A stretch of DNA of 64,000 nt from Deltaproteobacteria bacterium (GTDB lineage Bacteria > Myxococcota_A > Polyangia > Polyangiales > JADJMO01), in assembly GCA_025363655.1 (NCBI GenBank), contig JANYDK010000092.1, forward strand, positions 1-64,000, given 5' to 3'. Below are positions 1 through 64,000 of this stretch, piece by piece. The first letter of the stretch is position 1. Each line of letters opens with the position of its first letter. The position numbers and the translations under genes were made by a program. Under the pieces are notes generated by a model. It did not search any database, had not been told where the DNA came from, and saw only the letters and a list, made by a program, of their open reading frames with translations.

Positions 1-72
1 TCGTGTCGGTGCCGGTCGTGTCGGTGCCGGTCGTGTCGGTGCCGGTCGTGTCGGTGCCAGTCGTGTCGGTGC
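1..72. repeat. 15-bp tandem repeat inside the lipoprotein linker
   Basis: Four nearly perfect copies and a fifth partial copy of the 15-bp unit TCGTGTCGGTGCCGG fill the left edge of the window; the fourth differs by one base. On the minus strand each unit encodes GTDTT. The unit length is a multiple of three, so gain or loss of copies would lengthen or shorten the linker without a frameshift. The array may continue to the left. Confidence 0.9.
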
Positions 73-307
73 CTCCGGAATCGGTGACCAGCGTATCGGT
101 GCCCGAATCCACGGCACCATCGGCGCGTGCCGTGTCGACGCTGACGCCGTCGGTGGTGCCATCCGCGGTGGCGTCGTCGTCGGCCAGGCCCGTGTCTTCG
201 TCACCCACATCGAAAGAGTTGGTGCTGCCGCAGCCGAGCGCGGCGAGCGAGACCGCCGCGACTGCGGAGAGCGCGAACCAACGAGTGCGTCGTGAATGAA
301 GCGCCAT
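1..307 (-). CDS. Low-complexity lipoprotein, C-terminus outside window
   Basis: The gene is read right to left from ATG at 307 and runs off the left edge. The first residues form a lipoprotein signal peptide: a basic start (HSRRTR), a hydrophobic stretch of about 15 residues, then LAALGC, so Cys26 would carry the lipid. The mature part is rich in Asp, Thr, Gly and Ser and turns into a repeat of the five-residue unit GTDTT. Such acidic linkers usually join a lipid anchor to a folded extracellular domain, which here would lie beyond the edge. The large vWA lipoprotein at 47371-49875 has a similar linker, so a vWA or TSP3 domain is possible, but nothing visible proves it. Confidence 0.7.
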   Translation of the reverse strand, partial: MALHSRRTRWFALSAVAAVSLAALGCGSTNSFDVGDEDTGLADDDATADGTTDGVSVDTARADGAVDSGTDTLVTDSGGTDTTGTDTTGTDTTGTDTTGTDT

Positions 308-351
308 GGACTTTTCCCCCTCGTGCACCAACGACCAAGAGCAAGCGGGTG

Positions 352-369
352 CTGATTTGCAGGAATCAG
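352..369. promoter_or_regulatory. Inverted repeat upstream of the lipoprotein gene
   Basis: CTGATT and AATCAG are perfect 6-bp arms around a 6-base spacer. The repeat lies 45 bp upstream of the minus-strand start at 307, in the 212-bp gap between two lipoprotein genes. It could be an operator or a weak hairpin. There is no T-run, so it is not a typical terminator. Confidence 0.3.
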
Positions 370-519
370 TCCATCGCCGACGGGCTGAAAAACACGCGGA
401 GATTTGCAGCCCAGAACGAGCAGCTGCGCAAATTGGTGGCGGGCGCGGCGATGCCTTGAAAAATGTGCGAAGTCGCGTCGGCGTCGAGCGTCTCGTTGCG
501 CTCGGTCGCCAGGCAGGCG

Positions 520-1305
520 TCAGAGCTGCCAGGCAATCGTCTGCTGCCCCTTCTCTTCGATCGTGACGTGACGCTCGAGGCAAGGCGCTGGCGCCATCGG
601 CCGATGCATGCGTCGCTCGACGAGCTTGCCGGCCTTGTGATGCATGAAGAACCCGTGGTCGTCGACGCGGCAGACGTCCTCGAGCACGAGCCGATCGCCA
701 TCGACGCGATACAGTTGCTCGAACGGCGCCGCGGGACCGATGTCGTAGGCGAGAAGACGTCGACCGGGCGCATCGACGGTGAGGTTGGGCAGCTCACCGA
801 GCGCACGGGTAAGCGCGTTCTCGACGAACGCGTGCGTCGCGACGTCGAAACGGCGCACGTCGTAGCGACCCCATTTTGCCCCGAATTCTCGGAGAATCAC
901 CAAATCGAGGACCCCGTCGAAGTCGACGTCGGCGAGGAACGAGGCGGCCTGCACCATCTCGACGCTCGCTTCGGAGACGAGCGCGATGCGCTGCGGAGCT
1001 GCGACCACGCCCTCGCTCTCGCAACGCGCGATCACGGTGAGCGGCAACTCGCCATCGATGGGAGGAACGACGTCGAGGGAGAAGCGACACGTCACCCCGA
1101 GCCCCATCGTGACGGCGGGCGGCGGGGCGTTCGGCACGCTGGTCGGGAGTTGCATCGGAGGCAGCGCAGCGCTCGTCGCACTCGGCGGGTCGTATGGGCT
1201 CGGCGCATCTGGCGACTCCGCGACCTCGGGCGCAGCGCCCATGCCGCAGCTCATGGTGGCGAGCACGCATCCGAACCGCACGAGCCACCGACCCAACGCG
1301 TCCAT
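520..1305 (-). CDS. Lipoprotein with one FG-GAP/VCBS-like motif
   Basis: The chosen start (ATG at 1305) places a clear signal peptide at the N-terminus, with the lipobox ending in ATMSC so that Cys20 is the lipidated residue; an in-frame start 36 bases upstream would bury it. A Pro/Ala-rich linker follows to about residue 65. Residues 126-137 read ADVDFDGVLDLV, the Asp-rich calcium-binding type of turn seen in VCBS/FG-GAP and XAC2610-like proteins. Two Cys pairs suggest disulfides. The protein is probably anchored on the cell surface or in the periplasm. Function is unknown; 261 aa. Confidence 0.7.
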   Translation of the reverse strand: MDALGRWLVRFGCVLATMSCGMGAAPEVAESPDAPSPYDPPSATSAALPPMQLPTSVPNAPPPAVTMGLGVTCRFSLDVVPPIDGELPLTVIARCESEGVVAAPQRIALVSEASVEMVQAASFLADVDFDGVLDLVILREFGAKWGRYDVRRFDVATHAFVENALTRALGELPNLTVDAPGRRLLAYDIGPAAPFEQLYRVDGDRLVLEDVCRVDDHGFFMHHKAGKLVERRMHRPMAPAPCLERHVTIEEKGQQTIAWQL

Positions 1306-1357
1306 GCCTTCGACTATCAAAACGCTCGCCGAGCGGACCACATTTCGGGCTCGTTTT

Positions 1358-2404
1358 TCAGCTCGCTGTCGCGGGAGGCCACGAGAGCGGCTCGATTTCT
1401 CGATAGGGACTGGCGCCCACTTGCTGCACGTCTTTTCCGCGCCCGATCGCCGGGTCGTTGGCGTACCAAGCCGACTGCCTCGCCGGCGCCTTCACGTCGC
1501 CGAGCGTGCCGCCGAAATACATGAACGGAGCATCGACACGAGGATCGAGCACGTGGCAGGAGGCCGACAAGACCGAGTATCCATCTCCACGGTGCTTCGG
1601 CGCTGCCATGATCGAGCCGGTCGGGTTCGGCCACGGTTCGTGCGTGCCCCACTCGAGATAGACCGCGAGGTGCGATGGCTCTCCGGTGAGCGGATCCTCG
1701 ACGAAGGAGACGCGACGCTCGGACTTGGAAAAGAAGAAGGTACGGCGCACGTCGCTTTGGTGCGCGTCCTTCGGTTCGACGACGAACGAACGCGCGGCAA
1801 CCTCGACCGGCTTCTTCGCGAAATCGACGCCCGCGAGGGTCACCCGCTCCTGCTTCGCCGACGCCGCCAGATCGAAGGCTTGCATGCCGCTACCGTGGAA
1901 GGGAAACGCCACTCGTACGATCCGATCTTGGCGCGCGTCGTAGACGAGCTGCACCGCCGTGAGATCGCCGCTGTGTCCGGGGCCGGCGGCGAGCGAGTCC
2001 TGTCCGTCGAGCGCTGCGCCGCGCACGAGCGACGACTCGTCCCAACCGAAGAGGAGCCAGTACTCGAGGTTGACGAGATCGGAGAGGCCGACCGAATCGG
2101 TGATCGCTTTCGCGTCGCGCTCGGCGACGCTGGTGACGTGGCAGTAGACCGCGTCACCCGATTCCAAGACGTCGAAGCCTTGGCCACGACGAGCCTCCTT
2201 GGGGAGGATGATCGCCTCTTCGCAGGTGGCACCCGAACGCACATCGGCCATCTCCAATGCCTTCTCGAACGGCATGACGCCCGCGCTCTCGTAGAACCAA
2301 CGCCAAGTGCACGGCGCATAGGGCTCGTCGGCCAACATCACCGCCTCGCGGCTGAACTTGAAATACGGCCGAAATCGTCGCGCGAGATCTGCCAGGCTGA
2401 CCAT
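1358..2404 (-). CDS. Hypothetical protein, 348 aa, no family recognised
   Basis: A long minus-strand gene with ATG at 2404, 52 bp downstream (in transcription order) of nothing co-directional; it precedes the lipoprotein gene at 520-1305 on the same strand and may be cotranscribed with it. There is no signal peptide or membrane segment. Trp- and aromatic-rich patches (TWRWFYES, EYWLLFGWDESS, LEWGTHEPWPN) and the HVTSV and CHVL stretches suggest a beta-rich soluble fold, vaguely like the Vps62-type proteins that carry similar EYW and HEPWP-type motifs. That resemblance is only an impression. Two cysteines near the N-terminus are not in a recognisable motif. Confidence 0.65.
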   Translation of the reverse strand: MVSLADLARRFRPYFKFSREAVMLADEPYAPCTWRWFYESAGVMPFEKALEMADVRSGATCEEAIILPKEARRGQGFDVLESGDAVYCHVTSVAERDAKAITDSVGLSDLVNLEYWLLFGWDESSLVRGAALDGQDSLAAGPGHSGDLTAVQLVYDARQDRIVRVAFPFHGSGMQAFDLAASAKQERVTLAGVDFAKKPVEVAARSFVVEPKDAHQSDVRRTFFFSKSERRVSFVEDPLTGEPSHLAVYLEWGTHEPWPNPTGSIMAAPKHRGDGYSVLSASCHVLDPRVDAPFMYFGGTLGDVKAPARQSAWYANDPAIGRGKDVQQVGASPYREIEPLSWPPATAS

Positions 2405-2461
2405 CGCGGACGATCATAGACGAGGAGGCGAGCGCGGCGCGCTTCTGCTAAAAATTCTCGG

Positions 2462-3682
2462 ATGCGCTTTTCGTCGTTCACGCTCCTCACCGTCGGCGTC
2501 CTCGGCTCCTTGGCCTGCCTCTGCGTCGGTGGCCTCGGTTGCTCGGCCTCCGGGGGCAAGAGCACCGACAATCCGTCGCTCGATGGCGGCTCGGGAGATG
2601 GCGGTCTCTCGCCCGGCGATGGCAGCTCGCTCGATGGCGGATTGAACAGCGACGTCGGCGCCGACGACAGCGCGTGTGCCAACGTCACCTACGACGGGAA
2701 GAAGGTCCCGGCCTCGCTGCTCATCGTCCTCGACCGATCGGCGAGCATGGACGACGCGGGCAAGTGGACGGGCGCGGTCGCTGCGCTGAAGGCCGCGCTC
2801 AAGACCGCCGACGACGCGCTCCCCGTGGGAATGCTTTATTTCCCGCTCGGAAAGTTCGACACCAGCAAAACGCTCGGCTGCATCCTCAGCCCCACCGCCG
2901 CGGGATGTCCAGCGCTCTTGGCTGACAACGGTTGCAAGGACATCGGCACCACGCCCGCCGTCGACGTCGGCCCGCTCAAGGACACCCGCGCGAAGATCTC
3001 GAGCTCGATGGACGCGACCAAGCCGACCGGCGACAACACACCGACGCGTTGGGCGCTGAAGAATGGCTGGGCGATCATGACGACGCTGCCGGCGAAGGGC
3101 GATCGTTACGTCCTCCTCGTCACCGACGGCGAGCCGACGACGCACTCGCCTCCGGTCGGCGGTCTTCCCGAGATGAGCATCGAGTGCGGCACCGAGCTCG
3201 ACATGGAGAAGGAAGCGGCCGCCTCCTTCAAGGCGACGCCGGCGATCAAGACCTTCGTCATCGGCGCGCCTGGCAGCGAAAAAGCAGGCTCCTTCCTCTC
3301 GACGTTGGCGATCAACGGGGGCACGCGTCGAACGCCCACCTGCACGCCGGCCGCGGGTGACTGCCACTACCAAATTGGCTCTGGCTCGTTCGAAGCCGAT
3401 CTGACGAAGGCGCTCGCCGACATCACCGGCAAGCTGGCAACGTGCATCTTCGAAGTGCCGACCGGCACCGACGTCGACCCGACCAAGGTCAACGTCGTGC
3501 TCGCTTCTGCGGGCGCCGGCAGCGACGTCCTCCGCGACGAGACGCACGCCGACGGCTGGGATTACACCGACGGCTCGAAGACCAAGATCGAGCTCTTCGG
3601 CCCCAAGTGCGACTCGGTGAAGGCCGACCCCGCCGGCGTGTCGGTGAAGATCCTCCTCGGTTGCAAGACGCGCGTCCGCTGA
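2462..3682 (+). CDS. vWA-domain lipoprotein
   Basis: The N-terminus is a signal peptide ending GGLGC, giving lipid attachment at Cys27, followed by a Gly/Asp/Ser-rich linker to about residue 70. From residue 85 a von Willebrand factor A domain starts: LLIVLDRSASMDD holds the metal-ion-dependent adhesion site DxSxS at residues 91-95, and VLLVTDGEPTTH supplies the later Asp of the site. Several cysteine pairs near the C-terminus suggest disulfides. vWA domains bind protein ligands through a divalent cation; here the protein would act on the outer surface or in the periplasm. It converges with the peroxidase-like gene, with one base between the stops. Confidence 0.85.
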   Translation: MRFSSFTLLTVGVLGSLACLCVGGLGCSASGGKSTDNPSLDGGSGDGGLSPGDGSSLDGGLNSDVGADDSACANVTYDGKKVPASLLIVLDRSASMDDAGKWTGAVAALKAALKTADDALPVGMLYFPLGKFDTSKTLGCILSPTAAGCPALLADNGCKDIGTTPAVDVGPLKDTRAKISSSMDATKPTGDNTPTRWALKNGWAIMTTLPAKGDRYVLLVTDGEPTTHSPPVGGLPEMSIECGTELDMEKEAAASFKATPAIKTFVIGAPGSEKAGSFLSTLAINGGTRRTPTCTPAAGDCHYQIGSGSFEADLTKALADITGKLATCIFEVPTGTDVDPTKVNVVLASAGAGSDVLRDETHADGWDYTDGSKTKIELFGPKCDSVKADPAGVSVKILLGCKTRVR

Positions 3683-3683
3683 C

Positions 3684-5111
3684 TCAAATCGCGCCGAGAA
3701 ACGCGATCAGATCGGACTTCGCGCCCTTCCAGTCGATGTGGAAGCGCTTCTCGTAGAAGTCGACCACGTCACCGAGACTCGCCGCCGATCCGTTGTGGAA
3801 ATAGGGCGCGCGAGCGGCGAGCCCGCGGAGCGTTGGGACCTTGAATTTCCCGATGTCGTCCCACTTGCCGGTGGAGAGGCCGCGGCCGAGATCGGTCGTC
3901 AGCCGAATCGCGCCCGTGAGGTTGTTCTTCACCGTCAAGAGCGGCACGTCGGGCGTGCGCAACGCAGCGTCGGTGGTGCCTTCATCGAGCATGCGGAAGA
4001 CCGAGCCGCTACCGACGTTGGGCGTGCTGTGACAGCTCGTGCACTTGCCGTGAATGACCGGCTGTCCGAGCACGTCGTTGAGCCCGGCGACGCCGGTGAT
4101 GTCGAACTCGGTCGCGTAGAACGCCTCTTCGCCCCGCGCGATCGCCGCGCGCGCCTTGGTCTGCCAGCTCGGCTCGTGATCGTGGCGGCCCGACGAACGT
4201 GGATCGACGTGATCGATCCCCTCCCACGCCGAGAAGACCTCGAACGACTCGTTGTCGAAGGGAAGGCCGGTGATCGGATCGCCTTCGAGTGCATTGATGC
4301 CGAGGTAGAAGGGCTGCGTGGAGAGCGCGGCCGGCCCGCCGTACGCACCTGCCGCATCGAGGCGACCGGCGAAGAAGTCGTACGACTGCGCGAAGAAGAG
4401 ACCGAGCATGAAGTCGGCGGCCGCCGCGCGCGTCTCGACCGGAAGATCGGTCGTCGCTTGCGCGTGGAACTTGGTGCCACCGTTCATGATGTTCATGAGG
4501 AGCGTACGCATCTCCCCCGGTCCGCCGTTCCAGGTGATCGACGCCTCGAGTGCGACGTTGGCGACCGAAATGGGGCGCCGAAAGCTCGAGATCGCCGTCG
4601 GCGTGGAGAACCCGTAGGGATCGTCGACCGCGACCACGGTGTAGTCGGCGCTCGCCGAGGGCACGCGCGTGAACCGCGTCAGGCCCTTCGAGAGCAACAT
4701 CGAATAAGCAACGCGCCGGGCCGCGACCGTCGAGACGTCGGCGTCGGGTCGAATGGCCTCGTCGTGCGGCCGGAAAATCGTGCTCGTTCCACCCGTCGTC
4801 TCGAAGAGATGACGCGCGAGGAGCGGCGTCATCGTCCAGCCGGCGCGCGCGTCGTGGCACGAGTTGCAGGTGCGCCCGTTGGTGCCGAGCGACTGAAAGA
4901 ACGGATTGGCGGGATCGATCGCCCCGCTCGTGTGCACCGTCTCACCGATGCCATGAAAATCGAGCGCTGGTTCGAGCGCAGAGGCGCTCTTGCCGACCTC
5001 TTCCGCCTTCGCACCGCCGAGGTCGCTGCCGCCGCCGACACATCCCGTCGCGACGGTCGCGAGGGTCGCCAAGAATCCGAGCACACCGAGCGTGAGCGCG
5101 TAGCGCACCAT
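3684..5111 (-). CDS. Di-heme cytochrome c peroxidase-like protein
   Basis: The start at 5111 has a GGAGG ribosome site close upstream and gives a signal peptide with the lipobox-like ATGC around Cys24; the open frame continues upstream but without a fitting start. Two c-type heme motifs are visible: CNSCH at residues 82-86 and CTSCH at 357-361. The C-terminal stretch with KVPTLRGLAARAPYFHNG is typical of the CcpA/MauG di-heme family. The usual bacterial peroxidase is about 320-350 aa; this 475-aa form is longer, as in the large SO4144/DHOR-like relatives. It probably moves electrons to peroxide or an organic substrate in the periplasm. The exact substrate cannot be read. Confidence 0.85.
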   Translation of the reverse strand: MVRYALTLGVLGFLATLATVATGCVGGGSDLGGAKAEEVGKSASALEPALDFHGIGETVHTSGAIDPANPFFQSLGTNGRTCNSCHDARAGWTMTPLLARHLFETTGGTSTIFRPHDEAIRPDADVSTVAARRVAYSMLLSKGLTRFTRVPSASADYTVVAVDDPYGFSTPTAISSFRRPISVANVALEASITWNGGPGEMRTLLMNIMNGGTKFHAQATTDLPVETRAAAADFMLGLFFAQSYDFFAGRLDAAGAYGGPAALSTQPFYLGINALEGDPITGLPFDNESFEVFSAWEGIDHVDPRSSGRHDHEPSWQTKARAAIARGEEAFYATEFDITGVAGLNDVLGQPVIHGKCTSCHSTPNVGSGSVFRMLDEGTTDAALRTPDVPLLTVKNNLTGAIRLTTDLGRGLSTGKWDDIGKFKVPTLRGLAARAPYFHNGSAASLGDVVDFYEKRFHIDWKGAKSDLIAFLGAI

Positions 5112-5377
5112 GAAGGCCTCCACCGAAAGAGAACCAAGCGACGTCGATCCCTCGACGCGCGGCGGAGGCAAGTAGCAGCATCCACACCAGCGACTTTTTC
5201 GCGCGTGCACGCGTCGATTCCGAGAAGGCGCAGGCGGGCTCACGAGAATGCCTGCTTTCGTTTCCGGAATCGCCGAACGAAGGTGCGCCTCGCGCACTGC
5301 AGTGCCTGTGGTGTGCGGACCGCGACCTCGCAGCGGCCTCGGCCCACGGCGCGGCCCCGATCCGATATCATCGAGAA

Positions 5378-6229
5378 ATGACCGCTCGTCGCGCCGTGCT
5401 CGTCGTCGCGTGCACCCTCTCCGGCCTCGCGCTCGCGGTTGCTTGCCAACCGCGCCGCAAGGCGACGACTGGGACCACGGGCACGACACCGACCCAAGTG
5501 GCGACCGACACGCAACCGACGACGACCCACGCCGCCACCGGCACCACCACGGGCACGGGCACTGGGTCGCCGACGACATCGCCGATTCCGACGCCGGGCG
5601 AGCTCCCGACCGTGCTCGGCCCGGCCTGGACACCGACCGGTCTCTCATGGCCACCCGGGCTCCCGCCGATTGCCATTCCTGCAGGATTTCCCACGATCAT
5701 CGCGCCGTGGCCTTCCGTCTTCCCGCTGCCGACGCCGGCACCGGTGCCGACCGCGCAACCCGCGCCTCCTCCTCCGCCGCCTGGTGGCGATTGGCCGGCG
5801 TCGTACGCGGCGATGGAAGATCAGGTCCTCACGTTGGTGAACGAGCGGCGCGCAGCGGGCGCCAACTGCGGCGGCAAGCTCTACGGACCAGCCAAGCCGC
5901 TCGGCTTCGAAGCGCACCTCCGCAGCGCCGCACGCGGCCACAGCGTCGACATGATCAACCGCGGATACTTCGATCACATCGCGCCCGACGGCTCGACGCC
6001 GACCGATCGCATCAAGGCCACCGGCTTCAGCGTCGTCGGCTACACCGGCGAAAACATCGCCGCCGGCAACGCCACCGCCCCCGCGACCGTACAGCAGTGG
6101 ATGGACAGCCCTGGCCACTGCGAGAACATCATGAACCCGCACTACAACCAGCTCGGCGTCGGCTACTCGTTCGGTGCCTCGGCGAAGTATCGCCACTACT
6201 GGACGCAGAATTTCGCGGGCCCGCAGTAG
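5378..6229 (+). CDS. CAP/SCP-domain lipoprotein (YkwD-like)
   Basis: Residues 1-23 are a lipoprotein signal with Cys23 after ALAVA. Residues 30-140 are a Thr- then Pro-rich linker. The C-terminal half (about 145-283) is a CAP (SCP/PR1) domain: AARGHSVDM, FDHIAPDG, GENIAAG and WMDSPGHCENIMNP carry the conserved His and Glu residues of the CAP cavity, and YWTQNF closes it. Bacterial YkwD-type CAP domains are secreted proteins of mostly unknown role, with proposed hydrolase or binding functions. Divergent from the peroxidase-like gene across a 266-bp gap in which I see no clear promoter motif. Confidence 0.9.
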   Translation: MTARRAVLVVACTLSGLALAVACQPRRKATTGTTGTTPTQVATDTQPTTTHAATGTTTGTGTGSPTTSPIPTPGELPTVLGPAWTPTGLSWPPGLPPIAIPAGFPTIIAPWPSVFPLPTPAPVPTAQPAPPPPPPGGDWPASYAAMEDQVLTLVNERRAAGANCGGKLYGPAKPLGFEAHLRSAARGHSVDMINRGYFDHIAPDGSTPTDRIKATGFSVVGYTGENIAAGNATAPATVQQWMDSPGHCENIMNPHYNQLGVGYSFGASAKYRHYWTQNFAGPQ

Positions 6230-6270
6230 CCTCGTTTCGCCGAAAATTGCGGATGAAGGCGCGCTCGGAA

Positions 6271-6287
6271 GGTCGAAACTTTCGACC
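6271..6287. promoter_or_regulatory. Palindromic operator before the LysR gene
   Basis: GGTCGAAA-C-TTTCGACC is a perfect 8-1-8 palindrome placed 19 bases before the LysR start codon. Its core GTCGAA-N3-TTCGAC matches the T-N11-A rule for LysR-type binding sites. The same core with the same spacing recurs at 8289-8303. The position suggests autoregulation of the LysR gene. The link between regulator and site is an inference. Confidence 0.65.
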
Positions 6288-6305
6288 ATGCGTTACGCTC
6301 ACGAG

Positions 6306-7181
6306 ATGAGCATCACGCTCGAGCAGGCGCGGACGCTCGACGCCGTCGCCAGGCACGGAACCTACGCGCTGGCGGCCACCGTGCTCAAGAAGGGCCACAC
6401 CTCGATCGTCTACGCGCTGCGCACGCTCGAGGAGCAGACCGGCGTCGCGCTCCTCGATCGCACCGGTTACCGCACCACCCTCACCGGCGCCGGACGACGC
6501 GTTCTCGAGCGCTGTCGCAAGCTGCTCGAAGCCGAGGCCGAGGTCGAATCGCTCTGTCGCGATCTCCGTGGAGGCTACGAGCCGTCCCTTCGAATCGTCT
6601 GCGACGGCATCTTCCCGCTCGAGCCGATCGTCGCCGTCGTCGCCGAGCTCCTCGGCCAACGCGCTCCGACCAAGCTCGAGGTGTTCGCCGAGTTCCTCGG
6701 CGGCGTGGAAGACACATTTCGCCGCATCGAAGCCGACCTCATGATCAGCGTGCTCACGCCCCAGGGCCTCGAGCTCGCCGCCATCGATCTCCCTCCGCTC
6801 CGCGCCCACCTCGTCGCCCACCGCGACCATCCGCTCGCGCGCGGTCGCAAACGGCATCAGCTGAACGAGCTCGCCGCCCACGTCTTCCTCACCATCCGAG
6901 GCTCCGATCCACGTCTACGTCTCTCGACGTCGGTGCTCGATCATCAATCGACGGTGCACCTCAACGATTTCATCTCGAAGAAAGCCGGAATCATGAGCGG
7001 CGTCGGCTTCGGTTGGATGCCCCGCGCGCTCGTCGAGAAGGAGCTCGAGCGCGGAACGCTCCGCGAGATTCGCTGGGAGGGCGAGAGCACGCACGACTTC
7101 CACCCGCGCCTCTATCACCGCGGCGAAGGACGCCTCGGGCGCATGGGACGCCTGTTCGTGAAGAAGCTGGTCGATCGCTGA
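6306..7181 (+). CDS. LysR-family transcriptional regulator
   Basis: The first 65 residues hold the LysR winged helix-turn-helix: LEQARTLDAVARHGTYALAA, then HTSIVYALRTLEEQTG as the recognition part, then LLDRTGYRTTLTGAGRRVL. The remaining residues, from about 90, look like the usual two-lobed effector-binding domain (SLRIVCDGIFPLEP, DLMISVLTPQGLE). ATG at 6306 is preferred over an in-frame ATG at 6288 because 6288 abuts the palindrome at 6271-6287 and the conserved domain starts at once from 6306. At 291 aa it has the normal family length. It converges with the desaturase gene; its likely targets are itself and the divergent desaturase/DUF6986 pair. Confidence 0.93.
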   Translation: MSITLEQARTLDAVARHGTYALAATVLKKGHTSIVYALRTLEEQTGVALLDRTGYRTTLTGAGRRVLERCRKLLEAEAEVESLCRDLRGGYEPSLRIVCDGIFPLEPIVAVVAELLGQRAPTKLEVFAEFLGGVEDTFRRIEADLMISVLTPQGLELAAIDLPPLRAHLVAHRDHPLARGRKRHQLNELAAHVFLTIRGSDPRLRLSTSVLDHQSTVHLNDFISKKAGIMSGVGFGWMPRALVEKELERGTLREIRWEGESTHDFHPRLYHRGEGRLGRMGRLFVKKLVDR

Positions 7182-7192
7182 AGAACGGCCGA

Positions 7193-8224
7193 CTAGCTCG
7201 GGTAGCCGACCATCTTTCCCAGCTTCGCGTCCCACAGCTTGAGCGTGAGACAGCGATGAATGTCCCACGGCGAGAGCGAGGTGCGACCCGGATGCTGCAG
7301 CTCGGGGATCGCCGCCATCGCCTCCGGGAGCCGATAGAACGGAATCGAAGAGTTGAGGTGATGAACGTGGTGGTAGCCGATGTTGCCCGTGAACCACCGC
7401 ATGACGGGGTTCATCGGCATGTAGCTCGACGATCGCAGCGCCGCCTGCGTGTACGACCACTGATGCCGCGGCATCACCACCACCTCGGGGAAGTTGTGCT
7501 GAGCGTAGAAGAGGTATCCGCCCGACGCGCAAGCGATGGCGAGCGGTAGGAAGAAGGCGAAGAGGAACGTCTGCCAGCCGAAGAAATAGAGCGTCCCCAC
7601 GGTGAGCATCAAGTTCATCAACAGCGCCGCCGCCGAGTCGGGGTGCTTCTTCACCGAACGCTGGAGGGAACGAATGCACATCCCGAACATGAAGATCGGG
7701 AAGTAACCGAAGAGGATGGTCAGCGGGTGGCGGATGATCTTGTAGTAACGCTGCTGGCGCTTGGTGAGCGTCGGCCAGAGGTCGGTCGTCACCATCGCGA
7801 ACGACCCGATGTGCGAGCCGACGATCTGCGCGGTATGCGCGTGGTGATAGTTGTGCGTTTCGCGCCAGACGCGGGGCGGCGCGAGGACGAGGCAGCCATA
7901 GACCGAGAGGAGAGCGTGCGCGAGCTTCGAGTCGCGGAGCAGCGCCCCATGAAAATGGTCGTGGTAGAGGATGAAGAGCCGGACGACGAGGAGCCCGTCG
8001 ATGACCGCCGCTGCGAGCCGCACGCCCCAATGGAGCGACGTTCGCCCCGCGATCGCCGTGCCGAGCCCAGCGAGCCCGAAGGCGGTCAGCAGGTGAAGCC
8101 AGCTCGTCACGCGGCTCTCGACGGCGAACGGCCTCGTTGCGTCGATGAGGACTTTCCCGTCGCGACCGTCGGCAAGCACGGTGGACGTCTCGGGCGACCC
8201 GGAGGGGAGAGCGATGGCAGCCAT
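7193..8224 (-). CDS. Membrane fatty acid desaturase
   Basis: The protein has the three histidine clusters of integral-membrane di-iron desaturases: HDHFH (residues 88-92), HNYHH (124-128) and HHVHH (285-289), plus AQHNF near 241. Hydrophobic segments around residues 42-62, 72-88, 165-185 and 203-235 form the membrane part. The reaction would be oxygen-dependent insertion of a double bond into an acyl chain, or a related hydroxylation, at the cytoplasmic membrane. The open frame extends 88 codons further upstream, but these residues are basic, low quality and overlap the divergent gene, so ATG at 8224 (343 aa) is chosen. The operator at 8289-8303 lies 65 bp upstream. Confidence 0.88.
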   Translation of the reverse strand: MAAIALPSGSPETSTVLADGRDGKVLIDATRPFAVESRVTSWLHLLTAFGLAGLGTAIAGRTSLHWGVRLAAAVIDGLLVVRLFILYHDHFHGALLRDSKLAHALLSVYGCLVLAPPRVWRETHNYHHAHTAQIVGSHIGSFAMVTTDLWPTLTKRQQRYYKIIRHPLTILFGYFPIFMFGMCIRSLQRSVKKHPDSAAALLMNLMLTVGTLYFFGWQTFLFAFFLPLAIACASGGYLFYAQHNFPEVVVMPRHQWSYTQAALRSSSYMPMNPVMRWFTGNIGYHHVHHLNSSIPFYRLPEAMAAIPELQHPGRTSLSPWDIHRCLTLKLWDAKLGKMVGYPS

Positions 8225-8288
8225 ATCCAGGACCGGAGCCTGGAGCCGCGTCTCCTGGAGAGACAGCACACAGTTTCGCCGGATCGTT

Positions 8289-8303
8289 GTCGAATTTTTC
8301 GAC
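8289..8303. promoter_or_regulatory. Second copy of the LysR-site palindrome, divergent promoter region
   Basis: GTCGAA-TTT-TTCGAC is a perfect 6-3-6 inverted repeat in the 139-bp gap between the divergent desaturase (start 8224) and DUF6986 (start 8364) genes. It shares both arms and spacing with the palindrome before the LysR gene and fits T-N11-A. It is placed almost centrally, so one bound regulator could control both promoters. Confidence 0.65.
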
Positions 8304-8345
8304 CATCTCGGCGGCCTGGCGGCCACTCGACCTCCCGGCCTCTTG

Positions 8346-8356
8346 GCCCTAAGGGC
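8346..8356 (+). promoter_or_regulatory. Ribosome site of the DUF6986 gene inside a short palindrome
   Basis: AAGGG at 8351-8355 sits 8 bases before ATG 8364 and supports that start. It overlaps the 11-base palindrome GCCCT-A-AGGGC. The arms are short and the loop minimal, so folding on its own is doubtful. Confidence 0.35.
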
Positions 8357-8363
8357 TTGGGCC

Positions 8364-9812
8364 ATGAGCGTGAAGACCTCCCTCGATGCCGCCGCCATCC
8401 AGACGCCGTTCGCCCGCCTCTCCGCGAGCAACGCGCGCTTCATGAAGACGTTCCCCGGTGAGACGGGCAAGCGCCAGCCGGTGCACACCGTCTATGGCGG
8501 CGCCAACCTCTTCGCCTCCGACTCGGCGAAGAAGCTGGGCGGCCTCGCGGTTCGCTCGCTCGAAGAATACGGCCCCGACTTCGCCAGCTTCGCGCGCGCC
8601 GTCGGTCTCCCCGGCGCCGAGAAGCTCCCCGACTCCATGGGCGCTGCGGCCGAGCTCGCCGCCGCCATCGAGAAGGACGAGGCGACCATGCGCAAGACGC
8701 AGCCGGCCGCATGGACTGCGCACACCGTCTACAAGCGCGTCGTCGCCAAGCTCAAGCGCGAGGCCATCGAAGACTTCCGCATCGACTTCGAGGACGGCTA
8801 CGGCAACCGCCCCGACGCCGAAGAAGACGGCCACGCCGAGCAAGCTGCGAACGAGGTCGCGAAGGGCCTCGCCGCCGGCACGCTCCCGCCGTTCCTCGGC
8901 ATTCGCGTCAAGCCGTTCACCGAAGAGCTGCGCGATCGCAGCGTCCGCACGCTCGACGTCTTCCTCACCACGCTCACCGCCGCGACCGGCGGCAAGCTGC
9001 CGGAGAACTTCGTCATCACCCTGCCGAAGGTGCAAATCCCCGAGCAAGCGAGCGCGTTCGCCGAGATCCTCGACGTGCTCGAGCCCAAGCTCGGCCTCCC
9101 CAAGGGCGCGCTCAAGATCGAGCTGATGATCGAGGTCACGCAATCGATCATCGACTCCGAAGGGCGCTCGACGCTTCCGCTCCTCCTCGCCGCCTGCCAC
9201 GGCCGCTGCACCGGCGCCCACTTCGGAACCTACGACTACACCGCGAGCTGCAACATCACCGCGGCCTACCAGCACATGGAGCACCCCTCCTGCGACTTCG
9301 CCAAGCACATGATGCAGGTCGCGTACGCGGGCACCGGCATCATGCTCAGCGACGGCGCGACGACGGTGATGCCGATCCCCGTGCACCGTGCGAAGAAAGA
9401 CGGTCCCGCGCTCACCGCGCAGCAGCTCGCCGAGAACGCCGCGAGCGTGCAGCGTGCGTGGAAGCTCCACTACAAGAACGCGCGCCACTCGCTGGAGACG
9501 GGCTTCTACCAAGGCTGGGATCTGCACCCCGGCCAGCTCGCCACCCGCTATGCCGCCGTGTACACGTTCTTCCTCGAGAGCCTCGATGCCGCCAGCGACC
9601 GCCTGAAGAACTTCATCGGCAAGGCGGCGCAGGCCACCCTCGTCGGCGACATCTTCGACGACGCCGCCACCGGCCAGGGCCTCCTCAACTTCTTCCTCCG
9701 CGGCGTGAACTGCGGGGCGATCACCGAGCAAGAAGCGTTGGTCACCGGCGTGACGCTGGAAGAGCTGCGCGGACGATCGTTCGTGAAGATCTTGAAGAAC
9801 CGCCGCGGCTGA
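8364..9812 (+). CDS. DUF6986 protein, HpcH/HpaI aldolase-like
   Basis: A 482-aa protein of the DUF6986 type, often labelled phosphoenolpyruvate kinase or aldolase. Motifs of the PEP/pyruvate TIM barrel are present in order: FRIDFEDGYGNRPDAEED (138-155), GIRVKP (179-184), LPKVQ (220-224), ELMIEV (253-258) and HFGTYDYT (286-293). Acidic residues in these motifs bind the divalent metal and the oxoacid in HpcH/HpaI and malate-synthase relatives. In actinobacteria, as I recall, such genes sit with urate and allantoin genes, and here it abuts the HIU hydrolase gene, converging with no gap. A role in using the glyoxylate released from ureides is therefore plausible, but the reaction is not established by the sequence. 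Confidence 0.8.
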   Translation: MSVKTSLDAAAIQTPFARLSASNARFMKTFPGETGKRQPVHTVYGGANLFASDSAKKLGGLAVRSLEEYGPDFASFARAVGLPGAEKLPDSMGAAAELAAAIEKDEATMRKTQPAAWTAHTVYKRVVAKLKREAIEDFRIDFEDGYGNRPDAEEDGHAEQAANEVAKGLAAGTLPPFLGIRVKPFTEELRDRSVRTLDVFLTTLTAATGGKLPENFVITLPKVQIPEQASAFAEILDVLEPKLGLPKGALKIELMIEVTQSIIDSEGRSTLPLLLAACHGRCTGAHFGTYDYTASCNITAAYQHMEHPSCDFAKHMMQVAYAGTGIMLSDGATTVMPIPVHRAKKDGPALTAQQLAENAASVQRAWKLHYKNARHSLETGFYQGWDLHPGQLATRYAAVYTFFLESLDAASDRLKNFIGKAAQATLVGDIFDDAATGQGLLNFFLRGVNCGAITEQEALVTGVTLEELRGRSFVKILKNRRG

Positions 9813-10154
9813 TCAGCTCCCGCGATACGTCGAGTAGGTGAACGGGCTGAGCAGGAGCGGCACGTGGTAGTGCTGCGTCGGGTCGCGCACCACGAACGAA
9901 ACCGGCACCTCGTGGAAGAATCCGTCGCGACCTTGCCCCGCGTAATACGCCGCGGTGTCGAAGGTGAGCCGGTACACCGCGGGCTCGAGCGCGATGCCCG
10001 AGGGGACGAGCGTGCGCAGCCGGCCGTCGTGATCGGTCGTGCCGCGACCGACCTCGAACCATGCACCGTCGCCGTCGCGAATTTCGAGGACGACGGGGAC
10101 GCCGTCCGCGGGCTTGCCGCGGGCCGTGTCGAGGACGTGCGTGGTGATGCTCAT
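9813..10154 (-). CDS. hiuH: 5-hydroxyisourate hydrolase (transthyretin-like)
   Basis: At 113 aa this is the standard length of the transthyretin-related HIU hydrolases. THVLDTARGKPA at the N-terminus and YSTYRGS at the very C-terminus are the two family signatures; the His in the first, the Arg and the C-terminal YRGS residues line the active-site channel of the tetramer. The enzyme hydrolyses 5-hydroxyisourate, the urate oxidase product, to 2-oxo-4-hydroxy-4-carboxy-5-ureidoimidazoline (OHCU). It is the last gene of the minus-strand ureide operon, 53 bp after the OHCU decarboxylase gene, which performs the next step. Confidence 0.95.
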   Translation of the reverse strand: MSITTHVLDTARGKPADGVPVVLEIRDGDGAWFEVGRGTTDHDGRLRTLVPSGIALEPAVYRLTFDTAAYYAGQGRDGFFHEVPVSFVVRDPTQHYHVPLLLSPFTYSTYRGS

Positions 10155-10207
10155 CGAAGCGCCGGGTTACCACGTGGGCGAAGGCCGGAAAACCCGCGCT
10201 CGTCCGC

Positions 10208-10714
10208 TCACGCGCTGATCAGCTTGCGGAGGCGGAGAATCGTGATTTTGTGCTGTTCGGCCGCGGCGACGGCGAGCTCGGCCTCGGGCTCGTGCGCGAG
10301 GCGGACCCGACACAGCTCGAGCATCTCGGGCGCCGACTTTCCCGTCGCGCACACGATGTAGATGAAGCCGAAGCGCGCTTCGTACGCTTGGTTCGCGAGG
10401 GCGAGCTCGGAGAGCGTCACCTCGTCGGCGGTGCGCGCGCCGGCCTGCTCCCCTTCGGCCCACGAGCGCTCGGAGCCCTCTTTCTTTTCGACGTCGTTTT
10501 TTGAACCGATTCGCGGATGCGCGGCGAACGCCTCGAGGATGTCGCCGCGGCCGCAGATCGCCCAGACCTCGTCGGCGGAACGTACGAGCTCGTCTTCGTC
10601 GGAGAAGGGACGACGCGCCACCATCGCCCTGACGAACGTCCGCGAGCCGCAGCAACGACGCAGCTCCTCCTCCGCACGCGCGACCTCGAGCCCGTTGAGC
10701 TCCGCCAGCGTCAT
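10208..10714 (-). CDS. uraD: OHCU decarboxylase
   Basis: The 168-aa protein starts with ATG at 10714, which overlaps the allantoicase stop as ATGA. AAHPRIG (residues 65-70) carries the catalytic His of the family, and SERSWAEGEQAGA (81-93) carries the conserved Ser/Glu/Gln region; FGFIYIVCATGKS (115-127) is the third signature. The enzyme decarboxylates OHCU to (S)-allantoin. It is tightly coupled to allantoicase upstream and HIU hydrolase downstream, so these three products would be made together. Confidence 0.95.
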   Translation of the reverse strand: MTLAELNGLEVARAEEELRRCCGSRTFVRAMVARRPFSDEDELVRSADEVWAICGRGDILEAFAAHPRIGSKNDVEKKEGSERSWAEGEQAGARTADEVTLSELALANQAYEARFGFIYIVCATGKSAPEMLELCRVRLAHEPEAELAVAAAEQHKITILRLRKLISA

Positions 10715-11808
10715 CGAGGCGCGACTTCCCGCTCGGCGAGCTCGGCGTGCAGGCGCAGTCGACTGATGCCCCCGTCGGGAAAGATCTTCACGCGCAGGTG
10801 AGAAATCGGCCCGATTTGCTGGAGCACGTCGCCGTCGCCGAAGAAGTGTCGATGATGCGTCCGCAGCTTGGTCCGCGGCAGCACCTCGCGAAATGGGAGC
10901 GTGTTTCCACTGAGCTCGGCGACAGTTGCGTTCTCGGCGTCGACGCCCTCGATGAGGACGCTCTCCGGACAGTTCCCCTTGAAGTGGTTGGTGTCGACCT
11001 CGAGCACCCGCAACTTCCCGGCGCGAGCCCCGAGCCGGACGATCGACCAGTCGAAGCCGGGCACGCGCTTGCGACGCGTCTCCCAACCGTCGCCCATGTT
11101 CACCGATCGTCCGGGCATGATCATGTTGTGGCGCGAGCCGAAGAAGCTGTCGTTGCACGCGACCACTGCACCACCCGACGACACCGCCGCGAGATCGTGG
11201 ACGTCGCCGAAACGCATCATCGCCTCGAGATCGGGCACCACGCTCCCGTAGACCCGCAGCCGTGCGACGCCGCCATCGGGGTAGATCTTGAAGCGCAGGT
11301 GCGTGGTGCGCTCGCCGACGACGACCCCGCACGCGTTCGCCTCGTGCAGACGAATGACGTTCGACTGGTTTCCTTCGAGCTTGGTCTTGGCGACGAGCTC
11401 CTTCCACGGAACGTCGTTCCGGAGCAGCGCTTCGACGCTCGGATCGCCATCGATGGCGACGGCTTCGAATGAACAGAATTCAGGGAAATTCCCGCGGAAA
11501 AAGCTGGTGTCGACGTCGAGCCCGGCGATCACTCCCGGGGCGCCGAGCTTGACGATGCACCAGTCGAAGACGTGCCCCTCGATGCGTCCGAACGCCCGCC
11601 GCGTCTCCCAGCCATCCATCCACTTCCCGCGATCGGTGTAGTCGTGCTCGCGAAACACCGCAGCGTGAGGGCGGAGGAGGTTCTCTTTCTCCGCGAAGAA
11701 GTCGTCGTTGGCGTGGAGCACGAGCCCGCCGAGGCGGGAGGAGGCGAGATCGACGAGATCCACGAGATGGTCGAGATGGCCGAGATGGCCGAGATGGGTG
11801 GGGGACAT
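10711..11808 (-). CDS. alc: Allantoicase (allantoate amidinohydrolase)
   Basis: The protein is made of two homologous halves, as in known allantoicases: GKWMDGWETRR in the first and NMGDGWETRR in the second, each followed by a DW-IV-LGA and DT-F-GN-PE stretch. It hydrolyses allantoate to ureidoglycolate and urea. Length (365 aa) is somewhat above the usual 330-350 because the N-terminus carries an odd HLGHLGHLDHL stretch made by a 9-bp repeat; the start at 11808 is therefore uncertain, and a later start would remove the repeat. It lies 70 bp after the histidine kinase gene and overlaps uraD by four bases. Confidence 0.93.
   Translation of the reverse strand: MSPTHLGHLGHLDHLVDLVDLASSRLGGLVLHANDDFFAEKENLLRPHAAVFREHDYTDRGKWMDGWETRRAFGRIEGHVFDWCIVKLGAPGVIAGLDVDTSFFRGNFPEFCSFEAVAIDGDPSVEALLRNDVPWKELVAKTKLEGNQSNVIRLHEANACGVVVGERTTHLRFKIYPDGGVARLRVYGSVVPDLEAMMRFGDVHDLAAVSSGGAVVACNDSFFGSRHNMIMPGRSVNMGDGWETRRKRVPGFDWSIVRLGARAGKLRVLEVDTNHFKGNCPESVLIEGVDAENATVAELSGNTLPFREVLPRTKLRTHHRHFFGDGDVLQQIGPISHLRVKIFPDGGISRLRLHAELAEREVAPR
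11763..11798. repeat. 9-bp tandem repeat at the allantoicase N-terminus
   Basis: Four copies of CGAGATGGY run without interruption. Read on the minus strand they encode the HLGHLGHLDHL-type segment of allantoicase. The unit is a multiple of three, so copy changes would not shift the frame. Confidence 0.85.
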
Positions 11809-11878
11809 GAGGCCCCGCAGGGTACTCGAAGAGAGCCGATCGTTCGACGAGCGGCCCTCCATCGCCCGCCCAGCAGAG

Positions 11879-13786
11879 TCAGAGCTTCCGATCGAGCGCC
11901 GCACGAATGCGACGCGCGAGCTCCTCGGGCCGATAGGGCTTCTGGATGAATTCCACGCCCTTCGCGAGAAGCCCGTCCTCTCCGATGACGTCGCCAGAAT
12001 ATCCAGAAGTGAAGAGGATGCGCAGGGATGGCAGTCGCTCAGCCAGTCGTTCCGCGACGACGCGCCCCGTCATGCCAGGCATGACGACGTCGGTGAAGAG
12101 AAGGTCGATCGGTCGATCGGTCTTCTCGGCGAGCTCGATCGCGGCCTTGCCGTCAGCAGCGACGAGCACTTGGTAGCCGAGCTCGACGAGGAGCCTTTGG
12201 GCCAGCTTGCGCACGGGCGCCTCGTCCTCGACGAGGAGGATGAGCTCGGTGCCGCCTGGTGAGGCGGAGGCGATCGGCGGCGTGGGAACCGCCTCGGCGA
12301 CGAGGTCGGTCGCAGGGAGCCAGATGTCGAAGCGCGAGCCCTTGCCCAAGGTCGATCGCAGCGAGATGCCGCCGCCGTGTTGCACGACCGCGCCGTACAC
12401 CATCGCGAGCCCGAGACCGGTGCCCTTGCCCAGCGGCTTCGTCGTGAAAAACGGCTCGAAAATCTGCCGCTGGACGTCTTCACTCATCCCGCAGCCGTCG
12501 TCTTCGACCGAGAGGCGCACGTAGCGACCCGCCTCGGGGGCGGTGACCGCGCGCGCTTGCTTCTCGTCGAGCGTGACGCTCGCGGTCTCGATGCGAATGG
12601 TCCCGCCGCTCGTCACCGCGTCGCGCGCGTTGATCACCAGGTTGACGAGCACCCGCTCGAGCTGCACGACATCGGCCTCGATGCGAGGGAGACCCTTGGC
12701 GAGCTCGGTGATCAACGTCGCGTCCTCGGCGACGAGCCGACGCATCAGCCCTTCGGTGCGCTCGATGACCTCGTTCAGCGCCACCGGTCGCAAGAGCACC
12801 ACCTGCTTGCGCGAGAACGTCAGAAGCTGAGCGGTGAGCTCGGCGGCGCGGCCGGCGGCGGCTTGGGTGTCGTCGAGCGCCTCTTGCGCCACCCCTCCTG
12901 GCGGAAGGGCTCGCCCGATGGCGACGACGTTCCCGAGGATGATCGTGAGGAGGTTGTTGAAATCGTGGGCGATGCCACCCGCCAGCCGACCGACCGCCTC
13001 CATCTTCTGCGCCTGGCGCAACGCCTCCGTCAGCAGGTGCTTCTCCTCTTCGGCGTCGTGGCGCGCCGTGACGTCGAGCTGGCTCATCAAGACCGCCGGC
13101 TTCCCGCCCCAGGTGATCGGCTTCGAGTGGAGCTCGTGCCAGCGAACGCGCCCGTTCTTCGTGACCGCGCGAAAGATGTATTGCGCGACCGCCGGCTCGC
13201 CGCGGAGCTTCTTCGCCAGCTGACCGAGGACGTAGGCGGCGTCCTCGGGGTGAATCAACTTGCGATAGTCGACCGACGACCAGCCGGTCATCTCCTCGGG
13301 CGTGTACTCCATCATCTCGGCGTGACGTGCGTTGACGAAGGCGATGCGATCGGCCTGGACGATGGCCACGCCCATGAGCGCCTGCTCGGTCAGCGTGCGG
13401 AATTTTTCTTCGCTCTCTCGGAGGTCGCGGCTCGCCCGATTGCGCTCGGTGACGTCGCGCAAGGTCACGAGCGTGTGAATGCCTCCCGCCGCCTCGTAGC
13501 TCGAAACGTAGACCTCCATGTCGAACTCGGTCCCGTCGAGCCGTCGGCCGCGCGTCTCGTAGACCGTCGGCGCCGGCTTGCCGTCGGCCCGGGTATCGAT
13601 GAGTCCGCCGACCGCAGCGTGCGACGAGCTGCCGATGAGATCGAGCACCGGCACCCCGACCAGCGCCGCCGGCGAAGAAGCTCCAAAGAGCTCTGCGTAG
13701 GCCGGATTGACCACCACGTGCACGCCGCGCAGCGAGACGCCGATAGCGTCGCGTGAGCGCTCGAAGATGTGCCGAAGGTGGTCCAC
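11879..13786 (-). CDS. Hybrid sensor histidine kinase (PAS-PAS-HisKA-HATPase-REC)
   Basis: Two PAS domains (about 1-115 and 125-245) with PAC-like ends are followed by HisKA with the phospho-acceptor His274 in [11 protein letters not shown], then an ATPase domain with N box VINARDA (384-390), G1 DDGCGM (429-434) and G2 GKGTGLGL (453-460). A receiver domain closes the protein, with phospho-acceptor Asp566 in FTDVVMP and the conserved Lys near 613 in QKPYRP. No membrane segment is seen, so it should sense a cytoplasmic signal. Translation starts at GTG 13786, directly after the allantoinase stop (TGAGTG). No DNA-binding partner is encoded nearby. Its place inside the ureide operon suggests that a purine-related signal is sensed; that is inference. 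Confidence 0.93.
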
Positions 13787-15166
13787 TCAGACTCTCGTGC
13801 CGGTCGGCGCGTCATCTGCCGTCTCGCGCCGTCGATCGTCGCGGAGATGTATGGTCGCGCCGCGCAGCACCGTCCGCTCGACCCGACCGAAGAGCTCGCG
13901 CCCCTCGTACGGCGTCACGGGATGACGATGACGGATGCTCTCGGGGGTCACCGTGAACTTCTCGTCCGGCGACCAGACGACAAAATCCGCGTCCATTCCC
14001 CGAGAAATTCGGCCCTTTCGCGCCCCCAGCCCGGCCAAGAGCGCCGGTCTCTCGCACATCCAGCGGGCGAGCGTCTGCACGTCGAAGCCACGCGCGCGCG
14101 CCGAGGTCCAGATCGACGAGAGCCCGAATTGGAGTCCGGCGATGCCACCCCACGCCTCGAGGAAGTCGCCCTTCTCCATCAGCTTGAGCGCCGGCGTGCA
14201 GGGCGAGTGATCGGAGACGACGTAGTCGAGGACGCCGCGCGCGAGCCCGTCCCAGAGACGCTCGCGATTCTCTCGCTCACGGATCGGCGGACAGCACTTG
14301 AAGCGCGTGTCACCGTCGACGACGTCCTCGGCGGCGAACGTCAGGTAGTGCGGACACGTCTCGGCGGTGATGCGAACCCCATCGCTCTTCGCCCGCTCGA
14401 TCATCGGCAGCGCGTCGGCCGACGAGAGATGCACCACGTGCACGCGACAACCCGTCTCGCGCGCGAGGCGAATCATCAGCGCGATCGCCTCGTCCTCCGA
14501 GGCGCGAGGCCGCGAGGCAAGAAACGTCGAATATTTGCGCGGATCCTGTGGCCGGCGGCGTTGCTCTTCGGCCGCCACCTCGATCGGCCCGGGCACCTCT
14601 GCGTGCACCAACTGGACGGCGTCGTGCTTCGCCAAAATCGGCATCGCCACGCGCAAGTCGGACTCACGCACGTCGGGAAAATCGTCGATGCCGGAGTGCA
14701 CGAGGAAGCATTTGAAACCGCGCACGCCAGCGTCGATCATCGGCTCGAGCTCGGTGGCATTGCCGGGAACGACACCGCCCCAGAAGGCGTAGTCGACCGC
14801 GCAGCGCCCCTCGGCCTCGCGCGCTTTCGTCTCGAGCGCGTCGCGCGACGTCGTCACCGGAATGCAGTTGAGGGGCATGTCGACGACGGTGGTGATGCCG
14901 CCGGTCGCTGCCGCGCGCGTCGCGGTGACGAAACCTTCCCACTCGGTCCGCCCCGGCTCGTTGATGTGGACGTGCCCATCGACGAGCCCCGCCATCAGCA
15001 CCGACCGACCGACGTCGATCCCCTCGACGTCGGACCCGCCCGAGGGAAGCGTCGTCTCGTAGGACTCGATGGCGGCGACACGCCCTTCGCGCACGAGGAT
15101 CGTCGCCGGCACGATGGCCCCATCGATCACGGTTCGTAACGAGCGAAAGAGCGTATCCCTCACCAT
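13787..15166 (-). CDS. allB: Allantoinase
   Basis: A 459-aa cyclic amidohydrolase with all metal-site elements: GHVHINEPGRTEWEG (HxH at 65/67), FKCF with the Lys152 expected to be carboxylated, HAE at 188-190, His246 in VVHLSS, ETCPHYL (269-275) and Asp319 in SDHSPC. The EPGRTEWEG and CPHYL strings point to allantoinase rather than dihydroorotase or hydantoinase. It opens the hydantoin ring of allantoin to give allantoate, the substrate of the allantoicase two genes downstream. The ATG at 15166 lies 19 bp after the SDR stop, and its own stop touches the GTG of the kinase gene. Confidence 0.95.
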   Translation of the reverse strand: MVRDTLFRSLRTVIDGAIVPATILVREGRVAAIESYETTLPSGGSDVEGIDVGRSVLMAGLVDGHVHINEPGRTEWEGFVTATRAAATGGITTVVDMPLNCIPVTTSRDALETKAREAEGRCAVDYAFWGGVVPGNATELEPMIDAGVRGFKCFLVHSGIDDFPDVRESDLRVAMPILAKHDAVQLVHAEVPGPIEVAAEEQRRRPQDPRKYSTFLASRPRASEDEAIALMIRLARETGCRVHVVHLSSADALPMIERAKSDGVRITAETCPHYLTFAAEDVVDGDTRFKCCPPIRERENRERLWDGLARGVLDYVVSDHSPCTPALKLMEKGDFLEAWGGIAGLQFGLSSIWTSARARGFDVQTLARWMCERPALLAGLGARKGRISRGMDADFVVWSPDEKFTVTPESIRHRHPVTPYEGRELFGRVERTVLRGATIHLRDDRRRETADDAPTGTRV

Positions 15167-15185
15167 GGCCCCCGATTCTCCTCGA

Positions 15186-15953
15186 TTATTTCGGAGCCAT
15201 GCGCAGGGCGCCGTCGAGACGGATGGTCTCGCCGTTGAGCATCGAGTTCCGGATGATGTGTTCGATCATGAAAGCGTACTCGGCAGGGTCGCCGAGGCGC
15301 GAGGGAAACGGCACCTGGGCCCCGAGCGACTTGCGCGCCTCCTCGGGCAGACCGGCGAGCATCGGCGTGTCGAAGATGCCCGGCGCCACGGTGACGACGC
15401 GGATGCCGAAGCGAGCGAGCTCACGCGCGATCGGCAGCGTCATCGCCGCCACTCCACCCTTGCTCGCCGCGTACGCAGCCTGCCCGATTTGCCCGTCGAA
15501 CGCGGCGATCGAGGCGGTGTTGACGCAGACGCCGCGCTCACCACCGGCGTTCGGCGTGTTGCCCTGCATCTTGGCAGCGGCGAGGCGAAGCACGTTGAAC
15601 GAGCCCACCAGGTTGACGCCGATGGTCTTGGTGAAGAGCTCGAGCGGGTGCGGTCCCTCCTTGCCGAGCACCCGGCCGATGGTCCCGACGCCGGCGCAGG
15701 TGACTGCGACGTCGAGCGGCCCGAAGCTCTTGATGATCGCGTCGATCGCTCCGGCGACGTCGGCCTCGGAGGTGACGTCACCCGGCGCGGCCAAGGCGCT
15801 GGCACCGAGCTCCTTGGCGAGCGCTTCTGCGCCCTCGCGCGAGCGATCGAAGATGCCGACCTTCGCTCCTTCGGCGACCAGACGACGAACCGTCGCCGCG
15901 CCCAGCCCCGAAGCTCCACCCGCAACGATCGCAACTGCGCCCTTGAGTTCCAT
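15186..15953 (-). CDS. Short-chain dehydrogenase, 3-hydroxyacyl-CoA dehydrogenase type (HSD10-like)
   Basis: A 255-aa Rossmann enzyme. AGGASGLG (11-18) is the nucleotide loop, FDRS after the second strand favours NAD, and the catalytic triad is Ser148, Tyr161 and Lys165 (YAASKGG). The [23 protein letters not shown] stretch and the end [15 protein letters not shown] are typical of the human HSD17B10-like 3-hydroxyacyl-CoA dehydrogenases. The much longer open frame upstream is a shadow of the divergent genes; ATG at 15953 is the start. It heads the minus-strand run that continues into allantoinase 19 bp later, so it may be cotranscribed, although a role in purine use is not obvious. Confidence 0.9.
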
Positions 15954-16085
15954 GATGTTCCGCTCGCTCCTGCCCCGCGCTGGTCGTGTGTGCGTCAGGG
16001 ACGGTCGGACGCTACGTTCGGGGCCTCGCCGTATCAAGCCAGATGAATTGGGCCGTGCGCCCGTCGATGCGCTAAGGGTGCGCCG

Positions 16086-16730
16086 ATGGCTGTCGTACGC
16101 CGGAAAACCGCGCCGAAGAAGCGCACCCCCGAAGGCGACGCGCCGACGTTCGATCTGGCGTACTACCGCCGCTACTACCTCGATCCCGAGACACGGGTCG
16201 ACCACGCGAGCCACCACGCCCTGCTCGCGTCGGGCGTGGTGCACATGATCGAGTACCTCGGTCAGTCGCTGCGCAAAGTCCTCGACGTCGGCGCCGGCAT
16301 CGGTCGTTGGGGCACGTGGCTGCGAAAGCACCGGCCCGACGTGAGCGTTCTCTCGACGGAGATGGACCCGGACGTCTGCGCCCGCTACGGCCACGAGCAG
16401 CACGACATCAGCCGATGGCGCGCGCCGGCCTCCGAGCGCTTCGACCTCGTCATCTGCCAGGGCGTGCTCCCCTACCTCGACGACGCGCAGGCCGAAAAAG
16501 CCATCAAGAACCTCGCCGCCATGAGCCGCGGCTTCTTCTACCTCGAGGCCATCACTCGCCACGACCTCGAGTCGGTCTGCGACCTGAAACGAACCGACGC
16601 GCGCGTCCATCGACGGACCGGAGCCTGGTATCGCCAACGGCTCGCGCCACACTATCGAGAGCTCGGCGCCGGACTTTTCTACGCACGTCGCGGTCACCTC
16701 GAATTCTACGAGCTGGAGTCTCGTCCATAG
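16086..16730 (+). CDS. Class I SAM-dependent methyltransferase
   Basis: [12 protein letters not shown] at residues 65-76 is the SAM-binding motif [14 protein letters not shown] gives the acidic end of the second strand, and [15 protein letters not shown] (about 118-132) is motif IV. The protein (214 aa) has a basic N-terminus ([10 protein letters not shown]) and no signal peptide. The short Cys-free substrate region and the [11 protein letters not shown] leader resemble methyltransferases annotated only as SAM-dependent. The substrate cannot be told. It is divergent from the SDR gene across 132 bp and is followed, 6 bp later, by the SUMF1-type gene. Confidence 0.85.
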
Positions 16731-16736
16731 AAGCCC

Positions 16737-17963
16737 ATGGCCCGTCGCCCGTTCGGCAATCCTGGCATCGGACTCGGCGTCGCCGCCGTCGTCCTCGGCT
16801 CGGCCGTCGGGCTCGCCACGGGTTGGATGAAAAGCAAAAGCGGCCCGACCACGACCGACGCCGGCGTGCCCCCGACCGCCACTGGGAGCCAGATCGAGGA
16901 CGCCGGACCCGCCATCGCTGCCGATGTCTCCTTGACGCCTTCGTGGATCGATCAGGTCGACGCCGCCGAGCCGCCGCCCGAGAGCCAGCTCGACCCGGAG
17001 TATCTCCTCTCGCTCGTCGACATGAACGTGTCGAACGCCGACACCATCAAAATGGCGCAGACGATGATCGCCGGCCGTCGCCACCACGCGAACCAGGGCA
17101 ACTACAAGATCGCGCACCACAAGGTCTCGCGCAGGCAGTGCCTCGAGGGTCTGCGCACCGTCGAGCTGCAGACGCCGGCGCAACGCGAAATCTGCGGCGG
17201 TCCGTACGAGGTCCCGGTGCACCGCGGCGACCCGCTGAGCGCGACATCGTGCATCGACGTCTTCGAGTACCCGAACAAGCCATGCGTCCTGCCATTCGTC
17301 CACACCTACGGCATGCAGGGCGAGGCCTTCTGCGCCCTCACCGGCAAGCGCCTCTGCACCGACGAAGAGTGGAACACCTCGTGTGAAGCCGATCCGAAGG
17401 GCGGTCCCGACTGGCAATACGCCTACGGTAATGAGCTCGATCTCGGCATCTGCGCAACCGGCGGCACCAACGGTCACTGCCGCATCAACGACGATCTCTG
17501 GGGCACCTGCGAGACCAACACCGAGCCGAACGGCGCCTTCCCCAAGTGCCGCTCACGCCTCGGCGTCTTCGATCAGCATGGCAACATCGCCGAAGCGATG
17601 CACCGCTGGGAAGACGGCATCGACTACATCCAGCTCAAGGGCAGCGCGTTCTTCTACGACGGCAAGATGTACAAGGACCACTGCCGCTTCGATCCGCGCT
17701 GGCACGTCGACAAGTTCAAAGAGTCCTGGCACGACAACTACCACCTCGGCTTCCGCTGCTGCCGCGGCATCAAGTCGATGAAGCAGCGCATGATGGAAGG
17801 CGACTCCGGTGTCTCGCTCGTCAACTACAGCGACGCGAGCATCGACGCCGAGCTCGCCGCCGAGTCGGGCAAGAGCGAGTACGAGGACGAGCTCGACGAC
17901 GCGAGCCCTCCGACGATTCCGCCGCCCCCGCCGCCCGATCCGACCGAGCAGCCGAGCGACTAG
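16737..17963 (+). CDS. Membrane-anchored SUMF1/formylglycine-enzyme-like protein
   Basis: An N-terminal hydrophobic segment (about residues 10-30, [21 protein letters not shown]) anchors the protein, with the rest outside. Residues 130-350 carry FGE-sulfatase (SUMF1) fold signatures: [15 protein letters not shown], the DLWGTC region, [14 protein letters not shown] and LGFRCCRG. In this fold these mark the sulfatase-modifying and EgtB/PvdO enzymes, but many myxobacterial members have lost the catalytic cysteines and bind ligands. Cysteines are numerous, so disulfides are likely. The C-terminus is an acidic then Pro-rich tail. A catalytic role cannot be decided from sequence. Confidence 0.85.
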
Positions 17964-17966
17964 CTC

Positions 17967-18740
17967 CTAGGTGATACGCACCAGCGCGACGGTTACGTTG
18001 TCGGGGCCACCGCCCTCCAGCGCGGCTTCGACGAGCCCTTCGGCTGCGCGATCGATGCTCGGCGAGGCGCTGACGATCTCGGCGATCATGTCGTCTTCGA
18101 CAGGACCGGTGAGGCCATCGCTGCAGAAAATGAGCACGTCGCCCGACTCGCAAGGCACCTCGACGACGTCGACCTCGAGGACCGGCGAAGCGCCGACCGC
18201 CCGAGTGACGAGGTGTCGATAGACGCCGTCGAGATCGTCCTTGGTCGCACCGGGGTTCTCGCGCAGGTTCTCCTCGACCAGCGAATGATCGCGCGTGAGG
18301 CGCTCGATGCCGCCCTTGCGCACGCGATAGGCGCGGCTGTCGCCCGCGTGCGCGACGTGCGCTACCCGCTCGATGACGAGGGCAGCGACGACGGTGGAGC
18401 CCATGCCGCGGAGCGCAGGCTTGCCCTCGCCCTCGAGACGCACGGCATCGTTGGCGGCGCGAATGGCCGCCGTCAACGCGAGGGCCGGCGCAGCGTTGGC
18501 GAACGCACCAATGCCGCGAATTTCTCGTTGGATGGACTCGACGACGATGGCGCTGGCGACCTCGCCTCCCGCGTGCCCACCCATCCCATCGGCGACGACG
18601 ACGAGACCGAGATCGGCCGCGACGAAGTGCGAGTCTTCGTTCGACTCGCGGACATGGCCGACGTGCGTGCGCCCAGCCATCTGGACGCCGCTACCGTTGG
18701 CGGTGGGGGGAACGGTCGCATCACTCTGAGAAACCGACAA
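17967..18740 (-). CDS. PP2C-type Ser/Thr protein phosphatase
   Basis: A stand-alone PPM phosphatase: RESNEDS (31-37), VVADGMGGHAGGE (48-60), GSTVVAA, HAGDSRAYR, FCSDGLTG and GGGPDNVTVALV give the full set of metal-binding Asp/Glu residues. It would remove phosphate from Ser/Thr targets of Hanks-type kinases such as the one at 55004-56743, though they are not adjacent. The start codon is TTG at 18740, supported by a strong GGAGGAG site three bases upstream; ATG at 18680 lacks such a site. It converges with the SUMF1 gene with a 3-base gap. Confidence 0.94.
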   Translation of the reverse strand: MSVSQSDATVPPTANGSGVQMAGRTHVGHVRESNEDSHFVAADLGLVVVADGMGGHAGGEVASAIVVESIQREIRGIGAFANAAPALALTAAIRAANDAVRLEGEGKPALRGMGSTVVAALVIERVAHVAHAGDSRAYRVRKGGIERLTRDHSLVEENLRENPGATKDDLDGVYRHLVTRAVGASPVLEVDVVEVPCESGDVLIFCSDGLTGPVEDDMIAEIVSASPSIDRAAEGLVEAALEGGGPDNVTVALVRIT

Positions 18741-18743
18741 AAT

Positions 18744-18750
18744 CTCCTCC
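18744..18750 (-). promoter_or_regulatory. Strong ribosome site deciding a TTG start
   Basis: GGAGGAG on the minus strand lies three bases before TTG at 18740. It is the only good Shine-Dalgarno sequence near the candidate starts of the PP2C gene. Confidence 0.75.
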
Positions 18751-18914
18751 GGTGGGCGCGCGGTCCCTGGGGATGGCTCGAAGACTCCGAGTGGTACGGC
18801 CGTCGTCTTCCGTCACGTTAGAGCAACCCCCCGATCGATGCGACCCGTTTACACGTCGAGGTCGGCTTTCCTCTGCCTTCCCCGATGCGGTTTTTCGAAA
18901 TGTTGCAACCGATG

Positions 18915-18942
18915 TTGAAAGTCGCTTTCAGTAGGCTATGCT
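18915..18942 (+). promoter_or_regulatory. Sigma70-type promoter with overlapping palindromic operator, iron-storage genes
   Basis: TTGAAA (18915-18920) and TATGCT (18937-18942) are separated by 16 bases, a good housekeeping promoter 27 bp before the bfd start. A perfect 6-3-6 palindrome, TGAAAG-TCG-CTTTCA (18916-18930), overlaps the -35 box and spacer, where a bound repressor would block RNA polymerase. It resembles Fur-type TGA...TCA sites only in its ends. An iron-responsive repressor is the natural guess from the genes downstream. Confidence 0.55.
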
Positions 18943-18968
18943 GGCGCTCGAGGAGCACGGAGCCGCCG

Positions 18969-19187
18969 ATGATCGTGTGTCTGTGCAAGGGCGTGAGCTG
19001 CGGGACGATTCGCCGAACCATCGATGATGGCGCGAGCGACGTCGAGGCCGTGGGCCGTGCATGCGGCGCCGGCACCGACTGCGGCTCCTGCAAGGGCGAA
19101 ATCGAAGAGCTGCTCCAGGACCAGACCCATCCGCGGGCTCGTCGGTTGAGCGTCCTGCCGTCCTCCCGCCCTGGCCACGCCGCGTAG
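18969..19187 (+). CDS. bfd: Bacterioferritin-associated ferredoxin (Bfd-like)
   Basis: A small [2Fe-2S] protein of 72 aa beginning MIVCLCKGVS. Cys4, Cys6, Cys38 and Cys41 match the CxC...CxxC ligand pattern of Bfd; Cys11 and Cys32 are extra. The usual length is about 64 aa, and the surplus is a basic C-terminal tail. Bfd binds bacterioferritin and passes electrons to the ferric core so that iron is released. The bacterioferritin gene follows 68 bp downstream, and both would be read from the promoter at 18915-18942. Confidence 0.9.
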   Translation: MIVCLCKGVSCGTIRRTIDDGASDVEAVGRACGAGTDCGSCKGEIEELLQDQTHPRARRLSVLPSSRPGHAA

Positions 19188-19255
19188 GCACTGTCTCGCG
19201 CGCTCGCGGGCGATTCTCATTTTGCATCGCGCCCAGCCGTGGCACAACGCTCGGC

Positions 19256-19726
19256 ATGAAGGGTGACAAGGCAATCATCGATGTGCTCAACGACGTCCTC
19301 ACCGTCGAGCTCACCACGATCAACCAGTATTTCCTCGCCGGCCGGATGCTGAGGAACTGGGGCTTCGACCGCCTCGCCCAGTATTACCGCAAGGAATCCA
19401 TCGACGAGATGAAGCACGCCGAGGCGATCATCGATCGCGTGCTCTTCCTCGAAGGCATTCCCAACGTCCAGCGCCTCGGCAAGGTGCAAATCGGCGAGAG
19501 CTTCGAAGAGCAGCTGAAGCTCGACCTCGACGAGGAGTACCGCGCGGTCAAGCGCCTCAACGACGGCATCGCCCTCTGCCGCACCAGCGGCGACGCCGGC
19601 ACCGAAGACCTCCTCACGCGCATCCTCGTCAGCGAGGAAGAGCACGTCGACTGGATCGAAACGCAGGTCTCGCTCATCCAAACGCTGGGCAAGACGGCCT
19701 ATTTGGCCGAACAGATGAAAGAGTGA
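19256..19726 (+). CDS. bfr: Bacterioferritin
   Basis: The 156-aa protein has every key residue at the classic position: ferroxidase ligands Glu18, Glu51, His54, Glu94, Glu127 and His130, and the heme-binding Met52 in DEMKHAE. It should form the 24-subunit shell that oxidises Fe(II) and stores it as a ferric mineral. The start ATG at 19256 gives the normal N-terminus MKGDKAIIDVLN; upstream codons in frame belong to the bfd region. The glutaredoxin gene starts 12 bp after its stop. Confidence 0.97.
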   Translation: MKGDKAIIDVLNDVLTVELTTINQYFLAGRMLRNWGFDRLAQYYRKESIDEMKHAEAIIDRVLFLEGIPNVQRLGKVQIGESFEEQLKLDLDEEYRAVKRLNDGIALCRTSGDAGTEDLLTRILVSEEEHVDWIETQVSLIQTLGKTAYLAEQMKE

Positions 19727-19738
19727 AGGAGTAATCCG

Positions 19739-20068
19739 ATGGAAGACGCGCTCAAGCAGAAGATCGACGGCCTCATCACGCAGAACAAGGTCCTCCTCTT
19801 CGTCAAAGGCACGAAGACCTTCCCGCAGTGCGGGTTCTCCAGCGCCGTCATCAACATCTTCAAGGAGATCGGCGTCCCCTTCGAGACGGTCAACATCCTC
19901 CAAGAGGGCGACCTCCGTCAGGGGATGAAAGAGTACTCGCAGTGGCCGACCTTCCCGCAGATCTACGTCGGCGGTGAGTTCATCGGCGGATGCGACATCG
20001 TCAAAGAGATGCACGACAAGGGCGAGCTCGCCAAGGTCGTCCAGAAGGCGGCCGGCGCCTCGGCGTGA
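19739..20068 (+). CDS. grxD: Monothiol glutaredoxin, Grx4/GrxD type
   Basis: A 109-aa glutaredoxin with the monothiol active site CGFS (residues 31-34), preceded by the VKGTKTFPQ loop and followed by WPTFPQIYVGGEFIGGCDI, which binds glutathione. CGFS glutaredoxins carry and deliver [2Fe-2S] clusters instead of reducing disulfides. AAGGAG lies 9 bp before the start. Its place right after bacterioferritin makes a compact unit for iron storage, release and cluster transfer. Confidence 0.95.
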   Translation: MEDALKQKIDGLITQNKVLLFVKGTKTFPQCGFSSAVINIFKEIGVPFETVNILQEGDLRQGMKEYSQWPTFPQIYVGGEFIGGCDIVKEMHDKGELAKVVQKAAGASA

Positions 20069-20105
20069 ACGCGTGCATGGAGTCGTGAACGGAGAGGGAC
20101 TCGTC

Positions 20106-21485
20106 ATGTCTGAGCTGGTCGTCGACGATCCGTACACCGGCGGCGAGGCTGCCCGAGTCCCCTACCTCCGCGGCGACGACGTCGACGCCGCGCTCGAACG
20201 TGCTCGCACGAGCGCGCGCGAAATCGCTGCGTTGCCGGTGGCCGAGCGGGTCGCCCTCTGCCTCCGCGCCGTCGAGGCGATGGAGCGTGAAGTCGAGCCG
20301 ATCGCCCAGGAAATCTCGCGCCAAATGGGCAAGCCCGTGACGCAGGCCCGCGGCGAGATGGGCGGCATGGCGGGGCGCGCGCGGCACATGTGCAGCATCG
20401 CGCCGGCATCGCTCGCCGACATCGTGCTCCCTGAACAGCCCGGTCTCGAGCGTCGCATCGTCCGCACGCCGAAGGGGGTCGTCTACTGCTTGCCGGCGTG
20501 GAACTACCCGCTCCTCACCGCCGTCAACGTGGTGATCCCCGCGGTTCTCTCGGGCAACTCGGTGGTGCTCGAGCACTCGCATCGCTCGCCGCTCGTCGGC
20601 GATCGTTTCGCGGCCGCGTTCGCCGAAGCCGGCGGTCCTTCGTGCGTCGTGCAGTCGATCCAATGCGACCACGCGACGAGCGAGAAAATCGTCGGCGACG
20701 TCCGCGTCGATCACGTCGCCTACACCGGCAGCGTCTTCGGCGGTCAGCGCATGTCGCAGGCGGCGGCGGGGCGCTTCATCGACCTCGGCCTCGAGCTCGG
20801 TGGCAACGATCCGGCCTACGTCGCCGCCGATGCCGACCTCGCCAAGGCCATCGACGGCATCGTCGACGGCGCCTGTTACAACGCCGGCCAATCGTGCTGC
20901 GCGGTCGAGCGGGTCTACGTCCACGAGAGCCTCTACGACGCCTTCATCGAGGGTTCGCTGGCGCTCCTCCAGCAGTACGTGATGGGCGATCCGCGCGACG
21001 AGAAGACCAACCTCGGTCCCATCGCGCAGCCACAGCACGTCGGCGTCCTCCTCGCGCAGGTCGAAGACGCGGTGCGACGCGGGGCGCGGCTCCTCCTCGG
21101 AGGCACGCCATGCTCGGTCGAGGGACGCGGTCGCTTCTTTCCCCCCACGCTCCTCGTCGACGTCCCCGAAGACGCCGAGGTCATGTCCTTCGAATCCTTC
21201 GGTCCACTCCTGCCGATCACGAAGGTGACCGGTGACGAGGACGCGCTTCGCCGCATGAACGACGACGCGCTCGGCCTCACGGCGTCGGTCTGGACGAACG
21301 ATCGCGAACGCGTGGCGCGCCTCGCACCGCAGCTCGAGTTCGGCACCGTCTACATGAACCGCTGCGACGCCCTCGATCCCGGCCTCCCGTGGACCGGCGT
21401 GAAGGCGAGCGGAAAAGGCTCCACGCTCAGCGCCCTCGGCTTCGAGCACCTGACCCGCCCGAAGTCCTGGAATTTCCGCGTCTGA
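20106..21485 (+). CDS. NAD(P)-dependent aldehyde dehydrogenase
   Basis: A 459-aa aldehyde dehydrogenase with Asn133 in PAWNYP, catalytic base Glu230 in LELGGND and nucleophile Cys264 in NAGQSC; FGPLLPITKV and the C-terminal SGKGSTLS region also fit. It most resembles the succinate-semialdehyde branch, but the substrate is not certain. Oddity: the stretch after the Rossmann strand reads VVLEHSHRSP, where family members normally have a Lys that binds the adenosine ribose or phosphate of the cofactor. GGAGAGG precedes ATG 20106. It follows grxD after 37 bp and could be cotranscribed. Confidence 0.9.
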   Translation: MSELVVDDPYTGGEAARVPYLRGDDVDAALERARTSAREIAALPVAERVALCLRAVEAMEREVEPIAQEISRQMGKPVTQARGEMGGMAGRARHMCSIAPASLADIVLPEQPGLERRIVRTPKGVVYCLPAWNYPLLTAVNVVIPAVLSGNSVVLEHSHRSPLVGDRFAAAFAEAGGPSCVVQSIQCDHATSEKIVGDVRVDHVAYTGSVFGGQRMSQAAAGRFIDLGLELGGNDPAYVAADADLAKAIDGIVDGACYNAGQSCCAVERVYVHESLYDAFIEGSLALLQQYVMGDPRDEKTNLGPIAQPQHVGVLLAQVEDAVRRGARLLLGGTPCSVEGRGRFFPPTLLVDVPEDAEVMSFESFGPLLPITKVTGDEDALRRMNDDALGLTASVWTNDRERVARLAPQLEFGTVYMNRCDALDPGLPWTGVKASGKGSTLSALGFEHLTRPKSWNFRV

Positions 21486-21542
21486 GCGACTTTCCGACGT
21501 GACGATGACGGGCACGGCTCGCCGACGCGTGCGAGCACGTGT

Positions 21543-22136
21543 ATGAGGCCGGCCATGCGACTTTTCGCCCTTCGTTCCTCGGTCGTGTTCCTCGGCGCGC
21601 TCATGGCGCTGTCCATCCCCGTCGGCTGCTCGTCCAAGAAGTCGGACGACTCGTCCAGCGACGACAAGAAGTCGGACAAGTCGTCCAAAGACGATGACGA
21701 CGACAAGAAGAAGTCGAAGGACGACGACGACGACGACAAGGCCAAGAAGAAGAAGGCCGACGACGACGACGACGACGACAAGGCCAAGAAGAAGAAGGCC
21801 GACGACGACGACGACGACAAGGCCAAGAAGAAGAAGGCCGACGACGACGACGACGTGAAGAAGCCGACGCCGACCGACAACGATCCGTCGGGCACCGACG
21901 CCGGCCGTGGCGACACCAACACGGCGCTCGCGCCGAAGCCGACCACGACGACGACCACCACCGCTCCGAAGCCGACCGCGACGGCCACCGTCGTCGTGCC
22001 GAAGCCGACGGCCACGGTCACGACCAAGCCGACGCTGACCGCGCCGACCGCCAAGCCGACGTTGACCCCGCCGCCGGCGACCACCAAGCCGACCGTCGTG
22101 CCGGCGCCGACGCTCAAGAAGGCCGTCGGCGGCTGA
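21543..22136 (+). CDS. Charged-repeat lipoprotein
   Basis: A signal peptide ends SIPVGC, making Cys29 the lipid site (Cys25 if the second ATG at 21555 is used, which has GAGG at better distance). Residues 50-104 alternate runs of Asp with Lys/Ala blocks in a repeat of about 13-14 residues (D6-7 KAKKKKA). Residues 108-197 are rich in Thr, Pro, Lys and Ala. No folded domain is visible: it is a lipid-anchored, intrinsically disordered polyampholyte with a stiff Pro/Thr tail, as might link the membrane and the wall or bind metal or polyanions. Function unknown. Confidence 0.75.
   Translation: MRPAMRLFALRSSVVFLGALMALSIPVGCSSKKSDDSSSDDKKSDKSSKDDDDDKKKSKDDDDDDKAKKKKADDDDDDDKAKKKKADDDDDDKAKKKKADDDDDVKKPTPTDNDPSGTDAGRGDTNTALAPKPTTTTTTTAPKPTATATVVVPKPTATVTTKPTLTAPTAKPTLTPPPATTKPTVVPAPTLKKAVGG
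21690..21854 (+). repeat. Coding tandem repeat of Asp and Lys blocks
   Basis: Long GAC runs alternate with AAGGCCAAGAAGAAGAAG-type blocks, giving three clear copies of an approximately 42-bp unit. Each encodes a run of six or seven Asp followed by KAKKKKA. Copies differ by one GAC codon, as expected from slippage. Confidence 0.85.
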
Positions 22137-23725
22137 CGCTTCAGCGACCGACGCTCGCTCCCCTCGGGAGACGACGAACCCATCGAACGGCGGCGATCTT
22201 CGTCGCCGTTTGGTGCTTCTGCCTGCTCGCCTACCGCATCTGGTTCATCGGCCTCGGTCCCGATCTCGACACCGACGCCTACGGTCATCACGCCATCGCG
22301 CGTCGGCTCGCCGATCATCCCGGCGATCTACATGCGCATTGGGTGTGGCTACCGCTCTTCCACTACGCACAGGCGATCGCCGTCCGTCTTGGTGCCGGCT
22401 TCACGAGCGTACGCATTTTCGACGCCTTCGTCGCCGCGACGACGCCGATGCTGCTGTTTGCGTTTCTCACGCGGCGTCGGCGGTCGACGCCGGACGAGGC
22501 GATGGACGCGACGCCGATCCTCGCTGCGCTGCTCGCGGCGCTCTCTCCGATCGCGCTGCAGCTGGGGACCACGGGGCAGACCGAGCCGCTCTTCGCGCTC
22601 GGGACGCTCGCAGTGATCGTCTTCCTCGACGCACGACGGCATGTGGCCGCGTCCCTCACGCTCTCGGCGCTCGTGCTACTGCGCTACGAAGCGTGGGCGA
22701 TCATCCCGGCGATCGTCGTCATCGCGGCGGTCGATCGCGTTCGACATCGACGAAGTGCAGCCGCTGCATACATCTCCGAAGACTCCGAGGGGCCGGCCTC
22801 GCGACTCGACATGCCGAGCAGCCGTTGGCTCGTCTTCGTCATGCCGACCGTCGCCATCCTCGGGTGGGCGGCGATTCGTCGGTACGCGCCGCAAGGTGAC
22901 GGCACGTGGTTCTGGTTCCTCGGCGCCACCAAGAAATTCGCGCAAGACGCGCAGGGAACGACGGGCCCCCGCGGCGTCGGTCAATTGCTTCACGACATTG
23001 TATATTATCCGGTGCTCATTCCCTGGCAGTGCGTCGGCTGGCCGCTGCTCTTGGCGCCGTTCGGCGTTTTGCGGACGATTCGCCGCGAGGGAACACGCTT
23101 CCTCGTCGTCTACGCGATGGTCCTCGGCTTCGTCTCGTACGCGTGGCTGACGCGCAGCTCGCTCGGATTGCATCGGCACTTCGTCGTCCTCGTTCCCTTC
23201 TACGCGACGCTCGTCGCCAACGGGGCGGTCACCCTCGGCGAGCTCGCTGCGCGCTTCACGCGTGAGTCACGTGAGTCGCCCGCGCGCGAGCGTGTCGGCA
23301 AGTGGGTGGTAGCGCTCACTGGGGTCATCGCGGTCGGGCTCACGTGCCGTATGCTCGTCGCGTGGATGGCCGATTGGCGGGACAAGACGCTGCACATCTG
23401 GCCCGACCGACGCGCAATCGCCGAAGAGCTCCGCAAGACCGCACCGGGGACGACGATTTTCTGCGACGAGGCCTCCATCGAAGTGCTGAGCGGCGTCGAT
23501 CGACGTCGCTTCGAGCGGGACGCGCTCGGCAACGACGAGGCGACGACGACGCGGGTGCTCGCTGCCGCCGCGCGCGATGGCGAGGCGTGGGTCGTCGGCT
23601 GGGGTCCGCGACTCGTTTCGCTGCGCGCGCTGCGCCCGTCCACCGAGGTGATCTTGCCGAGGCCGCTCGGGCCGGCCTACGAAGCCGGTCCGATGTTGCT
23701 CCACGTCGCGCCACCTCTGCCGTGA
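22133..23725 (+). CDS. GT39-like membrane glycosyltransferase; start codon unusual
   Basis: Many hydrophobic segments and the N-terminal FIGLGPDLDTDAYGHHAIAR, with Asp residues after the first membrane helix, fit the PMT/ArnT (GT39) type that moves sugars from polyprenyl-phosphate donors outside the membrane. The first canonical start in frame, GTG at 22343, would delete that helix and the Asp motif. Upstream, the frame stays open into the previous gene but has no ATG, GTG or TTG after 22133. CTG at 22133, overlapping the previous stop as CTGA with AAGAAGG nine bases before it, is the best candidate. The choice is an inference. The C-terminal third is a soluble domain. Confidence 0.75.
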   Translation: MTLQRPTLAPLGRRRTHRTAAIFVAVWCFCLLAYRIWFIGLGPDLDTDAYGHHAIARRLADHPGDLHAHWVWLPLFHYAQAIAVRLGAGFTSVRIFDAFVAATTPMLLFAFLTRRRRSTPDEAMDATPILAALLAALSPIALQLGTTGQTEPLFALGTLAVIVFLDARRHVAASLTLSALVLLRYEAWAIIPAIVVIAAVDRVRHRRSAAAAYISEDSEGPASRLDMPSSRWLVFVMPTVAILGWAAIRRYAPQGDGTWFWFLGATKKFAQDAQGTTGPRGVGQLLHDIVYYPVLIPWQCVGWPLLLAPFGVLRTIRREGTRFLVVYAMVLGFVSYAWLTRSSLGLHRHFVVLVPFYATLVANGAVTLGELAARFTRESRESPARERVGKWVVALTGVIAVGLTCRMLVAWMADWRDKTLHIWPDRRAIAEELRKTAPGTTIFCDEASIEVLSGVDRRRFERDALGNDEATTTRVLAAAARDGEAWVVGWGPRLVSLRALRPSTEVILPRPLGPAYEAGPMLLHVAPPLP

Positions 23726-23732
23726 GCCGCTC

Positions 23733-25676
23733 GTGATCCGCACCATCGCGCTCTGCTCGTCACTCGCCATGGTCACGGTCGCGCTCGACGTGGCGCCAGC
23801 CAAGCCGCGCAAGACGCACCAGCGCATCGTCTCCATCCCCTCGCCGCAGAGCCTCCCGCCCGTCCTCCGTGAGGTGCTCACGCCGCACCCCGAGCGCATC
23901 ACGCGGATGGTCGGGAGCCACGATCCGACCGGGAGAAACCGCGACAACTCGTGTGAGGGCTGGCCGACCGAGGGCGACTATCGCGTCGTCTTCCACGCCA
24001 AGGGCGAGGGACGCATCGTCCGACTCTGGATGAACGCGGACGAGAAAATCGACATCCCCACCGGCTGGCAGGAGCTGTGGATCGAGCTCGACGGACAGAC
24101 CATCTACCGCGGACACCCGCTCGAGTTCTTCGAAGGACGCGGGCCCTGGCGCGCACCTTTGGTGCTCGATCATCCGAAGTCGTCGGGCGCGTACCTCAGC
24201 TGGGTGCCCTTCCCTTACGCGCACGAGGCGAAGATTCGCTTCAAGGGCTATCCGCAGTTCTTCCAGGTGAGCTACCAACAAGGGCCCGGCGCCTCGATCG
24301 GTCCGAGCGCGGAAGAGACCGAGGCCTTCCTCCGCGACACGTGGTGGCCACGCGCGCCGGCGCCGACGAGCGAACGAACGATCGACGTCGATCACCCGGA
24401 AATTCTCGCGCACGGACCGACCATGGTGACCGCGCTCAGCCTCGGGCTCGACGAGGCGACGATGCCGAAGATGCGCCTTCGCGTCGGAGGGCAACCGTCG
24501 TTTCCGGCGTCGATGCTCTTCGGCTTTGCCACGAAGCGCACCGATCCCGGCAACAAGGAGCCGCGTGAAATTCCCTGGCCTGCGCTGACGAGCGCACTCT
24601 CCCGCTCCGATCCGGAGGCGCATCGCCTCGTCACGCGGACGCCGATTCCCCTCCGCGCCGGCGAGACGCTGACGCTGGAGACCGAGGAAAAAGCGCCCCA
24701 ACACGTCAGCGTCGGTCTCGCCACCGCGCGCGATTTCACCGTCGAGGCGAGCGGGGCGCGCTTCGTCACGCAGTATCGCGAGCAGTACGCGCCGGGCACC
24801 GAGACGACCTTCCCCGTCTTCGAAACGAGCAAAGTCGACGGCCTCGTCAGCTTGCTCTCGGTCCTCGACGAGACCGCCGAGGGCATCCCGGGCAACCGTG
24901 GCTTCCTCGAAGGCGACGAGATGATTCGCCTCGACGGGATGCACTTCCCGCTGTTTCTCGGCACCGGCACCGAGGACTACTTCAATGGCGGTTGGTACTT
25001 CTGGGGCGTCCATACCAACCCGCTCAGCGGCCTCACGCGCTTCGACGTCCTCCACGACGAGCAAGGCTGGGGCTACGCGATCTTCGAGCACTCGATGTAC
25101 CGCATGCACGTGCTCGATCCGATCGCCGCGCGCGCAGGGATGCGCTTCGGCTTCGAGGCTGGCGAAACGGGCTCTTACGCGCCGATTTTCTACCGTACGT
25201 TGGCGCTCGGCTACGGCTTCACGGGTCACCACGAGATCGCACGTAGGCGCTTCATCCTCGATCGCGAGACCCAAGGCGAAGGCATTCTCTTCGGCACGCC
25301 CGATCGCTACGTCGACTCGGCCCTCGACGCCGAGCACGGTGAGAAGCCCGTGCACTTCCCCGTCCGTGCCCATCGCGGGGTGACGAAGCTCGTCGCGCGT
25401 TGCCCGGAAGGACCGTCGCCGAGCACGCTGCTCTTGGTGCGCGGCTTCGATCAAGGGGTGGCCCCGCAGAGCGCAGCGGTGCGCATCGACGGCGAGCTCG
25501 TCGATCCCTTCTACGAGCTCTACGTCAACCAGGAGCGTCGGCTCGCCGAAGACGCGATCTCGGTCGTGCTCACGCCAGACGATTGCCGCGACGGTGAGCT
25601 CGTCGTCGAGCTCGATGCCCGCGCGGGGACTGGCCCCTTCACCGAGAGCTACTACGAGATCGCGCTCTACCGCTGA
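23733..25676 (+). CDS. GH172 family (DUF2961) glycoside hydrolase, secreted
   Basis: A 647-aa protein with a signal peptide of about 23 residues and the DUF2961 hallmarks: NRDNSCEGWPTEGDYRV near the N-terminus, GFLEGDEMIRLDG and LGTGTEDYFNGGWYFWG in the middle. DUF2961 is now the glycoside hydrolase family GH172, whose members act on fructofuranosides or arabinofuranosides and form beta-jelly-roll trimers or hexamers. The acidic residues in the two middle motifs are where the catalytic glutamates are expected. GTG at 23733 is 7 bp after the glycosyltransferase stop, so the two are probably one operon for an envelope or extracellular sugar. Confidence 0.85.
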   Translation: MIRTIALCSSLAMVTVALDVAPAKPRKTHQRIVSIPSPQSLPPVLREVLTPHPERITRMVGSHDPTGRNRDNSCEGWPTEGDYRVVFHAKGEGRIVRLWMNADEKIDIPTGWQELWIELDGQTIYRGHPLEFFEGRGPWRAPLVLDHPKSSGAYLSWVPFPYAHEAKIRFKGYPQFFQVSYQQGPGASIGPSAEETEAFLRDTWWPRAPAPTSERTIDVDHPEILAHGPTMVTALSLGLDEATMPKMRLRVGGQPSFPASMLFGFATKRTDPGNKEPREIPWPALTSALSRSDPEAHRLVTRTPIPLRAGETLTLETEEKAPQHVSVGLATARDFTVEASGARFVTQYREQYAPGTETTFPVFETSKVDGLVSLLSVLDETAEGIPGNRGFLEGDEMIRLDGMHFPLFLGTGTEDYFNGGWYFWGVHTNPLSGLTRFDVLHDEQGWGYAIFEHSMYRMHVLDPIAARAGMRFGFEAGETGSYAPIFYRTLALGYGFTGHHEIARRRFILDRETQGEGILFGTPDRYVDSALDAEHGEKPVHFPVRAHRGVTKLVARCPEGPSPSTLLLVRGFDQGVAPQSAAVRIDGELVDPFYELYVNQERRLAEDAISVVLTPDDCRDGELVVELDARAGTGPFTESYYEIALYR

Positions 25677-25758
25677 GCTGGGCGCAGGCAACCCTGCTCG
25701 TGACCGTGTCTGCTCGTGAGACCTTGAGGCCCGGGCCTTCCGCGGCGAAGCTCGCGTC

Positions 25759-26199
25759 ATGACCTTCGCGTCGGGCTCCCTCTCGCTCTGTTTGGCATTC
25801 ACGACCGTCACGGCGTTCACCGCGCTCACCGGTTGTGGCGGCACCGAACCGACGCCGACGAGCAAGCCCGTCGTCGCCACTGCGCCCACCGTCGCCGGGC
25901 CGCGTTGCCCGAAGGGCTCCGACGATCGCCCGGCCGACGTGCAGTCGAAGATGAACGGCCTGCAGGCCGCGATCCGTCAGTGCTTCGCACTCGGCACGGC
26001 CAGCACCAAGGGCATCAGCAAGGTGCAGCTGGCGTTGGTCATCGGCGAAAACGGAGCCGTGAAGAGCGCGAACATCGCCGACGCCGAGGGCGCGCAGCTG
26101 GCTGCGGCCGATTGTTGCAGCAAGGCCGCGAAGTCGACGTCGTTCGGCAGCTTCTGCGGTGACGACGTTCCCGTGAACTGGACCTACACCATGGAGTGA
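25759..26199 (+). CDS. Small lipoprotein, AgmX/PglI C-terminus-like
   Basis: Signal peptide ending FTALTGC gives a lipid-anchored Cys26. The mature part has a short linker, then QAAIRQCFALG, KVQLALVIGENGAVKSANI and a cysteine-rich end (CCSK, SFCG). The pattern of a Cys, a hydrophobic strand, then GxxGxVxxA resembles the C-terminal domains of myxobacterial AgmX/PglI-type and TonB-like proteins. The 146-aa length leaves room for that domain only. Function is unknown. It is 82 bp after the GH172 gene. Confidence 0.65.
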   Translation: MTFASGSLSLCLAFTTVTAFTALTGCGGTEPTPTSKPVVATAPTVAGPRCPKGSDDRPADVQSKMNGLQAAIRQCFALGTASTKGISKVQLALVIGENGAVKSANIADAEGAQLAAADCCSKAAKSTSFGSFCGDDVPVNWTYTME

Positions 26200-26208
26200 G
26201 TGAGCAAA

Positions 26209-26244
26209 GTCGCATCTGCCCGCTGTTTTTCGCTCGGGTGCGAC
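26209..26244 (+). other. Potential stem-loop before the receiver-domain gene
   Basis: GTCGCA and TGCGAC pair around an inner CCCG/CGGG stem with a 12-base, T-rich loop; four bases bulge on the left. It begins 9 bp after one stop and ends about 70 bp before the next start. It could be a terminator lacking a T-run, or a leader structure. Confidence 0.3.
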
Positions 26245-26313
26245 AATCGACGCCGTCGTCGCACCGCGGACCTTGGCCATCCCCGCGGCGTCCGGCAGAC
26301 TTAGAGTGATCAC

Positions 26314-27456
26314 GTGTCTCGCCCGTCGAGCCCCATCTTCCACCAACCTGCCGGCGATCACTCGACGATCCGCCCCGCGCAGCGCATGCTCTCTCGGCTT
26401 CTGCGCACGGCCTACGCCGACGATCCGCGCGCCCAGGTGTTGGTCGATCAGTCGCTCGATGCCGCGCGACTCCCCCGATTTCCCGACGATCCGCGCGAGC
26501 TCCTGAATTTCGTCCGGGTGCATCTGGCTCCACGGATGATCACCGACGTCGGTCCGCGCCTCGTGGCGGCGCTGCTCGACGATCTCGAGGCCGAGATCGA
26601 GCACGAGTTCGCAGCCGACGACAGCTCATCGCGAATGGCCGTGGCCACCCGCCTCGTACCGCCGGCGATGGACACCACGCTCGACTACGGGGCTCGCGGG
26701 CAACGTGACCAGCCGGCGCGACAAAAGCTGCCGTCGCTGCGCGAGTTGGTGGCGAGCGATCCCAGCGAGCGCACCCTCGCGGGTCTCGGCGAAGACAGCC
26801 ACGACGAGCTCGACCTCCGAGACCCGCGCGACCCGTACACGAGAGACACCAAGACCGCGGTCGAGAGCGATCCGCCCGTCGACCCGCTGCAGTCCCACGG
26901 CACCCTCGATGGCATCGGCGAGGGGACGACGTCGTCTCCGCCGACCCTTCCTCCGCCGGAAGCGCCAGCTGCCTACGAGAGCGATCCGAACGCGCACGAC
27001 CTGCCGACGCGGGAGATGCCCGTCTATGTCCCGCCCGAGGCGCTTCGGGCGAGCACTCCGCCCAAGCCACCACCGCTCGCCCCGCGGCCAGCGCGGCCTT
27101 CCGTCATCCTGGTCGACGGTGATCGCTTCGGTCGTGCTTCGCTCGCGCGCGCGCTCGTGCAGGCCCAGTGCGACGTGACCGTGCTCGACAGCGCCTCCGA
27201 GGTCGTCACCGCGCTCGCGTCGGGCGAATGGCTCGACGTCGTCATCACCGATGTCGACGGCGTCGACGTCGAGTCGATGTTGCGCGCCTTGCAACGACTC
27301 CGCCCGACGACACCGGTGATCGCCTGGACCCGCGCGACGCGCGCAGTCGCCGAGCACGTCCTGCTCACGGCCAACGTCGCCTCGTTCGAAATCATCGCCA
27401 AGGCCTCGCGCACCTCCGAGGTCATCGAGCTCGTCCGAAGATTCGCGGCTCGTTGA
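26314..27456 (+). CDS. Response-regulator-like protein with C-terminal receiver domain
   Basis: Residues 265-380 form a receiver-like domain: PSVILVDGDRFGRASLARAL, then LDVVITDVDG with the phospho-acceptor Asp, AWTRA with the switch Thr, and IAKASR with the conserved Lys. The acidic pair near strand 1 is spaced as DGD rather than the normal adjacent pair, so the Mg site may be weak. The first 260 residues contain a helical stretch near 15-90 and then a long charged, Pro-rich linker with no known domain. No output domain follows. Start GTG at 26314. Confidence 0.75.
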   Translation: MSRPSSPIFHQPAGDHSTIRPAQRMLSRLLRTAYADDPRAQVLVDQSLDAARLPRFPDDPRELLNFVRVHLAPRMITDVGPRLVAALLDDLEAEIEHEFAADDSSSRMAVATRLVPPAMDTTLDYGARGQRDQPARQKLPSLRELVASDPSERTLAGLGEDSHDELDLRDPRDPYTRDTKTAVESDPPVDPLQSHGTLDGIGEGTTSSPPTLPPPEAPAAYESDPNAHDLPTREMPVYVPPEALRASTPPKPPPLAPRPARPSVILVDGDRFGRASLARALVQAQCDVTVLDSASEVVTALASGEWLDVVITDVDGVDVESMLRALQRLRPTTPVIAWTRATRAVAEHVLLTANVASFEIIAKASRTSEVIELVRRFAAR

Positions 27457-27961
27457 ACCCAGCGGGCGCAAAATTTGGCCCTCTGACGCGCGGCGTGCGA
27501 TTCCGCGACGACGATGGCTGCCGATGGAACCGACGGAACTGAAGACCACGCGGGTGATGGTGAGCGTCGGGTGACGCCGCGTCGCGAGGGCGAGGACCGT
27601 CGAGCGTTCTGGCGCCCGAACCCGGACCGCCGTCGCGAGGAGACCGAGCTCGGTCGCCGCGACGTCGATTTGCCGGGCGGCTCTGAGTCACCTTCGCCAA
27701 GCAAATAGCGATCCAGAGCCGCAGGTCGATTGACGATCGCGGGACCGTGGTGTACCCAACCCCACCTCGCCGCTAAGGGCCTTCGCTCAGAGCGTCGAAA
27801 GTGCATCGCCCAGCTGTTTTGCTTGCGACGGGCACTTACGCGCGGACGCCGCCGACCTTATGGTCCGGCGCTCTCGTGTCGCTCTCTCGCATCTGAACGT
27901 CAGGGCACGGTGCCGCGCATCTCGCGCGCACGCACTTCGCCACCAGCAGTCGGAGTCTTCC
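27457..27961. other. 505-bp stretch without a convincing gene, upstream of yajC
   Basis: The stretch holds a 64-codon open frame at 27514-27708 with poor third-position bias, then about 250 bp without coding features before yajC. The promoter of the yajC-secD-secF group should lie in its right half. I see no tRNA or clear riboswitch fold. Third-position composition and lack of long frames on either strand argue that most of it is noncoding. Confidence 0.5.
27514..27708 (+). CDS. Possible small basic protein, doubtful
   Basis: A 64-codon frame from ATG 27514 encoding a hydrophilic, Arg/Asp/Glu-rich peptide with RREGEDRRAFWRPNPDRRRE in the centre. Third-codon GC is lower than in neighbouring genes, and no ribosome site is evident. 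It may be a real small protein, but a chance frame is as likely. Confidence 0.3.
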   Translation: MAADGTDGTEDHAGDGERRVTPRREGEDRRAFWRPNPDRRREETELGRRDVDLPGGSESPSPSK

Positions 27962-28429
27962 ATGTCGCTCCCCTTCTCGAACCTCCCCGTCGTCACTTGT
28001 GGCTCTTTCACCTTTGATGGCGCGCTCGCCCAGGTCGCAGCACCGGGTGGACAGCCCGCGGCGCCTGCGGGCGGCGGTTCGACGCAGCAGCAGCAGGGTG
28101 GTGGCAGCGCGCCGGGCGGCGGAAGCTTCATGACGCTCCTCCTGCCGATCGTCCTCGTCGGCTTCTTCTGGCTCTTCCTTCTGCGCCCGCAGCAGAAGAA
28201 GGCCAAGGAGCTCGACTCGAAGCTGAAGAAGGGCGACCGCGTCTTCACCAGCGCCGGCCTCATCGGGAAGATCGTCAACCTCGGTGACAAGCGCGCAATG
28301 CTCGAAATCGCGCCCAACGTGAAGATCGAAGTCATGCGCACCTCGATCGGCGGCCTCGACGACGGTGGCGACGACGCGAGCAAAGCCAAGGACGCCAAAG
28401 ACGACAAGCTCGCCGAGGCAAAGAAGTAA
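27962..28429 (+). CDS. yajC: Preprotein translocase subunit YajC
   Basis: A single membrane helix (MTLLLPIVLVGFFWLFLLRP) is followed by QQKKAKELDSKLKKGDRVFTSAGLIGKIVNL and a further beta-rich stretch ending at VMRTSIGGL, the YajC signature. The N-terminal 50 residues, rich in Gly, Gln and Pro, and the acidic/basic C-terminal tail make it 155 aa against a usual 85-110. YajC binds SecDF in the inner membrane and helps protein export. ATG 27962 is chosen; the longer frame upstream encodes only a basic leader. secD follows after a hairpin terminator. Confidence 0.93.
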   Translation: MSLPFSNLPVVTCGSFTFDGALAQVAAPGGQPAAPAGGGSTQQQQGGGSAPGGGSFMTLLLPIVLVGFFWLFLLRPQQKKAKELDSKLKKGDRVFTSAGLIGKIVNLGDKRAMLEIAPNVKIEVMRTSIGGLDDGGDDASKAKDAKDDKLAEAKK

Positions 28430-28434
28430 GTAGC

Positions 28435-28455
28435 GCTCTCTTCGAGAGCTTTTTT
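28435..28455 (+). terminator. Intrinsic terminator or attenuator between yajC and secD
   Basis: GCTCTC-TTC-GAGAGC forms a 6-bp stem with a 3-base loop, directly followed by six T. It begins 5 bp after the yajC stop and lies 79 bp before secD. Such a structure would reduce read-through, setting yajC above secDF. Confidence 0.75.
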
Positions 28456-28534
28456 CTCAGAGATCCGCGAGACGGCGACGCGACGAGACACTTCTCGCCG
28501 TCCGCCGTCTCGGCCATGGAGAACGAGTCCGCAC

Positions 28535-30451
28535 ATGAGCCGCTGGTGGTACACGAAGGTGACGTTGATCCTCCTCCTGGGGATCTCCGCGTTCATCGTG
28601 GTTTGGCCGAGCCTCGAGTCCCTGGTCGGGCTCAAGGCGCCGAAGTGGATCAAAGAGCACGTCCACGCCCGCATCAACCGCGGCCTCGACCTCCGCGGCG
28701 GCCTCCGGCTCGTCTACACGGTGCAAGTCGACGAGGCGATCAGCGACAAGCGCAACCGCGCCGCCGACGATCTGCGCCAGCGTCTCGCCCTCGCCCTCGG
28801 CATCATCAAGCAAGAGGACAAAGAGCGCTCCCTCAACCAGGCGAGCCAAGACTCTCTCGCCGCCCGCGTGAAGGTCGAGCGCTTCGAGAACAACCGCGTC
28901 CTCTTCAAGTTCAACAACGAGGCCGACGCCTCGCTCATGAGCAACCAGTTCCTCGAGAGCGTCGCCAACGAGCTCACCTGGAGCCGCCCCGACAAGCTCA
29001 CCGTCAACCTGAAGATCCTCGCCGAAGAAGAGAACCGCATCCGTGAAGGCGCGGTCAGCCAGGCGAAGAAGACGGTCGAAGGACGCGTCGACGAGCTCGG
29101 TCTGAAAGAAGCGGCGATCAGCACGCGCGACGAAGACATCATCATCGAGGTCCCCGGCGAGGACGACAAAGTCTTCGAAGAGATCAAGAGCATCGTCGCT
29201 CAGACGGCGCGCCTCGAGTTCAAGATCCTCGACGACGCCGGCGACTTCTTCGGCAAGCTCGATCAGACCGCGCACCCCCTTCCCCTCGGCGGCTCGATGC
29301 AGGCCGAGTCGGCACCCAACGGCACCGACGATCCGACGGGCGGCGCTGGCGGCAGCACCAAGTACGTCACGAGCCACTACGTCCGCGTGGTGCAACAGCC
29401 GGGCGAGACGACGCAGCAGGCGAAGGCTCGGCTCAAGGCTTGGGTCGCCACGCTCGGCGTCGCCGACGACCACCAGGTCGCGTTCGGCAACGACAGCGAG
29501 CCCGGCTCGCGCAAGACGATGAAGGACACCTGGCGCACCTACTACATGCAGAGCCGCGCCGACGTCACCGGTGAGTACATCACCGACGCGTCCGTGCAGG
29601 CCGACTCGCAGAAGGGGCCGCAACAAGAGTACTACGTCTCGCTCACGTTCTCGCCGACCGGCGCCGATCGCTTCAAGGAGATCACCGGTCGCAACATCAA
29701 GAAGCGCTTCGCCATTCTCCTCGACGACACCGTCGACTCGGCGCCGGTCATCCAGTCGGAGATCGGCGGCGGGCACGCGCAAATCACCCTCGGCGGCTCG
29801 GGCGATCGCAAGCAGCAGCTGCAAGACGCGAAGAACCTCGAGATGGTCCTCCGCGCCGGCGCGCTCCCCGCGAGCATCGAAGAGTCGAACGAGCAGCGCA
29901 TCGGCGCCTCGCTCGGTGCCGACGCCATCAAGGAAGGTCTGAAGGGCGCGGCCATCGGCGCCGGCTTCGTCCTCCTCTTCATGGTCGTCTACTACCGGGC
30001 GGCCGGCCTCATCGCGAACTTCGCCGTGCTCTTCAACCTGCTCCTCCAGCTCGCCGCGCTCGCCTTCTTCGGCGCGTCGATGACGCTGCCGGGCATCGCC
30101 GGCCTCGCGCTCACCATCGGTATGGCCGTCGACGCCAATGTGCTCATCAACGAGCGCATCCGTGAAGAGCTCCGTGAAGGTCGCTCACCGCGCGCGGCCG
30201 TCGAAACGGGGTATTCGAAGGCCTTCTCCGCCGTCTTCGACGGCCACGTCACCACCTTCATCGGTGGTCTCCTCCTCCTGCAGTACGGCACCGGACCGAT
30301 CAAGGGCTTCGCAGTGACGCTCATCATCGGCATCGTCGCCTCCCTCTTCACCGGCGTCGTTTGCACACGCATCGTCTTCGACTGGTGGGTAATCGGGCGG
30401 CGCGTGAAGAAACTCAGCCTCGGTGGCGTCACCGAGAAGGTCGCGAGCTGA
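28535..30451 (+). CDS. secD: Protein translocase subunit SecD
   Basis: A 638-aa inner-membrane protein with the first helix at 9-26, the D1 motif GLDLRGG at 50-56, a large periplasmic domain, and five C-terminal helices starting at ASLGADAIKEGLKGAAIGAGFVLLFMVVYY. GMAVDANVLINERIREEL in helix 4 contains the Asp used in proton flow. SecD with SecF uses the proton gradient to pull exported proteins through SecYEG. The periplasmic part has a Gly/Thr-rich insertion near 250-275. secF starts two bases after its stop. Confidence 0.97.
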   Translation: MSRWWYTKVTLILLLGISAFIVVWPSLESLVGLKAPKWIKEHVHARINRGLDLRGGLRLVYTVQVDEAISDKRNRAADDLRQRLALALGIIKQEDKERSLNQASQDSLAARVKVERFENNRVLFKFNNEADASLMSNQFLESVANELTWSRPDKLTVNLKILAEEENRIREGAVSQAKKTVEGRVDELGLKEAAISTRDEDIIIEVPGEDDKVFEEIKSIVAQTARLEFKILDDAGDFFGKLDQTAHPLPLGGSMQAESAPNGTDDPTGGAGGSTKYVTSHYVRVVQQPGETTQQAKARLKAWVATLGVADDHQVAFGNDSEPGSRKTMKDTWRTYYMQSRADVTGEYITDASVQADSQKGPQQEYYVSLTFSPTGADRFKEITGRNIKKRFAILLDDTVDSAPVIQSEIGGGHAQITLGGSGDRKQQLQDAKNLEMVLRAGALPASIEESNEQRIGASLGADAIKEGLKGAAIGAGFVLLFMVVYYRAAGLIANFAVLFNLLLQLAALAFFGASMTLPGIAGLALTIGMAVDANVLINERIREELREGRSPRAAVETGYSKAFSAVFDGHVTTFIGGLLLLQYGTGPIKGFAVTLIIGIVASLFTGVVCTRIVFDWWVIGRRVKKLSLGGVTEKVAS

Positions 30452-30453
30452 TC

Positions 30454-31968
30454 ATGGAGCTCATCAAGCCCGGTACCCGCATCGACTTCATGCGGCAGCG
30501 GAAGTTCTGGATCACGTTGTCGCTCGTCCTCGCGGGCATCTCGCTCGTCCTCGCTCTCATGCCGGCAGGGCTCGTGAAAGAGTTCGGCGGCCTGAAGATC
30601 GGCCTCGGTCCCAACTACGGAACCGACTTCCGCGGCGGCACCGAGCTGACCGTGAAGTTCAAGAAGCCGATGGACGTCGGCGCGCTCCGTGCCGCCATCG
30701 AGGCCATTCCTGGCTTCTCACGCCCCGACGTCGTCACCGCCGGCAACGCGGGCGAGAACAAGTTCCTCATCCGCGTGCAGGAGCACAGCTCGCTCGACGA
30801 CAAGACGATGCAGGCGGTGCGGGCCAACCTCTGCTACCGCGGGAGCCCCATCGACGAGAACGGCGCGGCCATCGCGTGCGGCAAGGGCTGCGCGGCCGGC
30901 TTCGAGTGCGACCCGGCGACCAAGACCTGCATCGACCCGGCGCTCGACGCGAACAAGTGCCCCGAGACCGGGCTCAAGGCCGGTGAGGTCAAGTTCAGTC
31001 CTGGCGGCGACAAGGTGGCCGCGCGCTTCGAAGTGCGCGCCGCCGAAGATCTGCTCGTCCCGTCGTGCCCCAAGATCGGCGAGAAGCCCGCTGGGTGCAA
31101 CGACACTGGCCTTCCGCTCCTCCGTCCCGAGATCGACACCAAGCTGCGCGCCGCGATCACCGGCGCCGGCATTGCGTTGCGCGGCGCGGTCAACGACAAG
31201 GGTCAGAACGTCGACGTCACGGTCAAGGGCAAGGAAGGCTCGGTCTCGAAGGAGTTCCGCGTCGAGGTCCAGCTCAAGTCGAAGGGCGACCTCCTCCTCG
31301 ACGAGCTGCGCAAGAAGCTCGGCGACGACGTCGTCCCCGCAGCGGCCGAGAGCGTCGAGTGGGTCGGACCGCGCGCCGGCAAGCAGCTACGCGACGCGGC
31401 GATCAAGAGCGTGCTCTTCGCCATCATCTTCATCATGGCGTACGTCGCCTTCCGCTTCGACCTGCGGTTCGCGCCGGGAGGCATCATCGCCCTCTTCCAC
31501 GACGCGCTCGTGGTCATCGGCGTCTTCATCGTCCTCCACCGCGAGATCTCGCTATCGACGATCGCCGCCATCCTCACCATCGTCGGCTACTCCATCGCCG
31601 ATACCGTCATCGTCTACGACCGCATTCGCGAAAACCTCGTGAAACACCGAGGGAAAACGTTCTACGACATCATCAACATGTCGGTGAGCGAGACGCTCTC
31701 ACGCACCATCCTGACGTCGGGCTCGGTGCTCCTCTCGGTCGCCGCGTTCTTCTTCTACGGCACCGGCATCATCAAGGACTTCGCGCTCGCCCTCTTCGTC
31801 GGCGTCCTCGCCGGAACCTACTCGTCGATCTTCGTCGCCGCCCCGATGACGGAGTGGATCGATCGCAAGTGGTTCGGCGCCTCCGCCACCAAGATCAAGC
31901 GCCGTAAGTCGAAGGCGAAGACCACGGGACCGGGCGGCGCCAAGCACCAAGCGCAGCATCAGCTCTGA
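30454..31968 (+). CDS. secF: Protein translocase subunit SecF with cysteine-rich periplasmic insertion
   Basis: Helix 1 (about 19-37), GTDFRGGTEL (56-65) and the C-terminal five helices with YSIADTVIVYDRIREN and SETLSRTILTS identify SecF. Normal SecF is about 300-320 aa; this one has 504. The extra roughly 180 residues lie in the periplasmic domain between the first helix and the core, about residues 125-300, and hold eight cysteines (127, 142, 146, 152, 159, 169, 205, 215), four of them in CGKGCAAGFECDPATKTC. The spacing recalls small disulfide-bonded EGF-like or myxobacterial Cys-repeat modules. The insertion is in frame, with no sign of frameshift. Confidence 0.95.
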   Translation: MELIKPGTRIDFMRQRKFWITLSLVLAGISLVLALMPAGLVKEFGGLKIGLGPNYGTDFRGGTELTVKFKKPMDVGALRAAIEAIPGFSRPDVVTAGNAGENKFLIRVQEHSSLDDKTMQAVRANLCYRGSPIDENGAAIACGKGCAAGFECDPATKTCIDPALDANKCPETGLKAGEVKFSPGGDKVAARFEVRAAEDLLVPSCPKIGEKPAGCNDTGLPLLRPEIDTKLRAAITGAGIALRGAVNDKGQNVDVTVKGKEGSVSKEFRVEVQLKSKGDLLLDELRKKLGDDVVPAAAESVEWVGPRAGKQLRDAAIKSVLFAIIFIMAYVAFRFDLRFAPGGIIALFHDALVVIGVFIVLHREISLSTIAAILTIVGYSIADTVIVYDRIRENLVKHRGKTFYDIINMSVSETLSRTILTSGSVLLSVAAFFFYGTGIIKDFALALFVGVLAGTYSSIFVAAPMTEWIDRKWFGASATKIKRRKSKAKTTGPGGAKHQAQHQL

Positions 31969-32020
31969 GGCTGAGGCTCTCGACCCGACACTGGAGCGCG
32001 CCTGAGGACGACCCGGTGGG

Positions 32021-32659
32021 TCACTCGCAGCCAGCGGCCCCCTTGGGAGCTTGATCGCACGGCGCGCCGTCGTCGGAGCACTTCGGAACTGGGATCGGCG
32101 TCGCGAGCGTGTCGTATCCCCAAGGCGCGCCAGCTCGGAGCCACTCGGCGATGCGACCGAGCTCGTTGGTCGTCAGCTTGCGATTGGCGCCGCAGTTCGA
32201 GAGCGGCATGTACGCGTGCTGAGGATCGGGGCCCACCACCTCGAGGAGCGTCGACTTCGCCGTGGTGTCGACTCCCGGCGTGCTCTTCACGAGCGTGCGA
32301 CTCGGCTTGTCGCTCGTCGATTCCGCATCGAACTGGTGCTTGGTCAGCCCGCACCACACGCCGGCCGGGTTCTGACCGTCGTGCGAGTCCTGCATCGCCA
32401 ATCCCGAGATTCCATTGCTGCTGCCGTGGCAGACCGACGTCTGACACGCGGCGACGCCGTGGACGCGGAAATAGTCTTCGTAGAGGCCTTGGAAGGTCGG
32501 CTCGCCGAGCTTCTCGGGGATGTCTTGCTGGGTGCACGAGTAGATGCGCGGGTTGTCGGTGAGCGTCGGGTTGCCGGCGTGATCGGAGCAAGCGAACGCG
32601 ACGAGCGTGAGCGGCGCAGCGAACGCACCGAACAACCAAGAGGCATCGGGCCGGCGCAT
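32021..32659 (-). CDS. Lipoprotein with CX4CH motif, cytochrome-like
   Basis: The start ATG at 32659 gives a lipoprotein signal ending LVAFAC, so Cys24 is lipidated; the frame continues upstream without a signal. CQTSVCHG (72-79) is a CX4CH sequence, a spacing found in some cytochromes and common in myxobacterial planctomycete-type cytochrome-like domains in place of CX2CH. YMPLSNCGANRKLTTNELGRIAEWLRAGAPW near the end is the usual last part of such domains. It may bind a heme outside the cell, though heme loading is not proven. It converges with secF, 52 bp away. Confidence 0.8.
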   Translation of the reverse strand: MRRPDASWLFGAFAAPLTLVAFACSDHAGNPTLTDNPRIYSCTQQDIPEKLGEPTFQGLYEDYFRVHGVAACQTSVCHGSSNGISGLAMQDSHDGQNPAGVWCGLTKHQFDAESTSDKPSRTLVKSTPGVDTTAKSTLLEVVGPDPQHAYMPLSNCGANRKLTTNELGRIAEWLRAGAPWGYDTLATPIPVPKCSDDGAPCDQAPKGAAGCE

Positions 32660-32882
32660 CGGGAGTGAGCATATCAAGATTCTCGACGACGAATCCATCG
32701 AGGATTGCGGCCATTTCGGCGCTGCACCGTTCCACTCTCTGCGCAAGTTCGCGACCGATACCTCCGAAAAGTTCGTGTCGGCGCGCGCGATCCCTACGAT
32801 TGGCGTCGGTCGGTTGAACGATGCGTCACCGCGCGAACGCTTTCTCGAAGAGCGCCTCCGCGCGAGGAGAAATGATTCGGAA

Positions 32883-35345
32883 ATGGATGGATTCGAGATC
32901 GTCCTCGGCTCGCCTCGTGACTCGCACGGCGGAGCCAGTGTTGCCCCTCGAGGGCGTCAGCGCGGAGTGGCCGCGCTCGCGCTGGTCACCGCCGATGCGC
33001 CAACGCCGAAGGGGCCGCGCCTCGCCCGCACCCGGCCCGGGCGGGAGTCCGTCGACATCTTCGTCGGCGGCGTGAACGTCACCGCGCGCGTCGAACCCGA
33101 CCAAGCGCCTTGCGTCGTTCGTGACCTCTCGCACGCGGTGGTCGATCTGGCCTGCGGCGTACGTCGCCGCGCCGTCGTGCGCTTCTACGACGCGCCGTGG
33201 GAGCTCGGGCTCGAGCGGACCTCGGCGCAGATGTTGGCGCTGACGGTGCTGCGCAACGGGCCCGAGGCCGAGGTCGCGGTCTACGACCGTCCGGTGCCCC
33301 TCGCCGACGTGATCGCCGGCACGCGCGCGGCGATCGAGACGATGCTCGCGCAGGAGAGCTCTGGCGCCGAGATCGCGGAGGTGCTCCTGTGCGAGCTCCG
33401 GTCGGCGCGTGATGCGCTCGGCCGCCTCGAAGCACCTCTCGGCGAGGTGCCGGCGAGCGAGCCGTCGGTGGACGTCCTCGCCGTCGTCGAGCCGGAAGCT
33501 GGTCTCCGCGTGGCGTTCGGAGCCGACGTCGCCATTCGCGTGCCGGCCGGTGAGCCAGCGGCGAAGGCGCCATTCCGGCGCGACTCGGAGGACGATCTCG
33601 CCGCCGGCGGTCCGCCGCAGACTTCCGATCTGCACGCCCTCGTCGGCCGTGGTCGCATGCGCGCGCTGGTGCGCGGACGGACCAAGGACCTCGGCGAGGT
33701 CCATCCGTTCCTCGTCACCGAGCGACTCACCGACGTCGCGCAGAAGGTCCTCGATGCGTGGGAGCGCGGTCGCGCCCTCCACCTGCGCGTCGATGTCGGC
33801 GGCCCGCTCGTCGGCGTGCGCCTCGAGACGACCGGCGCGCTGTCACTCACGCTCGTCGCCGCGGATGCCGAACGATCGTCGACGGTCTTCCCGTCGCTCG
33901 AGGGGACCGATCTCGTCGACGCGATCGTCTCGCTCGGTCGCGTGCTCGTCCGCGCAGTGGTCCGACGCGATCGCGCGCAGGCCGGAAATCTACGTCTCCT
34001 CTCGCTGCGACGGCGGGTGAAGGAGCTCGGAGGGAGGCTCCGCGAGGTGGCGCGTCCAGTCGGGCCCTTCGGTGAGAGCGATCTCATCAACCCGAGCCGC
34101 GAGAGCTACCGCGCCTACGTGCAGGCACCTCCGCCCGCGCGTTCGGCGGGCGGAGCCACCGAATCGACTTCGTCCTCGCTGCGCAAGCTCCGCTACGAGG
34201 CGCGCTGGACCGCCGAGGTTCCTGGCGTCGACTTGCGAGCGACGTTCCTCTGCGGCGATCGTCTCGTGCTCTCCGGAGCGTCGCAAACGGCCTGCGTCGA
34301 TCGCGTCGATGGACGCACGATCTGGAAATTGCCGACGGTGCGTGCGACGTCACTCCCGACCTCGGGTGGGCTCGCGCGTCTACGCGGCGACGGACGGCTC
34401 GAGCTCCGCGACTTCGGGGACGGCGCCGTCCTCTGGTCGCAGCCCTGCGCGGTGCGCTCGAAGGGCACACCTGCCGCGTGCACGATCGTCGCGCCGGGTC
34501 TTCCGCGGCTCCTCGTCGCCACCGATGGCGATCGCCACCTCGTCGCCTTCGACTTGACGAGTGGTGAGCCTCGATGGCGACACGCGCTCACCCGTCCCGG
34601 CCCCGTGCGCATGCGACGCGCCGGTCGCTTGCTCGTCGTCTCCAGCGACGAAGCACAGATCACCGCGCTCGACGTCGTCGACGGCCACGTCGTCTGGCGC
34701 GTGCGCGATCGACTGCGTTTCGCGGCACCGGCGAGCATCGAGCGGGAAGATCTCGTCGCCATCGCCGGTGAACCGTCCGGGCTCGCGCGCCTCCACTTCC
34801 TCGACGCGCTCTCGGGCGCCCGTCGCTACGAGCGCACGTTGGAGGCCGCCGTCGCCACCGACTGCGCGCCGATGCTGCTGGGCAAGACCATCGTCATCGT
34901 CACCCGCGATCGTCGGGGAATCGGGCTCCTCGCGCTCGATCGCGTCTCTGGCGTCGAACGTTGGTCGACATCTCCAGGCGCCTGGCCGACCGGCACCTGC
35001 GCGATGGCGGTCGACGGGATGGTCGTCCTCAACCTCCCGACCGGCGAGGTGCTCTCTCTGGTCGCCGAGACCGGAGCGACGGCGTGGCGACACGTCTTCG
35101 ATTCGCCCTTCCACGGCGATGCGCCACGCCGGCTCGAACCCGTGCTGCGCAGCGGCGCCCTCTTCGTCCCCCAGGACAAGGTCCGCGTCCTCCGTCCTGC
35201 CGACGGCGCGATCCTCGGCATCGTGCCGAGCGATCTGGTCCCCGATCTCCTCCGTGTCGACGAACGCTGCGACGTCTACCTCGCCGAAGAGAGCGGACAC
35301 GTCGCTGCGTACGGAGCGACGACCCGTTTGCAGCTCGTGCGCTGA
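32883..35345 (+). CDS. Large protein with C-terminal PQQ-type beta-propeller
   Basis: An 820-aa protein. The first 500 residues are rich in Val/Arg/Ala with no known domain; a Cys at about residue 80 and an R/L-rich helical part near 410-440 (VRRDRAQAGNLRLLSLRRRVKELGGRL) are the only marks. The last 320 residues contain PQQ-like repeats of the type W....G....V..D...G...W (VDGRTIWKLP, FDLTSGEPRWRH, LDVVDGHVVWRV, LDRVSGVERWST), which build an eight-bladed propeller. No signal peptide, so it should be cytoplasmic. ATG 32883 is used; the frame is open for 92 codons more. It is divergent from the cytochrome-like gene. Confidence 0.75.
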   Translation: MDGFEIVLGSPRDSHGGASVAPRGRQRGVAALALVTADAPTPKGPRLARTRPGRESVDIFVGGVNVTARVEPDQAPCVVRDLSHAVVDLACGVRRRAVVRFYDAPWELGLERTSAQMLALTVLRNGPEAEVAVYDRPVPLADVIAGTRAAIETMLAQESSGAEIAEVLLCELRSARDALGRLEAPLGEVPASEPSVDVLAVVEPEAGLRVAFGADVAIRVPAGEPAAKAPFRRDSEDDLAAGGPPQTSDLHALVGRGRMRALVRGRTKDLGEVHPFLVTERLTDVAQKVLDAWERGRALHLRVDVGGPLVGVRLETTGALSLTLVAADAERSSTVFPSLEGTDLVDAIVSLGRVLVRAVVRRDRAQAGNLRLLSLRRRVKELGGRLREVARPVGPFGESDLINPSRESYRAYVQAPPPARSAGGATESTSSSLRKLRYEARWTAEVPGVDLRATFLCGDRLVLSGASQTACVDRVDGRTIWKLPTVRATSLPTSGGLARLRGDGRLELRDFGDGAVLWSQPCAVRSKGTPAACTIVAPGLPRLLVATDGDRHLVAFDLTSGEPRWRHALTRPGPVRMRRAGRLLVVSSDEAQITALDVVDGHVVWRVRDRLRFAAPASIEREDLVAIAGEPSGLARLHFLDALSGARRYERTLEAAVATDCAPMLLGKTIVIVTRDRRGIGLLALDRVSGVERWSTSPGAWPTGTCAMAVDGMVVLNLPTGEVLSLVAETGATAWRHVFDSPFHGDAPRRLEPVLRSGALFVPQDKVRVLRPADGAILGIVPSDLVPDLLRVDERCDVYLAEESGHVAAYGATTRLQLVR

Positions 35346-35423
35346 TTCCTCGCAACCGACGAGACTCCGCTGTCGAGAGGTGTAGGTGACGGGCATTTCG
35401 CTCGTCGCCCAGGAGCACCTCTC

Positions 35424-35897
35424 ATGAGCAACGTCGGAAGCGTGGGCAACAATCAGCCGTACCAACCGAAGGTCGACGATCCGCCGAAGGCGGCCATCGC
35501 CGACATCGACCCGAAGAAGGCGGCCACCGTCGTCCTCGAGGTTTGGGAGAATGCCGCCGAGCTCTTCGTGCCGCAGCCAGGGTATGGCGCGATTCCCTTT
35601 TTCGTCCGCAAGCTCGCCGAAGGCCAGTCGGCTGGCGACGCCGCGAAAGAGACTGGGCTTCACGTCGTCGAGGACGCGAAGGACAAGATCGAGACCCTCG
35701 AGCTCTTCGAGGGCAAGCCAGGTCTGAAGGAGGTCGACAAGCCTGCCCTCGCCGGCGGAACCATGGGCGTGAAGGACAAGAGCGACGTCGAGACCGCGAA
35801 GGAGGGCGCCGCTGCCTTCAAGGAGAAGAAGGCAGCCGGAATGACCGGCTTCGACGCAGCGATGGCGGCCGGCAAAGAGCTCAAGGTCAAAGGATGA
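35424..35897 (+). CDS. Hypothetical soluble protein, 157 aa
   Basis: Starts at ATG 35424 with AGGAG ten bases upstream. Very regular helical composition rich in Lys, Ala, Glu and Asp; no Cys, no signal and no membrane segment. The repeated KDK, AKE and AAG pieces (VEDAKDKIETLELF, VKDKSDVETAKEGAAAFKEKKAA) suggest amphipathic helices as in LEA- or scaffold-type proteins. It overlaps the next gene by the ATGA junction, so the two are translationally coupled. No function can be given. Confidence 0.75.
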   Translation: MSNVGSVGNNQPYQPKVDDPPKAAIADIDPKKAATVVLEVWENAAELFVPQPGYGAIPFFVRKLAEGQSAGDAAKETGLHVVEDAKDKIETLELFEGKPGLKEVDKPALAGGTMGVKDKSDVETAKEGAAAFKEKKAAGMTGFDAAMAAGKELKVKG

Positions 35898-36598
35898 AGG
35901 CGCTGGCCGGGTTCTCGGAGGCGGCACTGGCGCTGTGGTCGGGGGCTCCTCCGCCCGAGCAAACCTTCGCCATCCATCGCCCCGCGCTCGTGATCGAGGC
36001 CCGTCCGAGCTCCCGAAGCCGATGGCTCCGTGGGCTCGGCGGCGTCGCGCTCGCGCTCGTCGGCATCGGCTACGCGCTGGGGATGCTCGCCGAAGGGCCC
36101 GTCGTCTCCTACGCGGTGATGGCGATTCTCTGCACGCTGGCGGCCATCCAGCGCTTCGGCGGGCTCTCGTCGCGCAGCCTCTTGCTGCTGCGCGACGATT
36201 CGCTGGTGAACCTCTCGGGCTCGAGCCACTCCGAGGTTCCATTCTCCGACCTCCGCACCGTGAGGCTCGGAACCACCGCGTACAACGGCAACACGCACCT
36301 CGAGCTCCACTTTCGCGACGGGAGAAAGAAGCGAATCCTCTCCGGCGTGGGAACCGCCGAGGGCCTCGCCATCGTCGGCCACGTCCTGCGCAGCGTCGAA
36401 GGTCGAACCGTCGGCGCAAACCCCTATCGCACCGCGATTCCTCGGCCGTTGCGGCTGGCGGTGGCAGAAGCAGTGACGACCGACCTTCGCCTCGCGAACG
36501 CGCTCGCGAGGACCTCCGAGACCGAGCGCGAAGCCGAGGAAATGTCGTCGGGAGACGGGATGGAAGAATCCCCTCCCATGAAAGCCGAGTTTCGGTAA
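35894..36598 (+). CDS. Two-helix membrane protein with PH-like C-terminal part
   Basis: ATG at 35894 overlaps the stop of the previous gene. Two adjacent hydrophobic segments (GLGGVALALVGIGYALGML and VVSYAVMAILCTLAAI, about residues 44-85) separate a short N-terminal part from a cytoplasmic domain. After the second helix, LLLLRDDSLVNLSGSSHSEVPFSDLRTVRLGTTAYNGNTHLELHFRDGRKKRILSG reads like the strand pattern of bacterial PH-like domains; this is an impression, not a family match. 234 aa. Function unknown; it is coupled to the helical protein upstream. Confidence 0.65.
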   Translation: MKALAGFSEAALALWSGAPPPEQTFAIHRPALVIEARPSSRSRWLRGLGGVALALVGIGYALGMLAEGPVVSYAVMAILCTLAAIQRFGGLSSRSLLLLRDDSLVNLSGSSHSEVPFSDLRTVRLGTTAYNGNTHLELHFRDGRKKRILSGVGTAEGLAIVGHVLRSVEGRTVGANPYRTAIPRPLRLAVAEAVTTDLRLANALARTSETEREAEEMSSGDGMEESPPMKAEFR

Positions 36599-36607
36599 CG
36601 TAGGGAC

Positions 36608-37114
36608 GTGCGAACCTCACTGGGTCGCTGCGCGCTCGGGGCTGCCGGCCTCCTGCTCGGCCTCGCCGGGGGCAGCGCCTTGGGCGGCTGCGGACCCGTG
36701 ACCGACACCGTCGACCTCGGCACGTTCGAGGGCGTGCGCGACCTGAAGCTCGACGAGAACTTCTACTACTGCCACGTGCAGCCCGAGGCGATCACGCTTC
36801 GGCGGTGCGCAGCCGGCGACTCGGGCGATCCGGCCGGCGGCTGCCACGCCTCGAAATCGAGCATGATTCTCGTGCAAATCGACACGCCGGTGAAGTGCGA
36901 CAGCAGCGGCAAACCTACCGGCACGGTCACGCCCGAGGAGCGCGCCAACTACCAGGCGACGCAGCTCCGCGTCACGCGCGACCCGACGACGGCGCCGATT
37001 CTCACGCGTCCGCTCGGTCAAAACTCGCACCCGCGCGTGGTCTTCCTCGGCGCCGATCCGAAGACCGATCCCGCCTACCAAGTGATCCTCAAGTGGATCC
37101 AGGGGGCGCGGTGA
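36608..37114 (+). CDS. Cysteine-containing lipoprotein heading a four-gene envelope operon
   Basis: GTG at 36608, 9 bp after the previous stop, starts a signal peptide ending ALGGC, so Cys28 is lipidated. After it, YYCHVQP (Cys55-His56) and CAAGDSGDPAGGCH (Cys67 to Cys79-His80) recall the CxnCH patterns of the myxobacterial cytochrome-like proteins, but the spacing is not a canonical heme site. The C-terminal LGADPKTDPAYQVILKWIQGA fits the last helix of such domains. Its stop is overlapped by the GTG of the next gene, so it should be produced with the SH3/barrel protein. The role is unclear. Confidence 0.65.
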   Translation: MRTSLGRCALGAAGLLLGLAGGSALGGCGPVTDTVDLGTFEGVRDLKLDENFYYCHVQPEAITLRRCAAGDSGDPAGGCHASKSSMILVQIDTPVKCDSSGKPTGTVTPEERANYQATQLRVTRDPTTAPILTRPLGQNSHPRVVFLGADPKTDPAYQVILKWIQGAR

Positions 37115-37923
37115 GGGTAGCGCTCTTTGCCTTGGTCATGACGGCGACGGCGGCCACCACCTCGGCCTATGTCGCGCCCGCGAGCGCCGACGAAGACGTC
37201 GAGGCGTTCGCGCGCGTGGTCGTCGAATCGGCCGAAGTGCGCAGCGGCCCCGGCGTCGCGTATCGCACCATCGGCGTGGTCGAGCGCGGTGCGACCATCG
37301 CCGTCGATCGACGCGGCAGCGATCAGTTCTGGCTCAAGGTCGTGCTCGAAGACGGGCGCAGCGGATGGATGCTCGGCGACGACGTCGAGGTCTACGCGGT
37401 CCGCCCCGGTGACCCCGATCGTCCTTCGCGCCCTGGACTCTTCGCCCCGCCGCCGCTCGTCGGTGCGCATGGCGGTCTCACCATCATGGGCGGCGTCATC
37501 GGCGCGCGCATCGCCGACGGTCAAGGTGGCTCCTTTTACAACGCCGCCGACGGATATTTCGAAGTTCGTCCGACGTGGGTCCTGGCGCCGCAAATCTCCA
37601 TCGAGTCGTACGCCGGGCTCACGCGCAACGACGACGGCTCGCTCACGCACCTCGGCGTCTGGGGCGTCGTCCACCTGCTCCCCGATCTCGCGATCGACCC
37701 CTATTTCGGCGTCGGCGGCGGTTACCTCTGGAGCAAGGCCAACGCCGACAGCTTCGCCATCCACGACGACAAACTGGCGGTCGCCCGCGCCGGCGGTGGC
37801 TTTCTCTTCGGCCTTCGTGGCCGAATCCTCGTTCGTCTCGAGATGACGAACCTCACCCTCTTCACCGCCGATCGCTTCAAGAACGTGCAGACGTTCTTGG
37901 GCGGCCTCGGGGTCTACTTCTAG
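37111..37923 (+). CDS. SH3 domain plus outer-membrane beta-barrel protein
   Basis: GTG at 37111 overlaps the previous stop (GTGA). A signal peptide of about 25 residues is followed by a bacterial SH3 domain (ARVVVESAEVRSGPGVAYRTIGVVERG through GRSGWMLGDDVEVY), a fold that often binds peptidoglycan peptides or proteins. From about residue 115 the sequence alternates hydrophobic and polar residues with many Gly and aromatics and ends in LGGLGVYF, an outer-membrane barrel terminus with C-terminal Phe. 270 aa in total. The protein could link wall and outer membrane. DUF4266 follows 14 bp later. Confidence 0.8.
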   Translation: MRVALFALVMTATAATTSAYVAPASADEDVEAFARVVVESAEVRSGPGVAYRTIGVVERGATIAVDRRGSDQFWLKVVLEDGRSGWMLGDDVEVYAVRPGDPDRPSRPGLFAPPPLVGAHGGLTIMGGVIGARIADGQGGSFYNAADGYFEVRPTWVLAPQISIESYAGLTRNDDGSLTHLGVWGVVHLLPDLAIDPYFGVGGGYLWSKANADSFAIHDDKLAVARAGGGFLFGLRGRILVRLEMTNLTLFTADRFKNVQTFLGGLGVYF

Positions 37924-37937
37924 GATCGGAGGCGGAC

Positions 37938-38177
37938 ATGCGACGCATCACCCTCGGAGTCCTCGCGCTCGCGCTCACCGTCATGCTCATGGTCGTGCTC
38001 GCAGGCTGCGTCACGGTTCGTCCGCAGCAGCGCGGCGTGCTCTCCGATCCGATCATGCGCTTCGAAGGCGACGAGCACGACTCGCTCGAGCACGGGCAGC
38101 TGCGGCATGCCCTCGACAACCGCGAAGGCGCGTTCGGCGCCGATGGCGTGTCCGGCGGCGGGTGCGGATGCAACTGA
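37938..38177 (+). CDS. DUF4266 small lipoprotein with GGGCGCN tail
   Basis: A 79-aa protein with GGAGG six bases before ATG 37938. The signal peptide ends MVVLAGC, lipidating Cys23. The mature part, VTVRPQQRGVLSDPIMRFEGD to the last seven residues GGGCGCN, matches DUF4266; the C-terminal pair of cysteines is its hallmark. DUF4266 genes usually precede DUF3570 genes, which is the case here with overlapping ends. The role of the family is not known. It was easy to miss because it is short. Confidence 0.9.
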   Translation: MRRITLGVLALALTVMLMVVLAGCVTVRPQQRGVLSDPIMRFEGDEHDSLEHGQLRHALDNREGAFGADGVSGGGCGCN

Positions 38178-39421
38178 GACGTTCGCCGAGCATCCACCGC
38201 AGTCTGGCGGCGCGCTTGGTCGTCGTGGTCGCGGCGTTCCTCGTCATCGGCTCTTGGGTGGGGCGATCTCGTTCGGAGGTCGTCTCCTTCGACGCGCGGT
38301 CGACCTACTACCATGAGGGCACTCCCTACGGGAAGATGACGGTCCTCAACCCGCTGGTCGCGATCGGCGCAAAACCGTGGGATTTTCTCAAGATCCACGC
38401 GGGTTGGCAGGCCGACGTCGTGTCCGGTGCGTCGATTCGCACGCGCAATGCGCAGCGCGGTGCGAGCCCCGACGCCATCTCCACCGCGAGCGTCAAGGAC
38501 TTCCGTCAGGTCGTCAGCGGTGGGTTCACCGTCAGCCGCAAGCTCACCAGCCTCGAAGCCGGCTACTCGTACTCGTGGGAGCACGACTACCGCTCGCACT
38601 CGGTCGACGTCGCCGCCAAGGCCGAGCTCCTCCAGCGTTCGATGGAGCTGTCGATCGCCTACGCGCGCAACTGGGACTCGGTGTGCGATCGCATCCAGGT
38701 CGACCCTGATCCGACGCGGCGGCTGGCCCTCGAGAAATCCGACCTCTGCTTCAAGCCCGACAGCACGACGACCACCACCCACTCGATCGCCATCGATGCC
38801 TTGCAGGGCGGCTGGACGCAGTCGTGGACGCCGACGTTCACCACGCAGACCACTGTCGGCGTGCAGCTGATGAACGGGTTCTTGAGCAACCCGTACCGTG
38901 AGGTCAACATCGGCGTCAGCTCGGCGGTGCAGGAGCACATCCCCGACAACCGCGTTCGCTACGCAGCTGGGCTACGGGCCAATCTCTACATTCGCGCGCT
39001 CAAGACGGCGTTCCGACTCGGCGGCAAGGCGTATCGCGACACGTGGGACATCCACGCGTTCACCGCCGACCTCGAGGCCGAGCGGTATCTCTTCCTCGAA
39101 GCCCTCCGTCTCCGCCTGCGCGGTCGCTACTACACGCAGGGGCACGCGGCATTCTACAGCGACGACTACCTCGTCGCCCCGCGCGGCCAGTATTGGACGG
39201 GCGATCGCGAGCTCTCGAAGATGCACTCGGTGCTCGCGGGCTTCCGCCTGCTGTACGGACCGAGCGCCGGCGCCAAGCGCTGGCTCGGCATGCTCGAGAA
39301 GGTCGAGGTCTCCTTCGGCATGGACGCCGTCTTCTTCACCTACAGCGACTTCACGATCAACGGCGACCCGTTGAAGAAGACCGCGATCATCGGCTCGCTC
39401 GGCCTCTCGCTCTTGTTCTGA
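38168..39421 (+). CDS. DUF3570 outer-membrane barrel protein
   Basis: The start is ATG 38168, overlapping the DUF4266 stop by ten bases; GTG 38162 is a weaker alternative. The signal peptide (basic start, then AARLVVVVAAFLVIGSWV) is followed by a long alternation of short hydrophobic strands with YYHEGTPYGKMTVLNP, GWQADVVSGASIRTR and many aromatic strand ends, closing in LGLSLLF. This is the DUF3570 pattern, a large outer-membrane barrel of 417 aa. In other bacteria DUF3570 with DUF4266 often sits near a thioredoxin-like protein and an ApbE flavin transferase; neither is present here. Confidence 0.9.
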   Translation: MQLRRSPSIHRSLAARLVVVVAAFLVIGSWVGRSRSEVVSFDARSTYYHEGTPYGKMTVLNPLVAIGAKPWDFLKIHAGWQADVVSGASIRTRNAQRGASPDAISTASVKDFRQVVSGGFTVSRKLTSLEAGYSYSWEHDYRSHSVDVAAKAELLQRSMELSIAYARNWDSVCDRIQVDPDPTRRLALEKSDLCFKPDSTTTTTHSIAIDALQGGWTQSWTPTFTTQTTVGVQLMNGFLSNPYREVNIGVSSAVQEHIPDNRVRYAAGLRANLYIRALKTAFRLGGKAYRDTWDIHAFTADLEAERYLFLEALRLRLRGRYYTQGHAAFYSDDYLVAPRGQYWTGDRELSKMHSVLAGFRLLYGPSAGAKRWLGMLEKVEVSFGMDAVFFTYSDFTINGDPLKKTAIIGSLGLSLLF

Positions 39422-39461
39422 GCTCGTTTTCGAGGCCTTCGATGGCTCTCGACACGTCGAA

Positions 39462-40667
39462 TCAGTCGAGCGCGCGAAGCACGTCGTCGACGACGTCGTT
39501 GGTCTCCTCGATGCCGCACGAGACGCGAATGAGCCCATCGCCGATGCCACCGGCGTGACGTGCATCGGCGGGCATCGAGGCGTGGGTCGTCGACGCGGGA
39601 TGGGTGACGAGCGAACGGACGTCGCCGAGGCTCACCGCGTGGGTGACGACCTTCACCTTCTCGAGCACGCGACGACCTTGCGCGATGCCGCCTTTCGCCT
39701 CGAAGGCGACGAGGCTGCCGAAGGCGCTCATCTGCGACTTGGCGAGGACGTGCTGGGGGTGGGACGCGTGGCCCGGGTAGTGGACGCGCGCGACGTGCGG
39801 GCTCTCGGCGAGTGCGTTTGCCAGCACCGATGCCGTCGCGCAGGCCTGCTTTTGCCGAAGCGACAGCGTGCGAATGCCGCGCGCCACGAGCATCGCGTTG
39901 AAGGGCGAGAGGACGCCGCCGAACGACTTCACCGCCAGCTCGCGCGCTCCCGCCATGATCGCGCGCCCACCGACGATGGCGCCGCCAATCGCGTCGCCGT
40001 GGCCACCGATCGCCTTGGTCATCGAGTGGACGACGAGGTCGACGCCGAAGGCGAGCGGACGTTGGCAGTACGGCGTGGCGAACGTGCTGTCGACGAGCAC
40101 GCGCAGGCCCTTCTCGCGAGCGAGCGCGACGACGGCCCGCAAGTCGGTGAGAAGCAACGTCGGGTTGGCCGGCGTCTCGACGTAGAGCAACTTGGTGTTC
40201 GGACGAATCGCGCCGGCGTAGGCGGAGGCCGAAGTCTGATCGACGAACGTCGTCTCGATGCCGAAGCGGGGTAGGCGCTCGCGAAGGAGGCGTGACGACT
40301 CGCCATACATCGATCGCGGCGCGACGACGTGATCGCCAGCGCTGCAGCAAGTGAGCACCGCGGCGGTGATCGCAGCCATCCCGCTGGCGGTGGCCACGCA
40401 TTCATAATCAGGTGATGCACCCGCCTCGAGGGCCGCGATTTTCAGCTCCAGCGCGTGTACGGTAGGGTTCCTCCAGCGGCCGTAGATGAGGTGGTCGTTC
40501 TCTCCGGTGAAGGCGCCGGCGGCCTGGGCTGCGTCGTCGAAGGCGAAGGCGACGGCCATGTGGAGCGGAGGCTCGCAGGCCCCCGTCGAAGCGTCGGCGG
40601 GTTCACCCGCGTGGACGCAGACGGTGCTACTGGGCGCGACGTCACGGGGGCGCGATGAATCGTTCAC
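39462..40667 (-). CDS. Cys/Met-metabolism PLP enzyme (methionine gamma-lyase/OAH sulfhydrylase type)
   Basis: A 401-aa fold-type I PLP enzyme. YGRWRNPT (62-69) and SGMAAI (95-100) bind the cofactor phosphate, DSTFATP (193-199) holds the Asp that pairs with the PLP nitrogen, and VVHSMTK carries the Schiff-base Lys218. This is the family of cystathionine synthase/lyase, methionine gamma-lyase and O-acetylhomoserine sulfhydrylase; sequence alone does not say which. GTG 40667 overlaps the stop of a second enzyme of the same family by four bases. Its N-terminus is rather short and it has three cysteines near 90-108. Confidence 0.85.
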   Translation of the reverse strand: MNDSSRPRDVAPSSTVCVHAGEPADASTGACEPPLHMAVAFAFDDAAQAAGAFTGENDHLIYGRWRNPTVHALELKIAALEAGASPDYECVATASGMAAITAAVLTCCSAGDHVVAPRSMYGESSRLLRERLPRFGIETTFVDQTSASAYAGAIRPNTKLLYVETPANPTLLLTDLRAVVALAREKGLRVLVDSTFATPYCQRPLAFGVDLVVHSMTKAIGGHGDAIGGAIVGGRAIMAGARELAVKSFGGVLSPFNAMLVARGIRTLSLRQKQACATASVLANALAESPHVARVHYPGHASHPQHVLAKSQMSAFGSLVAFEAKGGIAQGRRVLEKVKVVTHAVSLGDVRSLVTHPASTTHASMPADARHAGGIGDGLIRVSCGIEETNDVVDDVLRALD

Positions 40668-41938
40668 GGGACCTCCAAGGCACGCAGGACATCGGCGACG
40701 ATGTCGCGCTCGTCTTCCACGCCGACGGCGAGTCGCACCAAGTCATCGCGGATGCCGGCGGCGAGGCGATCTTCGCTGGAGAGCTCGTAGTAGCTCATGA
40801 TCGCCGGCTGCTCGACGAGCGTGTCGACGCCGCCGAGGCTGGGTGCGATGCGGGCGAGGTGAAAAGCATCGACGACCCGTGAAGTGACGGCGAGCGGCGT
40901 GGCGTCGCCCTGCCCTCGTTCGTCGCAACGGACGCGGAAGCTGACGACGCCACCGAAACCGCTCATCTGCTCGGCGGCGATGCCGTGCGTCGGATGCGTC
41001 GGGAGGCCCGGATAGAACACTTCTTCGATCCGCGGGTGAGCAGCGAGCACGCGCGCGACCGCCATCGCCGTCGCGTTCTGCCGCTCGACGCGCAAGGCGA
41101 GGGTCTTGATGCCGCGCGCCACGAGGAACGCCGAGTGCGGATCGAGGATGCCGCCGAGGACGCCACGCAGATCGCGCACCAGGCCGACCAACGCTGGGGC
41201 TCCGACGACCGCGCCGGCGAGCACGTCGTGGTGACCGGCGAGATACTTGGTCGCGCTGTGGACGACGAGGTCGATGCCGAGCGAGAGCGGCCGCGAGTTG
41301 ATCGGCGTCGCGAAGGTGGCGTCGACGAGGGTCTTCACGCGGCCGACCTCCTTCGCGAGACGCGCGAGCGCCGCGAGGTCGGTGACGTGGAGGTAAGGAT
41401 TGGTCGGCGACTCACCGACGATGAGCCGCGTCGTCGGGCGAATCGCGGCGCGCACCGCGGGGAGATCGCCCGGCTCGACGATGGTGTGCTCGACGCCGAA
41501 CGCAGCCAACGTCTTGGCGACGAGTTGGCGAGTGCGACGATACCCGTCGCGAAAGAGAATGACGTGCGAGCCCTGCTTGACGAGCGCGAGGATGGTCGTC
41601 GAGAGCGCGGCCATGCCCGATCCGAAGGCGAGCGCGTCGGCGCCACCGCTCGGTGCCTCGAGAGCTGCGATCCGCTCCTCCAGGGCCCGCACCGTCGGAT
41701 TTCCATAACGTGCATATTCTTCGCGCGCACGGTCGGGGTGCGTGCCCGTCATGTGCGCGGCGACCTCGGCCGAGTCGGCGAAGGTGTACGTCGCGGTGGC
41801 GACGATCGGCGTCGGCACCGCGTGATGCTCGTCGGGACGCGACACGCCCGCGTGCACCGAGCGAGTGGAAGGGCCAGATGCGGCATCGAGCGGCGGCGGC
41901 GACTTGGGCCGCGGAGGAGGCGGGAGAAAGCTGCTCAC
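40664..41938 (-). CDS. Cystathionine gamma-synthase/lyase-like PLP enzyme
   Basis: The second family member, 424 aa, with YARYGNPT (75-82), FGSGMAALS (105-113), DATFATP (206-212) and Schiff-base Lys231 in VVHSATKYLAGHHD, the most typical cystathionine gamma-synthase type string. The first 25 residues are a Pro-rich leader. GTG at 41938 overlaps the hydrolase stop and its own stop is overlapped by the next PLP gene, so the three genes form one tightly coupled unit. Two adjacent paralogues could serve synthase plus lyase steps, as in transsulfuration. That pairing is inferred from context only. Confidence 0.87.
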   Translation of the reverse strand: MSSFLPPPPRPKSPPPLDAASGPSTRSVHAGVSRPDEHHAVPTPIVATATYTFADSAEVAAHMTGTHPDRAREEYARYGNPTVRALEERIAALEAPSGGADALAFGSGMAALSTTILALVKQGSHVILFRDGYRRTRQLVAKTLAAFGVEHTIVEPGDLPAVRAAIRPTTRLIVGESPTNPYLHVTDLAALARLAKEVGRVKTLVDATFATPINSRPLSLGIDLVVHSATKYLAGHHDVLAGAVVGAPALVGLVRDLRGVLGGILDPHSAFLVARGIKTLALRVERQNATAMAVARVLAAHPRIEEVFYPGLPTHPTHGIAAEQMSGFGGVVSFRVRCDERGQGDATPLAVTSRVVDAFHLARIAPSLGGVDTLVEQPAIMSYYELSSEDRLAAGIRDDLVRLAVGVEDERDIVADVLRALEVP

Positions 41939-42633
41939 AGGCGGGAGAGCATAGTGGTTTCACCGGCGAGAAAGGGACCGACCTGTTCGGCCATCGGGCC
42001 TCGTCCGCTCGTGAACGAATGATCCGTGCGCGGGAGGAGGACGAGGTCGGCGTGGAAGTGGCTGGCGACTGCGCGCGCGCGGCGCTCGTCGCAGAAGACG
42101 TCGCGATCACCGACGATGACGCCGGTGGGTACACCGCACGCGGCTGTGCCCTTCAGGTAGTCGAGGAACGACGCCGCCGGCGCGACGAAGAGGACGCGAT
42201 CGATCTCGAGCTCGGAGGCGACGTCGACCGTGAGCGCCCGCGCGAGCACCCATGAGCCGAACGAATAGCCCGCGACGCCGAGCGTGACGCCAGGAAGCGA
42301 CGACGCACCGAAGCGAAGCGCAGCGAGGAGATCGAGGCGCTCGCGATCACCGCCGTCGTAGCTTCCTTCGCTCCGCCCGACGCCACGGAAGTCGAAGCGG
42401 AGGACGGCCACTCCGCGGAGGACGAGCGCCTTGGCGAGGGCGACGACGACGGCATTGTCCATGTCGCCGCCGTAGCGAGGATGCGGGTGTGCGAGGACGA
42501 CGAGCCGGCGTGCACCTTCAGGGACGAGCCATCGGCCATCGAGCGTGACGCCATCCTCGGCAGCGAAGGTGACCCGCTCTTCTGCGCGCAATGCCGCTGG
42601 AAGGCCGGGAAACGCCGCTTCGATTCTCGTCAT
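41935..42633 (-). CDS. Alpha/beta hydrolase, small dienelactone-like
   Basis: 232 aa from ATG 42633. LAHPHPRYGGDMDNAVV (48-62), RFDFRGVGRSEG (79-90), the nucleophile Ser124 in GYSFGSW, Asp176 or Asp178 in VGDRDVF, and His205 in RTDHSF give the whole catalytic triad of an alpha/beta hydrolase. It is the type often annotated as predicted alpha/beta hydrolase of the YheT/short-lipase kind. The substrate is unknown. Its stop overlaps the GTG of the downstream PLP enzyme. It is divergent from the Cys-rich lipoprotein operon. Confidence 0.85.
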   Translation of the reverse strand: MTRIEAAFPGLPAALRAEERVTFAAEDGVTLDGRWLVPEGARRLVVLAHPHPRYGGDMDNAVVVALAKALVLRGVAVLRFDFRGVGRSEGSYDGGDRERLDLLAALRFGASSLPGVTLGVAGYSFGSWVLARALTVDVASELEIDRVLFVAPAASFLDYLKGTAACGVPTGVIVGDRDVFCDERRARAVASHFHADLVLLPRTDHSFTSGRGPMAEQVGPFLAGETTMLSRL

Positions 42634-42709
42634 CGGCCGCGCTCCATCGGAGACCGGCCATAGCACGCCGCGTTGCTCGACGCCTCGTGCCGTGTCAGCG
42701 TCGACATCG

Positions 42710-43402
42710 ATGCGACGTCCTCTCCTCGCCTGCGCTTTCGCCCTCGCGGCGGCATCTCTCGGCTCGCTCGGCGCGTGCGGACCGAACCAGCCCGCAGTGA
42801 GCCCGCTCGGTTCGCCGAGTGGCAGTGGAAGCACCAGCGCGAGCGAAAAGCCGCCCGTGAACGATGGCAGCGACGCGGCCTGCAAACGCGTCTGCGTCGT
42901 GCAAACCAAGTGCGGCGGCGATCCGAAAATGTGCAGCCTCAAGTGCCTACCCATCGCCCGCGTGCTCCAGGGTGAGGTGGTCGAGGCGATGGTCTCGTGC
43001 GTCGAGAAGAAGGGCGGCGAGAAGCCGGGCTGCGACGACGACAGCGTCCTCGCGCGCAAGAGGCTCGCCGGCGAATGCGTCCTCGAGGCGACGTCGACCA
43101 AGAAGGACTCGGCGCGCGCCAACATCGAGCTCTTCGCCAAGGCCTATTGCGAAGCGTCCGCGACCTGCGGAAACGCCAGCGGCACCGTCGGCGTCAACGA
43201 GTGTCTCGGCGAAGCGCGCGGCGCGATCCTCGCCACCGAGGGCGACTCGTCGGGCGGCCTCTACGGCTCGATTCGCAGCGACCGCATCGACGAGATGTTG
43301 AAGTGCTTCCACGGCCCCTGCGACCAACGCAAGACCACCGCCGACGCCGAGCTCGAACGCTGCCTCGATGCGACGTTGGCCAAGGCCGCCGAGGCCCCGT
43401 GA
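42710..43402 (+). CDS. Cysteine-rich lipoprotein, paralogue A
   Basis: Signal peptide ending SLGAC places the lipid on Cys23. A Ser/Gly-rich linker leads to a cysteine-rich domain of about 170 residues with ACKRVCVVQTKCGGDPKMCSLKC near its start, then further cysteines in MVSCVEKK, GECVLEA, YCEASATCG, NECLGEA, LKCFHGPC and ERCLD. The same order and spacing recurs in the next two genes. The domain is probably held by disulfides outside the cytoplasm. Its stop overlaps the GTG of paralogue B. No known family was recognised. Confidence 0.75.
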   Translation: MRRPLLACAFALAAASLGSLGACGPNQPAVSPLGSPSGSGSTSASEKPPVNDGSDAACKRVCVVQTKCGGDPKMCSLKCLPIARVLQGEVVEAMVSCVEKKGGEKPGCDDDSVLARKRLAGECVLEATSTKKDSARANIELFAKAYCEASATCGNASGTVGVNECLGEARGAILATEGDSSGGLYGSIRSDRIDEMLKCFHGPCDQRKTTADAELERCLDATLAKAAEAP

Positions 43403-44061
43403 TCCGTGGCGCCTGGCGCGTCCTCCGGGGCGGGTCGCTCGTGGTTGCCTTCACGTGCCTCATGAGTCTCACGAGCTGCGCGGCGAACCAGCCGAAAAAT
43501 GCAGCGCCGATCGATTCGTCGCCAGCGCCCTGCATCGCGCTCTGCGACGACGAGGCGCGATGTGGTGACGTCGCTCCGACGTGCCGATCGACTTGCGCGC
43601 GCGAATCCGGCATCTTCCAAGCGAGCGTGACGGAGCGCGTCGTCGCCTGTCGCAAGGATTCATTGGCCACCAACTGCTACGGAAAGAGTAGCGCTTTCAC
43701 CCACGGCGATCTCCTCGCCGACGGGCGTTGCTTCGGAATCGCTGCGGCGGCGGTCGGCAAGGGCGAGGACAACCGCCGTCGCTTCGCCGATGCCTCGTGC
43801 ATGCGCATGCTTCGTTGCCAGGTCTCGGGTCCGCCGCCGGGGCCGGAGGTCCGGAAGGAATGCGTCGAGCTGACGATTCATCCGCCGGATGGTGGCGAGG
43901 CCGACGAGCGCGAGGCGATGATGGTGCTCGACGCGCTCCGGCCCGAGGTGGTGACGACCCTCGGCGGATGCCTCCACGACGCCCCCTGCCCGGCGCCGGG
44001 CAAGAGCGACAGCGCGGGTGATGCATGTCTCCTCGCGGCCATCGGCCGGAGCGATCCGTGA
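43399..44061 (+). CDS. Cysteine-rich lipoprotein, paralogue B
   Basis: GTG 43399 overlaps the previous stop. The signal peptide ends SLTSC. The domain repeats the pattern of paralogue A: PCIALCDDEARCGDVAPTCRSTC, then VVACRKD, DGRCFGIA, SCMRMLRCQ, KECVELT, GGCLHDAPC and DACLLA. Residue identity between copies is low outside the cysteines, so the duplications are old. At 220 aa it is nearly the same size as its neighbours. Its stop is again overlapped by the next GTG. Function unknown; extracytoplasmic disulfide-bonded domain assumed. Confidence 0.75.
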   Translation: MIRGAWRVLRGGSLVVAFTCLMSLTSCAANQPKNAAPIDSSPAPCIALCDDEARCGDVAPTCRSTCARESGIFQASVTERVVACRKDSLATNCYGKSSAFTHGDLLADGRCFGIAAAAVGKGEDNRRRFADASCMRMLRCQVSGPPPGPEVRKECVELTIHPPDGGEADEREAMMVLDALRPEVVTTLGGCLHDAPCPAPGKSDSAGDACLLAAIGRSDP

Positions 44062-44699
44062 ACGAGCACCGTCGTCCATTTGCCGTATTTTCATGTGTAT
44101 TTCACGTCGTCTCCCTCGTCTGCCTGTCCGCGCTGAGTGGCTGCTTCGAGCCGAGCACGCCGAAGGCGACGCCGGTGGTGCCGCTCACCGACGAGAACGC
44201 ATGCGCGCGACTCTGCACGCGGATGGAGACCTGCGGTGGCGCGCCGACGCATTGCGAGGCGAGCTGCGAACGCGATCGAGCGCGGATGCGTGACGGCTTC
44301 GACGCCTCCTTCGTCGGCTGCGTCGAGCACGAGCTCGGACCGACGGTCTGCCCAGGAGGCGGCGCCACCCTCGACGAGCACAAGCGTCGCGGCGCGGTCT
44401 CGCTCTGCTACGGCGCGACGTTGGTCACCTACGCCAAGAAGGACGACGGCCTCGCGCTCCGTTCCGTCTTGCGCGCGGTCTGTCGCCGAAGCGTTCGTTG
44501 CGAACCGAGCGGTGACGACGAGCCGACGTGTCTCGCCGAGCTCTCGGCGCACACCAAGGGAAGCGCAGTTGCGACCGTGCTCGCCGGAGCACGACCTGAG
44601 ATCGTCCAGCAAATCGCCGCCTGCGTCGAAAAGCGGCCTTGCGAAGAGGCCAACCCGTTCGCCGCTTGCGACACGCCGGGCGCGCCGCTCGTGCCCTGA
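44058..44699 (+). CDS. Cysteine-rich lipoprotein, paralogue C
   Basis: GTG 44058 overlaps the stop of paralogue B. Signal peptide ends SALSGC. The cysteine pattern follows the other two: [62 protein letters not shown] and AACDTP. 213 aa. The helical stretch before the last cysteines, [20 protein letters not shown], is shared with paralogue B (MVLDALRPEVVTTLGG), supporting common origin. Being last, it is followed only by a 43-bp gap to the convergent yggS gene. Confidence 0.75.
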
Positions 44700-44742
44700 C
44701 CGCGAGATGCCTCGACCTCGAGGCCCTGAGACCCAGCGACGA

Positions 44743-45441
44743 TCAGGCGCGAGCGCCGAAAATGGCGGTGCCGACGCGGACGAGGGTCGCGCCCTCTTCG
44801 ATCGCCACCTCGAGATCGTCGGTCATACCCATCGAGAGCGTCGGCAAGCGCGCGGCGCCACCATGGGCATCGCGCAGCTCGCGTAGACGTCGATGGAAGG
44901 GCCGCGCACCCTCGGGATCGTCGGTGTGCGGAGGGATCGACATCAGCCCCGCGAGGCGCAAGTTGCCGATGCGATCGATGGCGTCGAGGAGACGCGGGAG
45001 CTCTTCCGGGCCGACGCCTCCCTTGCTCGCTTCGCCTCCGACGTTGACCTCGACGAGCACGGCGAGCGGTAAATCACGACCTTCGGCGCGTTTGCCGAGC
45101 TCGAGGGCGAGCTTCTCGTCGTCGACTGCGTGGACCATGGTGACGAGCTTGGCGACGGATTTCGCCTTGTTGGTCTGCAACCGTCCGACGAAGTGCCACG
45201 CGATGTCGCCGAGGTGCGCGAGCGCGCGCTGCTTCTCGACGAATTCTTGCGCGTAGTTCTCGCCGAAGGAACGTTGGCCTTGCTCGTACGCGGCGATGAC
45301 ATCGGAGGCGGGCTTGGTCTTCGAGATCGCCAAGAGCTCGACCGCGGAGCGCGCGCGTCCGGCACGGAGCACCGCTGCGTCGACACGTGCGCGCACCGCC
45401 GAGAGACGCGCGGCGAGGCTCGCCCCGTCGAGTGCAGTCAT
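44743..45441 (-). CDS. yggS: YggS/PROSC family PLP homeostasis protein
   Basis: A 232-aa single-domain PLP protein. LLAISKTKP (36-44) holds the PLP Lys, FGENYAQE (59-66) follows, [12 protein letters not shown] (82-93) is the family signature, and [13 protein letters not shown] with GTAIFG closes the barrel. It binds and buffers pyridoxal phosphate and influences amino acid pools. Its closeness to two PLP enzymes at 39462-41938 may be chance. It is on the minus strand, 31 bp after the recJ stop region, and may be transcribed with recJ. Confidence 0.94.
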
Positions 45442-45472
45442 GCAGGCGATCTGCCTCGGAACTCGCGCCGCG

Positions 45473-47260
45473 TCACGCGCCGGCGCGGAGTACGCCGGTC
45501 AAACGAAGCTCTACGGCGCCTCGCCCGCGAAACGTGTCGCGCCGGAGCCCGCCGTGGAGATCGACCGTCTCGCCCGCGACCGGAGCGCGATCGCCGAGAC
45601 CGAAGCCGAAGGCGTCGAGCAGCCGTCCGCCGTGCCGCACGACCAAGCGAAGGTGCTCTTCTTTCATCACCCGCGCAGAGACGACCTCGGCGCCCTGCAC
45701 CAGCAACTTCGGCGCGCGATTGCCTTCGCCACAAGGCTCGAAGCGCTCGAGATCGACGACGACGGCGTGCGGCTCGTCGAGCGGATCGAGCCAAGCATCG
45801 GGACCGTCGTCACGCCCTCGCGAGAGCGACGCCGGCGCCGGAAGCGAGGGGCCTTCGCCGAGAGGACCTTGGCCTACCACGACCGACGTTCCGCGAACGT
45901 CGCTCGCCTGCGCATCGGAGAAGCGCAAGCAGGCGTCGGCGAAGAGATCGCGGAGGCGTTCGATTTGCGTCGCCGCGACGTGGACGCCGGCAGCCGCTTG
46001 ATGTCCGCCGAAGCCGACCAGCGACTCCTTCGAGGCGGTGAGCGCGTCGTGGAGACGACAGCCTGCGGGACCGCGCACCGAGCCGCGTCCTTCGGCGCCT
46101 TCGAGCGCGACGACGACGACAGGTACGCGGTATTTGTCGACGAGCCGGGCGGCGACGATGCCGACGACGCCGATGTGCCAACCGTCGGCCGCGACGACGA
46201 TTCCAGGCGCGTCGGCTTGTCCGGTCGCTTCGACCTGCTCGATCGCGGCGACCACGATTTTACGCTCGATCGCGCGACGATCGAGGCACGCCTGTTCGAG
46301 CACGGCGGCGAGCGAGCGGGCGCGGGTGAGGTCGTCTTCGAGGAGGAGCTGGAGCGCGACGTCGGGCGCACCGAGGCGTCCGGGGGCATTGATGCGCGGG
46401 GCGAGCTTGAAGGAAATCTCTTCGCCGCCGAGGGTGATGCCGGGAGCGATGCCGGCGACCTCGCAGAGCGCGGACAGCCCTGCCCGCGGCGTCGTCGAGA
46501 GCCGCGCGAGCCCTGCCCGCACGAGCGCGCGATTGTCACCGACGAGCGGCGCGACGTCGGCGACGGTGCCGAGGGCCACCAAATCGAGCAGCGGGCGAAG
46601 GTCGTACGCGACGGAGAGCTTGGCGCGCACCGCGGCGGCGACCGACAGCGCGAGCCCGCACGAGGCCAGGTGCTTGAAGGGAAAGCCACACTCGGGCCGA
46701 TGCGGATTGAGGAAGGCGAGCACCGGCAACGCCTCGGCTGGGACGAGGTGGTGATCGATGACGATGACGTCGACCCCACGCGCGCGCGCGGCAGCGACGC
46801 GGTCGTGATCGCTCGAGCCGCAATCGCAGGTGACGATGAGCGAAGGCCGCTGCTCGAGGGCACGCTCGAGCGCACGCGCGGAGAAGCCGTAGCCACCGTC
46901 GAAGCGCGAAGCGAGGACCGGCACGATGGTCGCACCGCCGCCGATCGAACGATCGAAGGCCCGGAGCGCGCTCGTCAGGACCGCAGCGCTGGTGATGCCG
47001 TCGACGTCGTAGTCGCCGAAGACGACCACCCGCTCACCACGTCGAAGCGAATCGGCGAGCCGTGCTGCCGCGACGTCCCGATCGAGCATCGTGTCGGGTG
47101 GCGAGAGATCGGCGAGGCGCGGCTCGAGGAATCGGCGCGTGGCCTCGAGCTCGCGATGTCCGCGATGGGCGAGGATGCGGGCAAACGTCCGAGAAATGCC
47201 GAGCCCTCGGCGGAGATCTTCGGCGATGGACGGCTCGGTGAACGCGCGTACAGCCTGCAC
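45473..47260 (-). CDS. recJ: Single-stranded-DNA-specific exonuclease RecJ
   Basis: 595 aa, the normal RecJ core length. FGDYDVDG (81-88), the DCGSSD loop (146-151) and IDHH (168-171) are the DHH motifs that bind two metal ions, and GGHQAAAGV later is the DHHA1 motif. RecJ degrades single-stranded DNA 5' to 3' in recombination and mismatch repair. The start is GTG 47260. The upstream gap is less GC-rich than its surroundings, with a TATGTA-type box near 47310 (minus strand) that could serve as its -10. Confidence 0.95.
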   Translation of the reverse strand: MQAVRAFTEPSIAEDLRRGLGISRTFARILAHRGHRELEATRRFLEPRLADLSPPDTMLDRDVAAARLADSLRRGERVVVFGDYDVDGITSAAVLTSALRAFDRSIGGGATIVPVLASRFDGGYGFSARALERALEQRPSLIVTCDCGSSDHDRVAAARARGVDVIVIDHHLVPAEALPVLAFLNPHRPECGFPFKHLASCGLALSVAAAVRAKLSVAYDLRPLLDLVALGTVADVAPLVGDNRALVRAGLARLSTTPRAGLSALCEVAGIAPGITLGGEEISFKLAPRINAPGRLGAPDVALQLLLEDDLTRARSLAAVLEQACLDRRAIERKIVVAAIEQVEATGQADAPGIVVAADGWHIGVVGIVAARLVDKYRVPVVVVALEGAEGRGSVRGPAGCRLHDALTASKESLVGFGGHQAAAGVHVAATQIERLRDLFADACLRFSDAQASDVRGTSVVVGQGPLGEGPSLPAPASLSRGRDDGPDAWLDPLDEPHAVVVDLERFEPCGEGNRAPKLLVQGAEVVSARVMKEEHLRLVVRHGGRLLDAFGFGLGDRAPVAGETVDLHGGLRRDTFRGRGAVELRLTGVLRAGA

Positions 47261-47324
47261 GTCACGATGGGTAACCCCTTTTCCCTGCGTTTACTAGGGG
47301 GGACTTTACATAACTAGATGATGA

Positions 47325-47343
47325 ATGGACGTTGTTCGTCCAT
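47325..47343. terminator. Hairpin between the vWA gene end and recJ start
   Basis: ATGGACG-TTGTT-CGTCCAT is a 7-bp perfect stem with a 5-base loop, 28 bp after the stop of the minus-strand vWA gene. There is no T-run on either side, so termination would be weak or factor-dependent. It may protect the transcript end. Confidence 0.4.
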
Positions 47344-47370
47344 CCGAGCCGTCGCCTTCGCGCGCGAACG

Positions 47371-49875
47371 TCAGTTGATCACAGGCGGGATGAGGAACAA
47401 GACCTGCCGGTCGGCGCCGAGGATGAAGGTGCCGCCGGTGGGCTTCGTGGCAATGACCCTGAGCCAAGCGGTGAAGGTCTGGACCTTGGTCGTGGCGGGG
47501 ATGATGGTGTTCGCCTTGGGCACCACGTTGAAGCAGTAGTACGCGCCGGGGTTGACCTGCTTGATCGTCTCGAGGATGTCGCCGGCGCCGGCGACGGCCT
47601 TGGGCGTATGGAAGTTGTCGGCGAGCTGCGAGGCGGGGAAGGTGACGCAGCTGGCGCCGGTCATCGGGTCGGTGCCGCCGGTGGGCATCGGCTCGACCTT
47701 CGTCATGAAGTCGGTGACGACGTCGACGGGCGCGGCGCTGGCGTCGTTGTAGGCCTCGACGTGGACGTCGAACTTGATGCTCGCGAGAATGGCGTAGACG
47801 CCGTCGACGATCGACGTGCCGAGGCCGGTGCCGCTGGTGCTGATGCTGAAGACCGAGCGACAGAGACCGCCTGGTCCATCGGCAGCGATGGCCGCGCCAC
47901 CGACGCCCGTCTTGCAGCTGCCACCGAAGGCGCTCGGAGCGACGTTCGAGCTCGTGTTGTCGGTGATGTACGCCATGTAATTGTACGGCGTGCCGCCCGG
48001 GCCACCGCCGGCGCGCCCGCCATTGTCGGCTGCGACGCCGATGAACTTGGCACCGACCGCGTTGAGGTCGGCGACGAGGTTGTCGGTGTTGACCGTCGAG
48101 AAGCTATAGGCGTTGAGGATGCCGCCAGTGGCGACGCTGCGACCGTTGTGGAAGTCGGCGTCCGAGATCTCGATGAGGATGGGAAAGGCGTCGGTGCGGA
48201 AGTGGAGCCCGCCGAAGGTCGCGCCCGCGCTGCCGGTGTCGGCGGGAACCGAGCCCGTGGGCCAGTTCAGCGCATCGCCGTGGATGGCGTGCACCAGCGC
48301 GGGAATTTGGCTCTCCGGACCGTCGTAGCCGCCATGCGTGCCGAGCGAGTTGGCCGCGTTCTGCGCCGCCGTCGTGTCGGTGGTGACGAAGCCGGAAGGC
48401 GACGTGTTGTAGTACGGCTGATCGCCGGCTGAGCCGAACGTGCCGTAGGGGAAGTCGTCGTGCGCGGCGACGCCGATGCCGAGGCTGGGGATCTTCGCCT
48501 TCAGCGCAGGGATGATCGACGAGCTGAGGCTCGACTTGAGGTTGGCGATTTCGCCGGCCATCGAGCCGGTGGTGTCGACGATGAAGCCGACGTCGCCCTT
48601 GTTGAGCGTGGTCGAGAGCGCGAGCGTCGAGGACGCTGGCGATGGCGCGATCGAGCCGTCGGTCGAGTACGGCACGATGAAGTAGAACTTGCCGAGCTTG
48701 CCCGGCGTGCACGTCGGATCCTTCGCGCAGGTGACGGTGCCGAGCGCGACCTCGACCATGTCGGAGATGCCGTCGCCGTCGGTGTCGGCCTTGACGCGAT
48801 CGGTCTCTGACGCTTCGACGAGGCAGTTGCCGTTCGTGTCCTCGCTGCCGTCGACGAGGAGGTCGCCATCGGAGTCCTTGTCGAGGTAGTCGAAGATGCC
48901 GTTCTTGTTCGTGTCGAGCAGCGCCTTCGTGTAGTCGCCAGGGCCCGGCGTGGCGCTCGCGCGCGCTTCGCAAGCATCGGCGACGTTGTCGCCGTCACTG
49001 TCCTTGTCGCGGAAGTTGGCGAGCGAGTTCTTGTTCGGATCGGTGATGCCGTCGTCGAGATCGAGGATGAAGTCGTTGTCGGAGTCGCGATCGTAGACGT
49101 CGAAGATCTTGTCGCCGTCGCTGTCGATGAGGCCGACGTATTTTCCGGTGATGTCGGTGAGCTCGTATTTGTCCTCGAGGCCGAGCGTCTTCGACGTCGA
49201 GCTGGAGTCGTGATCGTTGTCGAAGTCGACCCAGTCGGGGATGCCGTCGCCGTCGAAGTCGGCGGGCACCGCGGCGGTGCAACCTGCCGGGGCTCCAGGC
49301 ATCGTCACCGGCGGGCACGCTTCGCCCTTGTCGGGGAAGCCGTTGCCGTCGGAGTCGAGATCTTGGAAGTTGGGGACGCCGTCGCCGTCGGCGTCGTTCA
49401 GCTCGGCGAAAGGCGCGTCGCAGCCGGGGATGAGCCACTCGACGACGTCGGGGATCTTGTCGTCGTCGCTGTCGTGATCGAGGTAGTCGGGCGTACCGTC
49501 GGTGTCGGTGTCGGTCGCGCCGCCGGTGGCGAAGCGGCCTTCGATGCTGTCGGTGATGCCGTCGCCGTCGCTGTCTTCGCCGCAGCCGGGAATGATGCCG
49601 CCGTCTCCGGCTTCGCGCGGCGCGGTGTCGGGCGTCGGTCCGGTGTCGTCGATCGCCGTGTCGGTGGTGTCGTCCCCTGAGCCGTCGCCGACGCCGCTGT
49701 CGCTCGGCGACGTCTCGTCGACGGTCGAGTCGGTACCTCCGCCGGTCTCGTCGCCGGAGCCTCCGGTGTCCGGATCGTCACCGCCCTTCGGGCTCGCACC
49801 CGAACAGGCGGTGAGCACCGCGAACGAGAACGCCGAGAACGCCGAGACCGGACGAAGCCAAGAGCGCACGCGCAT
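47371..49875 (-). CDS. Large lipoprotein with TSP3 calcium repeats and vWA domain
   Basis: 834 aa. Signal peptide ends AVLTAC (Cys24). Residues 30-95 are an Asp/Thr/Ser/Gly linker. Residues 100-376 hold about ten thrombospondin type-3-like repeats of the form DSDGDGIxD, which bind calcium and make a stiff stalk. A vWA domain follows, with DTTGS at 434-438 as the metal-dependent adhesion site. The C-terminal 200 residues contain two cysteine pairs and beta-rich segments with no named family. Such architecture is that of surface-exposed adhesins or sensors. No downstream gene is coupled to it. Confidence 0.88.
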   Translation of the reverse strand: MRVRSWLRPVSAFSAFSFAVLTACSGASPKGGDDPDTGGSGDETGGGTDSTVDETSPSDSGVGDGSGDDTTDTAIDDTGPTPDTAPREAGDGGIIPGCGEDSDGDGITDSIEGRFATGGATDTDTDGTPDYLDHDSDDDKIPDVVEWLIPGCDAPFAELNDADGDGVPNFQDLDSDGNGFPDKGEACPPVTMPGAPAGCTAAVPADFDGDGIPDWVDFDNDHDSSSTSKTLGLEDKYELTDITGKYVGLIDSDGDKIFDVYDRDSDNDFILDLDDGITDPNKNSLANFRDKDSDGDNVADACEARASATPGPGDYTKALLDTNKNGIFDYLDKDSDGDLLVDGSEDTNGNCLVEASETDRVKADTDGDGISDMVEVALGTVTCAKDPTCTPGKLGKFYFIVPYSTDGSIAPSPASSTLALSTTLNKGDVGFIVDTTGSMAGEIANLKSSLSSSIIPALKAKIPSLGIGVAAHDDFPYGTFGSAGDQPYYNTSPSGFVTTDTTAAQNAANSLGTHGGYDGPESQIPALVHAIHGDALNWPTGSVPADTGSAGATFGGLHFRTDAFPILIEISDADFHNGRSVATGGILNAYSFSTVNTDNLVADLNAVGAKFIGVAADNGGRAGGGPGGTPYNYMAYITDNTSSNVAPSAFGGSCKTGVGGAAIAADGPGGLCRSVFSISTSGTGLGTSIVDGVYAILASIKFDVHVEAYNDASAAPVDVVTDFMTKVEPMPTGGTDPMTGASCVTFPASQLADNFHTPKAVAGAGDILETIKQVNPGAYYCFNVVPKANTIIPATTKVQTFTAWLRVIATKPTGGTFILGADRQVLFLIPPVIN

Positions 49876-50027
49876 ACGACCTCCGAAGTACTGCCGGTAC
49901 CTCGTGGAGTATGCGCTGTCTCAATCGCGTAGGACTGCAGAATTCGAGGCTGGTCGCGTCGATTGCTCCTACATCGTCGCCGGCATGGAACCGTCATGCA
50001 GACGTGACGCCGAAGGCTTCTCGTTTC

Positions 50028-50053
50028 GCCAAAGGTTGCTTCGCAACTTTGGC
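50028..50053. other. Long hairpin in the 217-bp gap upstream of the vWA gene
   Basis: GCCAAAG-G-TTGC, loop TTC, GCAA-CTTTGGC: eleven base pairs with one bulged G. It lies between the thiolase stop at 50093 and the vWA gene start at 49875, both on the minus strand, so it may end thiolase transcripts, without a T-run. The preceding CTCGTTTCGCC also occurs at 6231-6241 beside another gene end. Confidence 0.45.
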
Positions 50054-50092
50054 CGCTTCGGTCAATCTCGCTCGGCTCGGTTGCCGAAGCAC

Positions 50093-51265
50093 TCAGAGTC
50101 GTTCGAGGATCGTCGCCGTCGCCTGACCGAAGCCGATGCACATCGTCTGCAGGCCGTAGCGCTTCTTCTCGTCTTCGAGGAGGTGGAGGAGCGTGGTGAA
50201 AATGCGCGCTCCCGAGGCGCCGAGCGGGTGACCGATGGCGATGGCGCCGCCGCGTACGTTGGTCCGGCCGAGGTCGGCTTCGGTGTCGCGAGCCCACGCG
50301 AGCGGAACGGTGGCGAAGGCCTCGTTGACCTCGAAGAAGTCGATGTCGGAAATACGGAGGCCGGACTTGGCGAGGATCTTCTTCGTCGCGGGGATCGGCG
50401 CGGTGAGCATGATCGTCGGATCGGCGCCAGCGACCGCGGTGGCGACGATGCGCGCGCGCGGGGTGAGCCCGTACTTCTTCAGCGCGGCCTCGCTCGCGAG
50501 CACGACCGCCGCGGCGCCGTCGCTGATCTGCGACGAGTTGCCGGCGTGGACGACGCCGTCGGCCTTGAAGGCAGGCTTGAGCGTGCCGAGCTTCTCCACC
50601 GTCGTCTGCGGGCGGATGCCCTCGTCGGTGGCGAAGGTCTGCTTCGAACCATCGGGCAGGATCGCCTCGAAGGGCGTGATTTCCCGCGTGAACGCGCCAG
50701 CCGCCTGCGCCTTCATCGCCTTCTGGTGCGACTCGAAGCTGAAGACATCGAGCGACTCCCGCGAGAGCTTCCACTTCTCGGCGATCATCTCGGCGCTGAT
50801 GCCCTGCGGGACGACCTCGTACTTCGAGGTCAGCTCGGTCGGCGGCGGGAACCAGGGCGCAGGACCGTTGGCGTCGTAGCCCATCGGGGTGCGGCTCATC
50901 AGCTCGACGCCGCAGCCGATGGCGACGTCCATCTCTCCGGCAGCGATGGCGTTGGCCGCCGTGTGGATGGCCTGCTGCGAGGAGCCACACATGCGGTTCA
51001 TCGTGGTGCCGCACGTCTCGACGGGGAAACCGGCCATCAGCGCGGCGATGCGCGCGACGTTCATGCCTTGCTCACCCACCGCCGTGACGCAGCCGGCGAC
51101 GACGTCCTCGACCGCTTCGAAGGGCACGCGACCGCGCGTCGCGACCTCACGCAGCACGTGCGCGAGCACCAAATCGGCGCGTGAGCCTGCGAGCGAGCCC
51201 TTGCCCGCCTTGCCGATACCAACTCCCGTGCGCGCCGCCGACACGACGTAAACCGCGTTCGCCAT
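50093..51265 (-). CDS. fadA: Acetyl-CoA acyltransferase (thiolase)
   Basis: A 390-aa thiolase: nucleophile Cys93 in NRMCGSSQQA, NEAF motif near 310, His346 in AIGHPLGASG and second Cys376 in CIGFGQA, where most thiolases have CIGGG. ATG 51265 is chosen over a start seven codons upstream because AAAGGAG lies seven bases before it. The enzyme splits 3-ketoacyl-CoA with CoA, the last step of beta-oxidation. No hydratase/dehydrogenase partner is adjacent. A FadR-type palindrome lies 34 bp upstream, in the promoter region. The symbol is given for the activity type. Confidence 0.92.
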   Translation of the reverse strand: MANAVYVVSAARTGVGIGKAGKGSLAGSRADLVLAHVLREVATRGRVPFEAVEDVVAGCVTAVGEQGMNVARIAALMAGFPVETCGTTMNRMCGSSQQAIHTAANAIAAGEMDVAIGCGVELMSRTPMGYDANGPAPWFPPPTELTSKYEVVPQGISAEMIAEKWKLSRESLDVFSFESHQKAMKAQAAGAFTREITPFEAILPDGSKQTFATDEGIRPQTTVEKLGTLKPAFKADGVVHAGNSSQISDGAAAVVLASEAALKKYGLTPRARIVATAVAGADPTIMLTAPIPATKKILAKSGLRISDIDFFEVNEAFATVPLAWARDTEADLGRTNVRGGAIAIGHPLGASGARIFTTLLHLLEDEKKRYGLQTMCIGFGQATATILERL

Positions 51266-51297
51266 GGTGTGCTCCTTTCGATGCATTGCTCAGATAC

Positions 51298-51315
51298 TGA
51301 ATGAGCATTCATTCG
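51298..51315. promoter_or_regulatory. FadR-like (TetR family) operator upstream of the thiolase gene
   Basis: TGAATGA-GCAT-TCATTCG contains perfect GAATGA-N4-TCATTC arms. Apart from its last base this is the known consensus (TGAATGA-N4-TCATTCA) of the TetR-type FadR of Bacillus, which represses fatty acid degradation genes and is released by long-chain acyl-CoA. It starts 33 bp before the thiolase ATG on the minus strand and 66 bp before ruvX on the plus strand. No TetR gene is within the window. Confidence 0.65.
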
Positions 51316-51380
51316 TCCGGCTGGCGGCGCAACCTCTCGTTTTCGTGGCTGGCGGCGACGGCCTGGGGTAGGGATTCGGA

Positions 51381-51845
51381 ATGGCGCGCGGACGGACGCT
51401 CGGGCTCGACTTCGGCGGCGCGCGTTGCGGCGTGGCCATCGACGACGAGCTCGGTCACATGGCGCACCCTCGGCCATTCGTGCCCGCGCGCGACTGGAAG
51501 CAGCTCGTCGCCGCGCTCGTTGCCCTGGCCGAGGAGGAAGGTGTGACGCGCTTCGTCGTCGGCTTGCCGCTCTCGATGGACGGCGCCGAAGGGCGTGCGG
51601 CCGAGAAGGTGCGCGACTTCGCCCAGGCCCTCGCCGACGCCAGCGATCGTGACGTCATTCTCTGGGACGAGCGCCTCTCCACCGTCGAAGCGGCCCGTCA
51701 GCTCCGCGAAGCCGGCAAGAACGCGCGCGACGCCAAGAGCTCCATCGATGGCGCGGCGGCAGCGACCATTCTCCAATCGTTCCTCGACGGCGAGCGCATC
51801 GCGAAGAGTGCGCGCGCCCGGAAGAAGCGCGAGGAGCTGCCGTGA
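51381..51845 (+). CDS. ruvX: Putative pre-16S rRNA nuclease RuvX/YqgF
   Basis: 154 aa, standard length. LGLDFGGARCGVAI (7-20) carries the first catalytic Asp; FVVGLPLSMDGAEG, ILWDERLST and KSSIDGAAAATIL supply the other conserved acidic residues of the YqgF fold. It trims the 5' end of 16S rRNA precursor in E. coli, and a Holliday-junction role was proposed earlier. The GTG of mltG overlaps its stop; the pairing of ruvX and mltG is common in bacteria. ATG 51381. Confidence 0.94.
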   Translation: MARGRTLGLDFGGARCGVAIDDELGHMAHPRPFVPARDWKQLVAALVALAEEEGVTRFVVGLPLSMDGAEGRAAEKVRDFAQALADASDRDVILWDERLSTVEAARQLREAGKNARDAKSSIDGAAAATILQSFLDGERIAKSARARKKREELP

Positions 51846-52999
51846 GCCGTCGAGCTCGTCGTGAAGGGCCGAAATCAAGGCGATCGAGCGCAGGCGGCCG
51901 AGCAGGTGCGCCGAGCGCGTCGGTCGAAGGGAGCGCCAGGCGGAAGGTCGTGCTCGCGGTCGCGCTGGTGCTCGGCGTCCTCGCGGCGGCGGCGACGGCA
52001 GCGGCCATCTTCGTCCCACGCATGCACGCCGATGGTGCCGGTCGCCCGATCGACGTCGACATCCCTGCGGGGGCGGGCGACGACGACGTCACCGCTCGCC
52101 TCGTCTCCGCGGGCGTGGTCACCAGTCCACGTCTCTTCGGGATGTACGTCTCTGCGATCGGTGGGCTGCATGCCGCGCCGGGCCGTCATCTCCTCGCCGA
52201 CGATCTCAGCCACGCAGAGCTCGTCCGGCGGCTGCGGCGCAACGGGGAGGCGAGCAAGATCAAGGTCACGCTTCCCGAAGGTTGGAATCGCTTCGACATG
52301 GCGCGACGGCTGCGCGAGAAGCGCATTTGTGACGATGGCGCCTTCCTCGCCGCCACCACCGAACGAGCGATCCTCGATCAATTCGGCATCGCCGCGCCGA
52401 GCGCCGAGGGTTGGCTCTTTCCGGCGACGTATTCGCTGCCCGCCGACGCCGACGCGCGTGAGGTCGCGCGCACGCTCCTCGGCGAAGGGAAGAAACGCGT
52501 CGACGCGCTGATGAAGCAGAACGAGGCCGGCGTCCTCGAGCTGCAGCAAACGCTCGGCTTCGGCGCCGGGCAGATCGTGACGCTGGCGTCGATCGTCGAG
52601 AAGGAGGCGGTGGTCGACGACGAGCGACCGATCATCGCCTCCGTCTTCCTCAACCGCCTGCGCGATCCGAGCTTCGTTCCTCACTTGCTCCAGGCCGATC
52701 CGACGGCTTCCTACGGATGCTTCGCCGCCGCCCTGCCCTCGCCTGCGTGCGCGACGTGGGTGGCCGAAAAGACCACCAAGCCCTCGGCCGAGATCGAGCA
52801 CGACGAGGCGAACGCGTGGAGCACCTACACGCACGAAGGTCTGCCGCCGACGCCGATCGCCAGTCCGGGCGAGAAATCACTGCGCGCCGTGCTCGCGCCG
52901 TCGAAGACGCGCTTTCTCTACTTCGTCGCCAAGGGCGGCGGGCGTCACACCTTCAGCGAGACGCTCGAGAAGCACAACGAGGCAGTCGCGCCGAAGTGA
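51842..52999 (+). CDS. mltG: Endolytic murein transglycosylase MltG
   Basis: 385 aa. A single membrane helix (36-57) is followed by a LysM-like lobe and the catalytic lobe: ASIVEKEA (249-256) with Glu253 as the catalytic residue, LQADPTASYG, YTHEGLPPTPIASPG and LYFVAKGGGRHTFSETLEKHN. It cuts nascent glycan strands and sets their length, releasing anhydro ends. The N-terminus is a long basic Arg/Ser-rich cytoplasmic tail of 35 residues, unusual but common in high-GC taxa. GTG start, four-base overlap with ruvX. Confidence 0.94.
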   Translation: MSRRARREGPKSRRSSAGGRAGAPSASVEGSARRKVVLAVALVLGVLAAAATAAAIFVPRMHADGAGRPIDVDIPAGAGDDDVTARLVSAGVVTSPRLFGMYVSAIGGLHAAPGRHLLADDLSHAELVRRLRRNGEASKIKVTLPEGWNRFDMARRLREKRICDDGAFLAATTERAILDQFGIAAPSAEGWLFPATYSLPADADAREVARTLLGEGKKRVDALMKQNEAGVLELQQTLGFGAGQIVTLASIVEKEAVVDDERPIIASVFLNRLRDPSFVPHLLQADPTASYGCFAAALPSPACATWVAEKTTKPSAEIEHDEANAWSTYTHEGLPPTPIASPGEKSLRAVLAPSKTRFLYFVAKGGGRHTFSETLEKHNEAVAPK

Positions 53000-53021
53000 C
53001 GACGAGCGCTAAGCTCGACGA

Positions 53022-54308
53022 ATGAAGTCGGCTCGCTTGGCTTGGCTCTCTCTCTTCGGCGTCGTCCTCGGCGGATGCAGCAGCAAATCCGACGGCGCTA
53101 CGCCGAGCGATTCCGGCACGGATCTCGGTCTCACCGACGTCTCTGCAGATTCTGCAGAGGAGCCCGACGAAGACACCGCACCGCCGCCGTGCCTCGCGGC
53201 CGTCGACAAAGGTCCGTGGTCGCTGGCGATCGACGGCACCTCGGCGAAGGTTCGTTGGGAGTCGTGCTTCGAGAAAGCCGGCGTGCTCACGTTCGTCGCC
53301 GAGGGAACGACGACCAAGACGACCGCGACCGCGACGGTGAAGAAGACGGTGATCACCGAGACCAACGAGCAACCGCTGCTCGGCGACGCCGACTTCGCCG
53401 GCACCTACTACATGAACGAGGTCGCGCTCACCGGGCTCGCGCCGTCGACCTGTTACACCTATTCGATCGACGTCGACGTCACCGCGACGGGCCGGCTCTG
53501 CACCGCGCGCAAGCCGGGCGAATCGATCACGTTCATGGCCCTCGCCGACACCGATCCGGGGCTCTCGGTGACGCCGGCGATGATCGCCAAGGCCTACGAA
53601 GCGAAGCCCGACTTCACCGTCCACGCCGGCGACGTGCAGTACTACTCGTCGTACTTCGAGACCTACCAACTGTGGATGCAGAAGATGACGCCGATGCTGC
53701 GAAATGGCGGATTTTTCCCGGCGATCGGCAATCACGAGGACGAAAAGCCAGGCGAGCGCGTCGACTATTTCGATCGCTTCTGGGGCAACGCCGGGTTCGA
53801 CGGCACCGCCGACTACTATCGGTTCACCTCGGGCGGCGTGTGGTTCTTCTCGCTCGACACCGAGCAGTCGGTCGCGCCGTCGTCGCCGCAAGGCATCTGG
53901 CTCGCGTCGCAGCTCGTCGACGCGATGAAGCAGCCTGGGTATCGCTTCTCGATCGTCTTCCTTCATCGACCTTGGCTGACCTGCGGCGACACCGGCGACG
54001 ACCTGCCGACGCACGACGCGTGGCAGAAGGCCTTCACCGACGCCAAAGTGAAGCTGATCATCCAAGGTCACATGCACGGCTACGAGCGCTTCGACATGGG
54101 CGATCACACCGCGCTCACCGTCGCTGGCGGCGGCGGTCTCCTCGGCAACGTCGACGCCGGCAAGACGCGCAGCGAGTGCGCCAGTCGAAAGGCATCGGGC
54201 GCGTTCTTTCACACCGCGCTCATCAAGATCGACGCGACGACCCTCAGCGGCACGGTCACCGACGACAAGGGCGCCGTGCGTGACACGTTCTCGATGACGG
54301 TGCCGTAG
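53022..54308 (+). CDS. Purple-acid-phosphatase-like metallophosphoesterase lipoprotein
   Basis: Signal peptide ending VLGGC gives lipidated Cys19, then an acidic linker. Residues 65-160 are an FN3-like N-terminal domain and the rest a metallophosphoesterase: GDVQYY (203-208), GNHED (236-240), a single His in FLHRPW and GHMHGYER. The first motif, usually DxG or DxH, reads DTDPG, which retains an Asp. It would hydrolyse phosphate esters in the periplasm or outside, using two metal ions. It is 22 bp after mltG and has no obvious partner. 428 aa. Confidence 0.87.
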   Translation: MKSARLAWLSLFGVVLGGCSSKSDGATPSDSGTDLGLTDVSADSAEEPDEDTAPPPCLAAVDKGPWSLAIDGTSAKVRWESCFEKAGVLTFVAEGTTTKTTATATVKKTVITETNEQPLLGDADFAGTYYMNEVALTGLAPSTCYTYSIDVDVTATGRLCTARKPGESITFMALADTDPGLSVTPAMIAKAYEAKPDFTVHAGDVQYYSSYFETYQLWMQKMTPMLRNGGFFPAIGNHEDEKPGERVDYFDRFWGNAGFDGTADYYRFTSGGVWFFSLDTEQSVAPSSPQGIWLASQLVDAMKQPGYRFSIVFLHRPWLTCGDTGDDLPTHDAWQKAFTDAKVKLIIQGHMHGYERFDMGDHTALTVAGGGGLLGNVDAGKTRSECASRKASGAFFHTALIKIDATTLSGTVTDDKGAVRDTFSMTVP

Positions 54309-54317
54309 CCGTTCAGG

Positions 54318-55004
54318 TCAGTGCCAGGTGAGGCCGACCAAGAGCGACGGCGAGACCAGGTCGAACGTCGCTTTTGCGCCTGTATCGTGGCCTTTCATGC
54401 GCAAGTGGTAGTGCACGAGGCGGACGATGGGACCAATGCTCCACTGGTCGGCGATGAACCACTCGTAGCCGACGCCGAGCATCTCGCCGAAACCGAAGCC
54501 GACTTGCCCCTCGTTGAGGTCGGTCGAGTTGACGACGCCAGCGGTGAAGAGGAGCGCGGCCTGGAAGTGCAAGCCGCCACGCGGGTTCCAGTAGCCGTCG
54601 ATGAACGGACCGATGCCGGAGATGTGATGAGCGCCGGACGTCTCCGCGCCGCGGTCGCCGACGTTCCAGGAAGGGCTCGGGACGATCATCGGGAAGGCGC
54701 CGCCGCCGATGACGAGCCCGGGTAAAATTGTCGTACCCACCGCCACCTCGCTGGCAATGTTCAAGCCCTTGACGTGAACCTTGTCGCCGCCATCGTCGCG
54801 AGAGATCGCACCGACGGTTTCACCGAGGCCGGCGCCGAGACGGAGATAGAACCCGTCGTGGGTGCGAGGCGCTTTTCCAGGCTCGGCGCTCGCGGCAGTG
54901 GTGGCCGTCGCGGCGAGCTGCTCGTCTGCACGTGAGATGGCCGTGCTGCCGAGCGAAGACGCGAGCATGAAGGCGATGACGGTGAAGCGAGACGTCCGGC
55001 TCAT
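54318..55004 (-). CDS. Outer-membrane beta-barrel protein
   Basis: 228 aa from ATG 55004, which shares its A with the kinase stop (TGATG). Signal peptide of about 26 residues (cleavage near AISRA), a linker, then GFYLRLGAGLGETVGA, ASEVAVGTTILPGLVIGGGAF and GYEWFIADQWSIGPIVRLVHYH, amphipathic strands with Gly and aromatic residues, ending in LLVGLTWH. The form is that of small eight-stranded barrels such as OmpW/OmpA-like families. It is translationally coupled to a Ser/Thr kinase gene, an unusual pairing. Confidence 0.8.
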   Translation of the reverse strand: MSRTSRFTVIAFMLASSLGSTAISRADEQLAATATTAASAEPGKAPRTHDGFYLRLGAGLGETVGAISRDDGGDKVHVKGLNIASEVAVGTTILPGLVIGGGAFPMIVPSPSWNVGDRGAETSGAHHISGIGPFIDGYWNPRGGLHFQAALLFTAGVVNSTDLNEGQVGFGFGEMLGVGYEWFIADQWSIGPIVRLVHYHLRMKGHDTGAKATFDLVSPSLLVGLTWH

Positions 55005-56743
55005 CACCACTTGGGCATCACGGACAGTTCGCCGCCGCAAGGGACCGTCACGTGTTGCGGCTTGCCCATGCTTCCGACTTTCACGACATGGGGGCCGCAG
55101 CCGAGGGTGATGGTTTTGCCGGAAACGCAGGCAAAACGGCCATCGACGAAGATGCGATGGGCCGACGCTTCGATGGGCGTATGGAGCTGCCCGGTCGTGG
55201 CCTCGTGCACGACCGCGCTGGTGCTCGCACTCGCGCTCGCTGTGGCGACGGTGGGCGTCGGTGATTTCGGAAGCGACGAAGGCGCGTGCGCTTGCCCCAG
55301 CACGTGCGGGTCGGGAATCGTCAGCGTGGTCAGCTCGATCGACGGGAGCACCGCGCCGCCCGAAGTTCGACCTTGCGCACGACTGCCGATTTGCAGCGCG
55401 TAGAAACCGCCGCCGGCGAGGGAGGCGATGAGGATGACGAAGGCGGCCCACGCCGGTCCATGCGATCGGCGGACGGTTCGCGTCGGCGCGACCGAGTGGC
55501 TGAGGGCCTGGGGCGTCGGTCGGGGCGAGAGGGCGTACGAGCCGGGCGGCGGTAGACGGGGCACCTCTGGCCTCGGCACGGTGAAAGTCGGCATGCTGTC
55601 GGGAGGGGTCTCGATCGGCTCGAGAGGATCTCCGTGCCCGCCATAGCCGCCGTAGCCGCCGTAGCCGCCGACATGTCCGCCATTCGCGACGTGCGCCACG
55701 AGCGCGATAGGTGCGCTCGATTCGCTCGATTCCGAGCGCGATTCGGAGGGGAACGCGACCGAACCGACCGCTTGAATGCGAAGCGGGGTCATCGGCGTCG
55801 AGCGAGGTGTGGTGCGCGTGAGGAGCGACGTTCGAAGCCGGAAGAGCGTGGCGACGAGCGCGTCGCGACCGACCTCGAGATCGCCGAGGTGCTGACGAAG
55901 CACGTGCTGCATGTGCTCGGCGGTCATCGCGCGCTGATCGGGATCGCGCTGGAGCGCCCGCGAGAGCGTATGCAGCAGCGCGGGCGGAAGATCGGGACGG
56001 AGGCGATGAAGCGGCTGGAGCACCGGCTCGGCCATCGCGCGCATCAGCTCGAGCTCGGGCTGGCCGCGCGGGAAGGCGGGCGTGCCGACGAGCATCTCGC
56101 GGACGACGAGCGCGCCGGCGTAGACGTCGGTGCGTGCGGTCACCGGTTCGCCGGCCACCTGCTCTGGCGCCATGTATCCGAGCGAGCCCTTGAGCGCGCC
56201 GCTCGCCGTCTCGGAGGCGCGTCCACAGACCTTGGCGAAGCCGAAATCGGCGAGCTTGGCGAAGCCGTCCCAGGGAACGAGCACGTTGCTCGGGGTGACG
56301 TCGCGGTGGATGACCGGCGCGTACTCGCCCGACTTCAAATCACGCGCGGTGTGCGCGACCGCGAGGGCACCGAAGAGTCGCGCGCCGATGTAGAGCGCGG
56401 CCGCGTCGTCGAGCCGTTCACCCGCGATGCGCAAGACGTCGAGCAGCGCCTCGAGCGGGACGCCTTCGACGTACTCGCGCACGAGGACGAGGTGACCTTG
56501 ATGCTCGAAGAAATCGTAGAGACGGACGATCGCCGGATGCTCGAGGTGCGCGCAGACCTGCGCTTCCCGCGCGAGGAGCGACGGCTCGAAATCGCAGTCG
56601 ATTTGCCGCTGCCGTTTGAGCACCACCGGCCGCTCGAAGCCGAAGGGGCCCTGCGAGACGGCGAGGAAGACGTCGTTCGTCGAGCTCGCACCGATGCGCG
56701 AGACGATGCGGTATGCACCAATCTGCGACGGGATGGGGATCAT
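55004..56743 (-). CDS. Membrane Ser/Thr protein kinase with extracytoplasmic C-terminus
   Basis: 579 aa. Kinase domain residues 10-270: catalytic Lys43 in VVLKRQ, Glu60, HRDVTPSN (146-153), DFG (166-168) and GSLGYMAPEQ. The glycine loop is degenerate: GASSTNDV has one of the usual three Gly, so ATP binding may be altered. A linker with a GGYGGYGGYGG repeat leads to one membrane helix (AWAAFVILIASLAGGGFYAL) and an outer domain of about 120 residues, part of it PEGA-like (GRFACVSGKTITLGCGPHVVKVG). ATG 56743 is used; TTG 56776 is the weaker alternative. Its stop overlaps the barrel gene. Confidence 0.9.
   Translation of the reverse strand: MIPIPSQIGAYRIVSRIGASSTNDVFLAVSQGPFGFERPVVLKRQRQIDCDFEPSLLAREAQVCAHLEHPAIVRLYDFFEHQGHLVLVREYVEGVPLEALLDVLRIAGERLDDAAALYIGARLFGALAVAHTARDLKSGEYAPVIHRDVTPSNVLVPWDGFAKLADFGFAKVCGRASETASGALKGSLGYMAPEQVAGEPVTARTDVYAGALVVREMLVGTPAFPRGQPELELMRAMAEPVLQPLHRLRPDLPPALLHTLSRALQRDPDQRAMTAEHMQHVLRQHLGDLEVGRDALVATLFRLRTSLLTRTTPRSTPMTPLRIQAVGSVAFPSESRSESSESSAPIALVAHVANGGHVGGYGGYGGYGGHGDPLEPIETPPDSMPTFTVPRPEVPRLPPPGSYALSPRPTPQALSHSVAPTRTVRRSHGPAWAAFVILIASLAGGGFYALQIGSRAQGRTSGGAVLPSIELTTLTIPDPHVLGQAHAPSSLPKSPTPTVATASASASTSAVVHEATTGQLHTPIEASAHRIFVDGRFACVSGKTITLGCGPHVVKVGSMGKPQHVTVPCGGELSVMPKW
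55638..55673. repeat. 9-bp tandem repeat in the kinase linker
   Basis: Four copies of CCGCCRTAG, the last degenerate. On the minus strand it encodes the GGYGGYGGYGG linker of the kinase. Being a multiple of three, copy change alters only linker length. Confidence 0.8.
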
Positions 56744-56844
56744 GGAGCGAAGTCGAGAGTAACGCGCGGCGCGCAAATGCGACGCTGAGATCGCGCGACG
56801 TCAGAGGCCTCGACCCTTCGTTTGATCCACATCAAAGATGCGCG

Positions 56845-59800
56845 CTAGTCGGGTACCCGGCCGCCGCGCCGCTGAAGGCCGTGCAAGCCCGGAATGAACC
56901 CGGCCTCGGCCAAAGCAGGCGCCAAGCTGGAGCGTGCAGCCGGTTCGCCGTCGATATTTCCGAGGAGAAGGGCTTTTCGCCGACCGTCGTCGACGAGCGT
57001 GGAGAGTGTCCGGCTGATCGCTCGGAGCGCTTCGGCGCGCATCGGCTCTTCGGTCGGAAGGAACGTCAGGAGCGTCTGCTCGCTGCGACCGAGGTGCGCG
57101 ACGAGCTCGCCGTCGTGGAGAATCACCATCGCGCCTGCCGAGCGTGTCGGACGCGCGCCGGTGCTCTCGGCATCGGTGCGTGTCGACGTCGGCCACGGAA
57201 GCGCAGCGCCGTATGGATTGGCCGGGTCGGTCGCCGCGAGGAGCACGTCGCGACGGACGCGCGGATCGTCGTCGCGAGGCGCTTCGCGGAGAGCACGCAG
57301 TCGCTCTACGGCGGGAGGAAGGGCGAACTGCGTCGCCCCGCGTCCAGCGACGAAATAGCCGCGACGGATGCGACCGGCTTCTTCCATGGCCTTGAGGACG
57401 TCGTAGACGGCGGCGAATCCGCCGGGCGCACCTTCGGCCGCGGCGGCTTCCCGCACGAGCACCCCGTAGCGTTCGAGGAGCGTGCGTGCGAGCGCGGCGC
57501 GACGTTCGGTGTCGGAAGGAAGCGCGTCGCCCCATCGTGACGAGCGGAGAGACCATCGACCTTCACTGCCGGGCGGTCCCGCTGCGCGCCTTGCGCGAAG
57601 GAGCGCGCCCATCGAGTCGTTGCGACGTCGCGGGCTCTCGCGTCGTTCGCCTCGCTCGCGCCCGCCGGCCCGCAGATACGAACGGAGCGGCGCCAGCGTG
57701 TCGTTGGTGACGAGGCCCGCGAAGACCAGCTCCCACAGGCCATCGACGATTTCACCGGGAAATCCGCCGATTTCGCGGGCGAGATCGGCGAAGAAGAGCG
57801 CGCCCCTCTTCGTCAGGAGCGCGTGAACGCGGGCGAGCACGCTCGTCGAATCGTCGAGCGCCTCGGGGCGAGTCGAACGCGCGAGGAGCGGCTCGTGCTC
57901 GGCGAGGTAGAGGGCGATGCGACCGTCGTTCTCGCCGAGCGGTTCGATGCCGGCCCAGACGACGTCACCGGAGGCGAGGAGCGCGTCGAGGTCCGAGGGC
58001 GAATAGCCGGGGACGCGCGCCGGCAGCACGTCCGTCTCCAGCACCGACGCGGGGATGGGCGCACCTTCGAGGCGCTCGATGGTGCCGAGGAGTTGATCGA
58101 GCGACGCGCGGCCATGAACTCGACCAGGCGTGACTCGCGCGAGCTCGTGCCATTCGACGAGAAAACGCGCGTAGGCCGCGGGCTCGACGGGCTCGGCCTC
58201 GCGCCGCGAACGGGCGAGCGAGAGTCGACGAATCGTTCGCAGGACCTCGGCGTCGCAGTATTCGACGCCGGCGCCGGGACGAGGCGCGCGAAGGAATGCC
58301 CCGGTGACCACGCGCTCACGGGCGACGAGATCGTCGAGAATGCGCGCGGCGACCGCCGGCGCGAGGGGATAGCGCGCGATGACGTCGTCGACGACGAAGG
58401 GCCCATGCGTGCGGGCGAAGCGGCCGAGCAAATCATGGAGTGGCTCACGCGTGCGCTCGAGGAACGCGTTGGGGAGGCCGCTCGGCGGAACGATCCCGAG
58501 CGCGTCGCGATAACGCGCTGCCTCTTCGGCGGCGAACGCGCGAGGGCTCGCGCCGATGTTGGCGATGACAACGCGTCGCGCCTCGACCAGCTGACGAACG
58601 TGCGCCGGCGCTGCGCTCGAATCGCTGGAACGAGCTGCGATTTCGGCCTCGGAGAGATCGCTGAGCGAGAGCAAGAGATCGTGCACCTCGTCGGCGCTGC
58701 GCGCGGGACGTCGTCCATCGAGCCGTTGCAGGCCACGTTCGCAAGACTCGAGCGCGTCGGGATCGAGGAGCTCACGCAGCTCGGCTTCCCCGAGGAGCTC
58801 ACGCAGCCGCGCGTGATCGAGGCCGAGGATTTGCGCGCGCCGCTCGGCGATGGGCGCGTCGCCGTCGTACATGAAGTTGCCGGCGTAGGCGAAGAGGAGG
58901 CTCGCGGCGAAGGGCGAGGGCACGCGCGTGTCGACGGTGACGACGCGGACGCGACGCTGTTCGATTTTCTCGAAGAGGGCGACCAGGCTCGGCAGATCGA
59001 AGACGTCGCGGAGCACCTCGCGGTAGGTCTCGAGGAGAATCGGAAAGCTGCCGTGCTGCGACGCGACGGCCAGCAAATCGCCCGCACGTTTTCGCTGCGC
59101 CCAGAGTGGCTGCCGCTTCGTCGGGTGCTTCTTCGGCAAGAGGAGCGCGCGCGCCGCGGCCTCGCGAAAGCGCGCGGCGAAGAGCGACGTCCCCGAGAGC
59201 GCGCGCACCACCTCGTCCTCGATCTCCTTCGGATCACCGAGAAATCGTGCTGTTTCCGGAGGCGTGTCGGATTCAGGGAGGCGAAAGACCATGCCGTCGT
59301 CGGACCAGACGACGTCGACCTCGCCGACCCCTTGGGCGGTGAGCCGCGCCGACACTGCCGTCGCCCACGGCGCATGCACGCGTGAGCCGAAGGGGGAGAG
59401 GATGCAGATGCGATGGTCGCCGACCTCGTCGACGAAGCGCTCGACGACGATGGTGCGATCGCTCGGGACGACGCCGGTCGCCTCACGCTGATCGCGCAGG
59501 TAGGCGACGAGATTCTGCGCCGCCCGGGTGTCGAGCGCGTGCTTCTCGTGGAGACGCTTGGTCGCGTCGGCGTCGGGCATCTCGACCAGCGCGCGCGAGA
59601 GCGCTCCGATCGCCTCCCCGAACGCGACCGGCCTCCCCGGGCGATCGCCGTGCCAAAATGGCATTTTTCCCGGCTCGCCAGGCGCGGGCGAGACCATCAC
59701 CTTGTCTTGCGTGATCTCCTCGATGCGCCACGACGAAGCCCCCAGGAGGAACACGTCGCCGACGCGCGACTCGAAGACCATCTCTTCGTCGAGCTCACCC

Positions 59801-61578
59801 ACGCGCGGGTTCTTGCGCTTGCTCGTCTCGCCCTTTCCATAGGCGCGATCCACGAGAAAGACGCCGTAGAGGCCGCGATCGGCGATGGTGCCGCCATTGA
59901 GAATCGCGAGGCGCGCTGCACCGTCACGCGCACGCAGCGTGCCCGCGAGCCGATCCCACACCAGGCGCGGCTTCAGCTCGGCGAAGGCGTCGGAGGGATA
60001 GCGGCCGGTGAGCATGTCGAGGACGCCCTCGAAGGCGCCTCGCGAGAGCTCGACGTAGGGGGCGGCACGACGCACGAGCGCGAAGAGAGCGTCGAGTTCG
60101 ATCACGCCCTCCTGCGAGGCGCAGATGGCGACCATCTGTTGGGCGAGGACGTCGAGCGCGTTGCGCGGATAGAACGTCTCTTCGACCTTGCCCGCGATCA
60201 TCTGCTCGACGGCGGCGGCACAGGCGAGCAAATCGGCTCGATATTTGGGGAAGACGACGCCCCGGGAGATCGCGCCCACCTGATGGCTGGCGCGACCGAT
60301 GCGCTGCATCGCCGAGGCGATCGACGGAGGCGCTTCGATTTGGATGACCAGATCGACGGCCCCCATGTCGATGCCGAGCTCGAGGGACGAGGTGGCGACG
60401 ATCGCCGGGAGCTCGCCGCGCTTGAGGCGATCTTCGATGGCGAGCCGTTTTTCCTTGGCGATCGAGCCATGGTGGGCAAGCGCGATCTCGACGGGAGGCG
60501 ATTCTGGTTCGGCTCCGGCGTTCGCCAACTCGTTGAGCGAGCCGGCGAGACGCTCGGCGAGACGACGGCTGTTGACGAAGACGATCGTCGAACGATGCGC
60601 GCGGATGAGCTCGAGGAGACGCGGATGGATCGCCGGCCAAATCGAGCGCCGCGCCGGAGGAGCGAGGGGATCGAGAGTCTGCTCGTGGCCATCGAGCACG
60701 TCGCCGAGGCGGCTCATGTCGTCGACCGGGACTTCGACGCGGAGATCGAAGGTCTTCTTCTCGCCGGCGTCGACGATGCTCACCGGGCGTGGCGATTTGC
60801 CATCGTGACCACCGAGGAGCCGCGCGACCTCGTCGAGCGGACGCTGCGTCGCCGAGAGACCGATGCGCTGTAGGGGCGAAAAGCCACGCTCGGCGCGCAA
60901 GGCCTCGAGGCGCTCGAGCGAGAGGAAGAGGTGCACGCCGCGCTTGGTCGGCACCATCGAGTGAATCTCGTCGATGATGACGGTGTCGATGGAAGCGAGA
61001 ATTTCCCGCGCGCGTCCGGTGAGCAACAGGTAGAGCGACTCGGGCGTGGTGATGAGGATGTCGCCCGGCGCACGTAGCATCCGCGCCCGCTCTTTTTGCG
61101 GCGTATCTCCCGTGCGGACGTCGACCTCGGGGACGTGCACCGTCAGCCCTTCAGCGGTGGCGACGGCGGCTACGCCCGCGATCGGCGCGCGCAAGTTTCG
61201 CTCGACGTCGACCGCCAGCGCCTTCAGCGGCGAGACGTAGAGCACGCGACAGCGCTTCTTCTTCTCGGGGAGCGGCTCGTGCGCGAGGCGATCGATGGCC
61301 GCGAGAAATGCGGCGAGCGTCTTGCCAGAACCGGTCGGCGCGAGCACCAACGTCGAGTCGCCGGCGACGATCGATTTCCATCCCAGCGACTGCGCGCGCG
61401 TCGGAGCGCTGAACGAGCGGAGGAACCAGCGCTGCGTCGCCGGGTGAAACTGCGCGAGCGGGTCGTCGGTCTTGCCGATCTTGCCGATCTTGCCGCCATC
61501 GCGAGTCGCCACGCCGGTAGCCTGCTTTCGGCCCACCGCGCTGTCCACTGTGCAATCACCGCTTGCCCCGACCGACAT
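56845..61578 (-). CDS. lhr: Lhr-type ATP-dependent helicase
   Basis: About 1577 aa from ATG 61578. Walker A APTGSGKT (80-87), DEIH (203-206), SAT and the later helicase motifs make a superfamily-2 motor, then a winged-helix part and the Lhr C-terminal half. Lhr moves 3' to 5' on single-stranded DNA and unwinds DNA and RNA:DNA hybrids in repair. Starts further upstream would overlap the divergent radical SAM gene; ATG 61578 leaves 28 bp between the two. The N-terminal 35 residues include GKIGKIGK from a 9-bp repeat and may not all be real. Confidence 0.93.
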   Translation of the reverse strand: MSVGASGDCTVDSAVGRKQATGVATRDGGKIGKIGKTDDPLAQFHPATQRWFLRSFSAPTRAQSLGWKSIVAGDSTLVLAPTGSGKTLAAFLAAIDRLAHEPLPEKKKRCRVLYVSPLKALAVDVERNLRAPIAGVAAVATAEGLTVHVPEVDVRTGDTPQKERARMLRAPGDILITTPESLYLLLTGRAREILASIDTVIIDEIHSMVPTKRGVHLFLSLERLEALRAERGFSPLQRIGLSATQRPLDEVARLLGGHDGKSPRPVSIVDAGEKKTFDLRVEVPVDDMSRLGDVLDGHEQTLDPLAPPARRSIWPAIHPRLLELIRAHRSTIVFVNSRRLAERLAGSLNELANAGAEPESPPVEIALAHHGSIAKEKRLAIEDRLKRGELPAIVATSSLELGIDMGAVDLVIQIEAPPSIASAMQRIGRASHQVGAISRGVVFPKYRADLLACAAAVEQMIAGKVEETFYPRNALDVLAQQMVAICASQEGVIELDALFALVRRAAPYVELSRGAFEGVLDMLTGRYPSDAFAELKPRLVWDRLAGTLRARDGAARLAILNGGTIADRGLYGVFLVDRAYGKGETSKRKNPRVGELDEEMVFESRVGDVFLLGASSWRIEEITQDKVMVSPAPGEPGKMPFWHGDRPGRPVAFGEAIGALSRALVEMPDADATKRLHEKHALDTRAAQNLVAYLRDQREATGVVPSDRTIVVERFVDEVGDHRICILSPFGSRVHAPWATAVSARLTAQGVGEVDVVWSDDGMVFRLPESDTPPETARFLGDPKEIEDEVVRALSGTSLFAARFREAAARALLLPKKHPTKRQPLWAQRKRAGDLLAVASQHGSFPILLETYREVLRDVFDLPSLVALFEKIEQRRVRVVTVDTRVPSPFAASLLFAYAGNFMYDGDAPIAERRAQILGLDHARLRELLGEAELRELLDPDALESCERGLQRLDGRRPARSADEVHDLLLSLSDLSEAEIAARSSDSSAAPAHVRQLVEARRVVIANIGASPRAFAAEEAARYRDALGIVPPSGLPNAFLERTREPLHDLLGRFARTHGPFVVDDVIARYPLAPAVAARILDDLVARERVVTGAFLRAPRPGAGVEYCDAEVLRTIRRLSLARSRREAEPVEPAAYARFLVEWHELARVTPGRVHGRASLDQLLGTIERLEGAPIPASVLETDVLPARVPGYSPSDLDALLASGDVVWAGIEPLGENDGRIALYLAEHEPLLARSTRPEALDDSTSVLARVHALLTKRGALFFADLAREIGGFPGEIVDGLWELVFAGLVTNDTLAPLRSYLRAGGRERGERRESPRRRNDSMGALLRARRAAGPPGSEGRWSLRSSRWGDALPSDTERRAALARTLLERYGVLVREAAAAEGAPGGFAAVYDVLKAMEEAGRIRRGYFVAGRGATQFALPPAVERLRALREAPRDDDPRVRRDVLLAATDPANPYGAALPWPTSTRTDAESTGARPTRSAGAMVILHDGELVAHLGRSEQTLLTFLPTEEPMRAEALRAISRTLSTLVDDGRRKALLLGNIDGEPAARSSLAPALAEAGFIPGLHGLQRRGGRVPD
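61471..61497. repeat. 9-bp tandem repeat at the lhr 5' end
   Basis: Three copies of CTTGCCGAT, the last ending CC. On the minus strand they encode the GKIGKIGK segment at the start of Lhr. Confidence 0.75.
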
Positions 61579-61606
61579 GCGGGGTAGCGTGAAGACACTT
61601 CCTCGA

Positions 61607-62950
61607 ATGCGCGTCCTCCTCGTCTCCGCCAACCGCGAGCAGCTCCCCTCGCCCGTCGTTCCGCTCGGCGTGCTCTCGGTGGCCGCGGCGGTGCGCGCAC
61701 GTCACGAGGTGCGCGTCGTCGACTTGTGCTTCGAGGACGAACCGCACGCCGCCGTGCACGCGGCGATCGACGACTTCGATCCCGAGGTGATCGGCGTCGG
61801 GCTGCGCAACCTCCACTCCAACGCCTACGACGGCTGCGAGATGCTCCTCGCCACCTACGGCGCGCTCGTCGCTGCCATTCGCGCGAAAAGCCGCGCCGTC
61901 ATCGTCCTCGGCGGCGCCGGTTTCTCGCTGCAACCGACGCGGCTGGTCGAGCTGCTCGGCGCCGATCACGGCGTCGTCGGCGAAGGAGAGCGCGCGTTCG
62001 CTCGTCTCGTCGATGCCCTCGCTGCCGGGGAGACTCCGCCGCGGCTGCTCCATGGCGAGGCCTCGCTCGCGAGCCCGACAGGGGAAATCAGGCTCTTGCG
62101 CACATCGCAGATTCGCAGCGACCTCGATCTCCTGGCGGCGCCCGCGCGTGATCTGGTCGATCCGCGCTACTACGCGTTCGACGGCACCGACAACGTACAG
62201 ACGAAGCGTGGCTGCGCCTTCTCCTGCGCGTACTGCGACTACCCCGACCTCGAAGGCCGCAAGGTGCGCGTACGAAGCCCCGCCGCCATCGCCGACGAGG
62301 TCGCAGGGCGCGCGAAAATCCCCGGAATCACCCACGCATTCTTCGTCGACAGCGTCTTCAACGTGCCGCCCGGGCACGCGCTGGCGGTCTGCGAAGAGCT
62401 CATCGCACGCGGCTCACCGCTGCCCTGGGTCTGCTACGGCTCACCGGTCGCGTTCGACGACAAGTTGGTGGCGGCGATGGCGCGCGCCGGTTGCCAAGGC
62501 GTCGAAATCGGCTCCGACAGCGGCACCGAAACGATGTTGAAGCGCCTGCGAAAGCCCTTCACGCTCGCCGACGTCGTCCGCACGCGGGAGCTCTTCGTCG
62601 AGCACGGCATCCTCGACGCGCACACCTTCGTCCTCGGCGCGATGGACGAGACGGTCGAGGAAGCACGCGAGACCCTCGCCTTCGTCGATCGCCTCGATCC
62701 CGACATCGCCGTCTTCATCGTCTTCATGGAAGATCGCGAATCACACACGATTTCTCGAGCAAAACACCGCGCAGCGCTGCTCGCGATGCTCGCCGAAGAG
62801 GCGCCCAAGCGCCCTGGGTGGGTCGTCCCCGAGCTCGGCGTCCGCTTCGGCGCCAAGCTGACCAAGCTCGTCCTCCGTCAGAAACTGCGCGGGCCGAGCT
62901 GGCTCCACCTCGCCAGGCGACGACGAGCCAGCGTGGTCGCCGCCGAGTAG
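61607..62950 (+). CDS. B12-binding radical SAM protein
   Basis: 447 aa. The first 140 residues are a cobalamin-binding Rossmann domain of the type at the front of many radical SAM enzymes (LLVSANREQLPSPVVPLGVLSV, GGAGFSLQPTRLVE, HGVVGEGERAF). The iron-sulfur site CxxxCxxC is Cys203, Cys207 and Cys210 in GCAFSCAYC. This B12-radical SAM class carries out methylations and ring or skeleton changes in many pathways; the substrate cannot be assigned. ATG 61607 gives the usual start at the first strand. It is divergent from lhr with 28 bp between starts. Confidence 0.9.
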   Translation: MRVLLVSANREQLPSPVVPLGVLSVAAAVRARHEVRVVDLCFEDEPHAAVHAAIDDFDPEVIGVGLRNLHSNAYDGCEMLLATYGALVAAIRAKSRAVIVLGGAGFSLQPTRLVELLGADHGVVGEGERAFARLVDALAAGETPPRLLHGEASLASPTGEIRLLRTSQIRSDLDLLAAPARDLVDPRYYAFDGTDNVQTKRGCAFSCAYCDYPDLEGRKVRVRSPAAIADEVAGRAKIPGITHAFFVDSVFNVPPGHALAVCEELIARGSPLPWVCYGSPVAFDDKLVAAMARAGCQGVEIGSDSGTETMLKRLRKPFTLADVVRTRELFVEHGILDAHTFVLGAMDETVEEARETLAFVDRLDPDIAVFIVFMEDRESHTISRAKHRAALLAMLAEEAPKRPGWVVPELGVRFGAKLTKLVLRQKLRGPSWLHLARRRRASVVAAE

Positions 62951-62992
62951 CTCCCGCTGCTCTCGCCGCGGGTACTTCGGTACACTCCGTCG

Positions 62993-64000
62993 ATGACCAG
63001 CCATGCCTATCGCGCGCCAAATGGGCGCGACGAGATCGAGCGCTTCTCGCACGTTCTCATGCAAGCGCTCGCGCCTTCGCCGCCGATCGAGCCGAACGCG
63101 GTCGACGGTTTCCTCGAGCGCCTCGAGGACGGCGAGATGCGCCTCGTCTTCCACCAGGGCGCCCTCGCCGGTGGTCTCGTGCGGCTGCCGATGGGTCAGT
63201 GGTACGGCGGGCGGGCGATCGCCGGCGCGGCGATTTCGGGCGTCGCGATCGCTCCCGAGCACCGCAGCACCGGGTCGGCTTCGTTCATGATGCGGAGCTT
63301 GATGACCGAGCTCCACGCCGAGGGCGCGCCGATCTCGCTCCTCTATCCGGCCACGCAGCCGCTCTATCGCAAGGCCGGCTACGAGCTCGGCGGCTCGCAC
63401 GTGCATCGCGAAATCGCCACCGCGTCGATCACGGTCCGCGATGCGACGGCGGCGAAGATTCGCGCGGCGACGCCCGAGGACGAACCGCTCTTTCGCCGTC
63501 TCTACGCCGAGCAGGCCGCAGAGAACACGGGAAATCTCACGCGATGCGAGTGGATGTGGAGGCGCATTCTCCGGCCCATGGGGGTCAAGACGCTCGCCTA
63601 CGTGGCGATGGTCGACGAGAACCCGGAGGGCTACGTCGCCTTCGTCCACAAGCCCGAGCCCAAGCTTCGCTACGATCTCCACGTCGCCGATCTCGTGGCT
63701 CGCTCTCCCCGCGCGCTCCGGGCGCTCGTCGGCGCGCTCGGCGCCCACCGCTCGATGGCGCCGTCGGTCTTCTACTACGCAGCGCCGAACGATCCGATCG
63801 CGCACCTCCTCGACGAGCAGGACTCGTTCGCGACCAGAGATCGCATCGACTGGATGTTGCGGATCGTCGACGTCCCGAAGGCGATCGAAGCGCGCGGATA
63901 CTCGCCGCACGTCCGCGCGACGCTGCAGCTCGAGGTCGAAGACGACGTCGTGCCGGAAAATCAAGGGCGTTGGACGATCGAGGTCGAAGGAGGAAACGCG
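62993..64000 (+). CDS. Eis-like GNAT acetyltransferase, C-terminus beyond window
   Basis: The frame from ATG 62993 stays open for 336 codons to the window edge. The N-terminal half reads MRLVFHQGALAGGLVRLPMGQWYGG, GVAIAPEHRSTGSASFMMRSL and LYPATQPLYRKAGYELGG, the GNAT core and the Eis family hallmark. A second GNAT-like lobe follows (IRAATPEDEPLFRRLYAEQAA). A third, sterol-carrier-like lobe is expected and starts near residue 290 (WMLRIVDVPKAIEARGY), but its end lies outside. Eis enzymes acetylate amines, including aminoglycosides, at several positions. The physiological target here is unknown. It follows the radical SAM gene by 42 bp. Confidence 0.88.
   Translation, partial: MTSHAYRAPNGRDEIERFSHVLMQALAPSPPIEPNAVDGFLERLEDGEMRLVFHQGALAGGLVRLPMGQWYGGRAIAGAAISGVAIAPEHRSTGSASFMMRSLMTELHAEGAPISLLYPATQPLYRKAGYELGGSHVHREIATASITVRDATAAKIRAATPEDEPLFRRLYAEQAAENTGNLTRCEWMWRRILRPMGVKTLAYVAMVDENPEGYVAFVHKPEPKLRYDLHVADLVARSPRALRALVGALGAHRSMAPSVFYYAAPNDPIAHLLDEQDSFATRDRIDWMLRIVDVPKAIEARGYSPHVRATLQLEVEDDVVPENQGRWTIEVEGGNA

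Follow-up and report, generated by a model that had tools for sequence, protein, structure and literature searches.

Among the conserved components of bacterial protein export is SecDF, whose P4 domain is small in all of the few structures solved so far. The secF gene described here lies in a stretch of 64,000 nucleotides from a deltaproteobacterial contig (JANYDK010000092.1; referred to as the window), and its product has a much larger P4 with eight cysteines. This raises the question of how the domain grew and what its cysteines do, for which a sequence-only reading had suggested a disulfide-knotted insertion that might bind or fold cysteine-rich secreted proteins.

For comparison, SecF sequences were taken from 56 relatives and from 80 named loci of GTDB species genomes, and 60 further regions and 30 loci were added across the order and the phylum. 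P4 size and cysteine counts refer to 182 Myxococcota SecFs, the columns of the conserved cysteine pair to 97 distinct Polyangia-type SecFs. A literature search, mostly outside subscription journals, returned neither a publication on insertions in the SecF of Myxococcota nor a description of a duplicated, disulfide-looped P4.

The secF gene and its periplasmic domain

The 504 aa product is securely assigned to the SecF family by its profile matches (Table 1). The gene is the only strong SecF match in this genome and directly follows secD, in the usual order yajC-secD-secF, with yajC being probable. The transmembrane-core motifs GYS..D, DR.REN and S.T..R are present, and residues D383, D389, R390, R392, E393 and R417 are invariant across 77 SecFs. 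Family, gene order and transmembrane core are shared with known SecF and SecDF proteins (TIGR00966, PF02355; 3AQP, 5YHF, 5XAM, 5XAN, 5XAP), and the ferredoxin-like core of P4 is common to this SecF and the solved P4 domain of SecDF (2RRN). In contrast to solved SecDF, P4 is larger by ~180 residues, apparently duplicated, and contains eight cysteines; the inserted stretch is missing from the solved chains of SecDF and SecF that were aligned, including E. coli SecF in 5MG3. RND transporters such as AcrB, which have a related fold in the membrane part, rank after SecDF in the full-length Foldseek list, with TM-scores of 0.34-0.38 and an rmsd near 20.

Table 1. Features at the secF locus, with positions in the window and residue numbers of SecF.
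Feature	Position	Strand	Remark
Probable yajC	27860-28429	+	based on ORF position and reading of the sequence by eye
secD, partner subunit	28535-30451	+	638 aa; TIGR01129 403 bits
secF	30454-31968	+	504 aa; TIGR00966 288.4 bits (cut-off 160), PF02355 212-215 bits
Enlarged P4 periplasmic domain, residues 38-311	30565-31386	+	AlphaFold2 model; outer parts align to solved SecDF P4
P4 copy 1 of putative duplication, residues 53-183, including loop 1	30610-31002	+	profile comparison
P4 copy 2 of putative duplication, residues 184-306	31003-31371	+	profile comparison
Loop 1, Cys127...Cys169	30832-30960	+	end cysteines conserved in clade
Four-Cys module CGKGCAAGFECDPATKTC, residues 142-159, inside loop 1	30877-30930	+	this genome only
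Loop 2 insert, Cys205/Cys215, residues 203-223	31060-31122	+	this genome only
Hairpin extension, residues 247-266, Cys-free	31192-31251	+	family-wide

The sequence-only reading had placed the cysteines exactly, at positions 127, 142, 146, 152, 159, 169, 205 and 215; all of them are located in the periplasmic P4 domain, and SecF has no further cysteine. By cysteine count, SecD contains a single one (610), near its C-terminus, and its periplasmic domain region is Cys-free. The estimate of about 180 extra residues was correct in size, as ~13 residues of Thermus SecDF correspond to ~183 here (SecF residues 107-290), but these residues form several layers of differing age instead of a single insertion. 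A sequence error at the borders of the inserts, which had been considered as well, is unlikely, since the reading frame is open across them and their GC3 of 0.86-1.00 matches that of the gene; in the remaining four genomes of the family, SecF aligns on either side of each insert.

AlphaFold2 modelled the full SecF with a mean pLDDT of 89.0 and a pTM of 0.81, and the P4 domain alone with values of 85.9 and 0.80, respectively. A Foldseek search with the P4 domain alone gave no match below an E-value of 0.001. VIA-align recovered the SecDF P4, with Z-scores of 8.2 to 5XAN and 7.7 to 2RRN over ~80 residues. A Z-score near 8 is modest alone; with the sequence in agreement, the model indicates that the ferredoxin-like P4 domain is present.

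Enlargement and probable tandem duplication of P4

Enlargement of P4 is common in Myxococcota, as the region comprises at least 130 residues in 162 of the 182 SecFs, with a standard P4 in about 19. In the remaining four members of this family, SecF comprises 458-469 aa and contains two cysteines. In a second family (f12) the length is 403-419 aa, and families without the Cys127/Cys169 pair have mostly 374-410 aa, with some f6 members reaching 448-484 aa. Most sampled families are enlarged, and some keep a P4 of standard size (~97-122 residues; L149-L170). The myxobacterial SecFs L210 and L171 have long low-complexity P4 inserts, rich in Ala/Gly/Pro or Lys/Glu and free of cysteine clusters.

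Within this order, P4 appears to have arisen by tandem duplication of its ferredoxin-like unit. The pattern GGTELTVKF..ALRAAIEAI..KFLIRVQ.. of copy 1 is paralleled by GGDKVAARF..KLRAAITGA..EFRVEVQ.. in copy 2, and the profiles of the two copies (96 sequences each) match with Prob 94, an E-value of 1.4e-7 and a score of 41, compared to 13 for a reversed profile and 19.9 for the best of 100 column shuffles, a moderate signal from a comparison that covers the Polyangiales-type set. The alignment to the solved P4 draws on both ends of the domain model, which suggests that one ferredoxin-like unit may be nested inside the other. Three tandem P4 units are found in a SecF of 506 aa from a Myxococcales MAG (JAJZQG010000156.1; L093:1259-2776); the third is 41% identical to its neighbour (E 3e-24) and bears its own LC...CP cysteine pair. 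The periplasmic loops of RND transporters also contain paired ferredoxin-like subdomains; that the doubled P4 resembles such pairs may serve as a lead.

Paired cysteines in the P4 loops

An insertion confined to this genome would have spoken against the sequence-only reading. Such confinement holds for six of the eight cysteines, but not for Cys127 and Cys169, which are conserved in 77 of the 97 Polyangia-type SecFs; the other 20 have neither, and not one sequence has a single member of the pair. The pair is invariant within one Polyangia clade, and on a tree calculated without the P4 columns it needs 2 changes, with the starred branches forcing only 1, so that a single origin is conceivable. 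Between the end cysteines, loop 1 spans 5-23 residues elsewhere and 41 in this genome. Its length varies while its end cysteines stay fixed, which is the expected picture for a disulfide-closed loop, and from the strict co-occurrence of the two residues we infer that a Cys127-Cys169 disulfide closes loop 1. Several Polyangium, Minicystis and Byssovorax genomes encode two different SecFs each, both bearing the pair (L073/L084, L074/L091, L076/L088, L078/L092, L089/L102).

The six extra cysteines are known from one draft assembly, the sole genome of its genus that was compared, and its SecF is the most elaborate among the 182. The four-Cys module was modelled at a block pLDDT of 86-95 with a predicted short hairpin (E151-153/E158-160), the loop 2 insert less confidently at 71-79. 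The hairpin extension occurs in all five family members and is absent from the other families aligned. From the small disulfide-knotted module of the earlier reading, the cysteine-rich elaboration of P4 is retained, with the four-Cys module confidently modelled and disulfides probable. TIGR02232-type myxobacterial disulfide-rich repeats provide similarly spaced short cysteine modules in the cysteine-rich proteins of this genome, but SecF residues 124-178 matched no NCBIfam family up to an E-value of 1, TIGR02232 included, and Pfam returned only a weak match of the module below the cut-off (Lustrin_cystein, E 0.064). A recent DNA donor for the module was not found within the genome, the best off-target match having an E-value of 0.0099 over 22-46 bases.

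Across the 182 SecFs, P4 contains no cysteine in 99 cases, two in 72, four in seven and eight in one, with the odd exceptions being two proteins with three cysteines (L044 and L051) and one with a single cysteine (L213). Hence, the count is even in 179 of 182, and that of the membrane and cytoplasmic parts is odd in 73 of 182; the sequences share ancestry, and the counts do not represent independent events. Sporadic gains of P4 cysteines (L137, L165, L171, L200, L215) likewise came in twos, and the second loop acquired a cysteine pair separately in another clade (L095-L098, L110, L111). A P4 with four or more cysteines requires 3 changes on the tree.

In this genome, VKOR shares a single open frame with a DsbA-like CPFC domain (L219; G000:C81:5690-6034, minus strand), so that periplasmic oxidation is available; a search of the genome detected no DsbB. 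Owing to the even cysteine counts and the VKOR-DsbA fusion, structural disulfides are the best reading, and the SecF P4 loops are very probably closed by such bonds. It is highly improbable that the cysteines bind a metal ion instead: the four clustered ones (142, 146, 152 and 159) could in principle make a site, but cysteines were acquired in pairs, at positions apart from one another, the location is periplasmic in a genome with VKOR-DsbA, and no metal-site family was matched.

Probable stepwise growth and proposed role of the loops

We consider it quite probable that this protein is a genuine SecF whose P4 was enlarged in stages, with structural disulfides in its loops bracing the periplasmic face. 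In a first step, the ferredoxin-like P4 unit would have been tandemly duplicated in this order, as judged from the profile comparison. The linker after copy 1 may then have become a loop of variable length, closed by the Cys127-Cys169 disulfide in one Polyangia clade. Subsequently, loop 1 of this genome would have received the four-Cys module and its second loop a cysteine pair of its own, which would yield up to four structural disulfides. The loop cysteines would be oxidised by the VKOR-DsbA system of the genome, and the bonds likely rigidify exposed, protease-accessible loops on the periplasmic face of SecDF.

A more doubtful explanation, though largely compatible with staged enlargement and loop bracing, is that the extra segments represent tolerated, near-neutral growth of a hypervariable surface loop that is merely compacted by disulfides. 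The range of loop 1 lengths within the clade (5-41), the presence of the six extra cysteines in one genome and the separate origin of other elaborations would fit such growth, while the end cysteines were never lost in 77 members, which suggests selection on loop closure.

A client role, in which the cysteine-rich module would bind or hold cysteine-rich secreted proteins emerging from the translocon or assist in their folding, appears improbable. The module does resemble those of cysteine-rich proteins of its own genome, such as CTPGFICDATTKTC and CASGYTCDTKSGTC, and recruitment of SurA at the exit site has been suggested for the periplasmic domains of SecDF (PMC9987972). However, the module has no CxxC redox motif, and its strongest match in other parts of the genome has an E-value of only 0.014. 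Contrary to the expectation for a client role, pair-bearing families carry fewer TIGR02232 repeats per Mb, a crude proxy for cysteine-rich exported proteins, with medians of 1.15 for 14 genomes with the pair and 3.93 for 39 without (Mann-Whitney p = 3e-4, uncorrected for phylogeny). As this proxy covers one repeat type and ignores phylogeny, it weakens the client idea rather than excluding it. The sequence-only reading had also assigned the insertion to the part of SecDF in contact with the preprotein; the polypeptide-binding candidate in the literature lies in SecD, namely its P1 head, and not in P4 (PMC8082313). The DNA pattern of the four-Cys module was also tried as a measure of cysteine-rich proteins in 56 genomes and performed no better than its reversed control; TIGR02232 was used in its place.

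Starting from the observed co-occurrence and parity of the cysteines, and with bonds and role presumed from these, structural bracing of the exposed loops is the most likely reading, because the client proxy runs in the opposite direction and preprotein binding has been proposed for the P1 head of SecD. The disulfide loops could possibly bind a chaperone or client, and P4 loops might contact the preprotein, a chaperone or YidC/BAM. The wider proposal is unlikely, namely that the disulfide-closed loops are functional, redox-sensitive or client/chaperone-docking elements of the SecDF motor, and that the doubled P4 forms a second periplasmic subdomain like the SecD P1 head or the RND pairs.

Enlargement of P4 throughout the lineage, with joint retention or loss of its paired cysteines, shows remodelling of this part of the motor. 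SecFs that have one, two or three P4 units and either possess or lack the loops offer a cheap natural system for studying the role of the domain. Elsewhere in the window, two neighbouring cysteine-rich frames on the forward strand (42476-43399 and 44022-44696) have lipoprotein-like starts and a common CxxxC...C motif; with 18-19 cysteines each, counted from stop to stop, they are possibly paralogues.
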